Source: Chondrosia reniformis
Taxonomy: Eukaryota; Porifera; Demospongiae; Chondrillida; Chondrillidae
Reading direction: 5' to 3'
DNA length: 64,000 bases
Assembly (NCBI GenBank): GCA_947172415.1
Contig: OX359199.1
Coordinates: forward strand, 5,205,384 to 5,269,383
The notes under the pieces were generated by a model. The model had not been told where the DNA came from. It was given only the letters and a program-made list of their open reading frames with translations, and searched no databases. The translations under genes and the position numbers were made by a program. Below, piece after piece: positions 1 through 64,000 of the stretch (position 1 is the stretch's first letter; every line of letters starts with the position of its first letter).

Positions 1-48
1 AGAAGGTTAATGCACAATTTATTTTATTTGCAATACACCAATTCTGAG

Positions 49-1238
49 TTCTGTTACGGTTCAGGAAGGAACTGCTCTGGTTCTACCATGAGGGCGCTTC
101 CAATATCTACCCAGACGCCTATGATGACTACATTAAGCCGATACCTGTGGCCGAACGTGGAGACCTCATTAGTGCCTATTATCGTCGGCTAACTGGAGAC
201 AACAGGGAGGTATGGATGGAGATGTTTCTGTTAAAGTGTTTAAAACATTTTCGTTCACTTTCTAATATGTAATCTAGTGTTTCATACAATGATAGTGTTG
301 TATTGCTACAGGTACAGTTGCAATGTGCAAAGGCATGGAGCACCTGGGAGATGGCCACTTGCAAGCTGATACAAGATCCAGCTCTGTGTAAGGACAGGAT
401 TGAAGCTGACGATGGAAAGTGGGCTCTAGCTTTTGCTAGAATTGAATGGTTAGCCTTAACTTTGTACATTGACTTCTGGTATGTATCATTAACCACCATT
501 TAACTAGCTGGATCAGTTAGTGTATCATGTAAATAGGTGTGATGAACAAATCACTTATCTTTGAGAGAGTTCATCTTTCAATGTCTTGAATACCCAGGTT
601 CAAAATCCTATGCTGCTATTTAAATGAATGTGTTGTAATTTGTTATTTCATTTAATGAAAATGATACCAATTCCTAGCATAGTTTAAGAAATTCAACTGA
701 CCATATTTGTCCATTATATAATTACATTGCATGTATGTAGCCATTACTTTGTTAATGGGGGGTGGTTCCCCTCCGATGCTTGGATTTTGGACAATGTGGA
801 CAAGATCAGGCACATTCCTGCCACCATTGTGCAAGGCAGGTATGATGTTGTGTGTCCAGCCACCAGCGCTTGGGAACTCCACAAAGTTAGTCTCCATACT
901 TCATTAACTAGCTCTGCATTAGCGTATATTTGGATGGTATTTCTTTCAACTCATGAGCCTCTAAGTGTAGTTTTGGTGTAATTCTTTTGGTCAAACCTTC
1001 CAACTCCAATGGACTTCATCTGTCACTTAGACTATTAGACAGTTGAAAGATCTATCATTCAAAAGATAGGTTCTATGCCGTTAGAAGGAATTCTTATTTT
1101 TATAATAATTGTTCTGTAAATATTTAGAAATGGCCTGAGGCTGAGTTTTGCTTCATTCCTAATGCCGGACACAGTGCCGCTGAGCCGGAAACAGCAGCCA
1201 AGCTAGTGGGGGCCACTGACAAATATAAGGAGCTCTGA
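49..1238 (+). CDS. Prolyl iminopeptidase, 3' part (alpha/beta hydrolase, peptidase S33)
   Basis: Removes N-terminal proline from peptides; a cytosolic serine peptidase. Only the C-terminal part lies in the window. Exons read as 49-209, 312-448, 741-885 and 1128-1238, all with GT-AG borders and continuous frame. The first exon carries RKELLWFYHEGAS and the ERGDLISAYYRRLTGD segment typical of the family. The third has VQGRYDVVCP, which holds the catalytic Asp. The last has NAGHSAAEP, which holds the catalytic His, and ends in a TGA at 1236-1238. The nucleophile Ser and oxyanion region lie upstream of the window. Family knowledge: this enzyme is common in bacteria, fungi and plants and absent from vertebrates, so an animal copy is notable. 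It converges on heparanase, with 161 bases between stop codons. Confidence 0.9.
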
Positions 1239-1399
1239 GGCTTTGTAGAAACTATTTCTTGATGTGTCTACTAGTTGATTATAAATATTTTAATATAAAA
1301 ATAGCTATCTACCCCTATTTTCATTATATTATGTCTTATAAATGGATATACTGTTATTAAATCACTTGCCACTGCATACAAAAATCATGAAAAGTGGAA

Positions 1400-4300
1400 T
1401 TACATACAAATTTTCAGCTTTGCCTCCGGGTAGACTACAAAACCGTAAGTGTTCTGTGGAAAGGTGACGTCTGTTGTAAAAACCTTTGGTTCCAGATGTG
1501 GAAACTTTCCATCAAACTCCAACTTCACTTCATTTAAGTAGATATCACTAAAGATGCATATAATGTGAAAAGAGATGTCACTGAAATTCAGAATGTAGTT
1601 AAAAATGGACAAATGACAAAGGAGGAACATGGTTATATACGTAGTTCTATAGTTTGCAACTGTTGAATGGTGTTTTGGACAGCTAATGTTGACTACATGT
1701 ACATACAGATGAATAAAATGGCAGATAGTCTGGACAAAGATACAAGTCTGGTCACTGGTTGGTTTAGGATGATATAGTGATTATAAACTCCTAAAAACAG
1801 GCTATTGTGCAACAAATAAACTCCTAAAAACAGGCTATTGTGCAACAAATAAACTCCTAAAAACGGGCTATTGTGCAACAAATAAACTCCTAAAAACGGG
1901 CTATTGTGCAACAAATAAACTCCTAAAAACAGGCTATTGTGCAACAAATAAACTCCTAAAACAGGCTATTGTGCAACAAATAAACTCCTAAAAACAGGCT
2001 ATTGTGCAACAAATAAACTCCTAAAACAGGCTATTGTGCAACAAACTCTATTTCCATAAGAGTCAATAATACATTCACTCTTTGACTCACGTGGAGGAGA
2101 TATTGCCGTTTGAAGGGGTGAGGAGGTAGAGATGTCTTACTCCTTGCAGTTGTGGAGTGGACACTATCACAGACTCATTCCTAAGGTTATCAACCATTAA
2201 CACTACTGCTCCAGGTTGGTACACTGGGGTACTACAAAACACAAACATAAGCATTCCTCATATACGTATACAATGACATCAATTGTAGCTCAATGGCAGA
2301 GCACTGGTGGTCATAACCAGCTCTCCTTGTTTCAATTCCCAACAATTGCTTCTTTCATGTTTTTCCCTCTTCATGATGTTTGAGAATGATTATAGGTTTG
2401 ATTATACGTACTTCTATTATTCAGGATAAGTGAATAATCACTGAAAGTTATTATGCTATATAAACCAACCAAGAGACCAAATTCCTATTAAAATAATAAC
2501 CAGTACTTGCCTCCCAGTCAGGGAGTTAGAGAGAATTTGACTTACAGCTTGATTTTAGGCGTCCCTGTGCAGTGGCTATAGATGCGAGTAGTTCTGCCTG
2601 GTACTAAACCATTTTCCACTGCTAGCACCTTCTCTCCAACTAACTGTTTATGCAGTAATGATAGCCAATACACCTACATAGAGTATTTAATACAAAACTG
2701 TGTATATCATAGGGAACTAAAGGGTAATCCCCTTACAGGTACTGGCTTTAGGTCTAGAGAGAGGAGTCTGTATGCCCCAGCAAGGAGAGCTTGTTTGCAG
2801 ACTAATTCAACCTTCATAGCAGCTGCTATCCCTAGCTCATCTGCCCACCTACATGATATGTATATACAGGGTACAGATACCCAACCTACATGATATGTAC
2901 GTATATACAGGGTATAGATACCCAACCTATATGATATGTACGTATATACAGGGTATAGATACCCAACCTACATGATATGTACGTATATACAGGGTATAGA
3001 TACCCAACCTACATGATATGTACGTATATACAGGGTACAGATACCCAACCTACATGATGCGTATATACAGGGTACAGATACCCAACCTACATGATGCGTA
3101 TATACAGGGTACAGATACCCAACACAAAGTGACATGGTTTGGTTGAAGTGGGTGAGCGAAAGCAGGACTCACAGAAAGCCGGCTACATAGGTATCAGAAA
3201 TCTTAGGGGCTCCTCCATCGTAGGCTGAAGCTGTCTCTGTTAGCCAGAGGGGAGTGCCTGGAACATGTCTAGTTACACTGGACTGATAGGTGGAAATCTG
3301 CTGTATCAACTGGTCCAGCACTGTTGGATCCATAAACTCAGCCACAGTTGCAGTTTTACCAGAGAAATAGTAGCTGTATGGAGTGCGACACATAATTGAT
3401 CCATCTCTCTAGGATAGCATTAGCTACATAGGTAGACCTATTATTTATGTATAGAACTTACTGGTGCCAAGATACAGCATTTAGAATGCCCTGCCCATAC
3501 TTTGTCAAGTTACCAAGGAAACTATACCAAAAGGGACAGGAATTCATCCAAGTTCATGGATACAATATACCTTATATATAATTATGTCAGTCATATATAA
3601 TCAATGAGTACACCTATATACTATATGTACCTCGTGAGTTTGAGTCACTCACTCTTCCATGAATGTAGCTACCCTCTTATCATAAGGTCTTGTCAGCTCG
3701 GGGCCAATCACAACATTCCCTGCTCTTGGATACTTCTGTAAAACTGCTCTTAGCCTAGCATAGTCCCCAGCCAGTTGCTCAGGAGTTACCACGGTAACAT
3801 TATGCTCTGGGTATAAGTTTGGCTCTGTACAGGAATACACAATACAGAATAAGATACGTACATAGGTGTCATGTTTATGAAATTATTTAATATAAATTTT
3901 AACTATCCAATTGCAAACTTCTCTAATGGGTGAACCCTTTTTAGTGGAACTTATAAACCCTTGTGGTTGGGCTATCTTTACTGATTTCAGCTTTGTATAG
4001 CATGTCACAAAGTGACAATAATAAACAATCATATGTATTATTTATTATTATATTATTATATCAGGACCCCTTGGAAGACCAGCTATGGTGATTTAGCCTG
4101 AAGGGGTGTATCCTGTTGAAAATTATCTATCTATGGCGTAGGACTACCATTCCCAAGCTGCCACCAGACAGGATTGTATCCTTTAGATATAGTTTCCTCA
4201 AAGAGTAGTTCTGCATTAGTTGGGTCCCACTGGCCCTCATAGCGCAATTGATTGTTTAGGTCAAACAGCAGCTGCAATCCAGATGATTCCGCAAAGTCGT

Positions 4301-4658
4301 TAAACACCTTCCAATCGAAGGAGGTCAGCGTGTTGGTGGTTTGTTCTACCTTCAGCAGCTGATATCTACTCGCATTCGGGTTAAATACAACAGAATCAGC
4401 GAAAGTCCCGCCCACGCGGACCACGCCTGGCGAGAATACGTGGGCCAACTGGGACACTATGGGATTACTAATGTTATGCTCCTTGAAATGGTCCTTCAAA
4501 TCTGACATTGATAAGGTAAAGGAGACGAAATGTTCGTTGACCGTGTTCAGCAATTTTGACGTGTTTAACTTCACTTCCACTGTTACAGAACAGCAAGAGG
4601 GTGCACAAAAGATGAGGAGTGACAGGGCGACCATTTGATGATGGACTTTGGTAGCCAT
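1400..4658 (-). CDS. HPSE: Heparanase-like endo-beta-glucuronidase (GH79)
   Basis: Cleaves heparan sulfate chains, secreted or lysosomal. Eight exons on the minus strand (plus coordinates): 4148-4658, 3653-3824, 3472-3531, 3173-3373, 2737-2848, 2546-2673, 2091-2231 and 1400-1547, giving about 490 aa (human about 543). The ATG at 4658 opens a hydrophobic signal peptide rich in Leu and Cys. The catalytic acid Glu is built across the first intron: WWQLGN ends exon 1 and the next exon begins E-P-N. The nucleophile region LWLTETASAYDGGAP lies in exon 4 and matches the family W-L-x-E-T-S-S-A-Y. YWLSLLHKQLVG and a beta-sandwich tail follow. Introns hold two minisatellites and a tRNA-like sequence. 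Shares a 90-base 5' region with CIP2A. I did not resolve any processing sites. Confidence 0.92.
1785..2046. repeat. Minisatellite, about 33-34-base unit, 8 copies
   Basis: Units of the form AAACTCCTAAAAACAGGC followed by TATTGTGCAACAAAT repeat head to tail in the last heparanase intron. Copies differ only by an A/G change and the length of an A run, so expansion is recent. It stops about 45 bases short of the nearest exon. Confidence 0.97.
2280..2348 (+). other. tRNA-like sequence (possible tRNA-derived SINE or pseudo-tRNA)
   Basis: Antisense within a heparanase intron. A perfect A box (TAGCTCAATGG, from 2286) and a near B box (GTTTCAATTCC) stand at tRNA spacing. The ends CAATTGT and ACAATTG are complementary over 7 bases, like an acceptor stem. 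The D stem GCTC/GAGC is intact, but the T stem is poor and the anticodon arm can only form a five-pair stem with an unusual loop. It therefore looks like a degenerate tRNA or a SINE head rather than a functional tRNA. Confidence 0.45.
2849..3123. repeat. Minisatellite, 37-41-base unit, 7 copies, overlapping a heparanase 3' splice site
   Basis: Units begin CTACATGATATGTACG on the plus strand and end GATACCCAAC. Read on the minus strand each unit contains CATGTAG followed by GTTGGG. The true acceptor of heparanase exon 5 is the same string, CATGTAG followed by GTGGGC, so the array starts at the exon edge and repeats the 3' splice site. Confidence 0.93.
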
Positions 4659-4748
4659 GTTTTTAATAAGCCACGCCCACTCCTATAGCAACGCGCGCCG
4701 CCCGGGTTCATTCAAAAGTAAATTTCTTCTCTGATCAAACAAGTGACC
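4659..4748. promoter_or_regulatory. Shared 5' region of HPSE and CIP2A
   Basis: Ninety bases separate the divergent start codons. The stretch is GC-richer than its surroundings (CAACGCGCGCCGCCCGGG core), with no TATA box visible. Both genes must initiate transcription here or inside each other's 5' ends, so a bidirectional promoter is inferred. Confidence 0.6.
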
Positions 4749-5740
4749 ATGGACGATTTTCAACGGGTTCTACATTCTTTAAAGTCAGTGATCCTTAAGG
4801 CAAAAGTAGAAAAGAAAGGAGATGCGTGCAAGGAATTGGATAGAACAATTCAGGTTTGATTATTTGTATAATCTGATATTTTCACTTTTGAGTTATATCT
4901 TTAACCAACAGATTCTCAACAGTAAAACTAGTACTTTAAAGGGTTTCAGGATAAAGGATGAATCAGATTGGAGTAGCTTGAAGTGTTTGATGGAATTTTT
5001 GCATCTAAGGGAAATCCCTTCCGAGATTCTTCGAGGATCATTCATTCTATTTCAAAATATGATATGTACGTAAGTAGGTTCTCATCTTAGTGAAAACTCT
5101 AAAGTGTACTTTGACCTCTGTGTCCTGCTGCAGCCCTAGATGAAGATTTTGCCATGTATCTCTATTACTCATGTGATGTTATGAGAACAATAGTCAAAAA
5201 TTTAGTTGGTCCTTCAACCAGTTTGTATGATGTAAGTTTTAATATCTCTTGTGCAACCCACCAAGTCAGATGACATACAGTATACTAACATAATTACATG
5301 TACAACTAACTTCACTAAGCAAAACACCCTTAGTACCAATTGATGCAGTCTCTTTAGGATTTCATTGTATGTTCCTCTTCTTCAGACAATTTGTTTCCTT
5401 AAGAAATTGAGCAAGTTTGTTGTTATAAACAGAATGACACCAGACATTGAAGAGATTGTGCGGTATCTACTCTCCAAAATGTAAGTGTATATGTAAGTGT
5501 AATGTGCTCAGTCTGCTAATGTGTACACACATACGTACGTAGGTAGGTCCTTCATTACCTTACATGTGTCTTGCAGTAAGTCGGGCAGTGAAGAAGATCT
5601 TCTGTTGCTGTGTTTAGAGTGCTTAGCAAACCTTTCTAAGGGGAACCTGGCGCTACAGTCATTGATTAAGAGCAAAGTATGTATGCAATTATATGATAGA
5701 CCAAACTTGCTTGTGCATGCTTCAAACACACACACACTGT

Positions 5741-5777
<37 letters not shown>

Positions 5778-8700
5778 TGCTACTATATTTAGAAGATATG
5801 TACCTAAGCAGTGCTTTTGGTTCAATTATAATGGTGTTTATTACATCTGAAACTTTTTCTATTATAGGCATCAATGAAAGAGATTAATAGTAAACTGATA
5901 AAGCTGCTTTCCTGTGAAAGCCCCCATACTATTCTTGTTTCTTTAAGAGTTTTAGCAAGTTTTTCTCTAAATAGTTCTCTTGGAGATGCCATTTTTAGCC
6001 CACAAAACACAGAACAAACATTTGGGATAATTTTTAATGTTTTTCACAAGCAGAGTGATGATTTGGTAGCTGTAGTGGTCGCCAGTGAGTTGCTAATTGA
6101 TGTGCTCAAGGCAGACAAGATCTGCAAAGCTTTTCTCACCTACAAGCACTTAAAACCTTGCAGTAAGTAAAGCACTCTTTGCATTATTCGGTTTATTTTG
6201 TTACTACTGTACATGGAATATGTACGTACATATATATGTATAATGTACCTCAAATTATTAATCATACAAAACACACAAAACATGTTAAAATATAGATGGT
6301 CATTGCATGCAATTCACCCTTTTCCTACATGCTATGTTTACTCTGTAATAAACTAGAAGAGAGCTTTAGATGAGGATACAGGAGTCTTCTCTTTCTTCTC
6401 TTGCTCCACTGGGCCAGACAGCTGTTTCTGGGAATTCCACCCTTCATCAGTGACCCTGGGATTCTTTACCTTTTTCTTGATCATTTGTGAATCCTTGGTA
6501 TCTATATTTTATTATACCAAAGACTGAAGAAAGACCGTGGTTTAGCTGTCAAATTTTATCATTCTGCAGTTCAATCAACTCTGTTGTTACTGGTGAGATC
6601 CCAGGGCGAGGTAACTTCTCATCTAGCAAGGCTCTTCCAGACGCTCCTGTCGGTTGAGGAACTAAACCCACTGATTGTTAACTATTTCTTTACTCATCTA
6701 TCTCAAATTCAACTGTGTGATAAAACAGTACCATCACCACCAGGGCCCCCCTGCCAAGCAACCAGAGACCAATTCACCATTATAGCTCTCATCGGTATTA
6801 TCAAGGAAGCTATGAATAACTCACAGATTTCTGTTGTAACTGAAGTTTTGTATCTCATTAGAGACCTCTTACAGGTAATCATTTGCACGTGCACAAAATG
6901 GTAAATTACGCATAAAAGTCAAAGTACGTATTTGACTAGTGCTTCCAAAATGTGTCAAATAGATAGCCACTGGATAATAGCTTAACAGGACTTTGGTTTA
7001 ATAACTGTTTAGGTTTAGATGATGACCGAATGGTTATATGTACAGTATAAGAAAGACCACAGTTATGTAGTTCAGTGGTTCTGATAAAGTGTATTTGTGT
7101 TTATTGCATAGGGAGCCATTGTTGGAGCTTTGGTTCATTCAACTTTGCTTTTTACTGAAGTCCTTCTTCCAGTTCTGGTGACTCAACTTTGCCAGCTTCT
7201 CCCTTCTAAGGGACAAGGTAGCCAATTGAAATGGAGCTTGGAAACACTAGATGTTTCCATGGAAATATTGATGAGTATCCTTGACATTCAATCAGTAGTG
7301 TCTCAATGACATTCAATCACACACTTTATATGTATTTCCCACTGACCAGTTAGACCTTGACCGTCTGTCAGTTCTTTGTGGTATTGATGCAGCAGCAGGA
7401 GAGGTCTGCACTAGCATCAGTAATAAGATTGTCCGGGATATCTGGATCCAGTTGCAAGTAGTCCCTGATCTCCCTTGGTGGTGTAAGACACTGACAATGC
7501 AGAGCAGAGATATCATTTTTAGCAATCAAAGGTGCTTACTTTTGTACATGCACCCAAACATGTACATGTAAATATGTGCATACATACATACATACATGAA
7601 TGCAAACTTACGTATGTAATGTACAAATATGGTAGGTATATATTTGAGCATCAGCAACACTTACACAGTTCAAAACCAAAATTTCAATGTCTTGACCCTC
7701 AGGTCTTCTTCAGCAATGAATAACATACATATACGTATGTACGTATATATACATCTTAGTATATCAAGGCACAATCTATATATGTATAATGTAGGTTTGC
7801 ATATACATCTACGTATACCTTAGTGTTAGTACACAGATATAAAGGCAGATACACATAATGCATCTTTACCTGCATGTCTATGAAGGTCCTATGCTGCTCT
7901 GGTGGTTAGCATTTCTATTAAGATGCTGACGCTCCTGGTAAAGCTACATAACAAGTCTGCCGAGCTGAGAGAGCTGCTACACCAGCTCATACAGGAGGCA
8001 GGTATTTTGGAGTGTATCTCTCGTGGGCTCCTTTCCGAAGACTCAGCTTGTGTCCATAGAAGTTTATGCCTCATACAGTACACTAATACTATGCCAGACC
8101 CAGTCACCCAGAGGTACGTACATACATACATAGGCATTGTATATGTATGTACTTGCTACCTACATACGTATGAATAATTAATGCACCATTTTTCTTACAT
8201 GCTACATCTACTTTGGAGTAAAGGCCTATTGGGAACTAAACATAGCTAGTGACAGCTTTGAATTAGGATACAATAGTTTTCTTCTGCTTCACTTGGCCAG
8301 ACGACTGTTTCTGGGAATTCCACCCTTCATCAGTGACCCTGGGAATCTTTGTCTTCTTCTTGATCTTTTGTGAGTCCTTGGTGTCTTATACGTACGTATA
8401 TGCAATTATGTACATGCCTATATTTACGTATATACATTACAAGTTGAAACACTTTCAGATGAAAAATTTTGAACTACAGTATTCCTTTCTTTAAAAATAT
8501 TTTCCTGAATTTTGTTTGCATATTATGTTATGTACGTATAGGTTATAGCTGTGAATGTGGTTCATCTCTTTCAATACAGACTGTGTGATGGTGTGATGGC
8601 AGTGACATTAACCAAATCACAAGAGATGCAAGAAAGATTAAAATCTTGCAGTCAACCAACAGATATACCAGAGAATACACCCGAAAGGGAGATATCTGAA

Positions 8701-11009
8701 GGGGAATTCCCTCAGAAGTCTCCAACACACCATTCATCCAGTGTAATGAATTCCACTACTGCTACCAATCAAAATGGTATTAAAGTTGATTCCGACTCTG
8801 TCAACAAGCTCATTGACAAAATGAAATCTGGATTTACAGTACGGCATGAATGTACACATACGTATGTGCAAAGAATGTATTATCTACCAGACTTAGAAAT
8901 TAACCTACATACCTATTCTGCTGGAGTAGTCATCCTTACTTTACATATTTATATTTCCATAAGATGTACTGTATGTATAAACAGTTAAGGAAGTGTATGG
9001 ATATTGTATTATGTATGTACGTATGCCTGTGTACATGCCACTGGATATACATAAGCTGAAAATATGTATACGTATGCACATGTGTGAATTGCCACGTTTC
9101 AGATTAAGGATATAAAGGCCTCCGAGATTATGATGGTGTATGAATGTAAGCTGCAGAACATGGCAACAAAGGAGAATCACTTGCAGGAGTTGTTGGAAGC
9201 AAAGGCTAATGCTCTCTTTCATGCTGACAGATTGAATGCACAGTACAGAGGAAAGATGGCACACACTGAATCAGACTGTGTCAAATTGAGGAACTTGTTG
9301 CAAGACTCAGAGAAGAGGAATGAACAGGCAAGAGAAGAGGTACATGCATGCTCTCACCTAAAAGTGCTCTTAATGGTACGGTGAAGGTTCAATTGGGTAT
9401 CACTGTTATCCTATTGCAAATGATTAGGTCAACAATTTGGAGTCAACGTTGCAATCAACTCAGCAAAACAGGTTACTTTTGACCAATCAGGTTTGAGTAC
9501 ATTTAGTGATACTATTTATATATAAAGGCATGTTGGTACATGGTACGTATGTACATACAGATACGCAGGTGTATACATGTGAGATTAGGAACATCACCAA
9601 TAACCATATGCTGGACATACTAGATCCATGAAAAATCTAAGATACCATTTTCCTACATGCTATATGCCTATTCTGTAAAAAGAGCCTATAGGGGAACTAA
9701 ACCTAAAGAGAGCTTTAGATGAAGATACAGTAGTCTTTTCTTCCTTCTTTTCCCTTCTTTCATCTTCTTCTCCACTGGGTCAGACAGCCGTTTCTGGGAA
9801 TTCCACCCTTCATCAGTGATCCTGGGAGTCTTTGTCTTTTTCTTTATCTTGATCTTCTGTGAATCCTTGGCTCACTATGCCATATATGAGTAATCCATTA
9901 ATCCATATGTATAGTATCAGCCTGTGAATTGGATAATGTTAATAGACACCTCTATGTGGTGGTTGTATGTACTTGTTCTTGGTCTTCATAGGTTACCCAC
10001 TTAAGTGAAGAATTAGAGCGTATGAAAGAGGTAGTCTCTGATTATGAAGCTTTGAAATACGACTTTGAACAGCTTAAAGTCAGGTACGTATGCAATGAGA
10101 TTACTCTAATGGGAAGTACAAAATATGTTATTTTCCAGGCTAGAGGAAGCTCAGGGCTTGCAAATGTCTACCGACAAGAAGCTTCATGTTTCACAAGAAA
10201 GAGTAGCTGAACTGGAGAAACAGAACACTATTCACTTGAAGGAGCAAAAGGAGTAAGTGATGCACATGTATGTATAATATACGTATGTGTAGCATTCCAA
10301 TATACGTATATACGTATACATACATACGTATATGCATGTGCACAATAAAAATGGACATGCGTACATATTATGTTAATGTATACTAATTTCTTGATTTCTC
10401 AGATTAAAAGGGAAATTAAAGGCAGCAGAACTTGAAAAGTCTCACTTATCAGAACATATAGCACTTCAAACAAGACAATTCAATGGTATATAGTTATTCC
10501 TCTCCCTGCAACCTTGTGTTGCCAAGTAACAGTTTTTCTTCTCTCTACAAATGAGTAGAAATGAAAGAGGGAATAGTGATATTTGAGTCCAAAGTTAAAG
10601 AAATGGAATTGGTTAATGAGAGTGCAGTAAAGAGGAATGAAGGTCTTATGAAACAACTTGAGGAGTTTCAATGTGAAAGATCTAGGTTGTCACAGGAGGT
10701 ATGTGTATGTGTATTTAAATATTTAACTGTATGGTATATGTATGTACAAGAGCCTACTTAAGTATTTGTATTTATAATAAAGTGGTATGTGTTGCATGAT
10801 TGTGTGTGTACACTTGTGCATTCAGTAGACTCTCATGGTGTGACCTTTTCTATTCCTAGAGAGATGCATTTGAAGAGGATTGCTCAAGGTTACAGCTATG
10901 TGTCGAGGAACAAAAGAAGGAGATTGCTCAGACGAGACAAGAGAATGGAATGTTAAACCAAAAATTTAGACATATTCAATCTGTTTTAGGTGAAGGAATT
11001 CTAAAATGA
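4749..11009 (+). CDS. CIP2A: CIP2A-like protein (inhibitor of PP2A, armadillo-like plus coiled coil)
   Basis: In vertebrates CIP2A binds PP2A-B56 and also acts in mitosis and DNA repair with TOPBP1. Seventeen exons: 4749-4853, 4912-5065, 5134-5231, 5386-5480, 5577-5676, 5868-6162, 6570-6874, 7112-7294, 7350-7531, 7886-8113, 8580-8838, 9103-9339, 9992-10083, 10139-10252, 10403-10485, 10559-10698 and 10860-11009. They give about 939 aa (human 905). The first two thirds are helical repeats, e.g. LLLLCLECLANLSKGNL. Exons 11-12 hold the strongest match, LIDKMKSG then IMMVYECKLQNMATKENHLQ and ANALFHADRLNAQYR, which mark the start of the C-terminal coiled coil. Three introns carry copies of the dispersed repeat. 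The middle exons (7112-7531) are the least conserved and their borders the least certain. Confidence 0.9.
5728..5776. repeat. (CA)n microsatellite in CIP2A intron 5
   Basis: An uninterrupted CA dinucleotide run, seen directly. Confidence 0.97.
6317..6498 (+). repeat. Dispersed repeat family, copy 1
   Basis: Lies in a CIP2A intron. Contains the family landmarks CCTACATGCTATG, AGAGCTTTAGATGAGGATAC, TTCTGGGAATTCCACCC and TTCATCAGTGACCCTGGGA, and ends at GTGAATCCTTGG. It lacks the GAACTAAACC segment found in other copies. Confidence 0.9.
8183..8381 (+). repeat. Dispersed repeat family, copy 2
   Basis: CIP2A intron 10. Same landmarks as the 6317 copy (ACATGCTACATCTACT, GGGAACTAAAC, TTCTGGGAATTCCACCC) with scattered substitutions. 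Ends at GTGAGTCCTTGG. Confidence 0.9.
9621..9870 (+). repeat. Dispersed repeat family, copy 3 (longest)
   Basis: CIP2A intron. Begins ATCCATGAAAAATCTAAGAT and carries all landmarks through TTCTGGGAATTCCACCC to GTGAATCCTTGG. Its 5' half is nearly identical to the truncated copy at 20811. Confidence 0.92.
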
Positions 11010-11207
11010 TTTCTTTTCAAGTAGATTTGATTTGCATGACATTGACGGCTAATTCATCCAACCATCCGTTTTGCTTAAGACTAATATATATACTCTTGGC
11101 CTACATAAACCTTCCATATGTAGATCAAAGACAAAATTCCTCCGTATACAGTTATAATTCGAAAGTTGGTCGGAAACTACAGCTGTAACATACTATTAGA
11201 ATACCCA

Positions 11208-11221
11208 GTTGCCATAGCGAT
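11208..11221 (+). promoter_or_regulatory. Candidate RFX X-box upstream of CFAP221
   Basis: GTTGCCATAGCGAT lies 9 bases before the CFAP221 start codon. The left half GTTGCC matches the RFX consensus exactly and the right half is a partial match. Ciliary genes are typically RFX targets, so the position is meaningful, but this is a motif match only. Confidence 0.4.
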
Positions 11222-11230
11222 AGTAGAAAA

Positions 11231-14200
11231 ATGGCGGTGATGGAAGAACCCTTACTTTCCACTAGAAATCTTGTTGGTACAATTGTCGCCCCAAGGCCTT
11301 CTGCTACTCCTAAAGACCATATTTCAAGTACAAGTAAGAGCATTCATAGTATGGTTAGAAAACTACATTAGCCTATTCATAATTGTCTTTAGAAACCTTT
11401 TCTCAACTCAAGTCAAATGGAATTTTGAACGCTCTACCGTCAGCCGTTGCTTTCGAAGGCTTCTTAATCGAAACTTCATATACAAAATCATTGGTTAGAC
11501 TTAGGCTTATTTGCACCATCAGTTGTACAAATCGATAGTTTATTATCATTTTACATGCATATGTACGTACATATATAGAAACTTACCAATGAATCTTCCG
11601 ACCCACAAAGACTGCTTATTCTACCACCACTGACAAAAGAATTTAAGATACACTATTTAAAGAAGGTTTGCTGCAATTACGTATATCATTGCATGAATAA
11701 CCTCTTACTATGATCTGCCTGTCAATCTTGACCTTTGTTAGGGTAGCCTATATCCAGGGATGCAGTTGGAAGTTAAAATAAAATTTAGCCCAAAGGAATG
11801 GAAGTACTACTACGACTGTATCCGCATCCACTGCTCTAATGACAAGACCCTGCTCGTGCCCATTCATGCATACCCTGTTATCAGTGTGAAGCAGTTACTC
11901 CCAGAGATGACTTTCCCTGTCACTCCCCTTCACAAGAGGTACACACCCACTACTCACACCCACTACTCACGCCCACTACTCACGCCCACTACTCACGCCC
12001 ACTACTCACGCCCACTACTCACGCCCACTACTCACGCCCACTACTCACGCCCACCACTCACGCCCACCACTCACGCCCACCACTCACGCCCACCACTCAC
12101 GCCCACTACTCACGCCCACTACTCACGCCCACTACTCACGCCCACTACTCACGCCCACTACTCACGCCCACTACTCACGCCCACTACTCACGCCCACTAC
12201 TCACGCCCACTACTCACGCCCACTACTCACGCCCACTACTCACGCCCACTACTCACGCCCACTACTCACGCCCACTGCTCACGCCCACTGCTCACGCCCA
12301 CTACTCACGCCCACTACTCACGCCCACTACTCACGCCCACTACTCACGCCCACTACTCACGCCCACTACTCACGCCCACTACTCACGCCCACTACTCACG
12401 CCCACTACTCACGCCCACTACTCACGCCCACTACTCACGCCCACTACTCACGCCCACTACTCACGCCCACTACTCACGCCCACTACTCACGCCCACTACT
12501 CACGCCCACTACTCACGCCCACTACTCACGCCCACTACTCACGCCCACTACTCACGCCCACTGCTCATGCCCACTACTCACGCCCACTGCTCATGCCCAC
12601 TACTCTGCCTGTTCTAGTAACTCCCATTTGTACAAACATTTCACAGCTCCAAGAAGTCATTTACACTGTTGACAGATGTACCAGTGGAGTTTCAGTTTAA
12701 GATTATCATTCTGGAGGACAATGCTTCATACCATATTACACCAATGGAAGGTATGTACAATGGAGCTTTCACATGTCACCTACGTACCTCAATCTCAGAG
12801 TAGCTTACCAGATCCTCCATGTACAGATCCTTCTGCCATACATGTAGTAGCTGTAGGACATGCTCTTTGTATGTCCAATGTCCTATGTACGTACATACAA
12901 ATGTATGTCTTTACACTAGGGGTTGTACCCAGCAGAGGAAGAGTATCTGTTACTATAACATACTCACCAACAGACTTTACTACTGCTATAATGAAGTTTC
13001 AGGTAATCTATTGCTTTTATACTGGCTTATGTATGTACATGGATATGTGTGTACATATGTACATATAGCATATCTTGTCCCAGTGATAATATTTGTAAGA
13101 ATCGCATCCTCGTCCAAAGCTCTATAGCCTTTCCTTTAGGAATCTAGAGAAGAAGTGTTTTAGTCCTTAGTCACATACGTATGCATGTCAACCTTATTTA
13201 CATACAAAGGAAAATGTTTTTTGACTGTTCATAAGTGTTTTTATCCCAATGTATCATGTGTATATATATATGTAGCTGGACGTGTCTCAGTTCAATTGGA
13301 AGCCTGTGACTTGTACATGTGTGGGTACCTCTGCACCTGGGCTAGCTCTGTAAGTAGAACCCTGCACCCACCACACCTTTATAAATGTATCATGATGAAT
13401 TTATGGTTTAATCTGGTACTTTGGAGCCCCAAGGAAGCTACATACATACGTACATATGTTAGCCTTGTAATATTGCATCACACAGGGATAAGTACAAGAT
13501 GAAGGATGTTTCAATAGCTCCTTTGGAGAGACTCAAATTGAAGAGAATGAACAAGAAAAAGTCTTTTAAGTCGTCTGCTACCAAACAAAGGTCGTCTGGC
13601 AGCTTGGCCAGCAAACCACAAGAAGTTATACATCAAGGTCAGTTGAACATTACTAGTTGTACCATCTCCATTAGACTGCCCTATATGTATGTAGGATACC
13701 GTATCCCAGTTAACCTTTTGAATCCCAAGGCCGTTGCTAAGGTTCTCTGTCAAGAACCTGGTAAGTTGAAAGCATCAGAGTTGAGGCAGTCTAACGGAGC
13801 ACTGGGGCCCTTGGCAGAGAGACAGCTCAGGGAGGGTCAGTTCTTACAGAGAGTGCGGGAGGCAGAGGCCGAGGAGAGAGCAAGTCAATACAAGTGGTTA
13901 GTTCGTAGCAGTGAGCTGGAATGGATGGCTACCTGTGATACAGGCATACATGTCTCACACAGGAGTACAAAGCTGGGTGGTAGTGAACTGTCTGGTCAGG
14001 AGAGGGAGGCCATCCTAGCTGACCGGCAGCATGTGGGACATGAGTACAATGACAGGCTGCAGAAAGACTTTCGGGAGTTCAATAATGGAAACAAAACATT
14101 TTTCAAAAGAACTGTCAGGAAATGGAACCAGGCAATGGTTTGTTCTCTATTGCCACATTTCTACCTTCCAGTCTAATCACATGTGTTTGGATTTTCAGGA

Positions 14201-15724
14201 GGTAGTTCCCAAGTTTGATGATGTTAATATTGACAGCTGGCAGCGAAGGCATGCAGTACAAGTGAGGTTTGCCAACTGTGCTAGAAAGGTTCTTGTTCAG
14301 TGTCGTGCACAAAGAAGATTGGAGAAGCTAAAATCGGCTATCAACCGTGGGTTAGAGTACTTTGAAAATGAACCAAAAGAGGAGATTCCTATTGTTAAGC
14401 CAACAATGGCACCAGAACAAATTGTTTCATTTTCATTCCCTTCAAGTGATCCTCTAAATGAGCCTCAGGTTAGATCAATGAATTTCATTATACAGTTATG
14501 TGTATATATGTGTACTTTTGCCTGTCACTCCATCCATTGTCCTTCAGACCTCAAAACAGAGCTTGGGCCCAGTGCCAGTGGAGTGCCCATCATGTGATAT
14601 ACAGAGAGCAGCCCCGCTTCTGGAGCTTCTGGTACCTTTGTACATGGACACTATCTTGATATTAGCCACAAACTTCCCTTGCCTGTCTCAAGTTCTTATC
14701 AGCATTTACAGTTTAAATTGTATCCTGCCATGCATCTGTTTACATGTATCAGTTTTTGTACATTTCACATCTAAAGGTTGCTGAAGAGTACAAGTTGCTA
14801 GGATACGAACCCCACCCCCTTCCAGCCATGGATAGCTATGTTCTGCCAGGGCTCCCAAGACCCCTGTTAACAGGATCAGTAGACTATTCGGCCACAGCAA
14901 CTAGAGAGAGCAACGCAAAGCATGCAACATTTGAAGAGGAGAGAAGTCTTGAGATTACAGACATTGAAGATGATAATATTTTGGAAGGCTTTTCTCTAGT
15001 GGCTCCCAGTCATATTTTCAAACCAACAGATTGTAAACCTCTAGACATATATGTACGTAGAATCATCTGTGTATGTCATGCACGTACTTATAGTCCAGTA
15101 CAAGGAATTGTGTTTCTGTGTGTGTATAGTTTCCATGCAAGAACATGTGTCCCAGCCTTCCTCTGCAAGCAATGAGTGAGGCAGATAGGAGTAGGCATCT
15201 GCTGCCCTTGCAGAGGTATCCCACAGATCAAGCTTACATACAGGAAGAGGTGGGTGACCATCATATGGAGGGTGTCACATGCCTATCACATGCCTATCAC
15301 ATGTCCAGGTCACATGACATGCACAAACAGTATACGTACTTTTTGATACATTTATGTATGTAGTGTGTTGTTCCTGGTGTTTTGACATGGAAGGAGCACA
15401 AGTCTACATTTGTCCAGACGGTCATCAAAGGTCAGCTGAGGAGTGAAACTCTCGGTGATTGCATCTCAAAAAGGGCCTTCATGAAGGAAATAGCTAGTGA
15501 TCATGTGACTTTGCTGACTGGACCCAATAGCACAGACTTTGTAGACAGGTATGTGTGTGCATTTGTCTACAATACGTAATGGCTATCATGGAGCTACGTA
15601 CACTAGTACATACACACTGGTGATTCAACTGTTACTGTGTACTTATAGAGATGGTACAGATATGCCTTCATTGGAGGAGTTGTCTAAAACATTCTACATC
15701 CCAGAAGAAAGCAATCAATTGTAA
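11231..15724 (+). CDS. CFAP221: Cilia- and flagella-associated protein 221 (PCDP1)
   Basis: A central-pair (C1d) protein of motile cilia that binds calmodulin in studied species. Fifteen exons: 11231-11333, 11393-11493, 11579-11665, 11742-11938, 12647-12750, 12920-13002, 13276-13349, 13486-13637, 13695-14137, 14199-14468, 14548-14631, 14777-15052, 15130-15249, 15364-15548 and 15649-15724. They give about 784 aa (human about 840). [17 protein letters not shown] and [11 protein letters not shown] match the family's first Ig-like (ASH-type) domain. [18 protein letters not shown] is the conserved central motif. An Arg-rich [12 protein letters not shown] helix near 14280 could be the calmodulin-binding type of segment. 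Intron 4 carries a 13-base minisatellite. It converges on ACTR6, with 198 bases between stop codons. Confidence 0.92.
11945..12611. repeat. 13-base minisatellite, about 50 copies, in CFAP221 intron 4
   Basis: The unit GCCCACTACTCAC repeats almost perfectly, with a few ACC and TGC variants. Thirteen is not a multiple of three, so every plus-strand frame cycles through the same 13-residue peptide and none meets a stop. The result is a long apparent open frame (11760-12617) that is mostly intron: the exon ends at 11938 (GAG before GTACAC) and resumes at 12647. Confidence 0.97.
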
Positions 15725-15922
15725 GTCAAGCTAATGTTTTCCTTCCTCCAGAACCTTCTACTGTATCTATCTGTCCATATAGAACATCAAACAAAATAAC
15801 ATTCACAGTGAATGGAAAACATACACAGTCAACTTCCAGGAACTAATAACACTTTCACTTCATAATATAATTGTTTATTTCGTGTACGTACACATACTAT
15901 TCTTTAGTTACATGTTTTTAAG

Positions 15923-17125
15923 TCAAGTTTGAAAAGTGGTTGTTTGTAAACTGTCCCATTTCTCCACACAAAGTGAGCTCCCATTTTCCTTATATTCTGA
16001 TGCTGACACCACCCATTCACTAGACACACCCTCTCTAGCTAGGTCACACCCACCCATCCATGCATGTATATCTGGCTTTTGACACGTGGTCACTTGCACT
16101 TCATATTGAAAAGGTGTTAGTTTACGAATATCACTTTGAAGTCGTTCAGCAAATCCTTTAAAATAACTGCTTCCCCCAGTCACTAAAATGTTAGAAAATA
16201 ACTGTGGATGCATCTGTTTTGGTGTAGCCTCAATAGAGTGGATTACAGCTTCGTGTATCCCCATCTGGTGTATGCCAATGTCTGCTGGGTGGAATAGCAA
16301 CTCAGGGACAGTAAACCGTTCATTGGACAACCTCAGAGCCTGTTCATTCTTATCTGTCCCTTTTTCTTGTCTGATATACCCTCGGCGGCAGTTTGTGTAA
16401 TCTGGGAGTACGTAGTCTACAGATATGGTGTTGGCAGAGCCACATTGCTTACATGTGTCCATGTCTGAATAGAGGTCACTGGAAACGAAGCACACATCCT
16501 CCTTGACCTGATTCATGACAAACGTCTCATCAAGCACTTGAAGCTGTCGGTATGAAACAATCTCTTTTAAATAATTGGTCAGCAGTTTTCCCCCCACATC
16601 AATGCGACATATACCCTCGACAATGCACCTGTTTTGGTAGAAAGGTACTATGTGAGTAAATGAGTATCCAACATCAATGACTAGAGAGCAGGGAGCAGTT
16701 GAATGTGTCTTTGAATAGTGATGAGCAGAACAGGTTGGAGCTGTTATGCAAGCCAACCCACTAAATCCATACTCCTCCAAGAAAACTTCCAACTCAGATT
16801 CTCTGATTGATGTGAAATTAAAAACTGGTTCCGTCAACCACAAGACATTGCTGCCATAATCTACATTACTTTTAGTGAACACGTGATCCCATATCTGCCT
16901 CTGCACATCCCAGTTGACGAGGTATCCCTTCTGAAACGGGAGCATGTAGTACAAGCCAGAGAGGACTGTACAGTCATCCACCTCCTTGCCTACAAAAACC
17001 TTTCGTCTCTCGGATTTTGACTTAAACACTGCATTCGGTATTAGATCTGGCTTTTCTTCCATTGCATTGCCAAATTTAATCGAAAAAGCTCCATTATCAA
17101 GCACCAAGCTATTCAAGTCTGTCAT
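15923..17125 (-). CDS. ACTR6: Actin-related protein 6
   Basis: A nuclear subunit of the SWR1/SRCAP remodeller that deposits H2A.Z. A single uninterrupted exon gives 400 aa, the usual family size (human 396). The ATG at 17125 is chosen because the actin-fold N terminus LVLDNGAFSIKFGNA follows at once; the upstream open frame is not homologous. LPFQKGYLVNWDVQRQIWDH, DVGYSFTHIVPF and INQVKED-like VMNQVKEDVCFVS are ARP6-specific, and ILVTGGSSYFKGF is the ATP-fold segment. Being intronless in an intron-rich neighbourhood it could be an old retrocopy that replaced the parent. Head-to-head with TAF6. Confidence 0.95.
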   Translation of the reverse strand: MTDLNSLVLDNGAFSIKFGNAMEEKPDLIPNAVFKSKSERRKVFVGKEVDDCTVLSGLYYMLPFQKGYLVNWDVQRQIWDHVFTKSNVDYGSNVLWLTEPVFNFTSIRESELEVFLEEYGFSGLACITAPTCSAHHYSKTHSTAPCSLVIDVGYSFTHIVPFYQNRCIVEGICRIDVGGKLLTNYLKEIVSYRQLQVLDETFVMNQVKEDVCFVSSDLYSDMDTCKQCGSANTISVDYVLPDYTNCRRGYIRQEKGTDKNEQALRLSNERFTVPELLFHPADIGIHQMGIHEAVIHSIEATPKQMHPQLFSNILVTGGSSYFKGFAERLQSDIRKLTPFQYEVQVTTCQKPDIHAWMGGCDLAREGVSSEWVVSASEYKENGSSLCVEKWDSLQTTTFQT

Positions 17126-17194
17126 TATCGAGAGACAGATGGTGCCCACCGTTTGCGTCGCCGTTTGCGTGTCGTGCTTAACGACACAATTAAA
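17126..17194. promoter_or_regulatory. Shared 5' region of ACTR6 and TAF6
   Basis: Only 69 bases lie between the two start codons. Contains CGCCGTTTGCGTCGCCGTTTGCG-type CpG-rich direct repeats (GCGTCGCCGTTT) in a low-GC genome. A bidirectional promoter for two chromatin/transcription genes is inferred. Confidence 0.6.
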
Positions 17195-18862
17195 ATGGCT
17201 GAGGATCAGCAAGCTGCGGGTTTGATGGCACCCGAGTCTATAAAAGTAATAGGCGAGTCAGTTGGCGTTTCAGGGCTTAGCGATGAAGCCGTTTCCAGAA
17301 TCAACGACGATGTGGTCTACCGATTGAGGGAAATTGTGCAAGAGGCAGCCAAATTTGCAAGACACTCGAAACGTACAAAACTTCTTCCTTCAGATATTGA
17401 CTGTGCTCTGAGAGTCAAGAATATCGAGCCTATCTATGGATTCGACTCCGCAGAGTGTCTTCCATTTAGACACACAAGTGGCGGAGGGAAGGAGATATTT
17501 TACCTTGATGATAAGGAGGTAGACTTGCTAGAATACGTGTCCACGCCTCTACCTCAGTTACCGCTTGAGCCTTCGCTTCGATCACATTGGTTGGCTGTGA
17601 GTGGAGTTCAACCTGTTATTCCAGAGAACCCTCCTCAGTTGACTGTGGACGAGCAGCGACAGGAGGGGGCGTCCTCGCTACTACCCTCCGATATCCAGAG
17701 GGTGGGAAATGAAGAGTTAAGTGATGAGTCAGAACTCAATAAATTGAAACCACTTCAATCACATAGCCTCTCCTTGGAACAGCAGCTTTATTTCACAGAG
17801 ATTACCGAGGCCTGCATAGGCTTGTCAGATCAAAAACGTGTAGAAGCACTCACCAGTTTGTCCTCTGATCCTGGTCTATATCAACTGATACCCTACCTCT
17901 CAAATTTTATTACTGAAGGAATTAGAGTAAATGTTGCACAGAAAAAGTTAAGTAATTTGAAATATTTGGTAAAAATGGCGAAAGCTTTACTAGACAACAC
18001 TACAGTATCATTAGAGAAATGTCTCCATGAGCTAACTCCGGCACTGACCTCTTGTATCATTGCTCGTCAAGTCTGTCTAAAACCGGAAGTAGAAGATCAT
18101 TGGTATTTAAAGGAAATGGCTGCAAAGATGATGTCAAGTATTTGTAAGAAGTTCAACTCTACTTCCAACAATCTCCAGGCTCGTTATACTCGTGTGCTCT
18201 CTAGAGTACTCAACGATCCTTCCAGCAATATCACCATGCACTATGGTGCTGTAATGGGCCTTTCAGAACTTGGCCAAGAGACCATTACTGCCTTGGTCCT
18301 TCCTAAGCTGCAAAGTGAAGCTAAGATCATCCAAGGTATCCAGCAAAGTGCACCTAGTAACTCAATCGACCACATTGGAGCCTCCAAGCTGCAGATCCTC
18401 TTAGTGCGTGTATGTGCCCCTGTTTTGATGAATATTCGCCCCCTCAGTGACAATGTGCAGTCTTTTCAAGTAGATTATGGCTTTTTGGGTAATTCATTGT
18501 ACAACCATGTGCAAACTCTCCGCAAGGCAAAGACGTCTTCTGCCACTACTCTAAGTCAACTGCGCACAGGATTAAAGACTGTTGGAAACATGCTAAGTCA
18601 ATCCCCACTAAGTTCCTCCCAGCCTCCTCCACTCCAGCTTGGAGGAGCTACCAGGTCTACCACTTTGCCTAGAATGCAGAGCCCTGTGTCGACCCCAAAT
18701 AGTGTAACTCAGGCTGCATTGTTTGCAGTGCTTGGCTACCAGCAGTCTGTGCAGAAAGCCAGTGGCATCCACACACCACCACCCCTGCAGAGCCCCACTC
18801 TCACAAGCCCCACCGTCCCAGCGCCTTCATCATCACAACCCAGCACTCCTTCAAACACTTAA
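17195..18862 (+). CDS. TAF6: TFIID subunit TAF6
   Basis: Part of TFIID; pairs with TAF9 through a histone fold. Single exon, 555 aa from the ATG at 17195 (MAEDQQAAG); upstream in-frame sequence has no family similarity. Residues about 12-75 form the histone fold (VYRLREIVQEAAKFARHSKR, TKLLPSDIDCALRVKNIEP), followed by the linker with YGFDSAECLPFR. From about residue 195 the TAF6C HEAT-repeat domain follows (LYFTEITEACIG, VSRVLNDP-like LSRVLNDPSSNITMHYGAV). The tail is Ser/Pro-rich. It is intronless like its divergent partner ACTR6, so the pair may have moved or been reverse-transcribed together. Confidence 0.95.
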   Translation: MAEDQQAAGLMAPESIKVIGESVGVSGLSDEAVSRINDDVVYRLREIVQEAAKFARHSKRTKLLPSDIDCALRVKNIEPIYGFDSAECLPFRHTSGGGKEIFYLDDKEVDLLEYVSTPLPQLPLEPSLRSHWLAVSGVQPVIPENPPQLTVDEQRQEGASSLLPSDIQRVGNEELSDESELNKLKPLQSHSLSLEQQLYFTEITEACIGLSDQKRVEALTSLSSDPGLYQLIPYLSNFITEGIRVNVAQKKLSNLKYLVKMAKALLDNTTVSLEKCLHELTPALTSCIIARQVCLKPEVEDHWYLKEMAAKMMSSICKKFNSTSNNLQARYTRVLSRVLNDPSSNITMHYGAVMGLSELGQETITALVLPKLQSEAKIIQGIQQSAPSNSIDHIGASKLQILLVRVCAPVLMNIRPLSDNVQSFQVDYGFLGNSLYNHVQTLRKAKTSSATTLSQLRTGLKTVGNMLSQSPLSSSQPPPLQLGGATRSTTLPRMQSPVSTPNSVTQAALFAVLGYQQSVQKASGIHTPPPLQSPTLTSPTVPAPSSSQPSTPSNT

Positions 18863-18985
18863 CAAAACATAATGCTAAGTTTTTTATTTAGACGTGCATA
18901 TCCTTTGATGAACGTACGCGCGCGCGATTCCCGGTTTTCTTATGATTGGTCGGCTGTTCAGTCTAACGACTTGTAGGTAGAAAGA

Positions 18986-21900
18986 ATGCAAAGCTTACGA
19001 AATAGGTTATCTCAGTTTTTAATGAGGAGACAAGTAACTCCAGAGCATGAAGACGTGGAAATACAAGGTACTGCCTCAAATGTCGAACCTAAGACATCGC
19101 AATGCAGCAATTTTTCGCAGACGCTCAGTCCGAGGGAGCTCCCGCCACGGAGGTCTAGAGTAAATTCTATGTTTAGAGGTTTCTTTAGAGTGTCGTCAGG
19201 TAGTAGACTAGCCAGGAAGCTATACGGAAGCAAGAAAGCGGTAATAGAAGAACAGGACAGGCAAAGGAAGGCGGGACATTGGGTCATCCACCCACTTAGC
19301 AATTTCAGGTAAAAGTTAACTAACCATTGTAATAGTATATGGAATATGTATTATGTATATACTGTATATGTATGTGCGCAGATGGTACTGGGACATGGTG
19401 ATGCTGGTATTGCTAATCTCCACTGTGACTACACTGCCTGTTAGCATTGCCTTCTATAGTGAGGTAGATGCTGGATGGTTGACAGTGAACATAGTCACAG
19501 ACACACTATTCATCTTAGATATCATTGTCAACTTCAGGACTGGATTAATTAAGGATTCTTCACAACAAGTCAGCAATCATGTGATACACTACGCACACTG
19601 TCCAGTGATATTTATACTAAGGATTACTGTTAATGAAACCACAGGAGATGTCATCTCTTTTAAGATGGCCACTTACTTAAGCTAGTCATGTATTTTGATG
19701 GAGTCCTAAAATCCACACTACACATGTACATTTAATCCAGTTGCCTGTCTGCTAGACTGTAGCTATATTTATACCTCATATATGACCAAGATTAGGCCAG
19801 TTCCACTGTACATGTGTATGGATATCTTTTGAAAGGGTCATCTTTCGACTTTACTCTACTCTATTATGTGTATGGATATGTACAATTTGATTATATTAAT
19901 TGTCTCATACTCTTTTTTCAAAGATTTATAGTTTTTAATATATTTATTAAAATGTGTTTCTTTTAATACCTTGCTGGTGTTCTGATGTATTCTATGAAGT
20001 GATGACATCTCCATTAAATCCTGCAGGCTGTATTAGACCCAAAGCAGATTGCCAAGCTTTATTTAAAAGGGTGGTTCATTATTGATATTGTATCATCAAT
20101 ACCTTTTGATTACTTTACTTTGATTGCTACTGCTGCTGGTTACAATACTGGAGTCTCAGCCTCCCTGGTAAAGGCTTCCAGAGCTTTCCGCATTGTGCGT
20201 CTAACCAAGTTATTAAGTTTGCTAAGATTGCTCAGACTATCTCGCTTCCTACGCTACCTACAACGCTGGGAGGAGGTCAGTTAGACTGAAAAACAAAGAC
20301 CTTATATGACATGTATATTCTCTGTTTCCTTACAGGAATTTCCCTCACTGACACGTTTCTTCAATGTTGCCTCTGGTCTTCTAAGGATTTCCAAGCTAAT
20401 TCTCTTTATGCTTCTCTTAGCTCACTGGAATGGGTGTATCCAGTTTCTTGTTCCCGTGTTACAGGACATCCCAGCTAACTCTTGGATTGCCATAAACAGG
20501 CTTGAGGTTCAATAAGGATGGACCATTAATGATTCCTCTAATTACTCTTCTATTCTATCCTCCTGTAGAATGCCACTGTATTTGAGCAGTACTCCTGGTC
20601 TCTGTTCAAGGCAATATCTCACATGCTGTGTATAGGGTTTGGTCGATGGCCCCCTCAGAATATCACCGAGGTCTGGCTAACCATCATCAGCATGACTATA
20701 GGAGCCATGTTCTACGCCCTCTACATTGGCAGTATGTCAGACCTTATCCTCTCCATTGACTACTCTGGTAGAATATACAATGAAAAGGTATGAAATTATA
20801 ATGCTACCATATCCATGAAAAATCTAAGATACCATTTTCCTACATGCTATATGCCTATTCTGTAAAAGAGCCTATAGGGGAACTAAACCTGAAGAGAGCT
20901 TTTGGATGAGGATACATGTGTGATACGTATATCTATGTTGTATATATGAATAATCCAACGCATTTTTCTTAAATGCTACATAATATATAGAATTTGTACT
21001 TTATATGTATAATATTTAGAAAGCAGCCTTACAGCTGAGCTTGTTTTTTCTGCACTTTATAGCTTAATCAAATTGAGGAATACATGAGATACCGCAAACT
21101 GCCTCAGGAAACTAGAAATAAGATATTTGAATACTACGAGCATCGTTACAAGAAGAAATATTTTGATGAAGATAGCATTCTAGGTAGCCTCTCTCCTGGA
21201 CTTAGAGAAGTAAATATATTGCCTCTAGATGTACATTTAGCTTGTATTACGTATATCCCTTAATGTAGGAGATAGTATCACAGAATTCAAACAAACTAGT
21301 TAATTCAGTTCCATTTTTTGAAAAAGCCCATCCACAATTTGTACGAGATGTCATCACTAAGCTTCATTTTGAGGTTTACCTAAAGTCTGAGTATATCATT
21401 AGAGCAGGAACCACAGGAGACAAGATGTACTTTATTCAGACAGGAGTGGTGGATGTACTGACAGAAAATGATGATTTGATGACTAGATTATCTGATGGAT
21501 CACATTTTGGAGGTAACCGTATATATATATTTACTATACACACCCAATCAAGGAAGGACTTTATTGCTGTATAACACTTTATAGAAATTCTGTAACTCAG
21601 AATTCCCTTTTCTGTTCTGTAGAAATATGTCTGCTAACAGATGACAGACGAGTGGCTTCCGTGAGAGCAGCTACTACAGTGGATCTGTTTTCATTATCAA
21701 AAGTTCATTTCCAAGAAATCTTGGAGGTGTACCCTGAAATGAAAGAGACTATAAGTACTGTTGCAGTTGAAAGGTTAAACATGATTGGCCTTCTTCCCCC
21801 TCAAACTCTGTCCTCTGTTGATGCTGAATTGGAAGACTTGGAGCCGAGCTCAATAGACAGACTACCTAGCAAGTCAACCCAAGCAACAACCACTGCTGTA

Positions 21901-22209
21901 CTCTCACAAGCAAAATCAAAGGAACAGCAGCAAACTCTCCCTCAGTCTAGTAGAAGGCAGTCAGTGTTATCAACTGGAAAGCCATTTATATCTCATAAAA
22001 TAAGATCGGACAGTATCAATTCAGTTGCTGAGATAGAAGAACTCAATGAAGACCAGGAGCTCCTATCATCTAGAGGGCTAAGTGAGACCACCTCCAATGA
22101 ATTCAGACCCACCAGAGCTACCTCTGCCAAACGGACAGTTCTTCCGAAGCTTGGAAGCAAAGTGAAGCCATTAGCACCTCTTGATGAAACATTAACTCTA
22201 CCCGATTGA
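18986..22209 (+). CDS. HCN: HCN-type hyperpolarization-activated cyclic-nucleotide-gated channel
   Basis: A six-helix voltage-gated cation channel with a C-terminal cyclic-nucleotide-binding domain. Eight exons: 18986-19308, 19382-19568, 20027-20275, 20336-20506, 20569-20787, 21063-21209, 21269-21512 and 21623-22209, about 708 aa. S1 is [19 protein letters not shown]4 has regularly spaced basics ([20 protein letters not shown]). The pore is [11 protein letters not shown], i.e. GFG where animal HCN channels have GYG. The C-linker is [20 protein letters not shown]. The binding cassette has [18 protein letters not shown], keeping the Glu and Arg that contact cAMP. The intron after exon 5 holds a truncated copy of the dispersed repeat. 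Cytoplasmic tails are family-atypical and unassigned. Confidence 0.93.
20811..20916 (+). repeat. Dispersed repeat family, copy 4 (truncated)
   Basis: HCN intron. Begins ATCCATGAAAAATCTAAGAT like the 9621 copy and breaks off after GATGAGGATACATGTG. A weaker fragment (TTTTTCTTAAATGCTACAT) follows at about 20955. Confidence 0.88.
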
Positions 22210-22344
22210 ATTATAGCAAAATGTACATACATATATATAACAGCATGTGTATTATAGAGACTGTGTGAATGAGGCGCATGACCATATCTTCCGATTCATC
22301 ATTCGAGTTTTGCAAATGTAACATTACGTAATGTGTTAGTGTGC

Positions 22345-25300
22345 ATGGTTACGTGTGGGTTAAGTAAGATGGATTTGGCGCACGTCAGTGATGAACACTC
22401 AAAGTGGTACCAGCAAAGCATACAAAATCCGGAGCTCTTTTGGGGAGATTTAGCTAGGAAACGTTTGAGATGGTTTAAGGATTTTGATACAGTCATGAGG
22501 TGTAATTTGAAGGAGGGAGACATAGAGTGGTTCCTCGGAGGAGTCATTAACGTGTCGGGTGAGCTATCACTATTGTTAAGTCTTTAGAGACACGATTTAC
22601 TTTCATTTCATTTTTGGTTTAATTGTCTTCCTTTCTATACGCAGTTAACTGTATTGACCGTCATGCAGAAGAGGATCCAGGAAGGGTTGCCCTTATTTGG
22701 GAGAAGGACGCGCCAGGAGAGCACGAAAGTGTAACCTACCAGTTAGTGTACATGCAGTCGCTCATATCCCAAGCCGGCAGCAATAATACCCTTCACAGTC
22801 ACTGGAACTGCTCTGCTTTCTTTTGACCATTTTAGAGAGTTCCTTGAGATGACTTGTCAGTTTGCCAACATGCTGAAGAGTCATGGAGTGAAGAAGGGGG
22901 ATCGCGTGGCTATCTACATGCCAATGTGTCCTCTGGGAATAGCATCCATGTTGGCATGTGCTCGTATTGGAGCTGTACACAGCGTAGTCTTTACCGGCTT
23001 CAGCTCTGATGCTCTGAGAGAGAGGATCTTGGACTGTATGCCTCATTCTCCTTTTATTCCTTCCATTAGAAGATTGATCTCTTTGTGTTTATTGCATAGG
23101 CAAGGCTGAGGTGGTCATCACAGCCAATCAGGGGCTGAGAGGGGGGAAGGTTATTGAGCTTAAGGATACAGTAGACAAGGCAGTGGACGGCTTGGAGTTT
23201 GTTAGACATGTTTTTGTAATGAAACGGACTGATGCTGATATCCAGATGAATGAAAAAGATATCATCTTGGAGGAGGTATGCATGTTGTGAATAAGTTGAC
23301 AGCAAATGGCTCTTTTGGCACAATATAGGAGACTTTCAAGGAAGTTGACCATAAGACTCTTTCCAGTTGACCATATGTCTGAGTTGGTCAATTGGGAGAC
23401 ACTGAATAGAATACCTTGATCCAGTATATCAACGAAATGCCCCTCCTATTACATGACTCTCTCAATGTTTTATTTAGTTCAGTGTAATCACAATATATGT
23501 TTGTGGTTACGCTATTCTGTGTGTCAGTTGGTAGTTGGGAATGTTTGCAGGCGTTATCGAAGGAGCCTGTAGTGTGTGCCCCGGAAGAGTTGGGGAGTGA
23601 AGACATGCTGTTCATGTTGTACACCTCTGGCAGCACTGGAAAGCCTAAAGGAGTTGTCCACACACAAGCTGGCTACATCTTGTATGCAGGTCTGACCCAT
23701 CAAGTGAGCACCCATCCAAGGATTCATCGATCTAATTGTCCATGCTACTGTCCATCACCCTCTCTCTCTCATCTCCCTTCCCCATCCATCTCCCTCCCCT
23801 TCTCTCATCTCCCTCCCCTTCTCTCATTTCCCTCCCCCTCTGTCATCACCCTCCCCCTCTGTCATCACCCTCCCCACTCTCATCTCCTTCCCCATCCATC
23901 TCCCTCCCCTTATCTCATCTCCCTTCCCCTTCTCTCATCACCCTCCCCCCTCCTTTAGCTTGTCTTTGATTGTAAGCCAGGCGATATATATGCATGTGTG
24001 GCTGATATTGGGTGGATCACAGGACATTCCTATGTTGTGTATGGGCCACTAGCTAATGGAGTAACTACTGTTTTGTTTGAGAGCACCCCACTGTATCCTG
24101 ATGCTGGACGCTATTGGGAGATGGTTCAACGACTGAAAATCAATCAGCTATACACAGCCCCAACTGCCATACGCCTGCTGTATCAGTACGGAGATGATTA
24201 CGTAACCAAACATGATAGATCTTCACTAAGGATCCTTGGAAGTGGTAAGTGACAGTTTAATGAGCTACCCCTCCCTTGCAACTTCATCCTGACCTTCTCT
24301 CTCCTCCCAGTTGGAGAGCCTCTGAATGCAGACGCCTGGAAGTGGTTTTATGACGTTGTTGGGGCAGGAAGGTGCCCCATAGCAGACACTTGGTGGCAAA
24401 CCGGTAGGTCCTGACCTGGGTTGTGTTTACTTGTAACTACTCCCCCTCTGTCCTGGTAGAGACGGGAGGAATAATGATAACCCCTCGTCCTGCTCCCACT
24501 GGTCTAGAGCTGAAGCCAGCCTTTCCCATGATTCCTTTCTTTGGAGTTGATCCAGCAATTGTTGATGATAGTGTAAGAGGCAATTGGAAGCTGTATTTAC
24601 TCTTACCTTCCCTCACTCTCACCTTCCCTCACTCTCGCCTTCCCTCACTCTCGCCTTCCCTCGCTCTCGCCTTCCCTCGCTCTCGCCTTCCCTCGCTCTC
24701 GCCTTCCCTCACTCTCGCCTTCCCTCACTCTTGCCCTTCCCTCACTCTCGCCTTCCCTCACTCTCGCCTTCCCTCACTCTCGCCTTCCCTCACTCTCACC
24801 TTCCCTCACTCTCGCCTTCCCTCACTCTTGCCCTTCCCTCACTCTCGCCTTCCCTCACTCTTGCCCTTCCCTCACTCTTGCCCTTCCCTCACTCTTACCT
24901 TCCCTCACTCTCACCTTTCCTCACTCTCGCCTTCCCTCACTCTCGCCTTCCCTCGCTCTCGCCTTCCCTCACTCTCGCCTTCCCTCACTCTCACCTTCCC
25001 TCACTCTTGCCCTTCTCTCACTCCAACAACCTTTCCATCATGCCTTCACCCAACCTATATCCACTGTCACAGGGTAAGGAGTTGGATGGTCCAAATGTTC
25101 AAGGTAACCTTTGTATAAAGAGACCAACACCTGGAATGACCCGTGGTATCTATGGCAACCGTGATCGCTTCCTAGCTGGCTATTTTAAGCCGTTTCCAGG
25201 ATACTACTTTTCAGGAGATGGAGCCAGGAGAGATGAAGATGGTCACTACCAGATCACCGGAAGGGTGGATGACGTCCTCAATGTGAAGAGCCATCGCTTA

Positions 25301-26457
25301 GGTACTGCAGAGGTGGAGAGTGCCATGGTATGCCCACTGTACAGGGACCACAGATTAACTGAGCTTTAATGGTGTTACAGAATTATTTTTCTGTGCTGCA
25401 GAATGATGATCCACGGGTTGCAGAAACTGCTGTAGTAGGATATAGCCATCAGATATACGGTCAAGGTATAACCTACTGTTATACGTATGTAGCATATGTA
25501 GGACTACATAAAGAGAACTACATACATATCTCAACCTCTGATTACCACTAATTAGTCGGAGACTGCAATTGTATACACAAATGCAGCACGTATATAATAT
25601 AGCATCAGCTTGTATGATATGTGTTATAAGTAGTACTGTTCCTCTGATGTGCTGTAGCCATGTTTATAAGTAGTACTGTTCCTCTGATGTGCTGTAGCCA
25701 TGTTTATAAGTAGTACTGTTCCTCTGATGTGCTGTAGCCATGTTTATAAGTAGTACTGTTCCTCTGATGTGCTGTAGCCATGTTTGCCTACGTGATCCTT
25801 CGGACTGGTGTAGAGGATTCAGAAGACACTATTATCAATGATCTCATTTCTATAATCAAAACCAAGATTGGGTCCATTGCTATTCCTGAGCGCTTTCTTG
25901 TTAGTACACTAGTTGTATGATGAAGGAATAATACTAATTATATGATGTGGGAATAATATTGATTGTATGATGAAGGAATAATACTAATTATATGATGTGG
26001 GAATAATATTGATTGTATGATGAAGGAATAATGCTATGAATAATAATATTGATTGTATGATGAAGGAATAATACTATGAATAATAATATTGATTGTATGA
26101 TGAAGGAATAATACTATGAATAATAATATTGATTGTATGATGAAGGAATAATATTATGAATAATAATATTGATTGTATGATGAAGGAATAATACTATGAA
26201 TAATAATATTGATTGTATGATGTATGAATAATACTAATTGTATGCTGTAGGGATATTGTCACTGTTTGCTGATGTAATGTGTTTTGTAGTTTGTTCCAGG
26301 TCTACCAAAAACCAGATCTGGAAAAATTATGAGACGTATTTTAAGAAAGATTTGTGATAATGAGAGTGACCAGTTGGGAGACATCTCCACTCTTGCTGAT
26401 CCATCAATCGTGGAAGTACTTACTTCTAAACATGCCAGCAAGTTTCCAGAAGAATAA
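22345..26457 (+). CDS. ACSS1: Acetyl-CoA synthetase (ACSS1-like, AMP-forming)
   Basis: Activates acetate (perhaps propionate) to the acyl-CoA. Twelve exons: 22345-22558, 22645-22741, 22836-23035, 23100-23275, 23551-23703, 23959-24244, 24311-24403, 24460-24572, 25073-25327, 25402-25465, 25778-25899 and 26290-26457, about 646 aa. [10 protein letters not shown] opens the fold. [15 protein letters not shown] is the P-loop-like adenylation motif, [18 protein letters not shown] and WWQTETGG follow, and [11 protein letters not shown] holds the catalytic, acetylation-regulated Lys. The ending [16 protein letters not shown] resembles ACSS1 more than ACSS2. Starts at 22345 or 22369 are both ATG; the longer one has no clear targeting peptide, so location is open. 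Four introns carry minisatellites. Converges on the rhamnonate-dehydratase-like gene. Confidence 0.92.
23745..23955. repeat. Pyrimidine-rich tandem repeats in ACSS intron 5
   Basis: Imperfect units of CTCTCATCTCCCTCCCCTT type fill most of the intron upstream of the acceptor at 23958, forming an unusually long polypyrimidine tract. Confidence 0.85.
24600..25022. repeat. 15-16-base minisatellite in ACSS intron 8
   Basis: Units CTTCCCTCACTCTCGC with TTG, ACC and GCT variants, about 27 copies. It is entirely pyrimidine-biased on the plus strand. Confidence 0.95.
25625..25785. repeat. 40-base tandem repeat, 4 copies, containing the ACSS exon 11 splice acceptor
   Basis: The unit runs ATAAGTAGTACTGTTCCTCT then GATGTGCTGTAGCCATGTTT. 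The true exon begins CCATGTTT right after CTGTAG at 25777. Each upstream unit repeats that acceptor together with the first eight exon bases. Confidence 0.95.
25905..26245. repeat. AT-rich tandem repeat in ACSS intron 11
   Basis: Units built from TTGTATGATGAAGGAATAAT plus variable ACTATGAATAATAATATTGA, about nine copies in two subtypes. Confidence 0.93.
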
Positions 26458-26567
26458 CAGACGACATTTTCATAAACAATAGAAGTCATTTATAGACCTT
26501 ACTTTCATAAATAAATTGTCAAAGTATATATGTGTTTACTCAGAGAATTTTAGTTTGGTAAATTAAA

Positions 26568-29256
26568 TTAAAATGGCATCTTGGGCTTTTCATTGAAAAT
26601 CTTGTTCCTTTCAATTTGGCTTTCTACCTGAGGAGATGTGGAGCAGTACAAATCAATGTATGTCAGCTTAAAAATACAAGTATAATAATGATACCTCCTC
26701 AGCTGTCCTCTTACAAGGACGTACCAGTCCATCCTTGACCAGTGTAACACCAAATCCTGGACTATATACAGTATGTGCACAACAACAATTGGTACACACA
26801 TACAGTTTGTACATACGTATATAATTGGTACATAGGTGCATACATACACTTGGTAACCACAATGAAACAAACCTTTTTGATGGGAGTACACATCCATTTT
26901 GTGGGAGGGGCTCATCAGGGAAGAGGCCACCAAAATAGGGCACTATTTCATCTGCCTTTAGTGGAAAGGATTTTTGCATGTCTTTACCAGATGAGATAGA
27001 ATTATCTACTTACATTTGGGCTTAAGTTGATGTACTCAGCTAAGGGACAGTTTGTGAAGGCAAACTGAAGATGGTAGGAGTAGACACTGGATCCATGGGG
27101 GATAACAGGGATATCATATGCTGATGCCATGGCAACCACTTTCCTTGCCTCTGTAATACCACCCATCCAAGTAACATCTGGTTGTAACACGTCACAGCAT
27201 TTTCTCTCAAGCAACTGACGGAAACCGTACCTATGTATACGTATATACAGGTGCCCACATATTATATAACACCTTAACAGCGGCTAGCTGACTTAGCTAT
27301 TATTCCAAGGTTGATTGGCAGGTACTATACAGGCGGTGTGGTGATTAAGTTAGCAAGAGAGGAAATTAAAAAGTGGTAGGCTTGAAGCTCTTTTCTTACT
27401 ATAGAATGGCCGTCCATTGAGGGTAGACATGTACTGTATAAGGAATGTTACTTCTGCTACATGTAAATTAGCTCATAATCTACCACTATAAAGTATACCA
27501 TATGTAGCAATAGGTTTCTACAGTATTAACCTTTCAAGCTAGTTTTAATGTCCTACTAAACACACTGTTTTAGCAATAAGTGAAGAGCATACCAGCATGC
27601 GGGATGTACAACTGTATGTCCTACTTGTGCCATACCTTGTGTATTCATGTTCTCCTGTTGTCAGTAGTACCTCCCCATTCAGAGCTCTGTGTACCTCACT
27701 GTATCCTAGCAACAGGGGAGAGAAACACTAACAATTGGGAAGAAAGAACTTCAAGAAGAAAAAACTTTGACTGCTGATGAAGTATGATTTTTGCCCAATT
27801 TTAACATGTACGTATGTCATTGGGTGAAATAATTATTGCACTCTACAATGAGCTAAATCAATCCACAATAAGACTCTAATATTAATTAAAAGAATACCTT
27901 GGAATACTATAATGGCAGCCAATTTATCAATTTTTACATATGCCTAAGTAATTAAATTTTAACTGACCCTCATAGTCATCAGGGGGAAGTACCTCTTCAA
28001 TCCACTTAATGTTATAAGACAGTAGGGATCTAGCTAGCTGCAATAAGGAGTGATAAAAACAATATTTATGCTAATAAGACAGAAGTTTACTATAAAATTT
28101 CTACTATTCCTCATTCCTGTTTAACAGTGTGAGGTGATCTCACCTTAATAGCATACGGTCTAGTGAGAGACATGTAGCAATCCAACCTGGGATAAAGAGA
28201 ACAGACGTTCAACACAACAAAGGTCTTAAACAATTTGTCACATGCTTCTCACATGAGAGGGAATTCGGGACCGACACTTTCTCTTGCCTTCTTGAAGATT
28301 TCAATATTTTTAGCAAGGCCCATGTCCCCCTCAGATGGACCAAAGGGGCAGGGGATTTTGGCCCCCACAAATCCTAATGACTGATAGTATATACATAATA
28401 TATACAGTTATAATGAAAACATTGAAAAATCAGAAGTAGAGAGTAATACATACCTGAGCAATGTCAGGTCGTGCTGTAGTACAATATACAGGGAGTTGCG
28501 GCTAGAGAAAGAAAAAAACTAATCTTACACGTTCATGTCAATAACTAGATATGTTATAACACCTTTGTCAAACCTCCAAGTAGTGCATACACTGGCTGTT
28601 TCTGTAGTTTACCAAGAAGGTCCCAAATGGCAATGTCCACAGCACTAATGGCCTGACTGTAATAAGTGAATTTTATTTAAGGAACTGTATATATGAACTT
28701 TGGTTTAAATTTATTTACAGGGCGAGACCCTTTCTGCCATAGTTGAGGCTTGCTCTGTACATTTGATCCCAGATTAGCTCAACATTTTGAGGATTCTAGT
28801 GTACAGAGTAGAACAATCAAACCTTTCTCATAAAACAGACAGAGTAGAGACCAAGAACTCTAGCTTTACCTGTCCCTCCACAAATCTGCTTAGATGCTGC
28901 TCAATGATGTAACAGGCAGGCGTACCTCCAATGGACACACCTACATAGGACGGAGTGGGGGAGGGTTGCCATGGCAGCAACTACACACACTAATCATACA
29001 TACCTACTCCAGTGGTTCCATCATCTGCCGTCACTTCCACTACCACACTGCCTAGTGCATTGATTCCCCACGACTTTCTGTAGCTGCTATATTGGGCATA
29101 CACAGACATTGGATTGGCTATAGGTGTTGGGTACCCATTGATCCAGTGCTTGTCCACTACGTCATGGCAGTCTGCTCCCTGCCCAACTGGACTGCTACCA
29201 CCATCACCTTTAGTGTAAGCAACTACCTCTTTTATTAATGGCACAGTGGAGTCCAT
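26568..29256 (-). CDS. L-rhamnonate dehydratase-like enzyme (enolase superfamily, mandelate-racemase subgroup)
   Basis: Bacterial and fungal relatives dehydrate L-rhamnonate in rhamnose breakdown. Thirteen exons (plus coordinates): 29004-29256, 28870-28940, 28719-28795, 28563-28656, 28454-28501, 28253-28380, 28144-28186, 27968-28037, 27636-27705, 27014-27230, 26873-26955, 26695-26761 and 26568-26627, about 426 aa. KHWINGY near the N terminus holds the capping-domain His. The metal ligands fall in LDCYMS, IKWIEE and TTGEHEYT, and the Asp-His pair in [10 protein letters not shown] and [13 protein letters not shown] closes the barrel. These match E. coli RhmD in order and spacing, but sugar-acid specificity cannot be fixed from sequence. 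Many introns exclude bacterial contamination. Its start is 181 bases from the MMUT stop. Confidence 0.88.
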
Positions 29257-29437
29257 GATGTAGGAAATGGGGAAAACCCTAATTTTAATATGCTAATGAG
29301 TTGTCTAGGTGTTGATAATTGAGTTGCCTTACATAACAATTGCTCATATAAAATTCTAATTCAATATAATGTTGAACCTTTATGCAATAAAAGTTGTCAA
29401 GCAACATTTTTAGTCGATAAAGTTGTGTAAACAATAA

Positions 29438-32400
29438 TCAATTTCCTTGAAGCAATTCTTCATTTTGAGAGTTTTCCTTAATCAGATCCACCACCTTCAT
29501 AGCAGCTGTTGGTAACCCTGTACCTAAATAGAAATATAAAACAGTTCAGTGGGATATATCCTTGCATACCAACAAACTTGGAGTAATCAGCACACAGACC
29601 TGGTCCAAATATGGCTGCCACACCAGCTTTATATAGCATATCATAGTCTTGCGGTGGAATGACACCTCCACATATTACAAGTATATCGCTATGGTAACAG
29701 AAGGCGATACAGTAAATCTTGCCAACTGTCTGGAAATAGAGAATAAGTGTTACCTTCTCCCCATCCTTTTCAATTCTTCAATAACCCGAGGGACAAGTAC
29801 TTTGTGTGCAGCTGCCAAAGAGCTCACACCAACTACATGCACATCTGCATCTACAGCTTGCTGGGCTACCTGCCTCGGTGTCTAGAGGGAAGAAAATGGT
29901 GGCTGGGTCACCTGAATTAATGAATAGGGACATACTCTCATACTCACACTAAAGAGAGGACCAATGTCAACATCAAATCCAATATCCGTAAACCCTGTAG
30001 CTATGATCTTGTAGCCACGATCATGTCCATCCTCGCCTACCTTGGCAACCAACAGACGTGGTCTACGGCCTGCCATTTTTTCAAAGTCCTGTTAAAGAGA
30101 GTATTACCAAATGGATCATTACAGCTACCATAGCTGTAGGACACCCCCCCCCCCCCCCCCCCTGTACCTCACACTTCTTTATGGCCAGTTGAATGTCACT
30201 TTTGGTTCCATATTCCTGGGCGTATGCTCCACTGACCATTCTGGTTGGGGCAACATGGTAGCCAAACACATCGGCAAGAGCTTTAGAGATCTCACCGACA
30301 GTACACCTCACTCTAGAGGCCTACAGGGACAGGAGGTATGATTAAGGGAAACATTAATTGTGAAAAACTGATTCCAAACTTGCAATACCAATGTAAGATG
30401 TTATATCTTACTTTGATGGAAAGATCCAAAAGATTTCCCTCTTTTGTTTCAGCACACTTCCTCAGGTCTTCAAGGGCTTGCTTCACAGCAACATTATCAC
30501 GTTCACTTTTGAGCTTTTCCAACTTTTTCTTTTGTAGCTCAATCACCTTGACAACAAACCAAAAAAGGAAGTTGTGACTGCACGTATCCACCTACTTAGC
30601 CACACCTACTTCGAGGTTATCTATTGAGCGAACTTCCAAAGGATCTTCCTTCTCCAAGACATACTTGTTAACACCAACAATACATTCCTGACCAGAGTCA
30701 ATTCTGGCCTGTCTTCTAGCTGCTGCTTCTTCTATCTTTAGCTTGGGCATACCAGCATCCACAGCCTTTGCCATTCCTCCCAAGTCCTCAATCTAGCCCA
30801 ACAATGCACGTCTACTGTAACATGCGGTCAGGTTTACATGCATAGATGACAGTCTGACCTCGTTGATAAGAGTGAGCGCTTTTTGGTACACATCTTCAGT
30901 GAGAGACTCCATCATGTAGGATCCGCCCCATGGATCAATGACATGGGGAATCCCCGTCTCTTCTTGCAGAATGATTTGAGTGTTGCGAGCAATTCTTGCA
31001 CTGAAAGGTGTAGGAAGTGCCAGTGCTTCGTCAAAAGAGTTTGTATGCAGCGACTGAGTGCCTCCAAACACAGCGGCCATTGCTTCAACGACTGTTCTAA
31101 CAATGTTGTTGTACGGGTCCTGTTCAGTGAGAGACCAGCCAGAGGTCTGGGAATGAGCTCTTAGCTGACAAGATTTTGGGTTTTTAGCTCCAAATTTCTC
31201 CTTCATGAGGTTAGCCCAGAGCCGTCTTGCTGCCCGCATTTTGGCTATCTCCTACACGTACAAGGGAATGCAAAGCGATAATCAAACCACAACCAACTCA
31301 ATTGTGAAGGAGATGTGTATAAACATAGAGCTTCGGGAAATAAAATCCAGACCATTGGTTTTAGAATTAGGTTGCTAAGTAACTGAGCAACAATTACCAC
31401 AGAATAGCTCCCTCTTAAGCTGGTTAGATGTAATATAAAACATTAACAGGCTGGGCTGGCAACTAGAGGCCCAGCTACTGAGAGGCAGGTGGTCAGTGAT
31501 GTGTGCCACCATACCATGTAAAAGTTCATTCCTATGCCCCAGAAGAACGATAGCCTTGGGGCAAAGTTATCAATTGGAATACCAGCTGCAATGCCTACGT
31601 ACATACATAACAATAAACCACTGTAAGTCACATGATTGTCACAAGTGTGTCACATGACCCACCAGTTCTGCAATATTCTAATCCATCTGCAACAGTTAGT
31701 GCAAGCTCAAGTACTGCATCAGCACCTGCCTCCTGGATGTGGTAACCTAGCAACATGATGCATAGCAATAGATAATGTATGAATATCCCTCCACTCCGCC
31801 CAAGGGGTTTTCCCCAACATCTCCCAACTGCTTACCAGATATTGATATAGAGTTGTATTTTGGCATATGTTTGGAGGTAAACGCAAACACATCACCGATG
31901 ATCCTCATGGACGACTCAATTGGGTAGATGTAAGTGTTGCGCACCATAAACTCTTTCAGTATGTCATTCTGTATAGTACCAGCCAACTGGTCCAACCGAA
32001 CACTCTACAAACAAGAAGAAGAAAAAGGGGGGAGATTAACCCAAGGCCTGGGGTGCCTTGGCAAGGAGAGTTTACTGTGGGCTGCTCTTCAGCTGCTACA
32101 ATGTACATTGCCAATACAGGAAGTACAGCACCATTCATTGTCATGGAAACGGTCATCTTATCCAATGGAATGTCTGAAAACAAAATCTAAACAAAGACAA
32201 ATATCATCATCAAATGAGGCACCTATGTTGCCATGGCAACTTGGATCCATAAACCCATTCTAATTAAGTACCTTCATATCTTCCACAGAGTCAATAGCAA
32301 CCCCTGCCATTCCAACATCCCCAACTACAAGAGGGTTATCAGAGTCATATCTGTGTATACAAGGATACCAGACCAAAATTACAGGGGCTTCCTCATTAAG

Positions 32401-33008
32401 GCTACAATGCCATACCCTCTATGTGTAGGAAGATCAAAGGCGACACTCAGACCCTGCTGTCCAGCCTTGATATTATCTTTGTAAAATCTGTTACTCTCTT
32501 CCACTGTGCTGAAGCCAGCATACTGTCTGATAGTCCAGGGACGCTGGGAGTACATTGTCGGGTAAGGTCCCCTTGTGAACGGAAACTTGCCAGGTATCTC
32601 CCTGCTAAGGTTTCCTGTATCCTCCTTTGTAAATAACGGTTTTATCGATATTCCCTATACACAATACATCGTTAGTGTTGACTACCATATATGGGTATGT
32701 CCTAATGTTTAATGCATAGCGTATGAAGGAACCATTAGACACACCTCAGGAGTGTTCCACGTCAAGTTTACTTCCGGGTCTTGCCCTTTCAGCTGTTTCT
32801 TTGCTAGTTCCTTCCATTCTTCATCAAGAGGAACTTGACTGAACGATCTCGACTGCAAACAAGGTACCAACAGACTCTACATTATACGCATTACTTAAAC
32901 ACTGTATTGAAGGAGCAATATTAAGCTACTAACTGTAGTCGAAGGATGTAAAGGTCTTCCGAATTTCAGCGAATGGAGGCCCAAACTGTTTCGCAACAGT
33001 TTCGCCAT
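29438..33008 (-). CDS. MMUT: Methylmalonyl-CoA mutase, mitochondrial
   Basis: B12-dependent conversion of methylmalonyl-CoA to succinyl-CoA. Sixteen exons (plus coordinates): 32934-33008, 32745-32852, 32416-32654, 32272-32350, 32076-32186, 31836-32004, 31663-31746, 31515-31594, 30859-31251, 30610-30792, 30412-30546, 30168-30320, 29948-30088, 29754-29881, 29600-29688 and 29438-29523, giving 750 aa, the human length. The first 25 residues ([16 protein letters not shown]) look like a mitochondrial presequence. [19 protein letters not shown]-like and [17 protein letters not shown] are substrate-barrel motifs. GEDGHDRG carries the cobalamin-ligating His. A 19-C run (poly-G in the transcript) follows the donor of exon 12. 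Head-to-head with NDUFS1. Confidence 0.95.
30144..30162. repeat. Run of 19 cytosines in an MMUT intron
   Basis: An uninterrupted C run starting five bases beyond the exon 12 donor on the minus strand, where it reads as poly-G. Assembly length is uncertain for such runs. Confidence 0.95.
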
Positions 33009-33064
33009 TGTTTCGTTTAGATTCCCATTCTGCTCCACATTCAAGGTCCCATTTTTGGGGGAAA
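33009..33064. promoter_or_regulatory. Shared 5' region of MMUT and NDUFS1
   Basis: Fifty-six bases separate the start codons of two nuclear genes for mitochondrial enzymes. No TATA box. The NDUFS1 start AAAATGGCGGC also fits a YY1-type site. A bidirectional promoter is inferred. Confidence 0.6.
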
Positions 33065-36000
33065 ATGGCGGCTCCTTGGGCCACTCGACTTCTAAAGCAG
33101 ATTTGCCCACTCCGCCCAGGAGGATTAATTAATAGTACGTCTCGTGAAAGCAGTTCTGTGGTTATAATATATAACTGTAATTTTATTAACTATTTTTACG
33201 TACGCCCATAAAATTTTAATGGATTTTACCAGAGCTGAAGTGATTCGCTACATGTTATTCATTAGGACAAGTTGTGCGTAATGCCTCTCAGAACGCACCC
33301 AATAAAGTTGAAGTATTTATCAATGACAAACGACTGCTCTGTGATCCGAATACTACAGTCCTTCAGGTTTGTGTAGGGGTGGTGGGACCAGGATCCGGAG
33401 TCTGATGAAAATGTTCCTTTACCCTTTCATAGGCCTGTGCTATGGCGGGAGTGGAGATTCCACGATACTGTTACCATGACAGGCTCTCCATCGCTGGAAA
33501 CTGTAGAATGTGTCTGGTGGAAGTGGAGAAATCAGCAAAGGTGTGTACTTGTGTGATTGTCTGGTGTTTGAAGTGGAGCCATACCATATTATGTTTCATG
33601 TAGCCTGTAGCGTCTTGTGCAATGCCTGTTCTGAAAGGTATGAAGGTACTAACTGACTCACCAGCTACAAGAAAAGCAAGGTACATATTGGCTATAGGCC
33701 TGGGTATATATTGGCTATAGGCCTGGGTATATATTGGCTATAGGCCTGGGTATATATTGGCTATAGGTCTGGGTACATATTGGCTATAGGCCTAGGTACA
33801 TATTGGCTATAGGCCTGGGTACATATTGGCTATAGGCCTGGGTACATATTGGCTATAGGCCTGGTGAGGTTGTTGCAGAAACAATCTCAACTTCATTTTA
33901 GGGAGGGAGTGACAGAGTTTCTTCTGGTAAATCATCCTCTGGATTGTCCCATATGCGACCAGGGAGGAGAGTGTGACTTGCAGGATCAGTCTATGGCTTT
34001 TGGCAGTGATCGAAGTCGTTTTGTGGACATCCAGTTTGGTGGGAAGAGAGCAGTGGAAGATAAGAACATTGGACCTCTTATCAAGACTATTATGACCAGA
34101 TGCATACACTGTACTAGATGTGTGAGGTGAGGAGCACAGGATTACCATATGATGGTCACATGATGGTCACATGCTAATCACATGCTCAGTTGTCATGTGG
34201 TTGTCATGTGACAGGTTTGGTAATGAAATTGCTGGTGTAGAAGACCTGGGTACTACTGGTAGAGGAGGAGACATGCAGGTAAGTAAGCTCCATATATTGT
34301 GCCAATTTTCTACTAAAATACAATCTGTAATTTTAGATTGGAACCTATATTGAGAAGATGTTTAGATCAGAATTGTCTGGCAATGTCATTGATTTATGTC
34401 CAGTTGGAGCTCTTACATCCAAACCCTATGCTTTCACAGCCAGACCCTGGGAGCTAAGGTATGCAGCCATTTTTATTTACAGTTCAATGCTGAAAACTAA
34501 GTCTCCTCATCCTGTTATGTAGGAAAACTGACTCTATTGATGTAATGGATGCTGTTGGTAGCAATATTGTTGTAAATACTCATGGTGGGGATGTAATGAG
34601 AGTGATACCAAGAATAAATGAGGCCATTAATGAAGAATGGATTTCTGACAAAGCACGCTTCTCCTATGATGGACTGAAGAGGCAAAGACTAACCACTCCC
34701 TTTCTAAAAAATGACAGGGGTTCCCTCGTTGAGACCAGCTGGGAGGATGCCCTTATTACTACTGCTGATCGCATGCGGCATGTTCAGGGTGACAAGATGG
34801 CAGCTGTGGTTGGTGGGTTGATGGATGTGGAAGCTATGGTTTCATTGAAGGACCTATTCAATAGGGCATCCTCAGACAACCTGTACACTGAAGAAATTTT
34901 TCCTAATACTGGCAGTGGGTAAGTGGCTCATGATAGTCATGTGATAGTCACATGACATTGAGATTATTTTCTGTAGGTCAGACATAAGGTCCAGTTATCT
35001 GCTCAATACTAGTATATCTGGTATTGAAGAGGCTGACTTGGTATTGCTGGTAGGTACAAATCCAAGGTTTGAGGCTCCCTTGTTTAATGCCAGAGTGAGA
35101 AAGAGGTTTGTTTAGTTATCCTTGTTGGTTGTTTGTTGAATACGAGTATCCACATTGTTTAGCTACATTCATAACGAATTGAAAGTGGCACTAATTGGAA
35201 CAAAGGTAGATCTAACTTATGAATATCAGCACTTGGGGGAATCACCAAATGTGCTGGAAGAGATTGCAAATGGACGTCATTCATTTTCAAAGGTCTGTGT
35301 TGCAGTGTTTGATAGTAGTGTCTTCTGTTCATCCCCGTAGTATGATAATGTAGGAGTTAGCTGCTGCCGAGCGACCAGTTGTGGTTGTCGGTAGCTCTAC
35401 ACTGCAGAGACCTGATGGAACAGCCCTCTTGGGAAATGTAATAAAAATGGCCAACACTGTGGCACAGCCACGAGATAAGGAGTGGAGAGTGTTGAATGTA
35501 CTTCAAAGGGTAGGGCGATTATAAGGTAACCATGGAGATATGGTCTAATTGGAGGATTCTACTCACTATTTAGGTAGCCAGTCAGGTTGGTGCTCTAGAT
35601 ATAGGGTATAAAGCAGGACTTGGTAACCTTGATAAGATTAAATTCCTGTACCTCTTGGGAGCAGTGAGTCCAGTCTAATTATATCATATGTTCATCATGT
35701 GACATGTGTGTCATGTTACAGGAGAATATTGAGCGTAGTCAACTATCAGAAGATTGCTTTATTGTGTACCAAGGTCACCACGGTGATCAAGGAGCGCTCA
35801 TTGCTGATGTAGTTCTACCAGGGGCAGCTTACACTGAAAAAGATGCTACTTTCGTAAACACAGAGGGGCGTAGCCAGCACACCAGGGTTGCAGTCACACC
35901 CCCTGGAATGGCCCGTGAAGATTGGTCAATCATCAGAGCCTTGTCCGAAGTAAGTATGTACAATTAAGGTTAGTAGCATATGACACTATTGACTCACTGA

Positions 36001-36627
36001 CATACTGTATCACTGAAATATTGGTGGAGAATTTATTTTGGAAGACTGGTAGTTTTGAGCACAATCTGCCAATATTTCAACTCCCAATCTACACCAAACA
36101 TAGAAGAACAACTGTCTTGTCAGTAAAGTTGCCAAAGTAAAATCCACCAAATGCTATAATTTGAGCAATGTATCCTCCAAATATTCTTCCTGCCAAAATT
36201 TCCTGGCCACATGGTATACATATGATATAGGAATGTAATGTGATTGGTATAATACTATTTTTCTCTGTCTATCTATATAAAGGTGTCAGGATATAAATTG
36301 CCATATGATAATTTGCAAGATTTGCGAAGTAGAATGAAAGAAGTAGCTCCACATTTGGTTAAATATGGAGATCTGGAAGCTGCTAATTTCTTTGCTCTAG
36401 CTGCTAAACTTCTCAAGGTAAGATAATAATTTCATCTTTTGTTATAGCCAGTATAACCATGTGTATTTTATAATCAACAGTCATCCAAGATGGCCGCCAA
36501 GTCACTGACACCTCCTCAAACCAGCCTTGAGGACTTTTACATGACTGATGTGATCTCAAGATCGTCCCCCACAATGGCAAAATGTGTAGCTGCTGTGAAG
36601 GAGGACTTAGAAAAAAACAGATATTAA
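33065..36627 (+). CDS. NDUFS1: Complex I 75-kDa iron-sulfur subunit
   Basis: Carries three Fe-S clusters in the peripheral arm of NADH:ubiquinone oxidoreductase. Fifteen exons: 33065-33134, 33266-33366, 33433-33540, 33604-33680, 33902-34126, 34215-34278, 34337-34458, 34523-34918, 34977-35105, 35163-35292, 35354-35509, 35574-35663, 35722-35949, 36283-36417 and 36481-36627, about 725 aa (human 727). The presequence is Arg-rich. The 2Fe-2S ligands lie in [17 protein letters not shown], the His-containing cluster in [18 protein letters not shown] and the last 4Fe-4S in [12 protein letters not shown], with the fourth Cys in DLCPVGAL. The molybdopterin-like fold follows. Intron 4 carries a minisatellite that multiplies its donor site. 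Confidence 0.96.
33681..33866. repeat. 24-base minisatellite, about 8 copies, starting at the NDUFS1 exon 4 donor
   Basis: The unit GTACATATTGGCTATAGG plus CCTGGG begins exactly at the donor GT at 33681. Middle units read GTATAT, so every unit keeps a GT at the same place. The array ends just before GGTGAGGTTGTTGCAG. Confidence 0.95.
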
Positions 36628-39497
36628 CTCTCACATAACCCTTAATGTACTCTCTGTTGTTGTGGTTAATGCTATCTCTCTATATAATACATTATTATAC
36701 CGGCATACAGTACAAGTTACAAAGTATCATTTTCTTAAGTAAATAATGGTTCTATGTGCAAACGTTTTAAATGAGAATTTAATTGAAACCCTTACTCACA
36801 GAGAGGATAACAAACACATTCTTGTCAGAAAGAAGGCACTAGTACTATAAACACTATTGTTGAACAACTAAATTTCTTATTAGTATACGTACCTGCTCAT
36901 AATATCCTCATTAAAATACTGTATGCACAACATATACCAATATACATATACATGTATAATTCATAATGTGCATGGTTCATTTATATACATAGCATGTATG
37001 CTTATAATTATAAATTTAAGTATACATTCATCAATGAATCAAATTTGAGTACCAATGTGACAATAAAATCAAAAGTTATGTATCATTATCAAATGAACCT
37101 TTTGGCTTAGGGTATAGAGTTATGGCACCCTTAATTAGACTTGTTGCCATGAAATAGGTTGCTATGGAAACTCTCTATGTAGTTCTGTTGGAGATGAATC
37201 TGGGCTGTGGAAAGAGAAAAACTAATGTGCATTTTTAGTCACATATTATAGTTATACTCTGCATGGACATACAAATAAGGTTTAGAAGACAAACATAAAA
37301 AATAATTTAGTTATTTGCTGAAGTTAGATTGGATGAATAATTAATTATTAGTGCAGATCTATTTCAGATAAACTTAATGTGCACATCCATTAGCCTACTC
37401 CAGTGGGTTTTTAAGTACTTTAGCAATGATTTGCTTTTCTCATACTTAAACTAAAACACTTTTTACTACCATTCCTAATTTGGAACTAACATGGCAAACA
37501 TAAATTGTTTTGCAAGTCATCTTAAAAACATCCATGGTTACTACTCTACAGTCATACATTGACAGCCATTGAGAGGAATTAGACAATAGGTTACATGAAC
37601 CCATGTACTAAAACAACTTAAGTTTAGAAATAACAACAATATCACACCTGCACATGAAGAGGAATATCCTCCTAAAGTCAGTTGCTATGGTTAACATGTC
37701 ATGAACAAAAACCCAATCAAAGATATTACATTGTCTATTTACACAAATTTGAGAAGATATACCTTTTTAAGGTCATTGTATAAATAAGTAAAAAAACATT
37801 TTAAAATCAAATTGGAAGTAGGGATGGCAATGCAACTGATCATGACTAGCTAGTATCTAGTAAAAGTAACAAAACAAGACAGTGATCATTTGATAAGTTA
37901 AGGCTAACCTTACAGAGGTGGCAAATACTGAAATTGAAGTGATTTAACCATACACATCACTTCTATGTTTGGGTGCATTGTCCTTACTTTGGCTACCATT
38001 TTAATCATTTACCTAATTTGTTTCAGTGACTACTAGGTCGTCATGGAACAAAATTAAACATTTATTTGTACAACACAAAAATTGAACAACTAATTTACTA
38101 ATTGGTCTCACATACGTACTTAACCTGTGACAAATTTGCAGGTTTCACAAAACAGCATTATTCTAACCAACTTTAAACCAAGCAGGCATACAAATCACTC
38201 CAAGTATATAATACAATCTCTTTATAGAGAGGAAACAATTGCAAACTCTGTAATTCCAAGCTTATAGTTTGTATAAACAACTTATGATAGCATCATCCTA
38301 TAAGAATGAACATTGCTAAAAGCACACTTTCCAGTCCAAAAGGAATCAAATGATTCTATAGCCTGACTTAATGGACAAACTTTGACCACTTAAGAACATT
38401 AATAATTAATAATCTTAATAATTTCATACTGCTTTACAAATAAAATTACCATACAAATGCCTAAAACAATACTGCCATTGTAACAGATACAATGGCTAGT
38501 TTTTGAACATTTGGAGTGTTAATTTAGCAGGAAATCTATAAGCTTGGGAATTCCACCAGCTGGACAGGACTTGTCTTACATATATTCAGACAATTAGAAT
38601 TTCAAATGGGACTAACCCCAAATTCCACATATTCAATTTAGTATAAAGTCTTACTCAATAGTTGTATTTTAGAAAGTGTCTATAGTATATTAGTTATCAT
38701 ATTCCAAAATGCCAAAACTCACACTCAAAGTAGAGCTATTTGTAGCATCATCTTCAACAAACATCCTTCATCCAACTGAATGTCTACAGTATTTAGGCAA
38801 AACTAAAAGACAAACACAATCTGAAAATGTGTGACAAATAGAAGAAAATAAAATAATTTCAATCTTAAAAAGAAACGTTATAATTAAGTTTCCTATCCAA
38901 TTTGCAAACAACTTTACCTGACGGTTCACTTGCATAATGCTGTATCAACAGATTATGTCAACTTACATTAGATGTACACATGTGATCTCGTTAATTTAAG
39001 TCCAATGGCACAAGACTGATTCAAATATCAAACTAGATCTAGATCTAGAGTTAGTTTTGGACACAAAGATAGTGAATATTCATCTTTGCCAAGATTCACC
39101 TTATCAAAGAAGACAAACAATTATAGTTTTTAACTTTTGAATAGTATACATTAATTAACTAGACTATAATAATACGTATGGCAAGATTGAAGCTAAAGAC
39201 AAAGAAACAAACAATATATATAAATATATAATGGTTTCTGCATATTACCTGAATCAGTAACTATTAGCTATAAAACTTACCTTAAGAGAACAATATAAAT
39301 ACAAGTTAAATAAAAGCATTCAAAAAATGGTAATTTGGTATTTCATATGGTAAGGCTAACCATGCAGAAGTGGCATACTGAAACCTAACTATATATATAC
39401 ATCACTTCTATGTTTGGGCACCTCAGGGATAGTAGAAGTGAGGATCAATGCATGTACTACACACCTCCCTTAACTGAATTACAGTAGCTGGGAATTA
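36628..39497. other. Gene-poor AT-rich stretch downstream of NDUFS1
   Basis: I found no convincing coding exon in most of this stretch. A possible minus-strand terminal exon lies at 37131-37204, preceded by a good acceptor CTCTTTCCACAG and encoding about 24 residues to a TAA, with no recognised similarity. Two diverged copies of a roughly 80-base segment occur at about 37908 and 39350 (GGCTAACC, then ACATCACTTCTATGTTTGGG). The stretch could hold long 3' UTRs, a non-coding RNA or decayed repeats. Confidence 0.4.
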
Positions 39498-39749
39498 CTA
39501 GTTACTAGGGACTGGTAGACATGCTAAATCTGGTGGTCCCATTGAACAGATGTAATCCAGGACTTTTGCAGTTGTTATACTCACTGTAACTTCCATGCAA
39601 ATTTCCCTTGATCCACACTCTCTTTCACTATCTTTTCCACCTGAATGGGTTAAGCCAATAACTTTAATAATAATTGCACTCAGTCCTCCTTGTTTCTTAA
39701 TTGGACATGTTGCTAGGTAACCGATATTTGACTTCCATGGTAGTTCTAT
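39498..39749 (-). other. Possible terminal coding exon of an unidentified gene
   Basis: An open frame of about 83 codons follows a TTTATAG acceptor at 39750 and ends at a stop at 39498. Residues include GYLATCPIKKQGG and LDYICSMGPPDLAC. I recognise no family. An ATG with good context at 40060 (AAAATGGCTGTTGC) could be a first exon, but the phase does not join simply. Could equally be chance. Confidence 0.25.
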
Positions 39750-40549
39750 AAATAGATGAATACAGCAAATCAACACAATGAGACATATACTTGTCTAATC
39801 AAAATTTAATGTTAGTTTGTATAAACGTTAGGTACAAATTACATTTTGAACAGTTTCACAAGTAAAGAGTATTTTGTATGAGGTAAGATTAATAATCACA
39901 ACATTAAAGAAAAAGAAACATTATAGACTTCATTTAAATTAGTTATATAGTAGTTTGTCTGATTCTCTAAACAAGATAACCTACTAATCAGTGTACTTTA
40001 GGCATGGATAACGCCAAAGTTCCTCAAACTAGGCAATTGCGATATTTGAGCAACAGCCATTTTGGATTCACAAATTGATTGAAAAATAGCACGAGGATTT
40101 AGCTCACAATAGCACAAAATAGCGTAAAGAAAAAAAATATAAGTGATTCTTGTTAAATAAATATCCTTGTGACGTTGTCCTGTGTTGTGCATAAAACATG
40201 CCGATTGACATGTCAATTCATGCGGCTGTAAGAGCTTGTGAAGTAATAGATCACTGCTGAAATAATCAGAGATTCGATACTGATAGATTGTTTATTAATT
40301 AAGCACTTCTATTCATGGGGTCACTGTACATTTTATGATTTGCTTCGCTGGATAGCCATGAATGATTTCTAGTCGAAAATCAATAACAATAACAACTTGC
40401 TGAATAGGCCGGGTCATGTTCTGCATGTTGTCTATTGTTCTCGAACAGGACCTCGAAAACAATAAGCAAAATTTTAATTCCACGATTTTCCGCCAGGTTC
40501 ATGAAGTTTCCCGCCGACAATTTTTAATAAATAGGCAAGGAAATTTTCA

Positions 40550-41365
40550 GTCTTTGGCCTCCGGGCTATCAACTCTGGAGGTCTACTTTGGTGTGGATCG
40601 ATGCGCCAACCATTCTTGGAGTACGAGTAATGGTACATGCCTATCCGAAGGGTCATCGGTGTTCGTATAGTGGGGTGGTCTCTCTACCTATGGGTTAGTG
40701 CCTGGAGATGTATCTCACTATTAATCCTGCTTGTGTGTTAAATTGGCACTTGCGGATTCTTGCTATACGACCCGTACCTGGAGGTTGGTGTGGTCCAGTG
40801 CCACTACGTAGTCGGTCAGGAAGCTATTGTAGGCTGCCACATCAGGTTGGTTTGGAAGCATTTGCACTTGCATTTGGAATTTTACATGCGCATGTACTCA
40901 ATCTTTATGTCCGTATATATATGTACGTCCATATATATGCTGGTAGTTATGTATTATCTAATTCTTTCTTGTAGTTCATCGATGGGTCCCTACTCTAAAG
41001 CAACCTGGCCGATCCCAATGAGCTAAAGTCTGTGTACAGTGCTCTCAAGCTGCGTTGTGTGCACATGATGATTCTCATTGGTGGGAGTTTGTGGTCCGCC
41101 AGGGTCGGGCTTGTTCTGTCCGTAGCGTGAGGCAGGGCAAGACTAGTAACTGGTCACAGGTCGGTCAGGTACGCCGGACCGTTCCCGAGCAGCTTCTCTT
41201 ACGACGCAAGTAGTGGAAGTGTCAAACAGAGTTGAGAAACCGGAGGCCATTTGGGGCACGAAGTACTTCTACCTCCTCGTGGTGTGCCCTGGGGTCAACT
41301 TTACACTCAGTAAAGTGATGCGAAGCGAAGTACTGCAGCACCGTTCTAGGAACACTCAAAAGGAG
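40550..41365. other. GC-richer block of unknown nature, possibly a decayed gene or transposon
   Basis: Composition jumps above the AT-rich surroundings. Short open stretches look protein-like, e.g. plus-strand 41053-41217 reading ALCAHDDSHWWEFVVRQG and ending in a stop, and 40760-40850 with PYLEVGVVQCHYVVGQEA. No single frame runs through and no family is recognised. Consistent with a broken gene or mobile-element coding relic. Confidence 0.3.
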
Positions 41366-41689
41366 AAGAACTCTTTGCAACCATGAAGAACTTGTTTAAG
41401 ATTGAACATTTTTTTTAATTTAAAACCATGTACATGTATATTTCAGAATTGTAAAACAAAAATGATCATTGTGCAGTGGTTATATACAATCCCAATTGTC
41501 GATAATGATGAATTCATAATGAGATTGGTATAATTAAAATATAGCGCAAATGCATGCATCTATGTAAGCATTCAGTATACTCTTGTAAATTATTGCATAA
41601 CAAGTATTATAAGAATCCGAAGGGCCGGCCCATGTCCGGACACAGACACATAGACATTGATCATAATGAAGTAAAGTAAAACGAAAAAG

Positions 41690-41925
41690 GAAAAAAGGAA
41701 AAAAGGTGGAGAGTAAAAACGAAAGGAAAAAAGGAAAAGAGGAAAAAGGTGGAGAGTAAAAACGAAAGGAAAAAAGGAAAAGAGGAAAAAAGGTGGAGAG
41801 TAAAAACGAAAGGAAAAAAGGAAAAGAGGAAAAAAGGTGGAGAGTAAAAACGAAAGGAAAAAAGGAAAAGAGGAGGTGAGTAAAACGGAAAGGAAAAAAG
41901 GAAAAAAAGGAAAAAAAAAGGATGT
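41690..41925. repeat. Purine-rich minisatellite, about 46-48-base unit, about 5 copies
   Basis: Units of GGTGGAGAGTAAAAACGAAA plus GGAAAAAAGGAAAAGAGGAAAA. Strand-asymmetric purine tract lying directly beside the Penelope-like relic. Confidence 0.93.
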
Positions 41926-42180
41926 CTTCTGCATGATGTGTACTCCAGTGTGTACCAATTCCCTTGCGAGGATTGTCACTAGATCTATATAGGTGAGACA
42001 AAGGGGACTCTTAAGGTGAGACTTGGGAAGCACAAACAGGCAGTGAGGAGAGGTGATCCTAACAATGGCATTGCTGTTCATGCCCTGGAGTATTACACCT
42101 AATTACTGGCAGAGAAGAATCATGAAAGCCATACAGATTAAACCAGAGATGAACTTGGACAGCTATAACCAAATATTTCA
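41926..42180 (+). mobile_element. Penelope-like retroelement relic (GIY-YIG endonuclease end)
   Basis: In one plus frame from 41950 the reading is VYQFPCEDCH, stop (TAG at 41980), IYIGETKGTLKVRLGKHKQ, then GDPNNGIAVHALE. This matches the C-terminal GIY-YIG endonuclease of Penelope-like elements, with I-Y-I-G-E-T as the core. It is followed by remnants (RRIMKAIQIK, EMNLDSYN) of the usual tail. The in-frame stop and a frameshift show it is dead. No reverse-transcriptase part is seen. Confidence 0.75.
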
Positions 42181-43781
42181 TATTATAGTTGGGCAACTGA
42201 ACAGGATGATTTAATTACTAAGAAAGTATGCATGTATTAATATCCTGAATAATCACTGGAATGATTATACCTATCTCTGCACATTTGCAATGGTAGAAAG
42301 ACGAGACTAGCTAAGTGCATGTATAAATTAATTGTGATCTCATAGCAATCAGATTCTCCTATATGTAATGGCTATTCATTTGGTTTCTTACTATTTGTGT
42401 TAACATATATACCTGGTCATCTTCAATGTGAAATTATACATACTTAAGTTTTGCTATAGTCAGGACAACCTCAACCTTTCTCTGCACATTGGCGAGAGGT
42501 TGAAAGCTATGGTTTACCTATCACTGAGTTTCTAGATCATAAAGAATGATGCAAGACTGTTTAGCTAAATAGAGCCTTTATAATTAGTGCAGATCTAGAC
42601 CCCCTGATATCAGCTCATTTCAAACTGGGCTATGGAGCAGAGGTCCTGTGAGTTATGATCCAAAGTAGTATACTAGTTTAAGAAATGATTTAGAACTTTG
42701 AGTAGTAGAGCTGTAAGACATTTTCGAGGAGAAGGCATCCACCACCCCACTATACTATAAGTGAATAACTGTGAATATGAATATGAGGTTTCAGGAAAAG
42801 CTTACTACAGTCCTATGTACCTTTACAGTTATGTATAGTCCAAGTGTTAAGCAAGGCATAATTCACTCATTAGACTAGAGAAGGGTTAACAGCTGTGTCA
42901 ACAGAGATTGGCTGTTCTTCAACACATTTCCTATTAGTAATTTTCATAGTACATGAACCTACTTTTTGACACATCTTAACTATTCAAATTTCATGAGCAA
43001 AAATGAATATTGTCGTATTTATATCCATTGAGTGATAAACAGCTACGTTGAGCAAAGGTTACATTCAAATCATTTGAGACTATATAGAATCAGAAGGAGA
43101 CTGACCGGCCAGGTGTTAAACAGTGGTGAGAGATCTGGAACTGTATACAATAAAATTAAGGGGAAATTAAACAGGTTATTTCTCTGGTTTATATGGCAGA
43201 TAATCAGATGTGGTTAGAAAGAAGGGAAATGAGGAGAGAAAGTGGTTGAATAGGAAGAGCAACATGAGACATTTTTTCTTGTTTTGTGACAAGACTTTCA
43301 GAGTAAATTGAAAAAAATCCTGACAAGATGTCTGACAGTGCTCTAGCTGCACACATCCCAAGTGCTTGGATGCAAAGAAAAGCTGCATAATGAACTGTAT
43401 CTACATTTACAATCTTTTTGATACTTTTACATACTGTGAAATCTCTAAATAAAGTACTCTATCTACAAATGTTTTTATGATCACTAACACTGTTATAGCT
43501 GTGTAAAGGCTTTGATATATTATACACTGTGGTAAAAAATTATCATTACAGTTCAGAATGACTTTCTGTATTCTATATAAAAGCCCAATATGCATGTGAC
43601 AAACTCTCTTCATTGGCATATTGATTTGATTGATATATTATAGCTAAATCAATATAATGTTATTAAAATGATGGATGATAAATCATTAGAAAAGATCTTC
43701 CAAGAATGGTAGTTTTCTTATAACTTTTAGCTACAATGTGGTGCTTGTTATGCAATTTAAATAAAACAACACTCTCTGTGC
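42181..43781. other. AT-rich stretch with no recognised gene
   Basis: No coding exon, RNA gene or strong repeat was recognised. The right end is expected to include the MESD 3' UTR on the minus strand. Confidence 0.5.
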
Positions 43782-44343
43782 TCAAAGTTCCTCTTTGTGA
43801 TGTAGACCAGGATAGTGTTGGTTCTCCAAGTCTACTCTGATACATTCTGGCTGCTGCACCAAGAAGTCCTTAACTTGCCACGCTTGCTCCCCATCCTGTA
43901 TCATGAAGATAACTTTACCCTCTTGCACTACAAATCTCTGTGTAGAGAGATGACCATTCAGTAACCCTTGCTGCCAGCGCATGGAGACTAGCTCCGTCTC
44001 TTCCTTACTTGGGTTACCAGCCAAATTAGCAAAGATCATCAAAGGTTGGTTTTTCTTTGTAGCTTTTAATATATCTTCCTTATCCATGCCTGTATAGAAT
44101 ATTACACCATGGTTATAGCACGAAAGACCTGCTAGCTAGATATTAGGTACTAAATCGTGGGGATGTACCTGGCTTTAATTTCGGCGGCATTCGAAGCTCG
44201 TCATCCAACTCTTCCTCTTCCTCATTCCATTCCTTGTCTATTCGATCTAAATCCGCATCAGATAAATCATTCAGATTTTTTTCTTTGTGAGAAAATGAAC
44301 AATGAAAAATGAAAAACAAATAGAACAGTGCTAAGGCGACCAT
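43782..44343 (-). CDS. MESD: MESD, ER chaperone for LRP/Wnt co-receptors
   Basis: Folds LRP5/6-type beta-propeller receptors in the endoplasmic reticulum, so it supports Wnt signalling. Two exons (plus coordinates) 44169-44343 and 43782-44089 give about 160 aa. The ATG at 44343 opens a signal peptide (MVALALFYLFFIFHCSFS); upstream in-frame sequence has no ATG. LNDLSDADLDRIDKEW is the N-terminal helix. EDILKATKKNQPLMIFANL starts the ferredoxin-like core and WQVKDFLVQQPECIRV ends it. The protein ends in KEEL, a KDEL-type ER retrieval signal (human REDL). The lysine-rich C-terminal extension of vertebrates is missing. Head-to-head with YIPF3. Confidence 0.92.
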
Positions 44344-44395
44344 GCTGTATGCTAGACTCAGGGGATTCCCCACGTAATGGGCGTGTCTTGAGAAA
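44344..44395. promoter_or_regulatory. Shared 5' region of MESD and YIPF3
   Basis: Fifty-two bases between start codons, the shortest divergent gap here. A four-codon upstream frame (ATG at 44378, stop before the YIPF3 ATG) lies in the YIPF3 leader if transcription starts upstream of it. Confidence 0.55.
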
Positions 44396-45947
44396 ATGGT
44401 GAGTTAAAAACTTGGTTAAAAGTTAAATTGTTCTTTTCTATAGCCAGCATTATACTTAAAATTCTAACATTTACATACTCAAATATCACATGTGTTTAAT
44501 GAATAGCTTTAAAAGTGAAGTTTATACACACGTAACCATAACAGGTCAAAAGACGGCTTGCATTTTTTGTCGAGTCATATAATATCTATAAACATAGATA
44601 GTAAAACACACTATCAGTATGGTTAATTTTCTTTCTATTTATAGGCAAGTTCTGTTATAATCGATTTTAGTGAATATCCTCACAGTGATGGAAATAAGGA
44701 ACGATATTCGAGTTCTGTAGAGGAGTCTCGAAGAGAGGGAGAATGGATGGAGGACGCAAAGTCTAAGCTAGGCTCCGAAGTTGCTGGTCAGATGTGGCAG
44801 GCTGGTACGCAGTCAGCAAAGAAATTTATTGACATGTATGGACAGCTGGACTATTTGAGGCCCTACTTTGATGTAGAACCCTTTGATGTGGTTAAAAGGT
44901 TAGACTGATTCTGAGAAAGTTTGTTATCTTTTACCTGAACTGTTAATGTTTCTAGACTGATGAGGTCATTCGTCCCAAATCCAATACTTGGAGCTCCTCA
45001 GGTATGTAGGGCCTGTTAAGTAATCCTGTACTGTAGTACTTCCCATGATGTTCCATCCATTCAGGATATCGCCAATGAACTGTATGGTCCAACAGTGATT
45101 ACATTTACTCTTGTAGCCATTTTGTTGTTTGGAATGAAAACATCAGGACATGTGGTAGTAAGTCATGATTACATTGGCTTTTGTAATAGCCGCACATCTG
45201 AGTTAATCATGTCATTGCCGCTGTGTTATTGTATGATCCAGTGGAGAATGGAGACTTTGTTTATAGATAATTATATTGTAGCCAAGCCTGAATTTGTAGC
45301 ATAAAAGTATTTAGTATAATTAGGATTTGTTCAATGATGATGATGATGCGTGTTATCTTAGTATGCTAACTGAATTATCTTATTGTTTTGATTATTTGCT
45401 TTTCCTTATAACTCATTTAGGAAGAGGGAACTTTGATTGGAACAGCCTTAGCGGTCTGTCTCGGTTATTGGATTGGAACGTCAGTTATTCTCTATTTTGG
45501 ATCCTACTTGCTTACCATCAATGTGTCTCTACTGCAAATCCTTTCATTAAATGTGAGTATATATAATGATTATGTGCTAGCTCCCATTTGATTGTGTGCA
45601 TGTACTGTACATATCATAGGGGTATTCATTGACAGGGCATTGCCTGACACTGATATTGTCAGCTGTTTTTGATCATACTGGCACTCCAAGGACTTTCTAC
45701 TTACTTTGGCTTCTCTGTGGTGGAGTGACAGCTGTGAAAATGGCAAGTCTGACCTGGTCTATGAATACAGTTAACTCCATTGTGTAGCGTTCTTATTTAG
45801 GTGTTGGCATACATCTCAAGGTCATGGAACAGACAGAATGGTCTTTTATTGTCAGTAGTAGTGGTCATCTTTCATTTGGGATATCTACTTTATCTTAAGT
45901 TTGCATACCATCAGATATACACCACCATTGCTAAAGTTGCCTCATAA
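44396..45947 (+). CDS. YIPF3: YIPF3, Golgi Yip1-family membrane protein
   Basis: A five-pass cis-Golgi protein that partners YIPF4. Seven exons: 44396-44398, 44645-44898, 44956-45001, 45065-45157, 45421-45552, 45620-45742 and 45801-45947, giving 265 aa. The first coding exon contributes only the ATG, followed at once by GTGAGT. YGQLDYLRPYFDVEP and ANELYGPTVITFTLVAILL match the family, with GMKTSG after the first membrane helix and TLIGTALAVCLGYWIG in the second. The intron after 45742 has a GC donor (ATG then GCAAGT), confirmed by frame into VLAYISRSWN. The long luminal tail of the human protein is absent. Converges on the homeobox gene. Confidence 0.92.
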
Positions 45948-46292
45948 AACTGTAACCACTCATTGTAGTCATTTTTGTTATTAAACGTTATATGTGTACT
46001 CCTTATAATCAGGCAAACATATGCAGAGAATAATGATTACAATTATAAGGTTAAGGTTTACGTTATGGATGATGAACAAAAGGATTTGGACAGCTTCACA
46101 CGATATATTAATTATAACAAACAAAAATTGTATTGCAACACAGCACTTGACAATAAAGGGATCGAACCACCAAACATATATAGAATATTTAGAAAATAAT
46201 TAGAATTCATTTACAAATAAGTACAAAAATGTTTGACACCTGAATGACTGGTGGCTGTAAAGAACAACCTTACATTTAATTTACGAGCAGTT
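45948..46292. other. Convergent intergenic region, YIPF3 and homeobox gene
   Basis: Presumed 3' UTRs of both genes. Open frames here are short and AT-driven. Nothing else seen. Confidence 0.5.
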
Positions 46293-47822
<1,530 letters not shown>

Positions 47823-49337
47823 TTACAAGAAATAGTCAAGTTCCTGCCTGATAAATGAATTTTGATCATTATCGGGAATTCTTGGGTATACCGCAACTAG
47901 AGCATCCTGCAGAATAGAGATAGCATCAGGTCAAGCATTCCACATGGAAAAATTCCCGATACAAGCATACCTGCGAACTGATGTACAAGTTATTGTATAT
48001 TCGCCAATATGCATCACGCACTTTACGAGCAGGGTGAAACAGGCCCTGAAGAGAGCGAGCAAGCAAATTACTCTTTGCAATGACCCTTTACTGTTTGTGA
48101 CTTACTTGCAACAGATAGGATAGCACCTTCCCCGACCCCAGGGCAACTTTGAAACCGTCAACAGCATCTGTAAAGGCCTGGACCATGTGTGGAGACACCT
48201 CAAAAATATTGGGCCAAACATAGTTCATCAGATGGGCCATTGCGTCCTCAAAACCAAAGCCAGCCACACCCAAGGCCATGTGCTTCACCGCCCAGCAAGC
48301 AGTCTGACGATGTACAAGATCCCTACAGGAAGAAGTACCTCGTTAAACACTTAATTTAAAGCCCTTAAGCATAATATATTATTGTTTAATCAAATCTCCC
48401 TTGTATACATATGCAATGGTGTTATGGTATGTAATTATATCTACAGCGTACGTATTAATACATTAGGCCTCATTCATAGTAGAGGATGCCAAGTGTGAGA
48501 TAGTGAAACTATGCAGATACATACTGCATGATCCTGCCAGACGCAATAGATGCCAAACTGAAGTCAAGTACAAAGCCAAATATGCTTTTGAACACATACA
48601 AGTGCCTTGATAAACCAAACTAAGAAACAATTATCAACATGACTTTTCCAAACTGGGTATTCTCAGTATAGCATCTAAACTTAGCTGAACCCTACCATGG
48701 GATTGTGGACTTAGAGATATAGACATTCTTAAAGAGAAGTCCAAGTAGGGTTTGTTAACATACAAGGAAGGACTCACAGAAGATCAAGAAGAAGATAAAG
48801 ATTCCAAAGATCATAGAGAAGACGAAGATTCCCAACACCAAGAAGAAAAAAGATTCCCAGGGTCACTGATGAAGGGTGGAATTCCTAGAAACAGCTGTCT
48901 GGCCCAGAAGAGAAGAAGAAAAGTAAAAGGAGAAACCTCTTGTATCCACATCCAAAGCTCTTACTAAGTTTAGTTCCCTATAGGCCCTTTACTCTAAAGT
49001 AGATGTATAGCATGTAACAAACATGGTATGTTATATTATTCATGTACTGTAGATGGTACCTGTCCATCAGGGCATCCTCTAACAGTGGAGATACAGCATA
49101 GACATAGTCCTTCCCCATTTCCCCAATATATTCAAACATAAAGGAGAGAGATTTGAGGACTCCATTTTGTACATTCAGTTCAGGAACTCTGTATTCATTC
49201 ATCAGAGCTGGTAGAACAGTGAATGGAGAGCAGGTCTCCGCCACTATTGCTATGGCAACTGTTGTGCAAACACGATTCTGCCTTTCTTGTACTTTCAAAT
49301 TATTCAGGAGAGTAGCCAAAACATCTTGAGGTCTGAA

Positions 49338-49368
<31 letters not shown>

Positions 49369-52300
49369 AATAAATGAATAAATAAATAAATGTACAAGCC
49401 TGGACAACAAGCTAGTTTAGGAATACATGAAAAGACTGAAATACGTGTAACCATAGTTACCCAATTGCTTTAGCAATATAACCAAAGGTGTTGACAGTTG
49501 CTCGTCTAATAGCTTTCTTATGGGCCTTCAAAAGATCCAGCAACTCAAAGCATATTCTCATCCACTCTCTAGTAGGCACAAACTCTGCTCCTCTATCTGC
49601 AATACGGCCGACCAGGTCGATACAGTTCTCCTGCACCTTTTCATGCCTGAGGGATACGGCAGAAATTAAATAATTTGTTAAAATTTAATCTGTTTTCATG
49701 GCAACAAGCAAACATATTTGATGGCTTCACAGTAGCTTCCCCAAGCACCAAGTGACCTAACTGCCTAGTGACATCAAGACTAAGAATCCATCACTTCCTA
49801 TACACTCTTATCTAATCATGTATCAGTAAAGTTAGGCGTGGTGCATTTACCTGTCAGCAAAGTTGGGCGTGGTGCATTTACCTGTCAGCAAAGTTGGGCG
49901 TCGTGCATGTAGCTGTTAGCAAAGTTAGGCGTGGTGCATTTACCTGTCAGCAAAGTTAGGCGTGGTGCATTTACCTGTCAGCAAAGTTAGGCGTGGTGCA
50001 TTTACCTGTCAGCAAAGTTAGGCGTGGTGCATTTACCTGTCAGCAAAGTTAGGCGTGGTGCATGTACCTGTCAGATGGGCGTGGTGCATTTACCTGTTTT
50101 TAAGGATGGGTGTGAGGCGGGGCAGCAGGTCCTTGATGGGTGGTTGCATTTTAGTCATTCCAACAACATTAACAACCGCCTGAATTTAAAAAAGGTGCAA
50201 ATCTTCAGTTATTGCAATGCCATGGTCACATGACCTAGTATACTGACTGCAGAATTAGTATACCAACCTTCAGTCCACCTAGTATACTGCCCAAAACCTC
50301 TGGATACTCCTCTCCAAGGTACTCGTAAAGTACAACTCCCAGATGACAGACTAGTTGTTCCTATGGTAACACATTAAAAGGAGATGTTATTTGCAAAGCT
50401 TTGATTTGACATGAGGTCAAATATGGAAGAATTTGTAATTGGGACAAAAACTGGCTTCAGGATGGCTATATAAGGTAGCCTACATGAATCATTGATATAC
50501 ATTCTAACATAATTAAAATATTTATTAGGCTGCCTAAGGGTATTTCTCATTCAAGTTATGCCACAAATACATATCACTAGTATCAAGTGTCTACTGAAGC
50601 CAAAAACTTTTATTCTAGTACATCACTAGGAATGTTAGCATTAAGAATGGAATCTGTCCATAATGGACTAAACAAGGAAATGCTTACACAAAGGATACGA
50701 CCTTTGCTATCTGATGCCTTTCCACAAGAGGCATTCTCTGGGGAACGCCATTTGAGGCTTATTTTGAAATACATATTTTACAAGAGTAAATAACACTACT
50801 TTCAGCACACATAAAAGATCGTGTCCATTAATCTCCCTCCCTCTTCATCAGTTGTCCCCCTCCCTACCTCTCCACACTGCATCATCACATTGGCAATCCT
50901 GGATATGAGGTCTGCCGCCTGCTGCCTCACTTTGGCTGCCTTGTTGTTGAGTCTCCATAGGATTGTTCCACAAATTTGGGGGAGGTATGGCTTCACTCTA
51001 GTGCCAAGAGCATTTACAACAACCCCAAATGCATTCAAAATAACAATATCCTAATGAACCAATCAAAATAACATTACCTCTAAAAGGGGGTGTGACCAGA
51101 CAAGGGACTAACCTCATTGGTTTGTTCCTGAAAAGCATACAAAATGCCATCAATTAGCTGCTCTTCAAGTCGTGAATCAATATCAGTAGCTCCAAGTGTG
51201 TTCATTATCTGAGCAATTGTAAAGTGCATATATGAGGTTGGTACGAAGATGACATAAGATACAAATATACATCACAGTGCAGGTGGCAGACTATCCTTGA
51301 AATACACATCAACTTCAAGGCCAGGAATGGAAGCCAATTATTACTGACCCTGGGATGGGAAGCCCCTGTTACTATGTACAGTGGTCCCTATGTAGGCAGA
51401 ACACTGATGAGACTGAGCCCTGTGAAAATTCATACTGGATTTCAAGGGTTACCCATAACGATATTCACAACTTTTGAATTTTAACAAAATAACTATAGAC
51501 TTATCACAACAACATCCATGAATCTCTTTAACAGCAAATTACAGGGAGTTTACTCCTCATGCAGGAAACCAACACATTAATATGTGGCCAAACAGCTGAT
51601 CCAGGTTAAATGAATTAGAGTGCGTTAGAATGAGTCTGAGGGGGTGACTTGACTGTGTAATTCAATGAGCAGTACATATGGCTTGGCCCAGGCCCACTAT
51701 ATAACCAGAAAAAGGCATCATTACTCTATTGGAGGCCATAACAGAAGCACCAAAATGCCACAGTAGGAAAGTACCCACTTGGGCTTCTAATTAGTGTCCA
51801 TAGGTCATTAAGGTCATTCTATTTTGATCCTGGGCTGATCAGGCAATTAAAATATATCAAGCAACTGCTATACTAATAACTATGCAATTTAAACAGAGTA
51901 TCCAAACAGTATCCAAACAGTATCCAAACAGTATCCTAGTTTTCATATATGTATGTATGTATGTAATACATATTTACTATAGGAGATATGTACGTATGCA
52001 CTGGTACAAGGTGACAGGGGACCCACACAAAACCAAATTTCTGCTCTCAAAGCAGTGTGAAAGTGCACACAGGCCATCTGTGAAACCTGATTCTTTAAAT
52101 TAGACTGGAGGTCAACTTGGTACGAGGCACATTACAGATCATATTGCTCACAAGCACATCTCTGGCATTCATAAACTATGTCATTACCATAACAAATTCT
52201 AAATTACTCAAAAACACAATCAAGTTAAATTGCATCGCTGTGTTGATCTCCTTACATGCCAAAAATTTCAAGACTTAAATCACTGCTAAAAAATGCAGGC

Positions 52301-55300
52301 AAAGGAAATGATAAGTTATGCTGTTAATAATTTATTAATAGAAAAAGCTGTAATCAAATGTTTGTTCTAATTAAATTGCTAGCCTCTTAACCTGGTCGTA
52401 ATACCTTGAACAAACAGTAGATAAATGAGGTCTGAATGCAGGGCTGCAATTACAGGGTTGAATTATTGTGCCGGACTATGACAGGTTCTACTACCTAGGA
52501 AGGAAACCCTTGTACCATTATTTAGCCCTTTCAGACAGATGTCGGATACAACTCATTACAATACTAATTTTCACTTGTTAAAAGAACTGATACCTGCTTT
52601 AAGGAAACCATCAGCTCTTGAATAGCTCATTCCTACTGTACAATTGTTTAACCTCACTAACCCTCAATTCTCCTTAAAACCACAGATTTGAAGGAAATTG
52701 AGCTAAACAACTTTTGTGCATGTTGCCCACTTCTCTGTAACCATGGTTACAATGTGAATACTATAGCAACAAACCGTTTGGAGTAGAAAGTCCTGGATCT
52801 TAGAATGCCATGGGTACAAGTGTTAATTAAATAGAAATAAAGTATGCAACACATCAAAAACCATTAATTGGATAATTTAACCTCAATGTTAGGATAACGT
52901 GATATTGCCATCCAAATCCAACTGAGTGGGAGGATAATGGAAAACTGATTTTATTTCAGTAAAGATTACCACATGCAGTCAGCTGGAGCATGTGGCTACA
53001 GTCAAGAAGGGGGAGGTAAGGCCAACTATCACGCTGAAGCCTCGTTGTTGTGTTATTGTGTTTTGCTGAAAATGCAAGAAGATCCACAAGTTAGTCTCTG
53101 ACTGGTTAAAGGAAGCCAACTGAGGGATCAATGGGTGCACAGGAGGCCATTAATGTACTTCAACAACATTTATGAACTAATGATATACATCAACACTACA
53201 GACTGACTTGTGAGACACTAATATACGTAAATATATTGCCCTATTGTCAACCTTAATGACTGGTTGTACTATACATAACATCTGTATACTGTTAACCTTA
53301 ATGACTGGTTATATTACATACAACATCTGTATACTGTCAACCTTAATGACTGGTTATATTACATACAACATCTGTATACTGTCAACCTTAATGACTGGTT
53401 GTATTACACATAGCATCTGTATACTGTCAACCTTAATGACTGGTTATATTACATACAACATCTGTATACTGTCAACCTTAATGACTGGTTATATTACATA
53501 CAACATCTGTATACTGTCAACCTTAATGACTGGTTATATTACATACAACATCTGTATACTGTCAACCTTAATGACTGGTTGTACTACACATAGCATCTGT
53601 ATACTGTCAACCTTAATGACTGGTTGTACTACATGCAATAGGGGACAATACAGAATGTCACCACAGGCAGAAATACCTTTTCGATAGTCTCCATCACCAT
53701 CTTCCTGTACTGTTCATTGTCATCTTTCAGATCCTCTACGACACGTCCAATAATCTCAGCTGCTCCAACCTTGTTTGCCAGTTCCACTGTGGTATCCACC
53801 AACTGCAAGTGAGGTAGGGCACTGTAACAGACACATTCATGTGACAGTTAGCATACTTGATTCAATGGTATCTACATTCCACTGATTACCAGTGTGTTGA
53901 GATTGCCAAACAAGGCCACAAGTTTGTACACTTTGCACTCTGACCTGTCGATAGTTACGCTTCTCCATGGCCATCCTGGCATGCCAGAAGTGCTTGAAAA
54001 AGTCAGGCAACACCTCCTCTCTGATGTACTGGGCCTCCACACCATCTGTTGAGCAGCACTGCTTCACCACCTAGCATTGAGATGGGTGGGTGGATGGGTA
54101 GATGGATGGATGGGTGGATTGATGGATGGGTAGATGGAAGGATTAATAGATGGATGGGTGGATTGATGGAAGTAGATTGATGGGTAGATGGATGGATGGG
54201 TTAATAGATAGATGGGTGGGTGGGTGAATGGATAGGTACGTAGCTGGATGGGTGGATGGATGATAGAAGAAAGGCTAGCTGTTATATGTACTTTCAACAC
54301 AATTTTCTTCATTTCTTCATCAGGACTCTGAAACTCTCTAATGAGGATCAACATCACCTCCCTAGTGTAGTAGTTGGCCGACAGGTTGTCCATGAGAGGT
54401 ATCAGGTAGCCAATGGCCTTCAAGAATGCAGCCAAACCCTAGGCATTATGGAACGGCAACTTTGATCAAATTAAAGTACTAACAGAATAATGAGTTAATT
54501 AATTAAAAGGCATACTTATCAGTCTGGGAATATACAGATACTTTTAAGGCAACCATCAATTTTTATATTGTTGCCATAGTAACTAGGAATTGCGCAATAC
54601 ACCACTGTATGCAAAACAGTCTCCTATTAGAGCAAACCATAGTAGTTGTGAATGCATGAATTGCTCTGTGTAATTATGAAACACCAGCAGAGGGACACAG
54701 TACTGTAGCTTTCAATGTATACATGTCCACAGAAGCCAAGTCTTATAATAGTTCAGTCAAACAAAAACTAGTCAGCCTTAACGATGTGGAAAGAGTAAAA
54801 CCCTGTGTGAATAATAAGGGGTGGTGTTATCAGACTTGGTGTCTCCTATTTGCTACTAAATTAATACCCACCTCTAAGAAGTCTGGATCTAAAGGGATTT
54901 TATAATCACGTAAATTACAAGCTATTAAGACAATACTAAAGTACAGTATCAACTATAATTCCATTATTTATCTGAAAACCACACACCCTGATGAAACCAC
55001 TTTTATCAGATAAATCAATGTATATAGACAAGGTCTTGCATATCAGTAACCGTCACACACTAGTTACCATGGTAACCCCATAATGGGGTCAGATTGCATA
55101 GGCAAAGCCCCTACTTCTATGCCTACACAAACAGTGTATGTACAGCAACTATATTCATAGACTGAGTCAGCTCCTAATAATCAATTCACCAAATGTGCTA
55201 AAATGCACTGTACTTCAAAGCCTTCTCTACAACACCTTAGTAAGCTCTACAAGGACAAGTAACAACTTCCTTACACAAAGCAGGCATCCATTTACCTTCA

Positions 55301-58300
55301 GTTCTGGTCACACTAATTGTATACAGATGGGGATTGATTCACTTTCAAGAGTAGATGAGAGAGAGAGGTTGCCATAGTAACCAAGGCTTCCCCATGCCCA
55401 ACTAGCAACCAGTCCCACAACATGTGCTATGAACCATTTCCAACGACAACAACTGACACCTCCCATTTAGGGCTAATAAAAACATGTTTATTTTAGGTTT
55501 GACCATCAGCTAAAGCAAATTCATGCATAACCAGGATGTCCAGCTCGGATGACAACCACTCACCTTCCCCCTGTGAGCCCTAATTCCTTTCCACAGAGGA
55601 ACAAGGACTGAGTCAAAGCTCTCTATTCCGTAAGGTGTAGCAGCTTCGGCCAGAGCAGCCAGGGCAAGAGCTGTGATGGTACGAACTTTCTGCTGCTCGT
55701 CCACGAGACCTGCCAGTGAGGTAGAGGGTGTGGCATGAGTGTGACATGAGGGGATAGGGGTGTGACATGAGTGTGACATGAGGGGATAGGGGTGTGACAT
55801 GAGTGTGACATGAGGGGATAGGGGTGTGGCATGAGTGTGACATGAGGGGATAGGGGTGTGACATGAGTGTGACATTAGGGGATAGGGGTGTGACATGAGG
55901 GGATAGGGGTGTGACATGAGTGTGACATGAAGGGATGGGGGTGTGGCATGAGGGAGATAGAGGGTGTGACATGAGCGAGAATGCAGTTGCAGCACGAGGA
56001 AGATAGAGAGTGTGGCATGAGAAAGACTGTTGTAATGACGCGAGTGCAAGGGGAGGTATTATAAGGTAAACCAAATGTGTTTGAAAGAGATTACAGGATT
56101 GGAATTGTACCTATTGAAGGAAGCTACCATAATATTAACACTTACCATTTTCAATGATTTCAACTAAACTTCGCAAATGTGGCAACACAGCACATCCCAT
56201 TAATATGGCAATCTGTTGGACAATTTTAATTCCCGTGTGACGGGCCTGCCAGGATTTCTTGCTGCGGCAGACCGCCTTGAGGAAAGGCAGGAGGGAGGGA
56301 ATGCCCAATGCTGACGCTACCACAGCAAAAGCCCTACAATCAATAGCGACACTATAATGATCATTGTCACCATGGTAACCAAGCACTAACCTTGCGGTGG
56401 TGTTTCGCACATATTCGTCCATGTTGTCAATATCCGGTCTCATGGTGGAGATCATTGTGGCGAGACCTGCGGCCTTGGCAAGGTTGGAGATAATCTCCCT
56501 CCCTTCAACCCGAGCGTAGTAGTCCTCATCAATCAACAAGGGTTCAATAACCACTAGAATCTAAGGATGTACAGAAAGCAGTGAGGGCAAGTAGTCACAC
56601 CTCCAGGGGCATACGTAACAGACTATTTCAAGCATCCACTCTTCATAACCACACCCCCTAGCTCTATGTACCACAACCATACCTCTTATCTTAGTGTCAC
56701 AAAAGGCAACTGTAATACAGTTTGATGTACCCTATGAGACTGGCCCAACCCCCTAAACACTGCAGTCACACCCACATATTACTCTATAGTGTCACCTAAG
56801 GCAACTGTAATACAGTTTGATGTACCCTATGAGATTGGCCCAACCCCCTAAACACTGCAGTCACACCCACATATTACTCCATAGCATCACCTAAGGCAAC
56901 TGTTATACAGTTTGATGTACCCTATGAGATTGGCCAGATGTGTTGCCGAGACTTACTGACATCAAGTCTCAGCAACGAGGTGTCAATGAAATGGTACGAA
57001 TAAATTGCTATAGCAGCTTTCAGACAGTTCAATCTAAAAAATTAACAGTTTCTAGTTAAAGGTGGTGTTATAATGTGAGAACCATAAAAGAACAATATCA
57101 GGAATATGGCAATGGTTACTCCTGAAAGGGAAACCTAAAGTTGTGTATTCAGCAGGCTCCTCCCCCCACCTACATACACATGAGAATCAGGTGCCCGCAA
57201 GTATCCTGTCTCACTATTAAATAAGGCTGAAACCATTTTGTTTACTCATTACACCCACTCTTGGAGCCCATAGGTTTAGTAAATTCATTAAGTGGACACT
57301 AATACTATATAGTCACTAATGTCTATCGAATTATTTCATGAATTGATGGTATCTTAACTGCTCATAGGTGGTACAGTCTTCTATGGCCTCACTACTATTC
57401 ATATCCACCACCCCTGTTGCAAGTGAACTAGATCTACACCAAGACCCTTCTGTTAAACAAATACAATGAATAAAGGATTTTCAAATTCAAGTTCAAATAT
57501 TTATTTTAACTGGGAAAGCCTTTAGCCACTGGCTACTATTCCAGGTACAATCCTAGGTACAATATACGAATGGTGGAAATTGAGATGACAAGTAATGGGT
57601 GAAGTTGACTAGCTATAATAGTTCTAGAGAATGCAGTGAAATCAGAGGCTGTCCTATATAAATGCCATTATGCATACACTACTGTAATGGTACTGGACAA
57701 AGGGTATCTGTGAACTAATACTAAAGGTCACATCTCTTTAGTGGTTTGAGTATTTGTGAATTTCATATCACAACTATACCACATACCATCTTATGAATAC
57801 AAAACAAGTCTTAAGAGAATAATGAGAAGAATTAGCACATGTGTACACAAGTGAGTAGAGCTATGAAGTGTAAAATGATCTCCCATAGTCCACAAAGCAT
57901 TAGCACTTATAAAAAGAGTGCCATTGAATGCAGTAATGACATGCAAACATTCCTACTAATGTTTACATACGTACGTAAGTACGTACGTATATTTGGAAGG
58001 GGGTTAATTGCCTGTGCAAAGGCTATAATGAGATATATGAGATACCTTTCAATAGGACTTCAGTCTCCTAACCAAGATCAGATTTTGGTCCATAGCTAGG
58101 TTGGTCAGGGGCAATAACTCTCTATATTTCTGATATACTTGAATTGTAATTATCCATTTAAAAATTTGTAATCATCATAGCCTTTGCACAGTCTTTATAC
58201 AATTACTCCCTTTTCACATATTTATTATCATACATGATTTGAAAAGCAGTTGCTTAAATAGTAAAGTAGATTACGTATATCATTTACTTAGAAATCTATT

Positions 58301-61300
58301 GCAGCAATCAACAGTGCATAAAATGTAGTATAATTACATGTAGGCCTAACCCCTCATTTAATAAATAATCTTAGTAGAGATATACCTTAGTAATACACAC
58401 ACACACACGCATTTACGTACATATGTAAGTATATGTACGTACAGATATATATTATGTACGTATGTACCTTGTGAACATATGGTCGAACAAGATCATCCAA
58501 CTTGTACAATATTCTGTCAATGACTTTAACAAGCAAGTGTCTCTCCTGGTCCTCCAGTGTTGGGGACATCAGTAAGGGAAGGATCTGGTTGAAGAGGGCA
58601 TCAGCACCAAACTCCCTTGCCTTGTCTGTAATCTGTCTCAGAGCAGACTTTCTCATTGGAGGGGTACCATTCTTAATCTTCAGCAGGAATCTCATTATCT
58701 TCCTCTCCTTCTGCTCCTCTGCACTCAGAGTTGTCTCGTCAATGTTGTCCAGCAGCTTGCTGAAGTACTGAGTATCCTCCGGCTTCAGGTACGGCAATGT
58801 GGATCCAGCTTCGCTTGGCTGGAGGTCATCAACCAGTTTCACAGTATTCTCCTCCATTTGAAACTTGAATGCAGACATGCCCATTGGTGTGGGTGTAGCT
58901 GTCAGCTTCCTGGCTGGTGTTCTGATTGGCTGATAGCTGGTTGGTGGTTTCAATATCTTGTATCCCTCAGATGGGAAGAGTGCATCGAGCTCAGGATCTG
59001 ATAATGGCCTATTTCTCTCATCCAACTCCTTCTCCCATCTCCAGGCTTGCATCTGTTCAGGAGTCATTGCAGCCAATTGGGCTACATGAAATAAACAGGC
59101 ACATCTTACACACATACATCCAATGACATCATTTCCATAAATAGTAACCACACTCTTGAGTAAAATTAATGCATATACGTATGCTGGTGTTGATGGTCAT
59201 TCATAAGTATACACACAAGAATTCGGATGAATTATTTTACAAATTACTGTATATTGGTAATTGAATGTATATGTCTAAAGATTGTGAGTTTTGCCTGCGT
59301 CCGCAATCTCTTGATGTGCATTGATTTGACACCTCAGCAATTCCATATACTAGCCCGTACACTATAAGCTTCATATCACATTCTTTTAACCACAATGGTT
59401 TACTTATACCTGTCAGGGCTGCATGCAGAACTTGGGGCCAGCCCCCCCTCTATGCCTGTAATTATAAATCACAATCTATTTCAATCTCCTGATAAAGTAA
59501 AATGCACAAAACCACAAAATACTTTAAAAACTTTAGAGACACCTTCACACACCATTAGGAGAGCATATGCACCTTACAGGATAACTGTGAATGTGAGTTG
59601 CCATAACTACCTTTGGATGGTGTCTGCATAGCCATAGCTGCATCCCCTGCAGGGGTAACCCCTGTTAGATTGGGTGTGATTCCGCCTATTGAAGGGGTCA
59701 GTGATGGTGTTAGAGTGGGTGTGGCTGAGGCTTGCTGAGAAGGAGTCTCATCCCATCGGCTCCGCCTCTTACCACCACCAGGTGTGGGTGTGGCTCCCAT
59801 CATGTCACTCCCCTCACTGCGGTCAGCCCTTGGGGTCTCCGCCCAGCCACCTGCAAATCTGCTAGGTGTTTCTAACTTCTCAGTTTTGGGGGTTTCATCC
59901 CACCGGTTCCTACGGCCTGGAGTCACAGCTCCCGGAGTAGCTGCCCCAGGAGTGGCATCCCATATCCTTGCAGTGGGTGTGGTACTACCAGGGGTTTCCC
60001 CTCCTTTTGGTCTTCCAGGTGTCTCATCCCACCTACTCTGGGAGGGTGTTGCTGCCTAACAAAGTGAATGATAAACAAGTAAACAAACAAACATGACACA
60101 AAACATGGCAATCGCTGGCTACCACACTTACATCTGACTGCTCCCAAGAGGACTTTTTAGCTGGCGTGTCTTCGCTGGTAGCCTGGTCCCACCTTCGTGA
60201 TCTCTTTCTGGGCTGCTCTTGAGGTTTGACTTCTCCAGCTTTGATAGCGTCAGCTATCTTACCACGGATTTCATACTATATCAGAAAGTTCAGCAAGACA
60301 ACTTTTCACACATACATATGCAACACCGATATTAACCCTAGGCCAAGGACTCACTAAAGATCAAGAAGAAGACAAAGGTTCCCAGGATTACTGATGAAGG
60401 GTGGAATCCCCAGAAACAACTGTCTGGCCCAGTGGAGAAGAAGAGAAGGAGGAGAAAACTCTTGTATTCTCATCCTAAGCCCTCACTAGGTTTAGTTCCC
60501 TATAGGCCTTTACTCTTCAGTAGATGTACTTAACATATAAGTGTATTAGATATTCCTACTGATCACACCCCTAACCACGTCCCTCAGGCAGTAGCAAAGG
60601 CCAGGCTCACCTCCTGTTCCTTCATATACTTCTCATGCATGACATCACTGTATCCTCTGGACATTGCATCAGGGGTTTTCCCTCCTAAGCAACAAAAATA
60701 CGTAAGAATATTAAATTACTTTTAGTGAGTATGTATAATGTAAATTCTTGATAATAGTTCTCCGGGGACTGTCTTAGCAACAGAATTACTCTTCAATGGA
60801 GACAAGAGAATCTGTAATTGACAGACAACCAAATGTGTTAGTCACATGTGACACTGCCCCTGTTCACATGAGACACGCCTCTTCATGTGACCCAAGGAGC
60901 TCAAAGACAATCCAATTACAAGACACCACGTACATACACTGGCACACACAAACTGTCACAGACACACACACAGCATAATTACACATACATACATCGCATA
61001 AGACATATATACTTACCCCCTCACAGCACTAAGTATTTAGTATGCGGGAAAAGAAATGATTTACATTAAATAACATGAACATTCTACGCATTATGCAACT
61101 TAAGTACATATGTATGTAAATGGAAAGCTGATTGGTTGTTACCCTAACAGTGTGAACAATTTAATTTAATAATGTATGTACATGCGTGTGGCAGATTTAT
61201 CAAATTTAAATAAAGTGCAAATTTGAATAGTATGGATTGCAGCAATAATACACACGTTGACTATTCAATTATTTGTAACTTTGGAAAATGGTCCTCTAAA

Positions 61301-62880
61301 GTGGTCAAAAAGAGTGAATGTCTAAATACACAAACGAGCATGCTATGAATCACTTCAAAGACACTCTGTATATACGTACATACAGATGATGCCTATAGCC
61401 ACTTCAGTTTATGGATGCGGAGTTGTGATGCTTACCATCCATGAATGGGTCCAATCTGGCTGGAGACATCAGGAAATGGCGTCTCTGTCTTTCATGATAC
61501 TCATCATGTCTGTCACTTACTCGTTCCTTACGAGAACCTGCCATTGGATCCTCCTAAAATGATAACATAACCACAAGTGTTAGTATTAAGAGATGGACCT
61601 CTAGGCTAATTACATTACACTCCAAACAAACCAAAGCAAACATCACCAGTTCCTCTCACTTTCCACTCAGCAGGGCGCTCCAAGAGTGTACAAGGGCAGG
61701 ACAAGGGACAGTCAAGGGCAGGACAAGGGACAGTCAAGGGACAGTCAAGGGATAGTCAAGGGCAGGACAAGGGACAGTCAAGGGATAGTCAAGGGTAGGA
61801 CAAGGGACAGTCAAGGGCAGGACAAGGGACAGTCAAGGGACAGTCAAGGGATAGTCAAGGGTAGGACAAGGGACAGTCAAGGGACAGTCAAGGGATAGTC
61901 AAGGGTAGGACAAGGGACAGTCAAGGGACAGTCAAGGGATAGTCAAGGGTAGGACAAGGGACAGTCAAGGGTAGGACAAGGGACAGTCAAGGGATAGTCA
62001 AGGGTAGGACAAGGGACAGTCAAGGGTAGGACAAGGGACAGTCAAGGGCAGGACAAATATGTGTAAGGTGTGACTAAAGAACAACTCATAGTACAGTTGG
62101 CTCTAGTTAGGGTAAACAGAGCAATTGAATAGCATAGGGTGCAATCGCCATATAAAAGAGCTAACTCAAAGTGACACATCAGCACAACTTTTAACAATTA
62201 TACATTTATTAATGTACTCATACATCAGTACATATGTAATTATTTATACAGTACATATACGTACGTATGTATGCAACACATTATATCAAAAAGGAAAATA
62301 ACAAAAAAATAAAAATAGCATGTATTTACAGTGTTAGCATACTAACAAGGCTAAATACTTACATTCCCTGTTCCTTGGAAATCTTTCAGAACATCAGATG
62401 GCGCTGTGATGCTCTTTCCAGCGAGCTTTGATGAATAATCATCCTCTTCATCTTCATAATCTGTGGGTGGTATGGAGGTCAGGTATCCTTCGTAACGCCT
62501 AGAGAGGAAAGAAGGCATTACAGAAGTCTCAGGAAACATATTTATGTACTCACTTTGAAGATGGTGCATCGTAAATTTCCGAGTCGAAATGACCTTCTGT
62601 ACCTAGGCCAATCTGTAGGGTTACATTGGGCGATACGACTTCAAAGCAATAATAAACATATTTGGGACTTACCTGATCGCTTTTGGGTTCTTCTTGTGGC
62701 TTAGCTCGCTTTTCTTGATACTCCCTTATTTGCGCGTCCAGTTCTATGTGCAAACAAAATGGTGCCCAAGTAAATTCTCATTAAAAGTACAATTCATTTG
62801 TAACGTTAGCATAAATAATAGAAATGGGAGGAAAATAAGTATGTATTCTATCAGTTACCTTCTTGAGTGGTCGCTGCCAT
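47823..62880 (-). CDS. SF3B1: Splicing factor 3B subunit 1 (SF3b155)
   Basis: U2 snRNP component that clamps the branch site. Twenty-four exons (plus coordinates): 62859-62880, 62673-62743, 62554-62612, 62363-62498, 61436-61553, 60611-60684, 60132-60275, 59611-60055, 58468-59081, 56391-56560, 56146-56333, 55564-55709, 54292-54438, 53945-54070, 53677-53802, 51113-51208, 50868-51050, 50268-50360, 50094-50179, 49461-49646, 49060-49332, 48106-48322, 47971-48045 and 47823-47906, about 1292 aa (human 1304). The N-terminal third has RWDETP repeats, the phosphorylated ULM-type motifs that bind U2AF-homology proteins. The rest is HEAT repeats, nearly identical to human. Positions equal to human R625 (YVRNTTAR), K666 (RHTGIKI) and K700 (DEQQKVR) are conserved. 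Introns hold most of this region's repeats. Confidence 0.96.
48764..49022 (-). repeat. Dispersed repeat family, copy 5 (inverted)
   Basis: SF3B1 intron. Reads as the reverse complement of the 9621 copy: GGACTCACAGAAGATCAAGA, GATGAAGGGTGGAATTCC, TTTAGTTCCCTATAGG, AGCATGTAACA. Extra AAGATTCC-type units enlarge the purine-rich part. Confidence 0.9.
49336..49391. repeat. (AAAT)n microsatellite in an SF3B1 intron
   Basis: About 13 AATA/AAAT units with two interruptions, immediately upstream (minus strand) of an exon acceptor. Confidence 0.95.
49829..50093. repeat. 31-base minisatellite, 9 units, starting at an SF3B1 5' splice site
   Basis: On the minus strand the exon ends AACAG and the intron starts GTAAATGCACCACG. 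The unit is GTAAATGCACCACGCC plus TAACTTTGCTGACAG, so each unit junction recreates ACAG/GTAAAT. Eight of nine junctions keep CAGGTA; one reads CTACAT instead. Confidence 0.95.
51209..53676. other. Large SF3B1 intron (about 2.5 kb)
   Basis: The largest intron in the window. Contains a short 13-base tandem (ATCCAAACAGT type, about 51897-51935) and the 44-base minisatellite at its 3' end on the plus strand. No coding exon recognised. Confidence 0.6.
53240..53637. repeat. 44-base minisatellite, 9 copies, in an SF3B1 intron
   Basis: Units of TTAATGACTGGTTATATTAC then ATACAACATCTGTATACTGTCAACC. Variants GTACTACACATAG mark a subtype. Plus-strand open frame across it is a by-product. Confidence 0.96.
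54075..54262. repeat. (GATG/GGTG)n imperfect tetranucleotide array
   Basis: GATGGATGGGTGGATGGGTA-type repeats fill the short SF3B1 intron between exons 13 and 14. Confidence 0.95.
55735..55985. repeat. Tandem repeat near SF3B1 exon 12
   Basis: Units GTGTGACATGAGTGTGACAT plus GAGGGGATAGGG, about 6-8 imperfect copies of mixed length. Confidence 0.94.
56561..58467. other. SF3B1 intron 9 (about 1.9 kb) with a 95-base tandem repeat
   Basis: About 56696-56935 holds nearly three copies of a 95-base unit (CCTATGAGATTGGCCCAACC and CAACTGTAATACAGTTTGAT). The rest shows no recognised element. The end near the exon 9 donor is rich in TACGTA words. Confidence 0.75.
60352..60540 (-). repeat. Dispersed repeat family, copy 6 (inverted)
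   Basis: SF3B1 intron. CCAAGGACTCACTAAAGATC, GATGAAGGGTGGAATCCC, CTCACTAGGTTTAGTTCCC and TATAGGCCTTTACTCT align with the inverted form of the other copies. Confidence 0.9.
61690..62055. repeat. Short-unit minisatellite (GGACAAGGGACAGTCAAG type)
   Basis: Mixed 9-10-base units GGGACAGTCAA, GGGATAGTCAA and GGGCAGGACAA or GGGTAGGACAA in higher-order arrangement, inside an SF3B1 intron. Confidence 0.96.
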
Positions 62881-62987
62881 CGTTGAAGTACACTGAACGT
62901 GACGAGCTCACGAAAAAATGGCAGTTCACATTAAACGTTGTATGTACGTAGTCCTAACGCAAACGCAGTAAGAGGGAAAATCCCTCT
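62881..62987. promoter_or_regulatory. Shared 5' region of SF3B1 and COX16-GTF2A2
   Basis: One hundred and seven bases separate the divergent start codons. Contains TGACGAGCTCACG (CRE-like) and AAAATGGC. If COX16 and GTF2A2 are co-transcribed this is the only 5' region serving three genes. Confidence 0.55.
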
Positions 62988-63263
62988 ATGATCGGAAGCA
63001 GAAGGTTCTTCAAATTTGGGCTCCCTCTCATTCTCTTTGTCGTGCTAGGCTCTTTCGGTCTATCCGAGTTCACCTCTCTTAGAGTGGAGAAAAGGGACGA
63101 AAAGAATCGCATGTTAACAGCCGAAGAAACATTAAAGTTTCAGAAAAAGGTACAAAAGGTCGAAATTGAACAAGAATTTGAAGACATTAAATCTAAGGTC
63201 AACATTGATCAGTGGGAGAATAAAAGAGGACCACGCCCTTGGGAGACCGATAGCAAGCCATGA
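62988..63263 (+). CDS. COX16: COX16, cytochrome c oxidase assembly protein
   Basis: A small inner-mitochondrial-membrane protein needed to mature COX2 within complex IV. Intronless, 91 aa from the ATG at 62988. RRFFKFGLPLILFVVLGSFG is a basic start plus the single membrane helix, followed by LSEFTSLR. The C-terminal NKRGPRPWE is the family signature (human N-I-R-G-P-R-P-W-E). The stop TGA (63261-63263) overlaps the GTF2A2 start: the sequence is ATGA. No intron, poly(A) signal or spacer separates the two frames. Confidence 0.92.
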   Translation: MIGSRRFFKFGLPLILFVVLGSFGLSEFTSLRVEKRDEKNRMLTAEETLKFQKKVQKVEIEQEFEDIKSKVNIDQWENKRGPRPWETDSKP

Positions 63264-63592
63264 GTTATCAAATTTACCGCGAAACCACCCTAGGAACAAC
63301 TCTACAGGACACGGTCGACTATCTTGTGCAAACACAGCAAATTCCTCCTTCACTGGCAGCCAAGATCTACACCCAGTTCGACAAAAGCATGAGTGGAGCC
63401 TTTGATAAACATGCCCGTAACACGCGCATGACTTTCAAAGGGCAGCTGGACACATATCGCTACTGTGACAATGTTTGGACTTGCATACTGACAGACACGG
63501 AATTCAGAGAAAGTAGCGACATTTTGAAAACCTCAAAAATCAAAATAGTTGCCTGTGATGCTCGGGATGCCAGAGCCCCAGCCCCAGAATAA
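63260..63592 (+). CDS. GTF2A2: TFIIA gamma subunit
   Basis: The small TFIIA subunit, which stabilises TBP on the TATA box. Intronless, 110 aa (human 109). YQIYRETTLGTTLQDTVDYL forms the N-terminal four-helix part, FKGQLDTYRYCDNVWTCIL and KIKIVACDARD the beta-barrel. The frame is +1... relative to COX16, starting on the A four bases before the end of the COX16 frame. The only nearby AG dinucleotides that could accept a spliced leader (63252-63257) lie inside COX16 codons. AATAAA at 63588-63593 overlaps its own stop codon. Confidence 0.95.
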   Translation: MSYQIYRETTLGTTLQDTVDYLVQTQQIPPSLAAKIYTQFDKSMSGAFDKHARNTRMTFKGQLDTYRYCDNVWTCILTDTEFRESSDILKTSKIKIVACDARDARAPAPE

Positions 63593-63593
63593 A
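63588..63593 (+). terminator. Poly(A) signal overlapping the GTF2A2 stop codon
   Basis: The hexamer AATAAA spans the last sense codon (GAA) and the TAA stop, so the 3' UTR may be only a few tens of bases long. Confidence 0.55.
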
Positions 63594-63674
63594 CTTGTTT
63601 TAGATGTGCTTTAATATACAAATACTGTTAATGATATAGACACATGTTACATTGTGAATGTTTCAAAAGTTTAT

Positions 63675-63780
63675 TTAGTCTGATGCAGTTGCCTGTTTCT
63701 TGGACTTTGCACTTCCCCACTGAATGTAATTAGGTTTTGTTGAGGCAATGTACTCATCCACCAAATCACTGACAATCTCC
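63675..63780 (-). CDS. Last exon of an unidentified gene
   Basis: A terminal exon with acceptor CCATTCTAG on the minus strand encodes EIVSDLVDEYIASTKPNYIQ then WGSAKSKKQATASD and a stop (63675-63677). An AATAAA follows the stop at once on that strand. The residues look like a real, conserved C terminus with a basic tail, but I cannot name the family. Its stop is 82 bases from the GTF2A2 stop. The rest of the gene lies beyond the window or in the AT-rich stretch after 63781, where I saw no further exon. Confidence 0.6.
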
Positions 63781-64000
63781 CTAGAATGGAACAGACAATT
63801 TTGGCTAAAAATTGACAGCAATGCCATCAAATGTATGGTCTACCATTCCATAGGTGTATAACAATATCTGATATGGGAATGGAGACCTAGGTACATGCAG
63901 TATATACACATACTTCTTTAATTATTCCAAGTCGGCACAAAAATGGCTACCCTATTTTTATATAATAGTAGCACATATCCTCATAACATGTACATGAAAG

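Follow-up and report, generated by a model that had tools for sequence, protein, structure and literature searches.

The Drosophila genes sloth1 and sloth2 (CG32736-CG42308) form a bicistronic pair for which reporters support leaky scanning, and the pair is similarly arranged in choanoflagellate, sea squirt and lamprey (PMC9681215). The second ORF of MOCS2 is also reported to be reached by leaky scanning (PMC3923131). Human bicistrons, described under the term gene symbiosis, comprise 14 transcripts and include STREMI-SLC35A4 (PMC13303939). Green algae contain two curated sets of bicistronic genes in which the median length of ORF1 is 357 and 291 nt and the median spacer is 183 and 40 nt (PMC11892635). 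Among the dicistronic genes of Drosophila, 18 gene pairs have coding sequence in common that is translated in two frames; of the 36 genes involved, 26 lie on polycistronic transcripts, and most of the overlaps are shorter than 40 nt (PMC4528330). The TURBS of calicivirus and influenza B combine an overlapping stop and start with a UGGGA shortly upstream; this sequence forms the core of their motif 1 and can pair with the tip of 18S rRNA helix 26 (PMC5972666). Two further TURBS motifs, 2 and 2*, are complementary and present motif 1.

The pair described here is located in the kidney sponge Chondrosia reniformis and was analysed within a 64-kb stretch (the window) covering positions 5205384-5269383 of chromosome 11. 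The genome searched contains 117,379,552 bases in 15 contigs, and the assembly odChoReni1.1 is reported with a total of 117.37 Mb and a chromosome 11 of 7.63 Mb (PMC12181767). The first gene of the pair encodes COX16 and the second encodes GTF2A2, the gamma subunit of TFIIA (Table 1). The COX16 product covers the full profile of PF14138 (1-79 of 79, E 2.7e-30), and the GTF2A2 product matches nearly all of both TFIIA_gamma_N (E 3.4e-19) and TFIIA_gamma_C (E 2.7e-19). GTF2A2 can be aligned to solved structures of TFIIA subunit 2 from the first methionine of both, and the 104 residues aligned contain a single gap; the chain in these structures is presumably human. The names, coordinates and complete, intronless state that the initial annotation gave to both genes are confirmed by the frames, the Pfam matches and the structure alignment, and so is the overlap of the COX16 TGA with the GTF2A2 ATG; the sponge origin that it assumed is likewise right. 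A profile search of the 117.4 Mb genome (E <= 0.001), in which only the best candidates are scored, found a single match each for the COX16 family (PF14138) and the N-terminal TFIIA-gamma family (PF02268), both at this locus. A search with GTF2A2 for sponge DNA in which the overlap might be kept gave 17 pattern matches in prokaryote contigs and four in viral contigs, none of them a relative. The pair is composed of two complete, conserved and unrelated frames on the same strand with no spacer between them, and is probably a bicistronic gene.

Table 1. Features of the COX16-GTF2A2 locus (window positions) and of two other close gene pairs in the C. reniformis genome
Feature	Position	Strand	Remarks
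SF3B1, first coding exon	62859..62880	-	As predicted; gene extends toward lower coordinates
Space between SF3B1 and COX16 start codons	62881..62987	.	107 bp; candidate shared promoter
17-codon upstream frame	62918..62971	+	A at -3, G at +4 (strong context)
AGAGGGAAAATCCCTCT, perfect 7-bp inverted repeat	62971..62987	+	AGAGGGA-AAA-TCCCTCT; last base adjoins COX16 ATG
COX16 coding sequence, upstream cistron	62988..63263	+	Intronless, 91 aa, ATG 62988 to TGA 63263
COX16 AUG	62988..62990	+	U at -3, A at +4
Met42 AUG, sole internal AUG of COX16	63111..63113	+	In frame; C at -3, U at +4
UGGGA	63213..63217	+	First base 47 nt before GTF2A2 AUG; Trp-Glu codons
AATAAA within COX16	63219..63224	+	Before the COX16 stop; also in one-mismatch TATA-like AATAAAAG
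UGGGA	63240..63244	+	First base 20 nt before GTF2A2 AUG; Trp-Glu codons of PRPWE
ATGA, GTF2A2 start and COX16 stop (TGA)	63260..63263	+	Four-base overlap
GTF2A2 (TFIIA gamma) coding sequence, downstream cistron	63260..63592	+	Intronless, 110 aa, stop TAA
AATAAA over GTF2A2 stop codon	63588..63593	+	First canonical poly(A) signal after COX16 stop
Gamma-tubulin, last coding exon	63675..63785	-	Approximate; convergent
SMIM4/C12orf73 (sloth1/sloth2)	C8:5577044-5577604	-	Adjacent on one strand
MOCS2A-like/likely MOCS2B	C4:292474-292784 and upstream on that strand	-	MOCS2A-like end (ThiS), then MoaE

This arrangement resembles sloth1-sloth2, in which a small mitochondrial protein is encoded first, the ORF1 start is weak, ORF2 lies in another register and there is almost no spacer (PMC9681215). 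The two sloth proteins are, however, proposed to be paralogs acting in a single pathway, and COX16 and GTF2A2 have no such relation. As in MOCS2, two conserved proteins are encoded by neighbouring frames of one animal gene, but MOCS2A and MOCS2B are subunits of one enzyme. The human MOCS2A and MOCS2B frames exhibit a long overlap. STREMI-SLC35A4 likewise has a mitochondrial microprotein encoded first and, after it, a conserved protein that is unrelated to it and has an intronless coding sequence, but it is a vertebrate pair in which SLC35A4 translation is stress-responsive, and the main text of that human survey does not mention COX16 or GTF2A2 (PMC13303939). The green-algal sets (PMC11892635) and the Drosophila two-frame overlaps (PMC4528330) have transcript support, whereas the sponge pair and its overlap are known from sequence. 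No report of a COX16-GTF2A2 pair was present among the matches listed in the literature on operons, trans-splicing and bicistronic genes of sponges; a search for both gene names listed two papers that contain them together. The arrangement is rare in animals, though with known precedents.

The pair is flanked by 107 bp upstream, up to the divergent SF3B1, and by 82 bp downstream, up to a convergent tubulin gene. The SF3B1 ATG begins at 62880 in the opposite direction to COX16 and its product matches Pfam SF3b1 (E 6.2e-9). The stop codon of the tubulin gene is at 63675 and its predicted upstream exons, which match Tubulin in Pfam (E 1.3e-50), extend to 66954; from similarity, we take this gene to be gamma-tubulin and the last exon, with the C-terminus, to be part of it. 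Genes were predicted with our own codon HMM; its refined run called 90 genes, and 309 introns were kept. This gene finder is rough: it placed a false first exon on COX16, did not call GTF2A2 and broke the C-terminus of gamma-tubulin. Rfam searches at gathering scores gave no matches in the whole 64-kb window. A short tandem repeat with a unit like aagggtaggacaagggacagtc is found at 62000-62055.

The ATGA junction had been read as the mark of bacterial-type translational coupling, which the wider sample does not support. Within 274,616 bp of genome (200 kb of C1, and the window extended by 10,616 bp), ATGA occurred in four of 36 listed same-strand ORF pairings, this junction included, where both ORFs were at least 70 aa, the gap was -30 to +99 and pairs with several ATGs were counted repeatedly. 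Among the six ORFs of the other three ATGA pairs, a Pfam match (NACHT) was found in one and never on both sides of a junction (E <= 0.01; one of the six was scanned over 108 of its 159 aa). The first bases of GTF2A2 are ATGAGT, and of the two registers other than its own, one brings any upstream frame to a stop at this TGA. ATGA alone is weak evidence for coupling because it recurs in the sample and arises by default from ATGAGT, and it was rejected as a coupling signature. What sets the pair apart is the completeness and conservation of both genes, and not the ATGA junction by itself. The overlap may be best seen as an end point of spacer loss, in which the GTF2A2 start lends COX16 its stop. 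The pair is better read as a further case of the known bicistronic genes of animals than as a bacterial-type operon.

The space between SF3B1 and COX16 exhibits an observed/expected CpG ratio of 1.55, compared to 0.82 in COX16 and 0.68 in GTF2A2, and is a probable bidirectional promoter that would join a splicing factor (SF3B1), a respiratory assembly factor (COX16) and TFIIA. The confinement of the high CpG ratio to this shared space, and its absence from COX16, is consistent with a bicistron. If transcription starts within the space, the COX16 leader is at most 107 nt. The 17-codon upstream frame finishes 16 bases short of the COX16 AUG and is part of the mRNA only if the transcription start precedes 62918. 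We speculate that ribosomes finishing this frame would be likely to skip COX16 and restart lower, perhaps at GTF2A2, and that the choice of start site around 62918 could then select the cistron used. The inverted repeat AGAGGGAAAATCCCTCT that adjoins the COX16 start was found once in the genome as an exact 17-mer, and at five places with one mismatch. The predicted fold of 62960-63000 has an energy of -10.5 kcal/mol (z -2.16), which was equalled or bettered by seven of 200 shuffles.

There is no AATAAA or ATTAAA from the COX16 stop to 63588, and of the 13 poly(A) hexamers tried, only the weak variant GATAAA (63404) occurs in that interval. Canonical signals thus give the first frame no separate 3' end, although GATAAA could provide COX16 with one of its own, which would count against a shared mRNA. 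Cleavage 10-30 bases past the AATAAA at 63219 would take off the COX16 stop codon. Because the first canonical signal is the one at 63588, a COX16 mRNA that uses an ordinary poly(A) signal includes GTF2A2, whichever promoter GTF2A2 may have. The COX16 mRNA therefore probably includes the GTF2A2 frame as well.

On such an mRNA, counted from the COX16 start onward, two AUGs precede the GTF2A2 start, that of COX16 and that of Met42. Both lack a purine at -3 and neither is out of frame, while the GTF2A2 AUG has G at -3. By the general A/G rule, the context of ORF1 is weaker than that of ORF2. In its short ORF1 (276 nt for COX16) and weak ORF1 AUG context the locus is similar to green-algal bicistrons, which also have few AUGs before ORF2 (PMC11892635). 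Transcription would begin in the space common with the divergent SF3B1, and the transcript would run to the AATAAA that spans the stop codon of GTF2A2, placing both frames in the COX16 mRNA. COX16 would be translated from the first AUG. Some scanning 40S subunits would pass this weak start and the weak in-frame Met42 AUG, and would initiate GTF2A2 at the next AUG. We consider it about an even chance (roughly 0.5) that the locus is one bicistronic unit with COX16 first and GTF2A2 produced mainly by leaky scanning.

Several observations limit this explanation. The strong upstream AUG would intervene on any mRNA that begins ahead of 62918, and leaky scanning as the sole source might yield too little of a general transcription factor. 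The number of internal AUGs in COX16 (one, against 2.3 expected) is not significantly low (P 0.16), and AUG depletion was rejected as proof of leaky scanning. The U at -3 is weak by the general rule; a start-context calibration for the species itself was set aside as too noisy to use, and gives leaky scanning no support. Among 82 starts predicted without a purine prior, 49% have a purine at -3, with 55-62% in three smaller subsets, all of these being noisy figures, as is the one in seven left by a stricter start filter. Gene-finder runs that included a prior for a purine at -3 gave 66 of 90 starts, which is circular. Three starts that we trust through their conserved N-termini, those of GTF2A2, SF3B1 (A) and an EHD-like gene (G), have a purine at -3, and the proposed MOCS2B start has C.

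The same genome contains SMIM4-C12orf73 and, less surely, MOCS2A-MOCS2B as close pairs, which is in favour of a bicistron at the COX16 locus. SMIM4 (PF15114, E 1.7e-10) and C12orf73 (PF14990, E 2.1e-16) each have one match in the genome, and the matched stretches are 351 bases apart. Removal of one intron, placed by our own reading, raises the SMIM4 score from 47.6 to 64.5 bits (profile 17-63 of 67). With this intron removed, the SMIM4 stop is followed by 32 nt to the first C12orf73 AUG or 53 nt to the second, which corresponds to profile position 1. These spacers, and that of 5 nt in Drosophila, are unlike the overlap of COX16 and GTF2A2. The SMIM4 AUG has U at -3, as in COX16, but the spliced SMIM4 frame contains two out-of-frame AUGs, so this control pair is not AUG-poor like COX16, which counts against leaky scanning. 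For MOCS2B, there are two separate matches to MoaE, one over profile positions 36-80 (E 1.5e-9), which contains one flagged TGA, and another over 81-113 (E 2.3e-6). The proposed first exon matches MoaE 1-28 weakly (13.6 bits, E 0.076, cut-off 23.4), and a comparison of it with solved structures gave no MOCS2 match, returning two chains of an unrelated protein (E 0.13). The last 28 residues of the MOCS2A-like frame score 20.4 bits against ThiS, below the cut-off of 22.5, and the frame ends in GG, as MoaD-like proteins do. The proposed MOCS2B start is 31 nt past the MOCS2A-like stop, and a bicistronic MOCS2A-MOCS2B layout with this spacing is likely in this demosponge. The initial annotation had overlooked these pairs, as well as the lack of a canonical poly(A) signal from the COX16 stop to 63588 and the start contexts suited to leaky scanning.

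The main rival, second after leaky scanning, is a promoter inside COX16, which we regard as possible but distinctly less probable. The transcripts would then be nested: the COX16 mRNA would span both frames, and the GTF2A2 protein would be produced from a shorter mRNA with the same 3' end. The initial annotation stated that there is no room for a separate core promoter; this stands for a promoter between the two genes and does not extend to the COX16 coding sequence, where the annotation itself counted a promoter among its options and where one-mismatch TATA-like words are found at 63151 and 63219. By the 30-nt rule for the distance from TATA to the transcription start, the word at 63219 would give a leader of only ~10 nt. 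No convincing core promoter was found within COX16, and the CpG ratio there is ordinary when compared to the intergenic space. Overlap is tolerated in compact sponge genomes, with 1,168 overlapping head-to-tail cases in Amphimedon (PMC4773876), and just 45 of 159 dicistronic loci in Drosophila appear to make both proteins solely through a dicistronic mRNA (PMC4528330), both of which speak for nested transcripts.

Coupled termination-reinitiation is an unlikely route to GTF2A2. In this route, known from caliciviruses, UGGGA would pair with 18S rRNA and hold some 40S subunits after the TGA, and these would restart at the AUG that overlaps it. The junction does combine an AUGA stop-restart with two UGGGA, at -47 and -20, where 0.058 are expected per 60 nt, which is the layout of viral TURBS (PMC5972666). 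Unlike the viral motifs, both copies fall in Trp-Glu codons, one of them in the PRPWE stretch of COX16, so that protein constraint may explain them, and the 18S pairing is putative. Two 18S words, which we take to be conserved in animals, gave no matches in the assembly, either exact or with up to two mismatches (one word search each); the rDNA array may be missing from the assembly. The fold of the junction exhibits no excess structure (z -0.09). Reinitiation was low on CASQ2, a human mRNA that was tested, with the ORF2 product 82-fold below that of ORF1 (PMC3923131). The more specific proposal of a virus-like stop-restart in a host pair, in which the Trp-Glu codons of COX16 double as UGGGA ribosome tethers, is more doubtful still. 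If stop-restart were true, each GTF2A2 molecule so made would need one finished COX16 molecule, and the amount of a general transcription factor would be tied to that of a respiratory-chain assembly factor.

Separation of the cistrons by splicing is very improbable, whether a spliced leader is joined in trans ahead of GTF2A2 or COX16 is removed with an intron in cis that begins at a donor at 62968. This donor (gca|GTAAGA) is at the 17th percentile of predicted donors, and a trans-spliced leader is reported in the glass sponge Aphrocallistes vastus (PMC10282587). However, all six possible exon starts at 63219-63258 score below every one of the 309 predicted acceptors, on scores that are based on predicted introns rather than transcripts. 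None of the six is a usable acceptor just before the GTF2A2 AUG, which agrees with the initial annotation that a trans-splice acceptor is weakly supported, and which favours leaky scanning on a bicistronic mRNA. The best acceptors within COX16 are at 63049 (20th percentile) and 63002 (19th percentile), and use of the former would keep Met42 ahead of GTF2A2. No demosponge spliced leader was reported among the literature matches listed. An assembly or consensus error at the junction, hiding a normal spacer or one fused frame, is barely credible: no sign in its support was seen, both frames fill their family profiles with GTF2A2 beginning at the start of its family, and the consensus QV of the primary assembly is 69.8 (PMC12181767).

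The interest of the bicistronic reading rests on which genes are paired, on their overlap of four bases and on how deeply sponges branch among animals. If it is true, a nuclear mRNA of a non-bilaterian animal carries a general transcription factor as its second translated frame, and GTF2A2 is joined to an unrelated mitochondrial factor by the overlap. COX16-GTF2A2 is a small, clean locus at which leaky scanning, internal promoters and stop-restart can be distinguished. Together with sloth1-sloth2 and probably MOCS2, the pair would, if the reading holds, suggest an early origin of bicistronic genes in animals and their routine use there.
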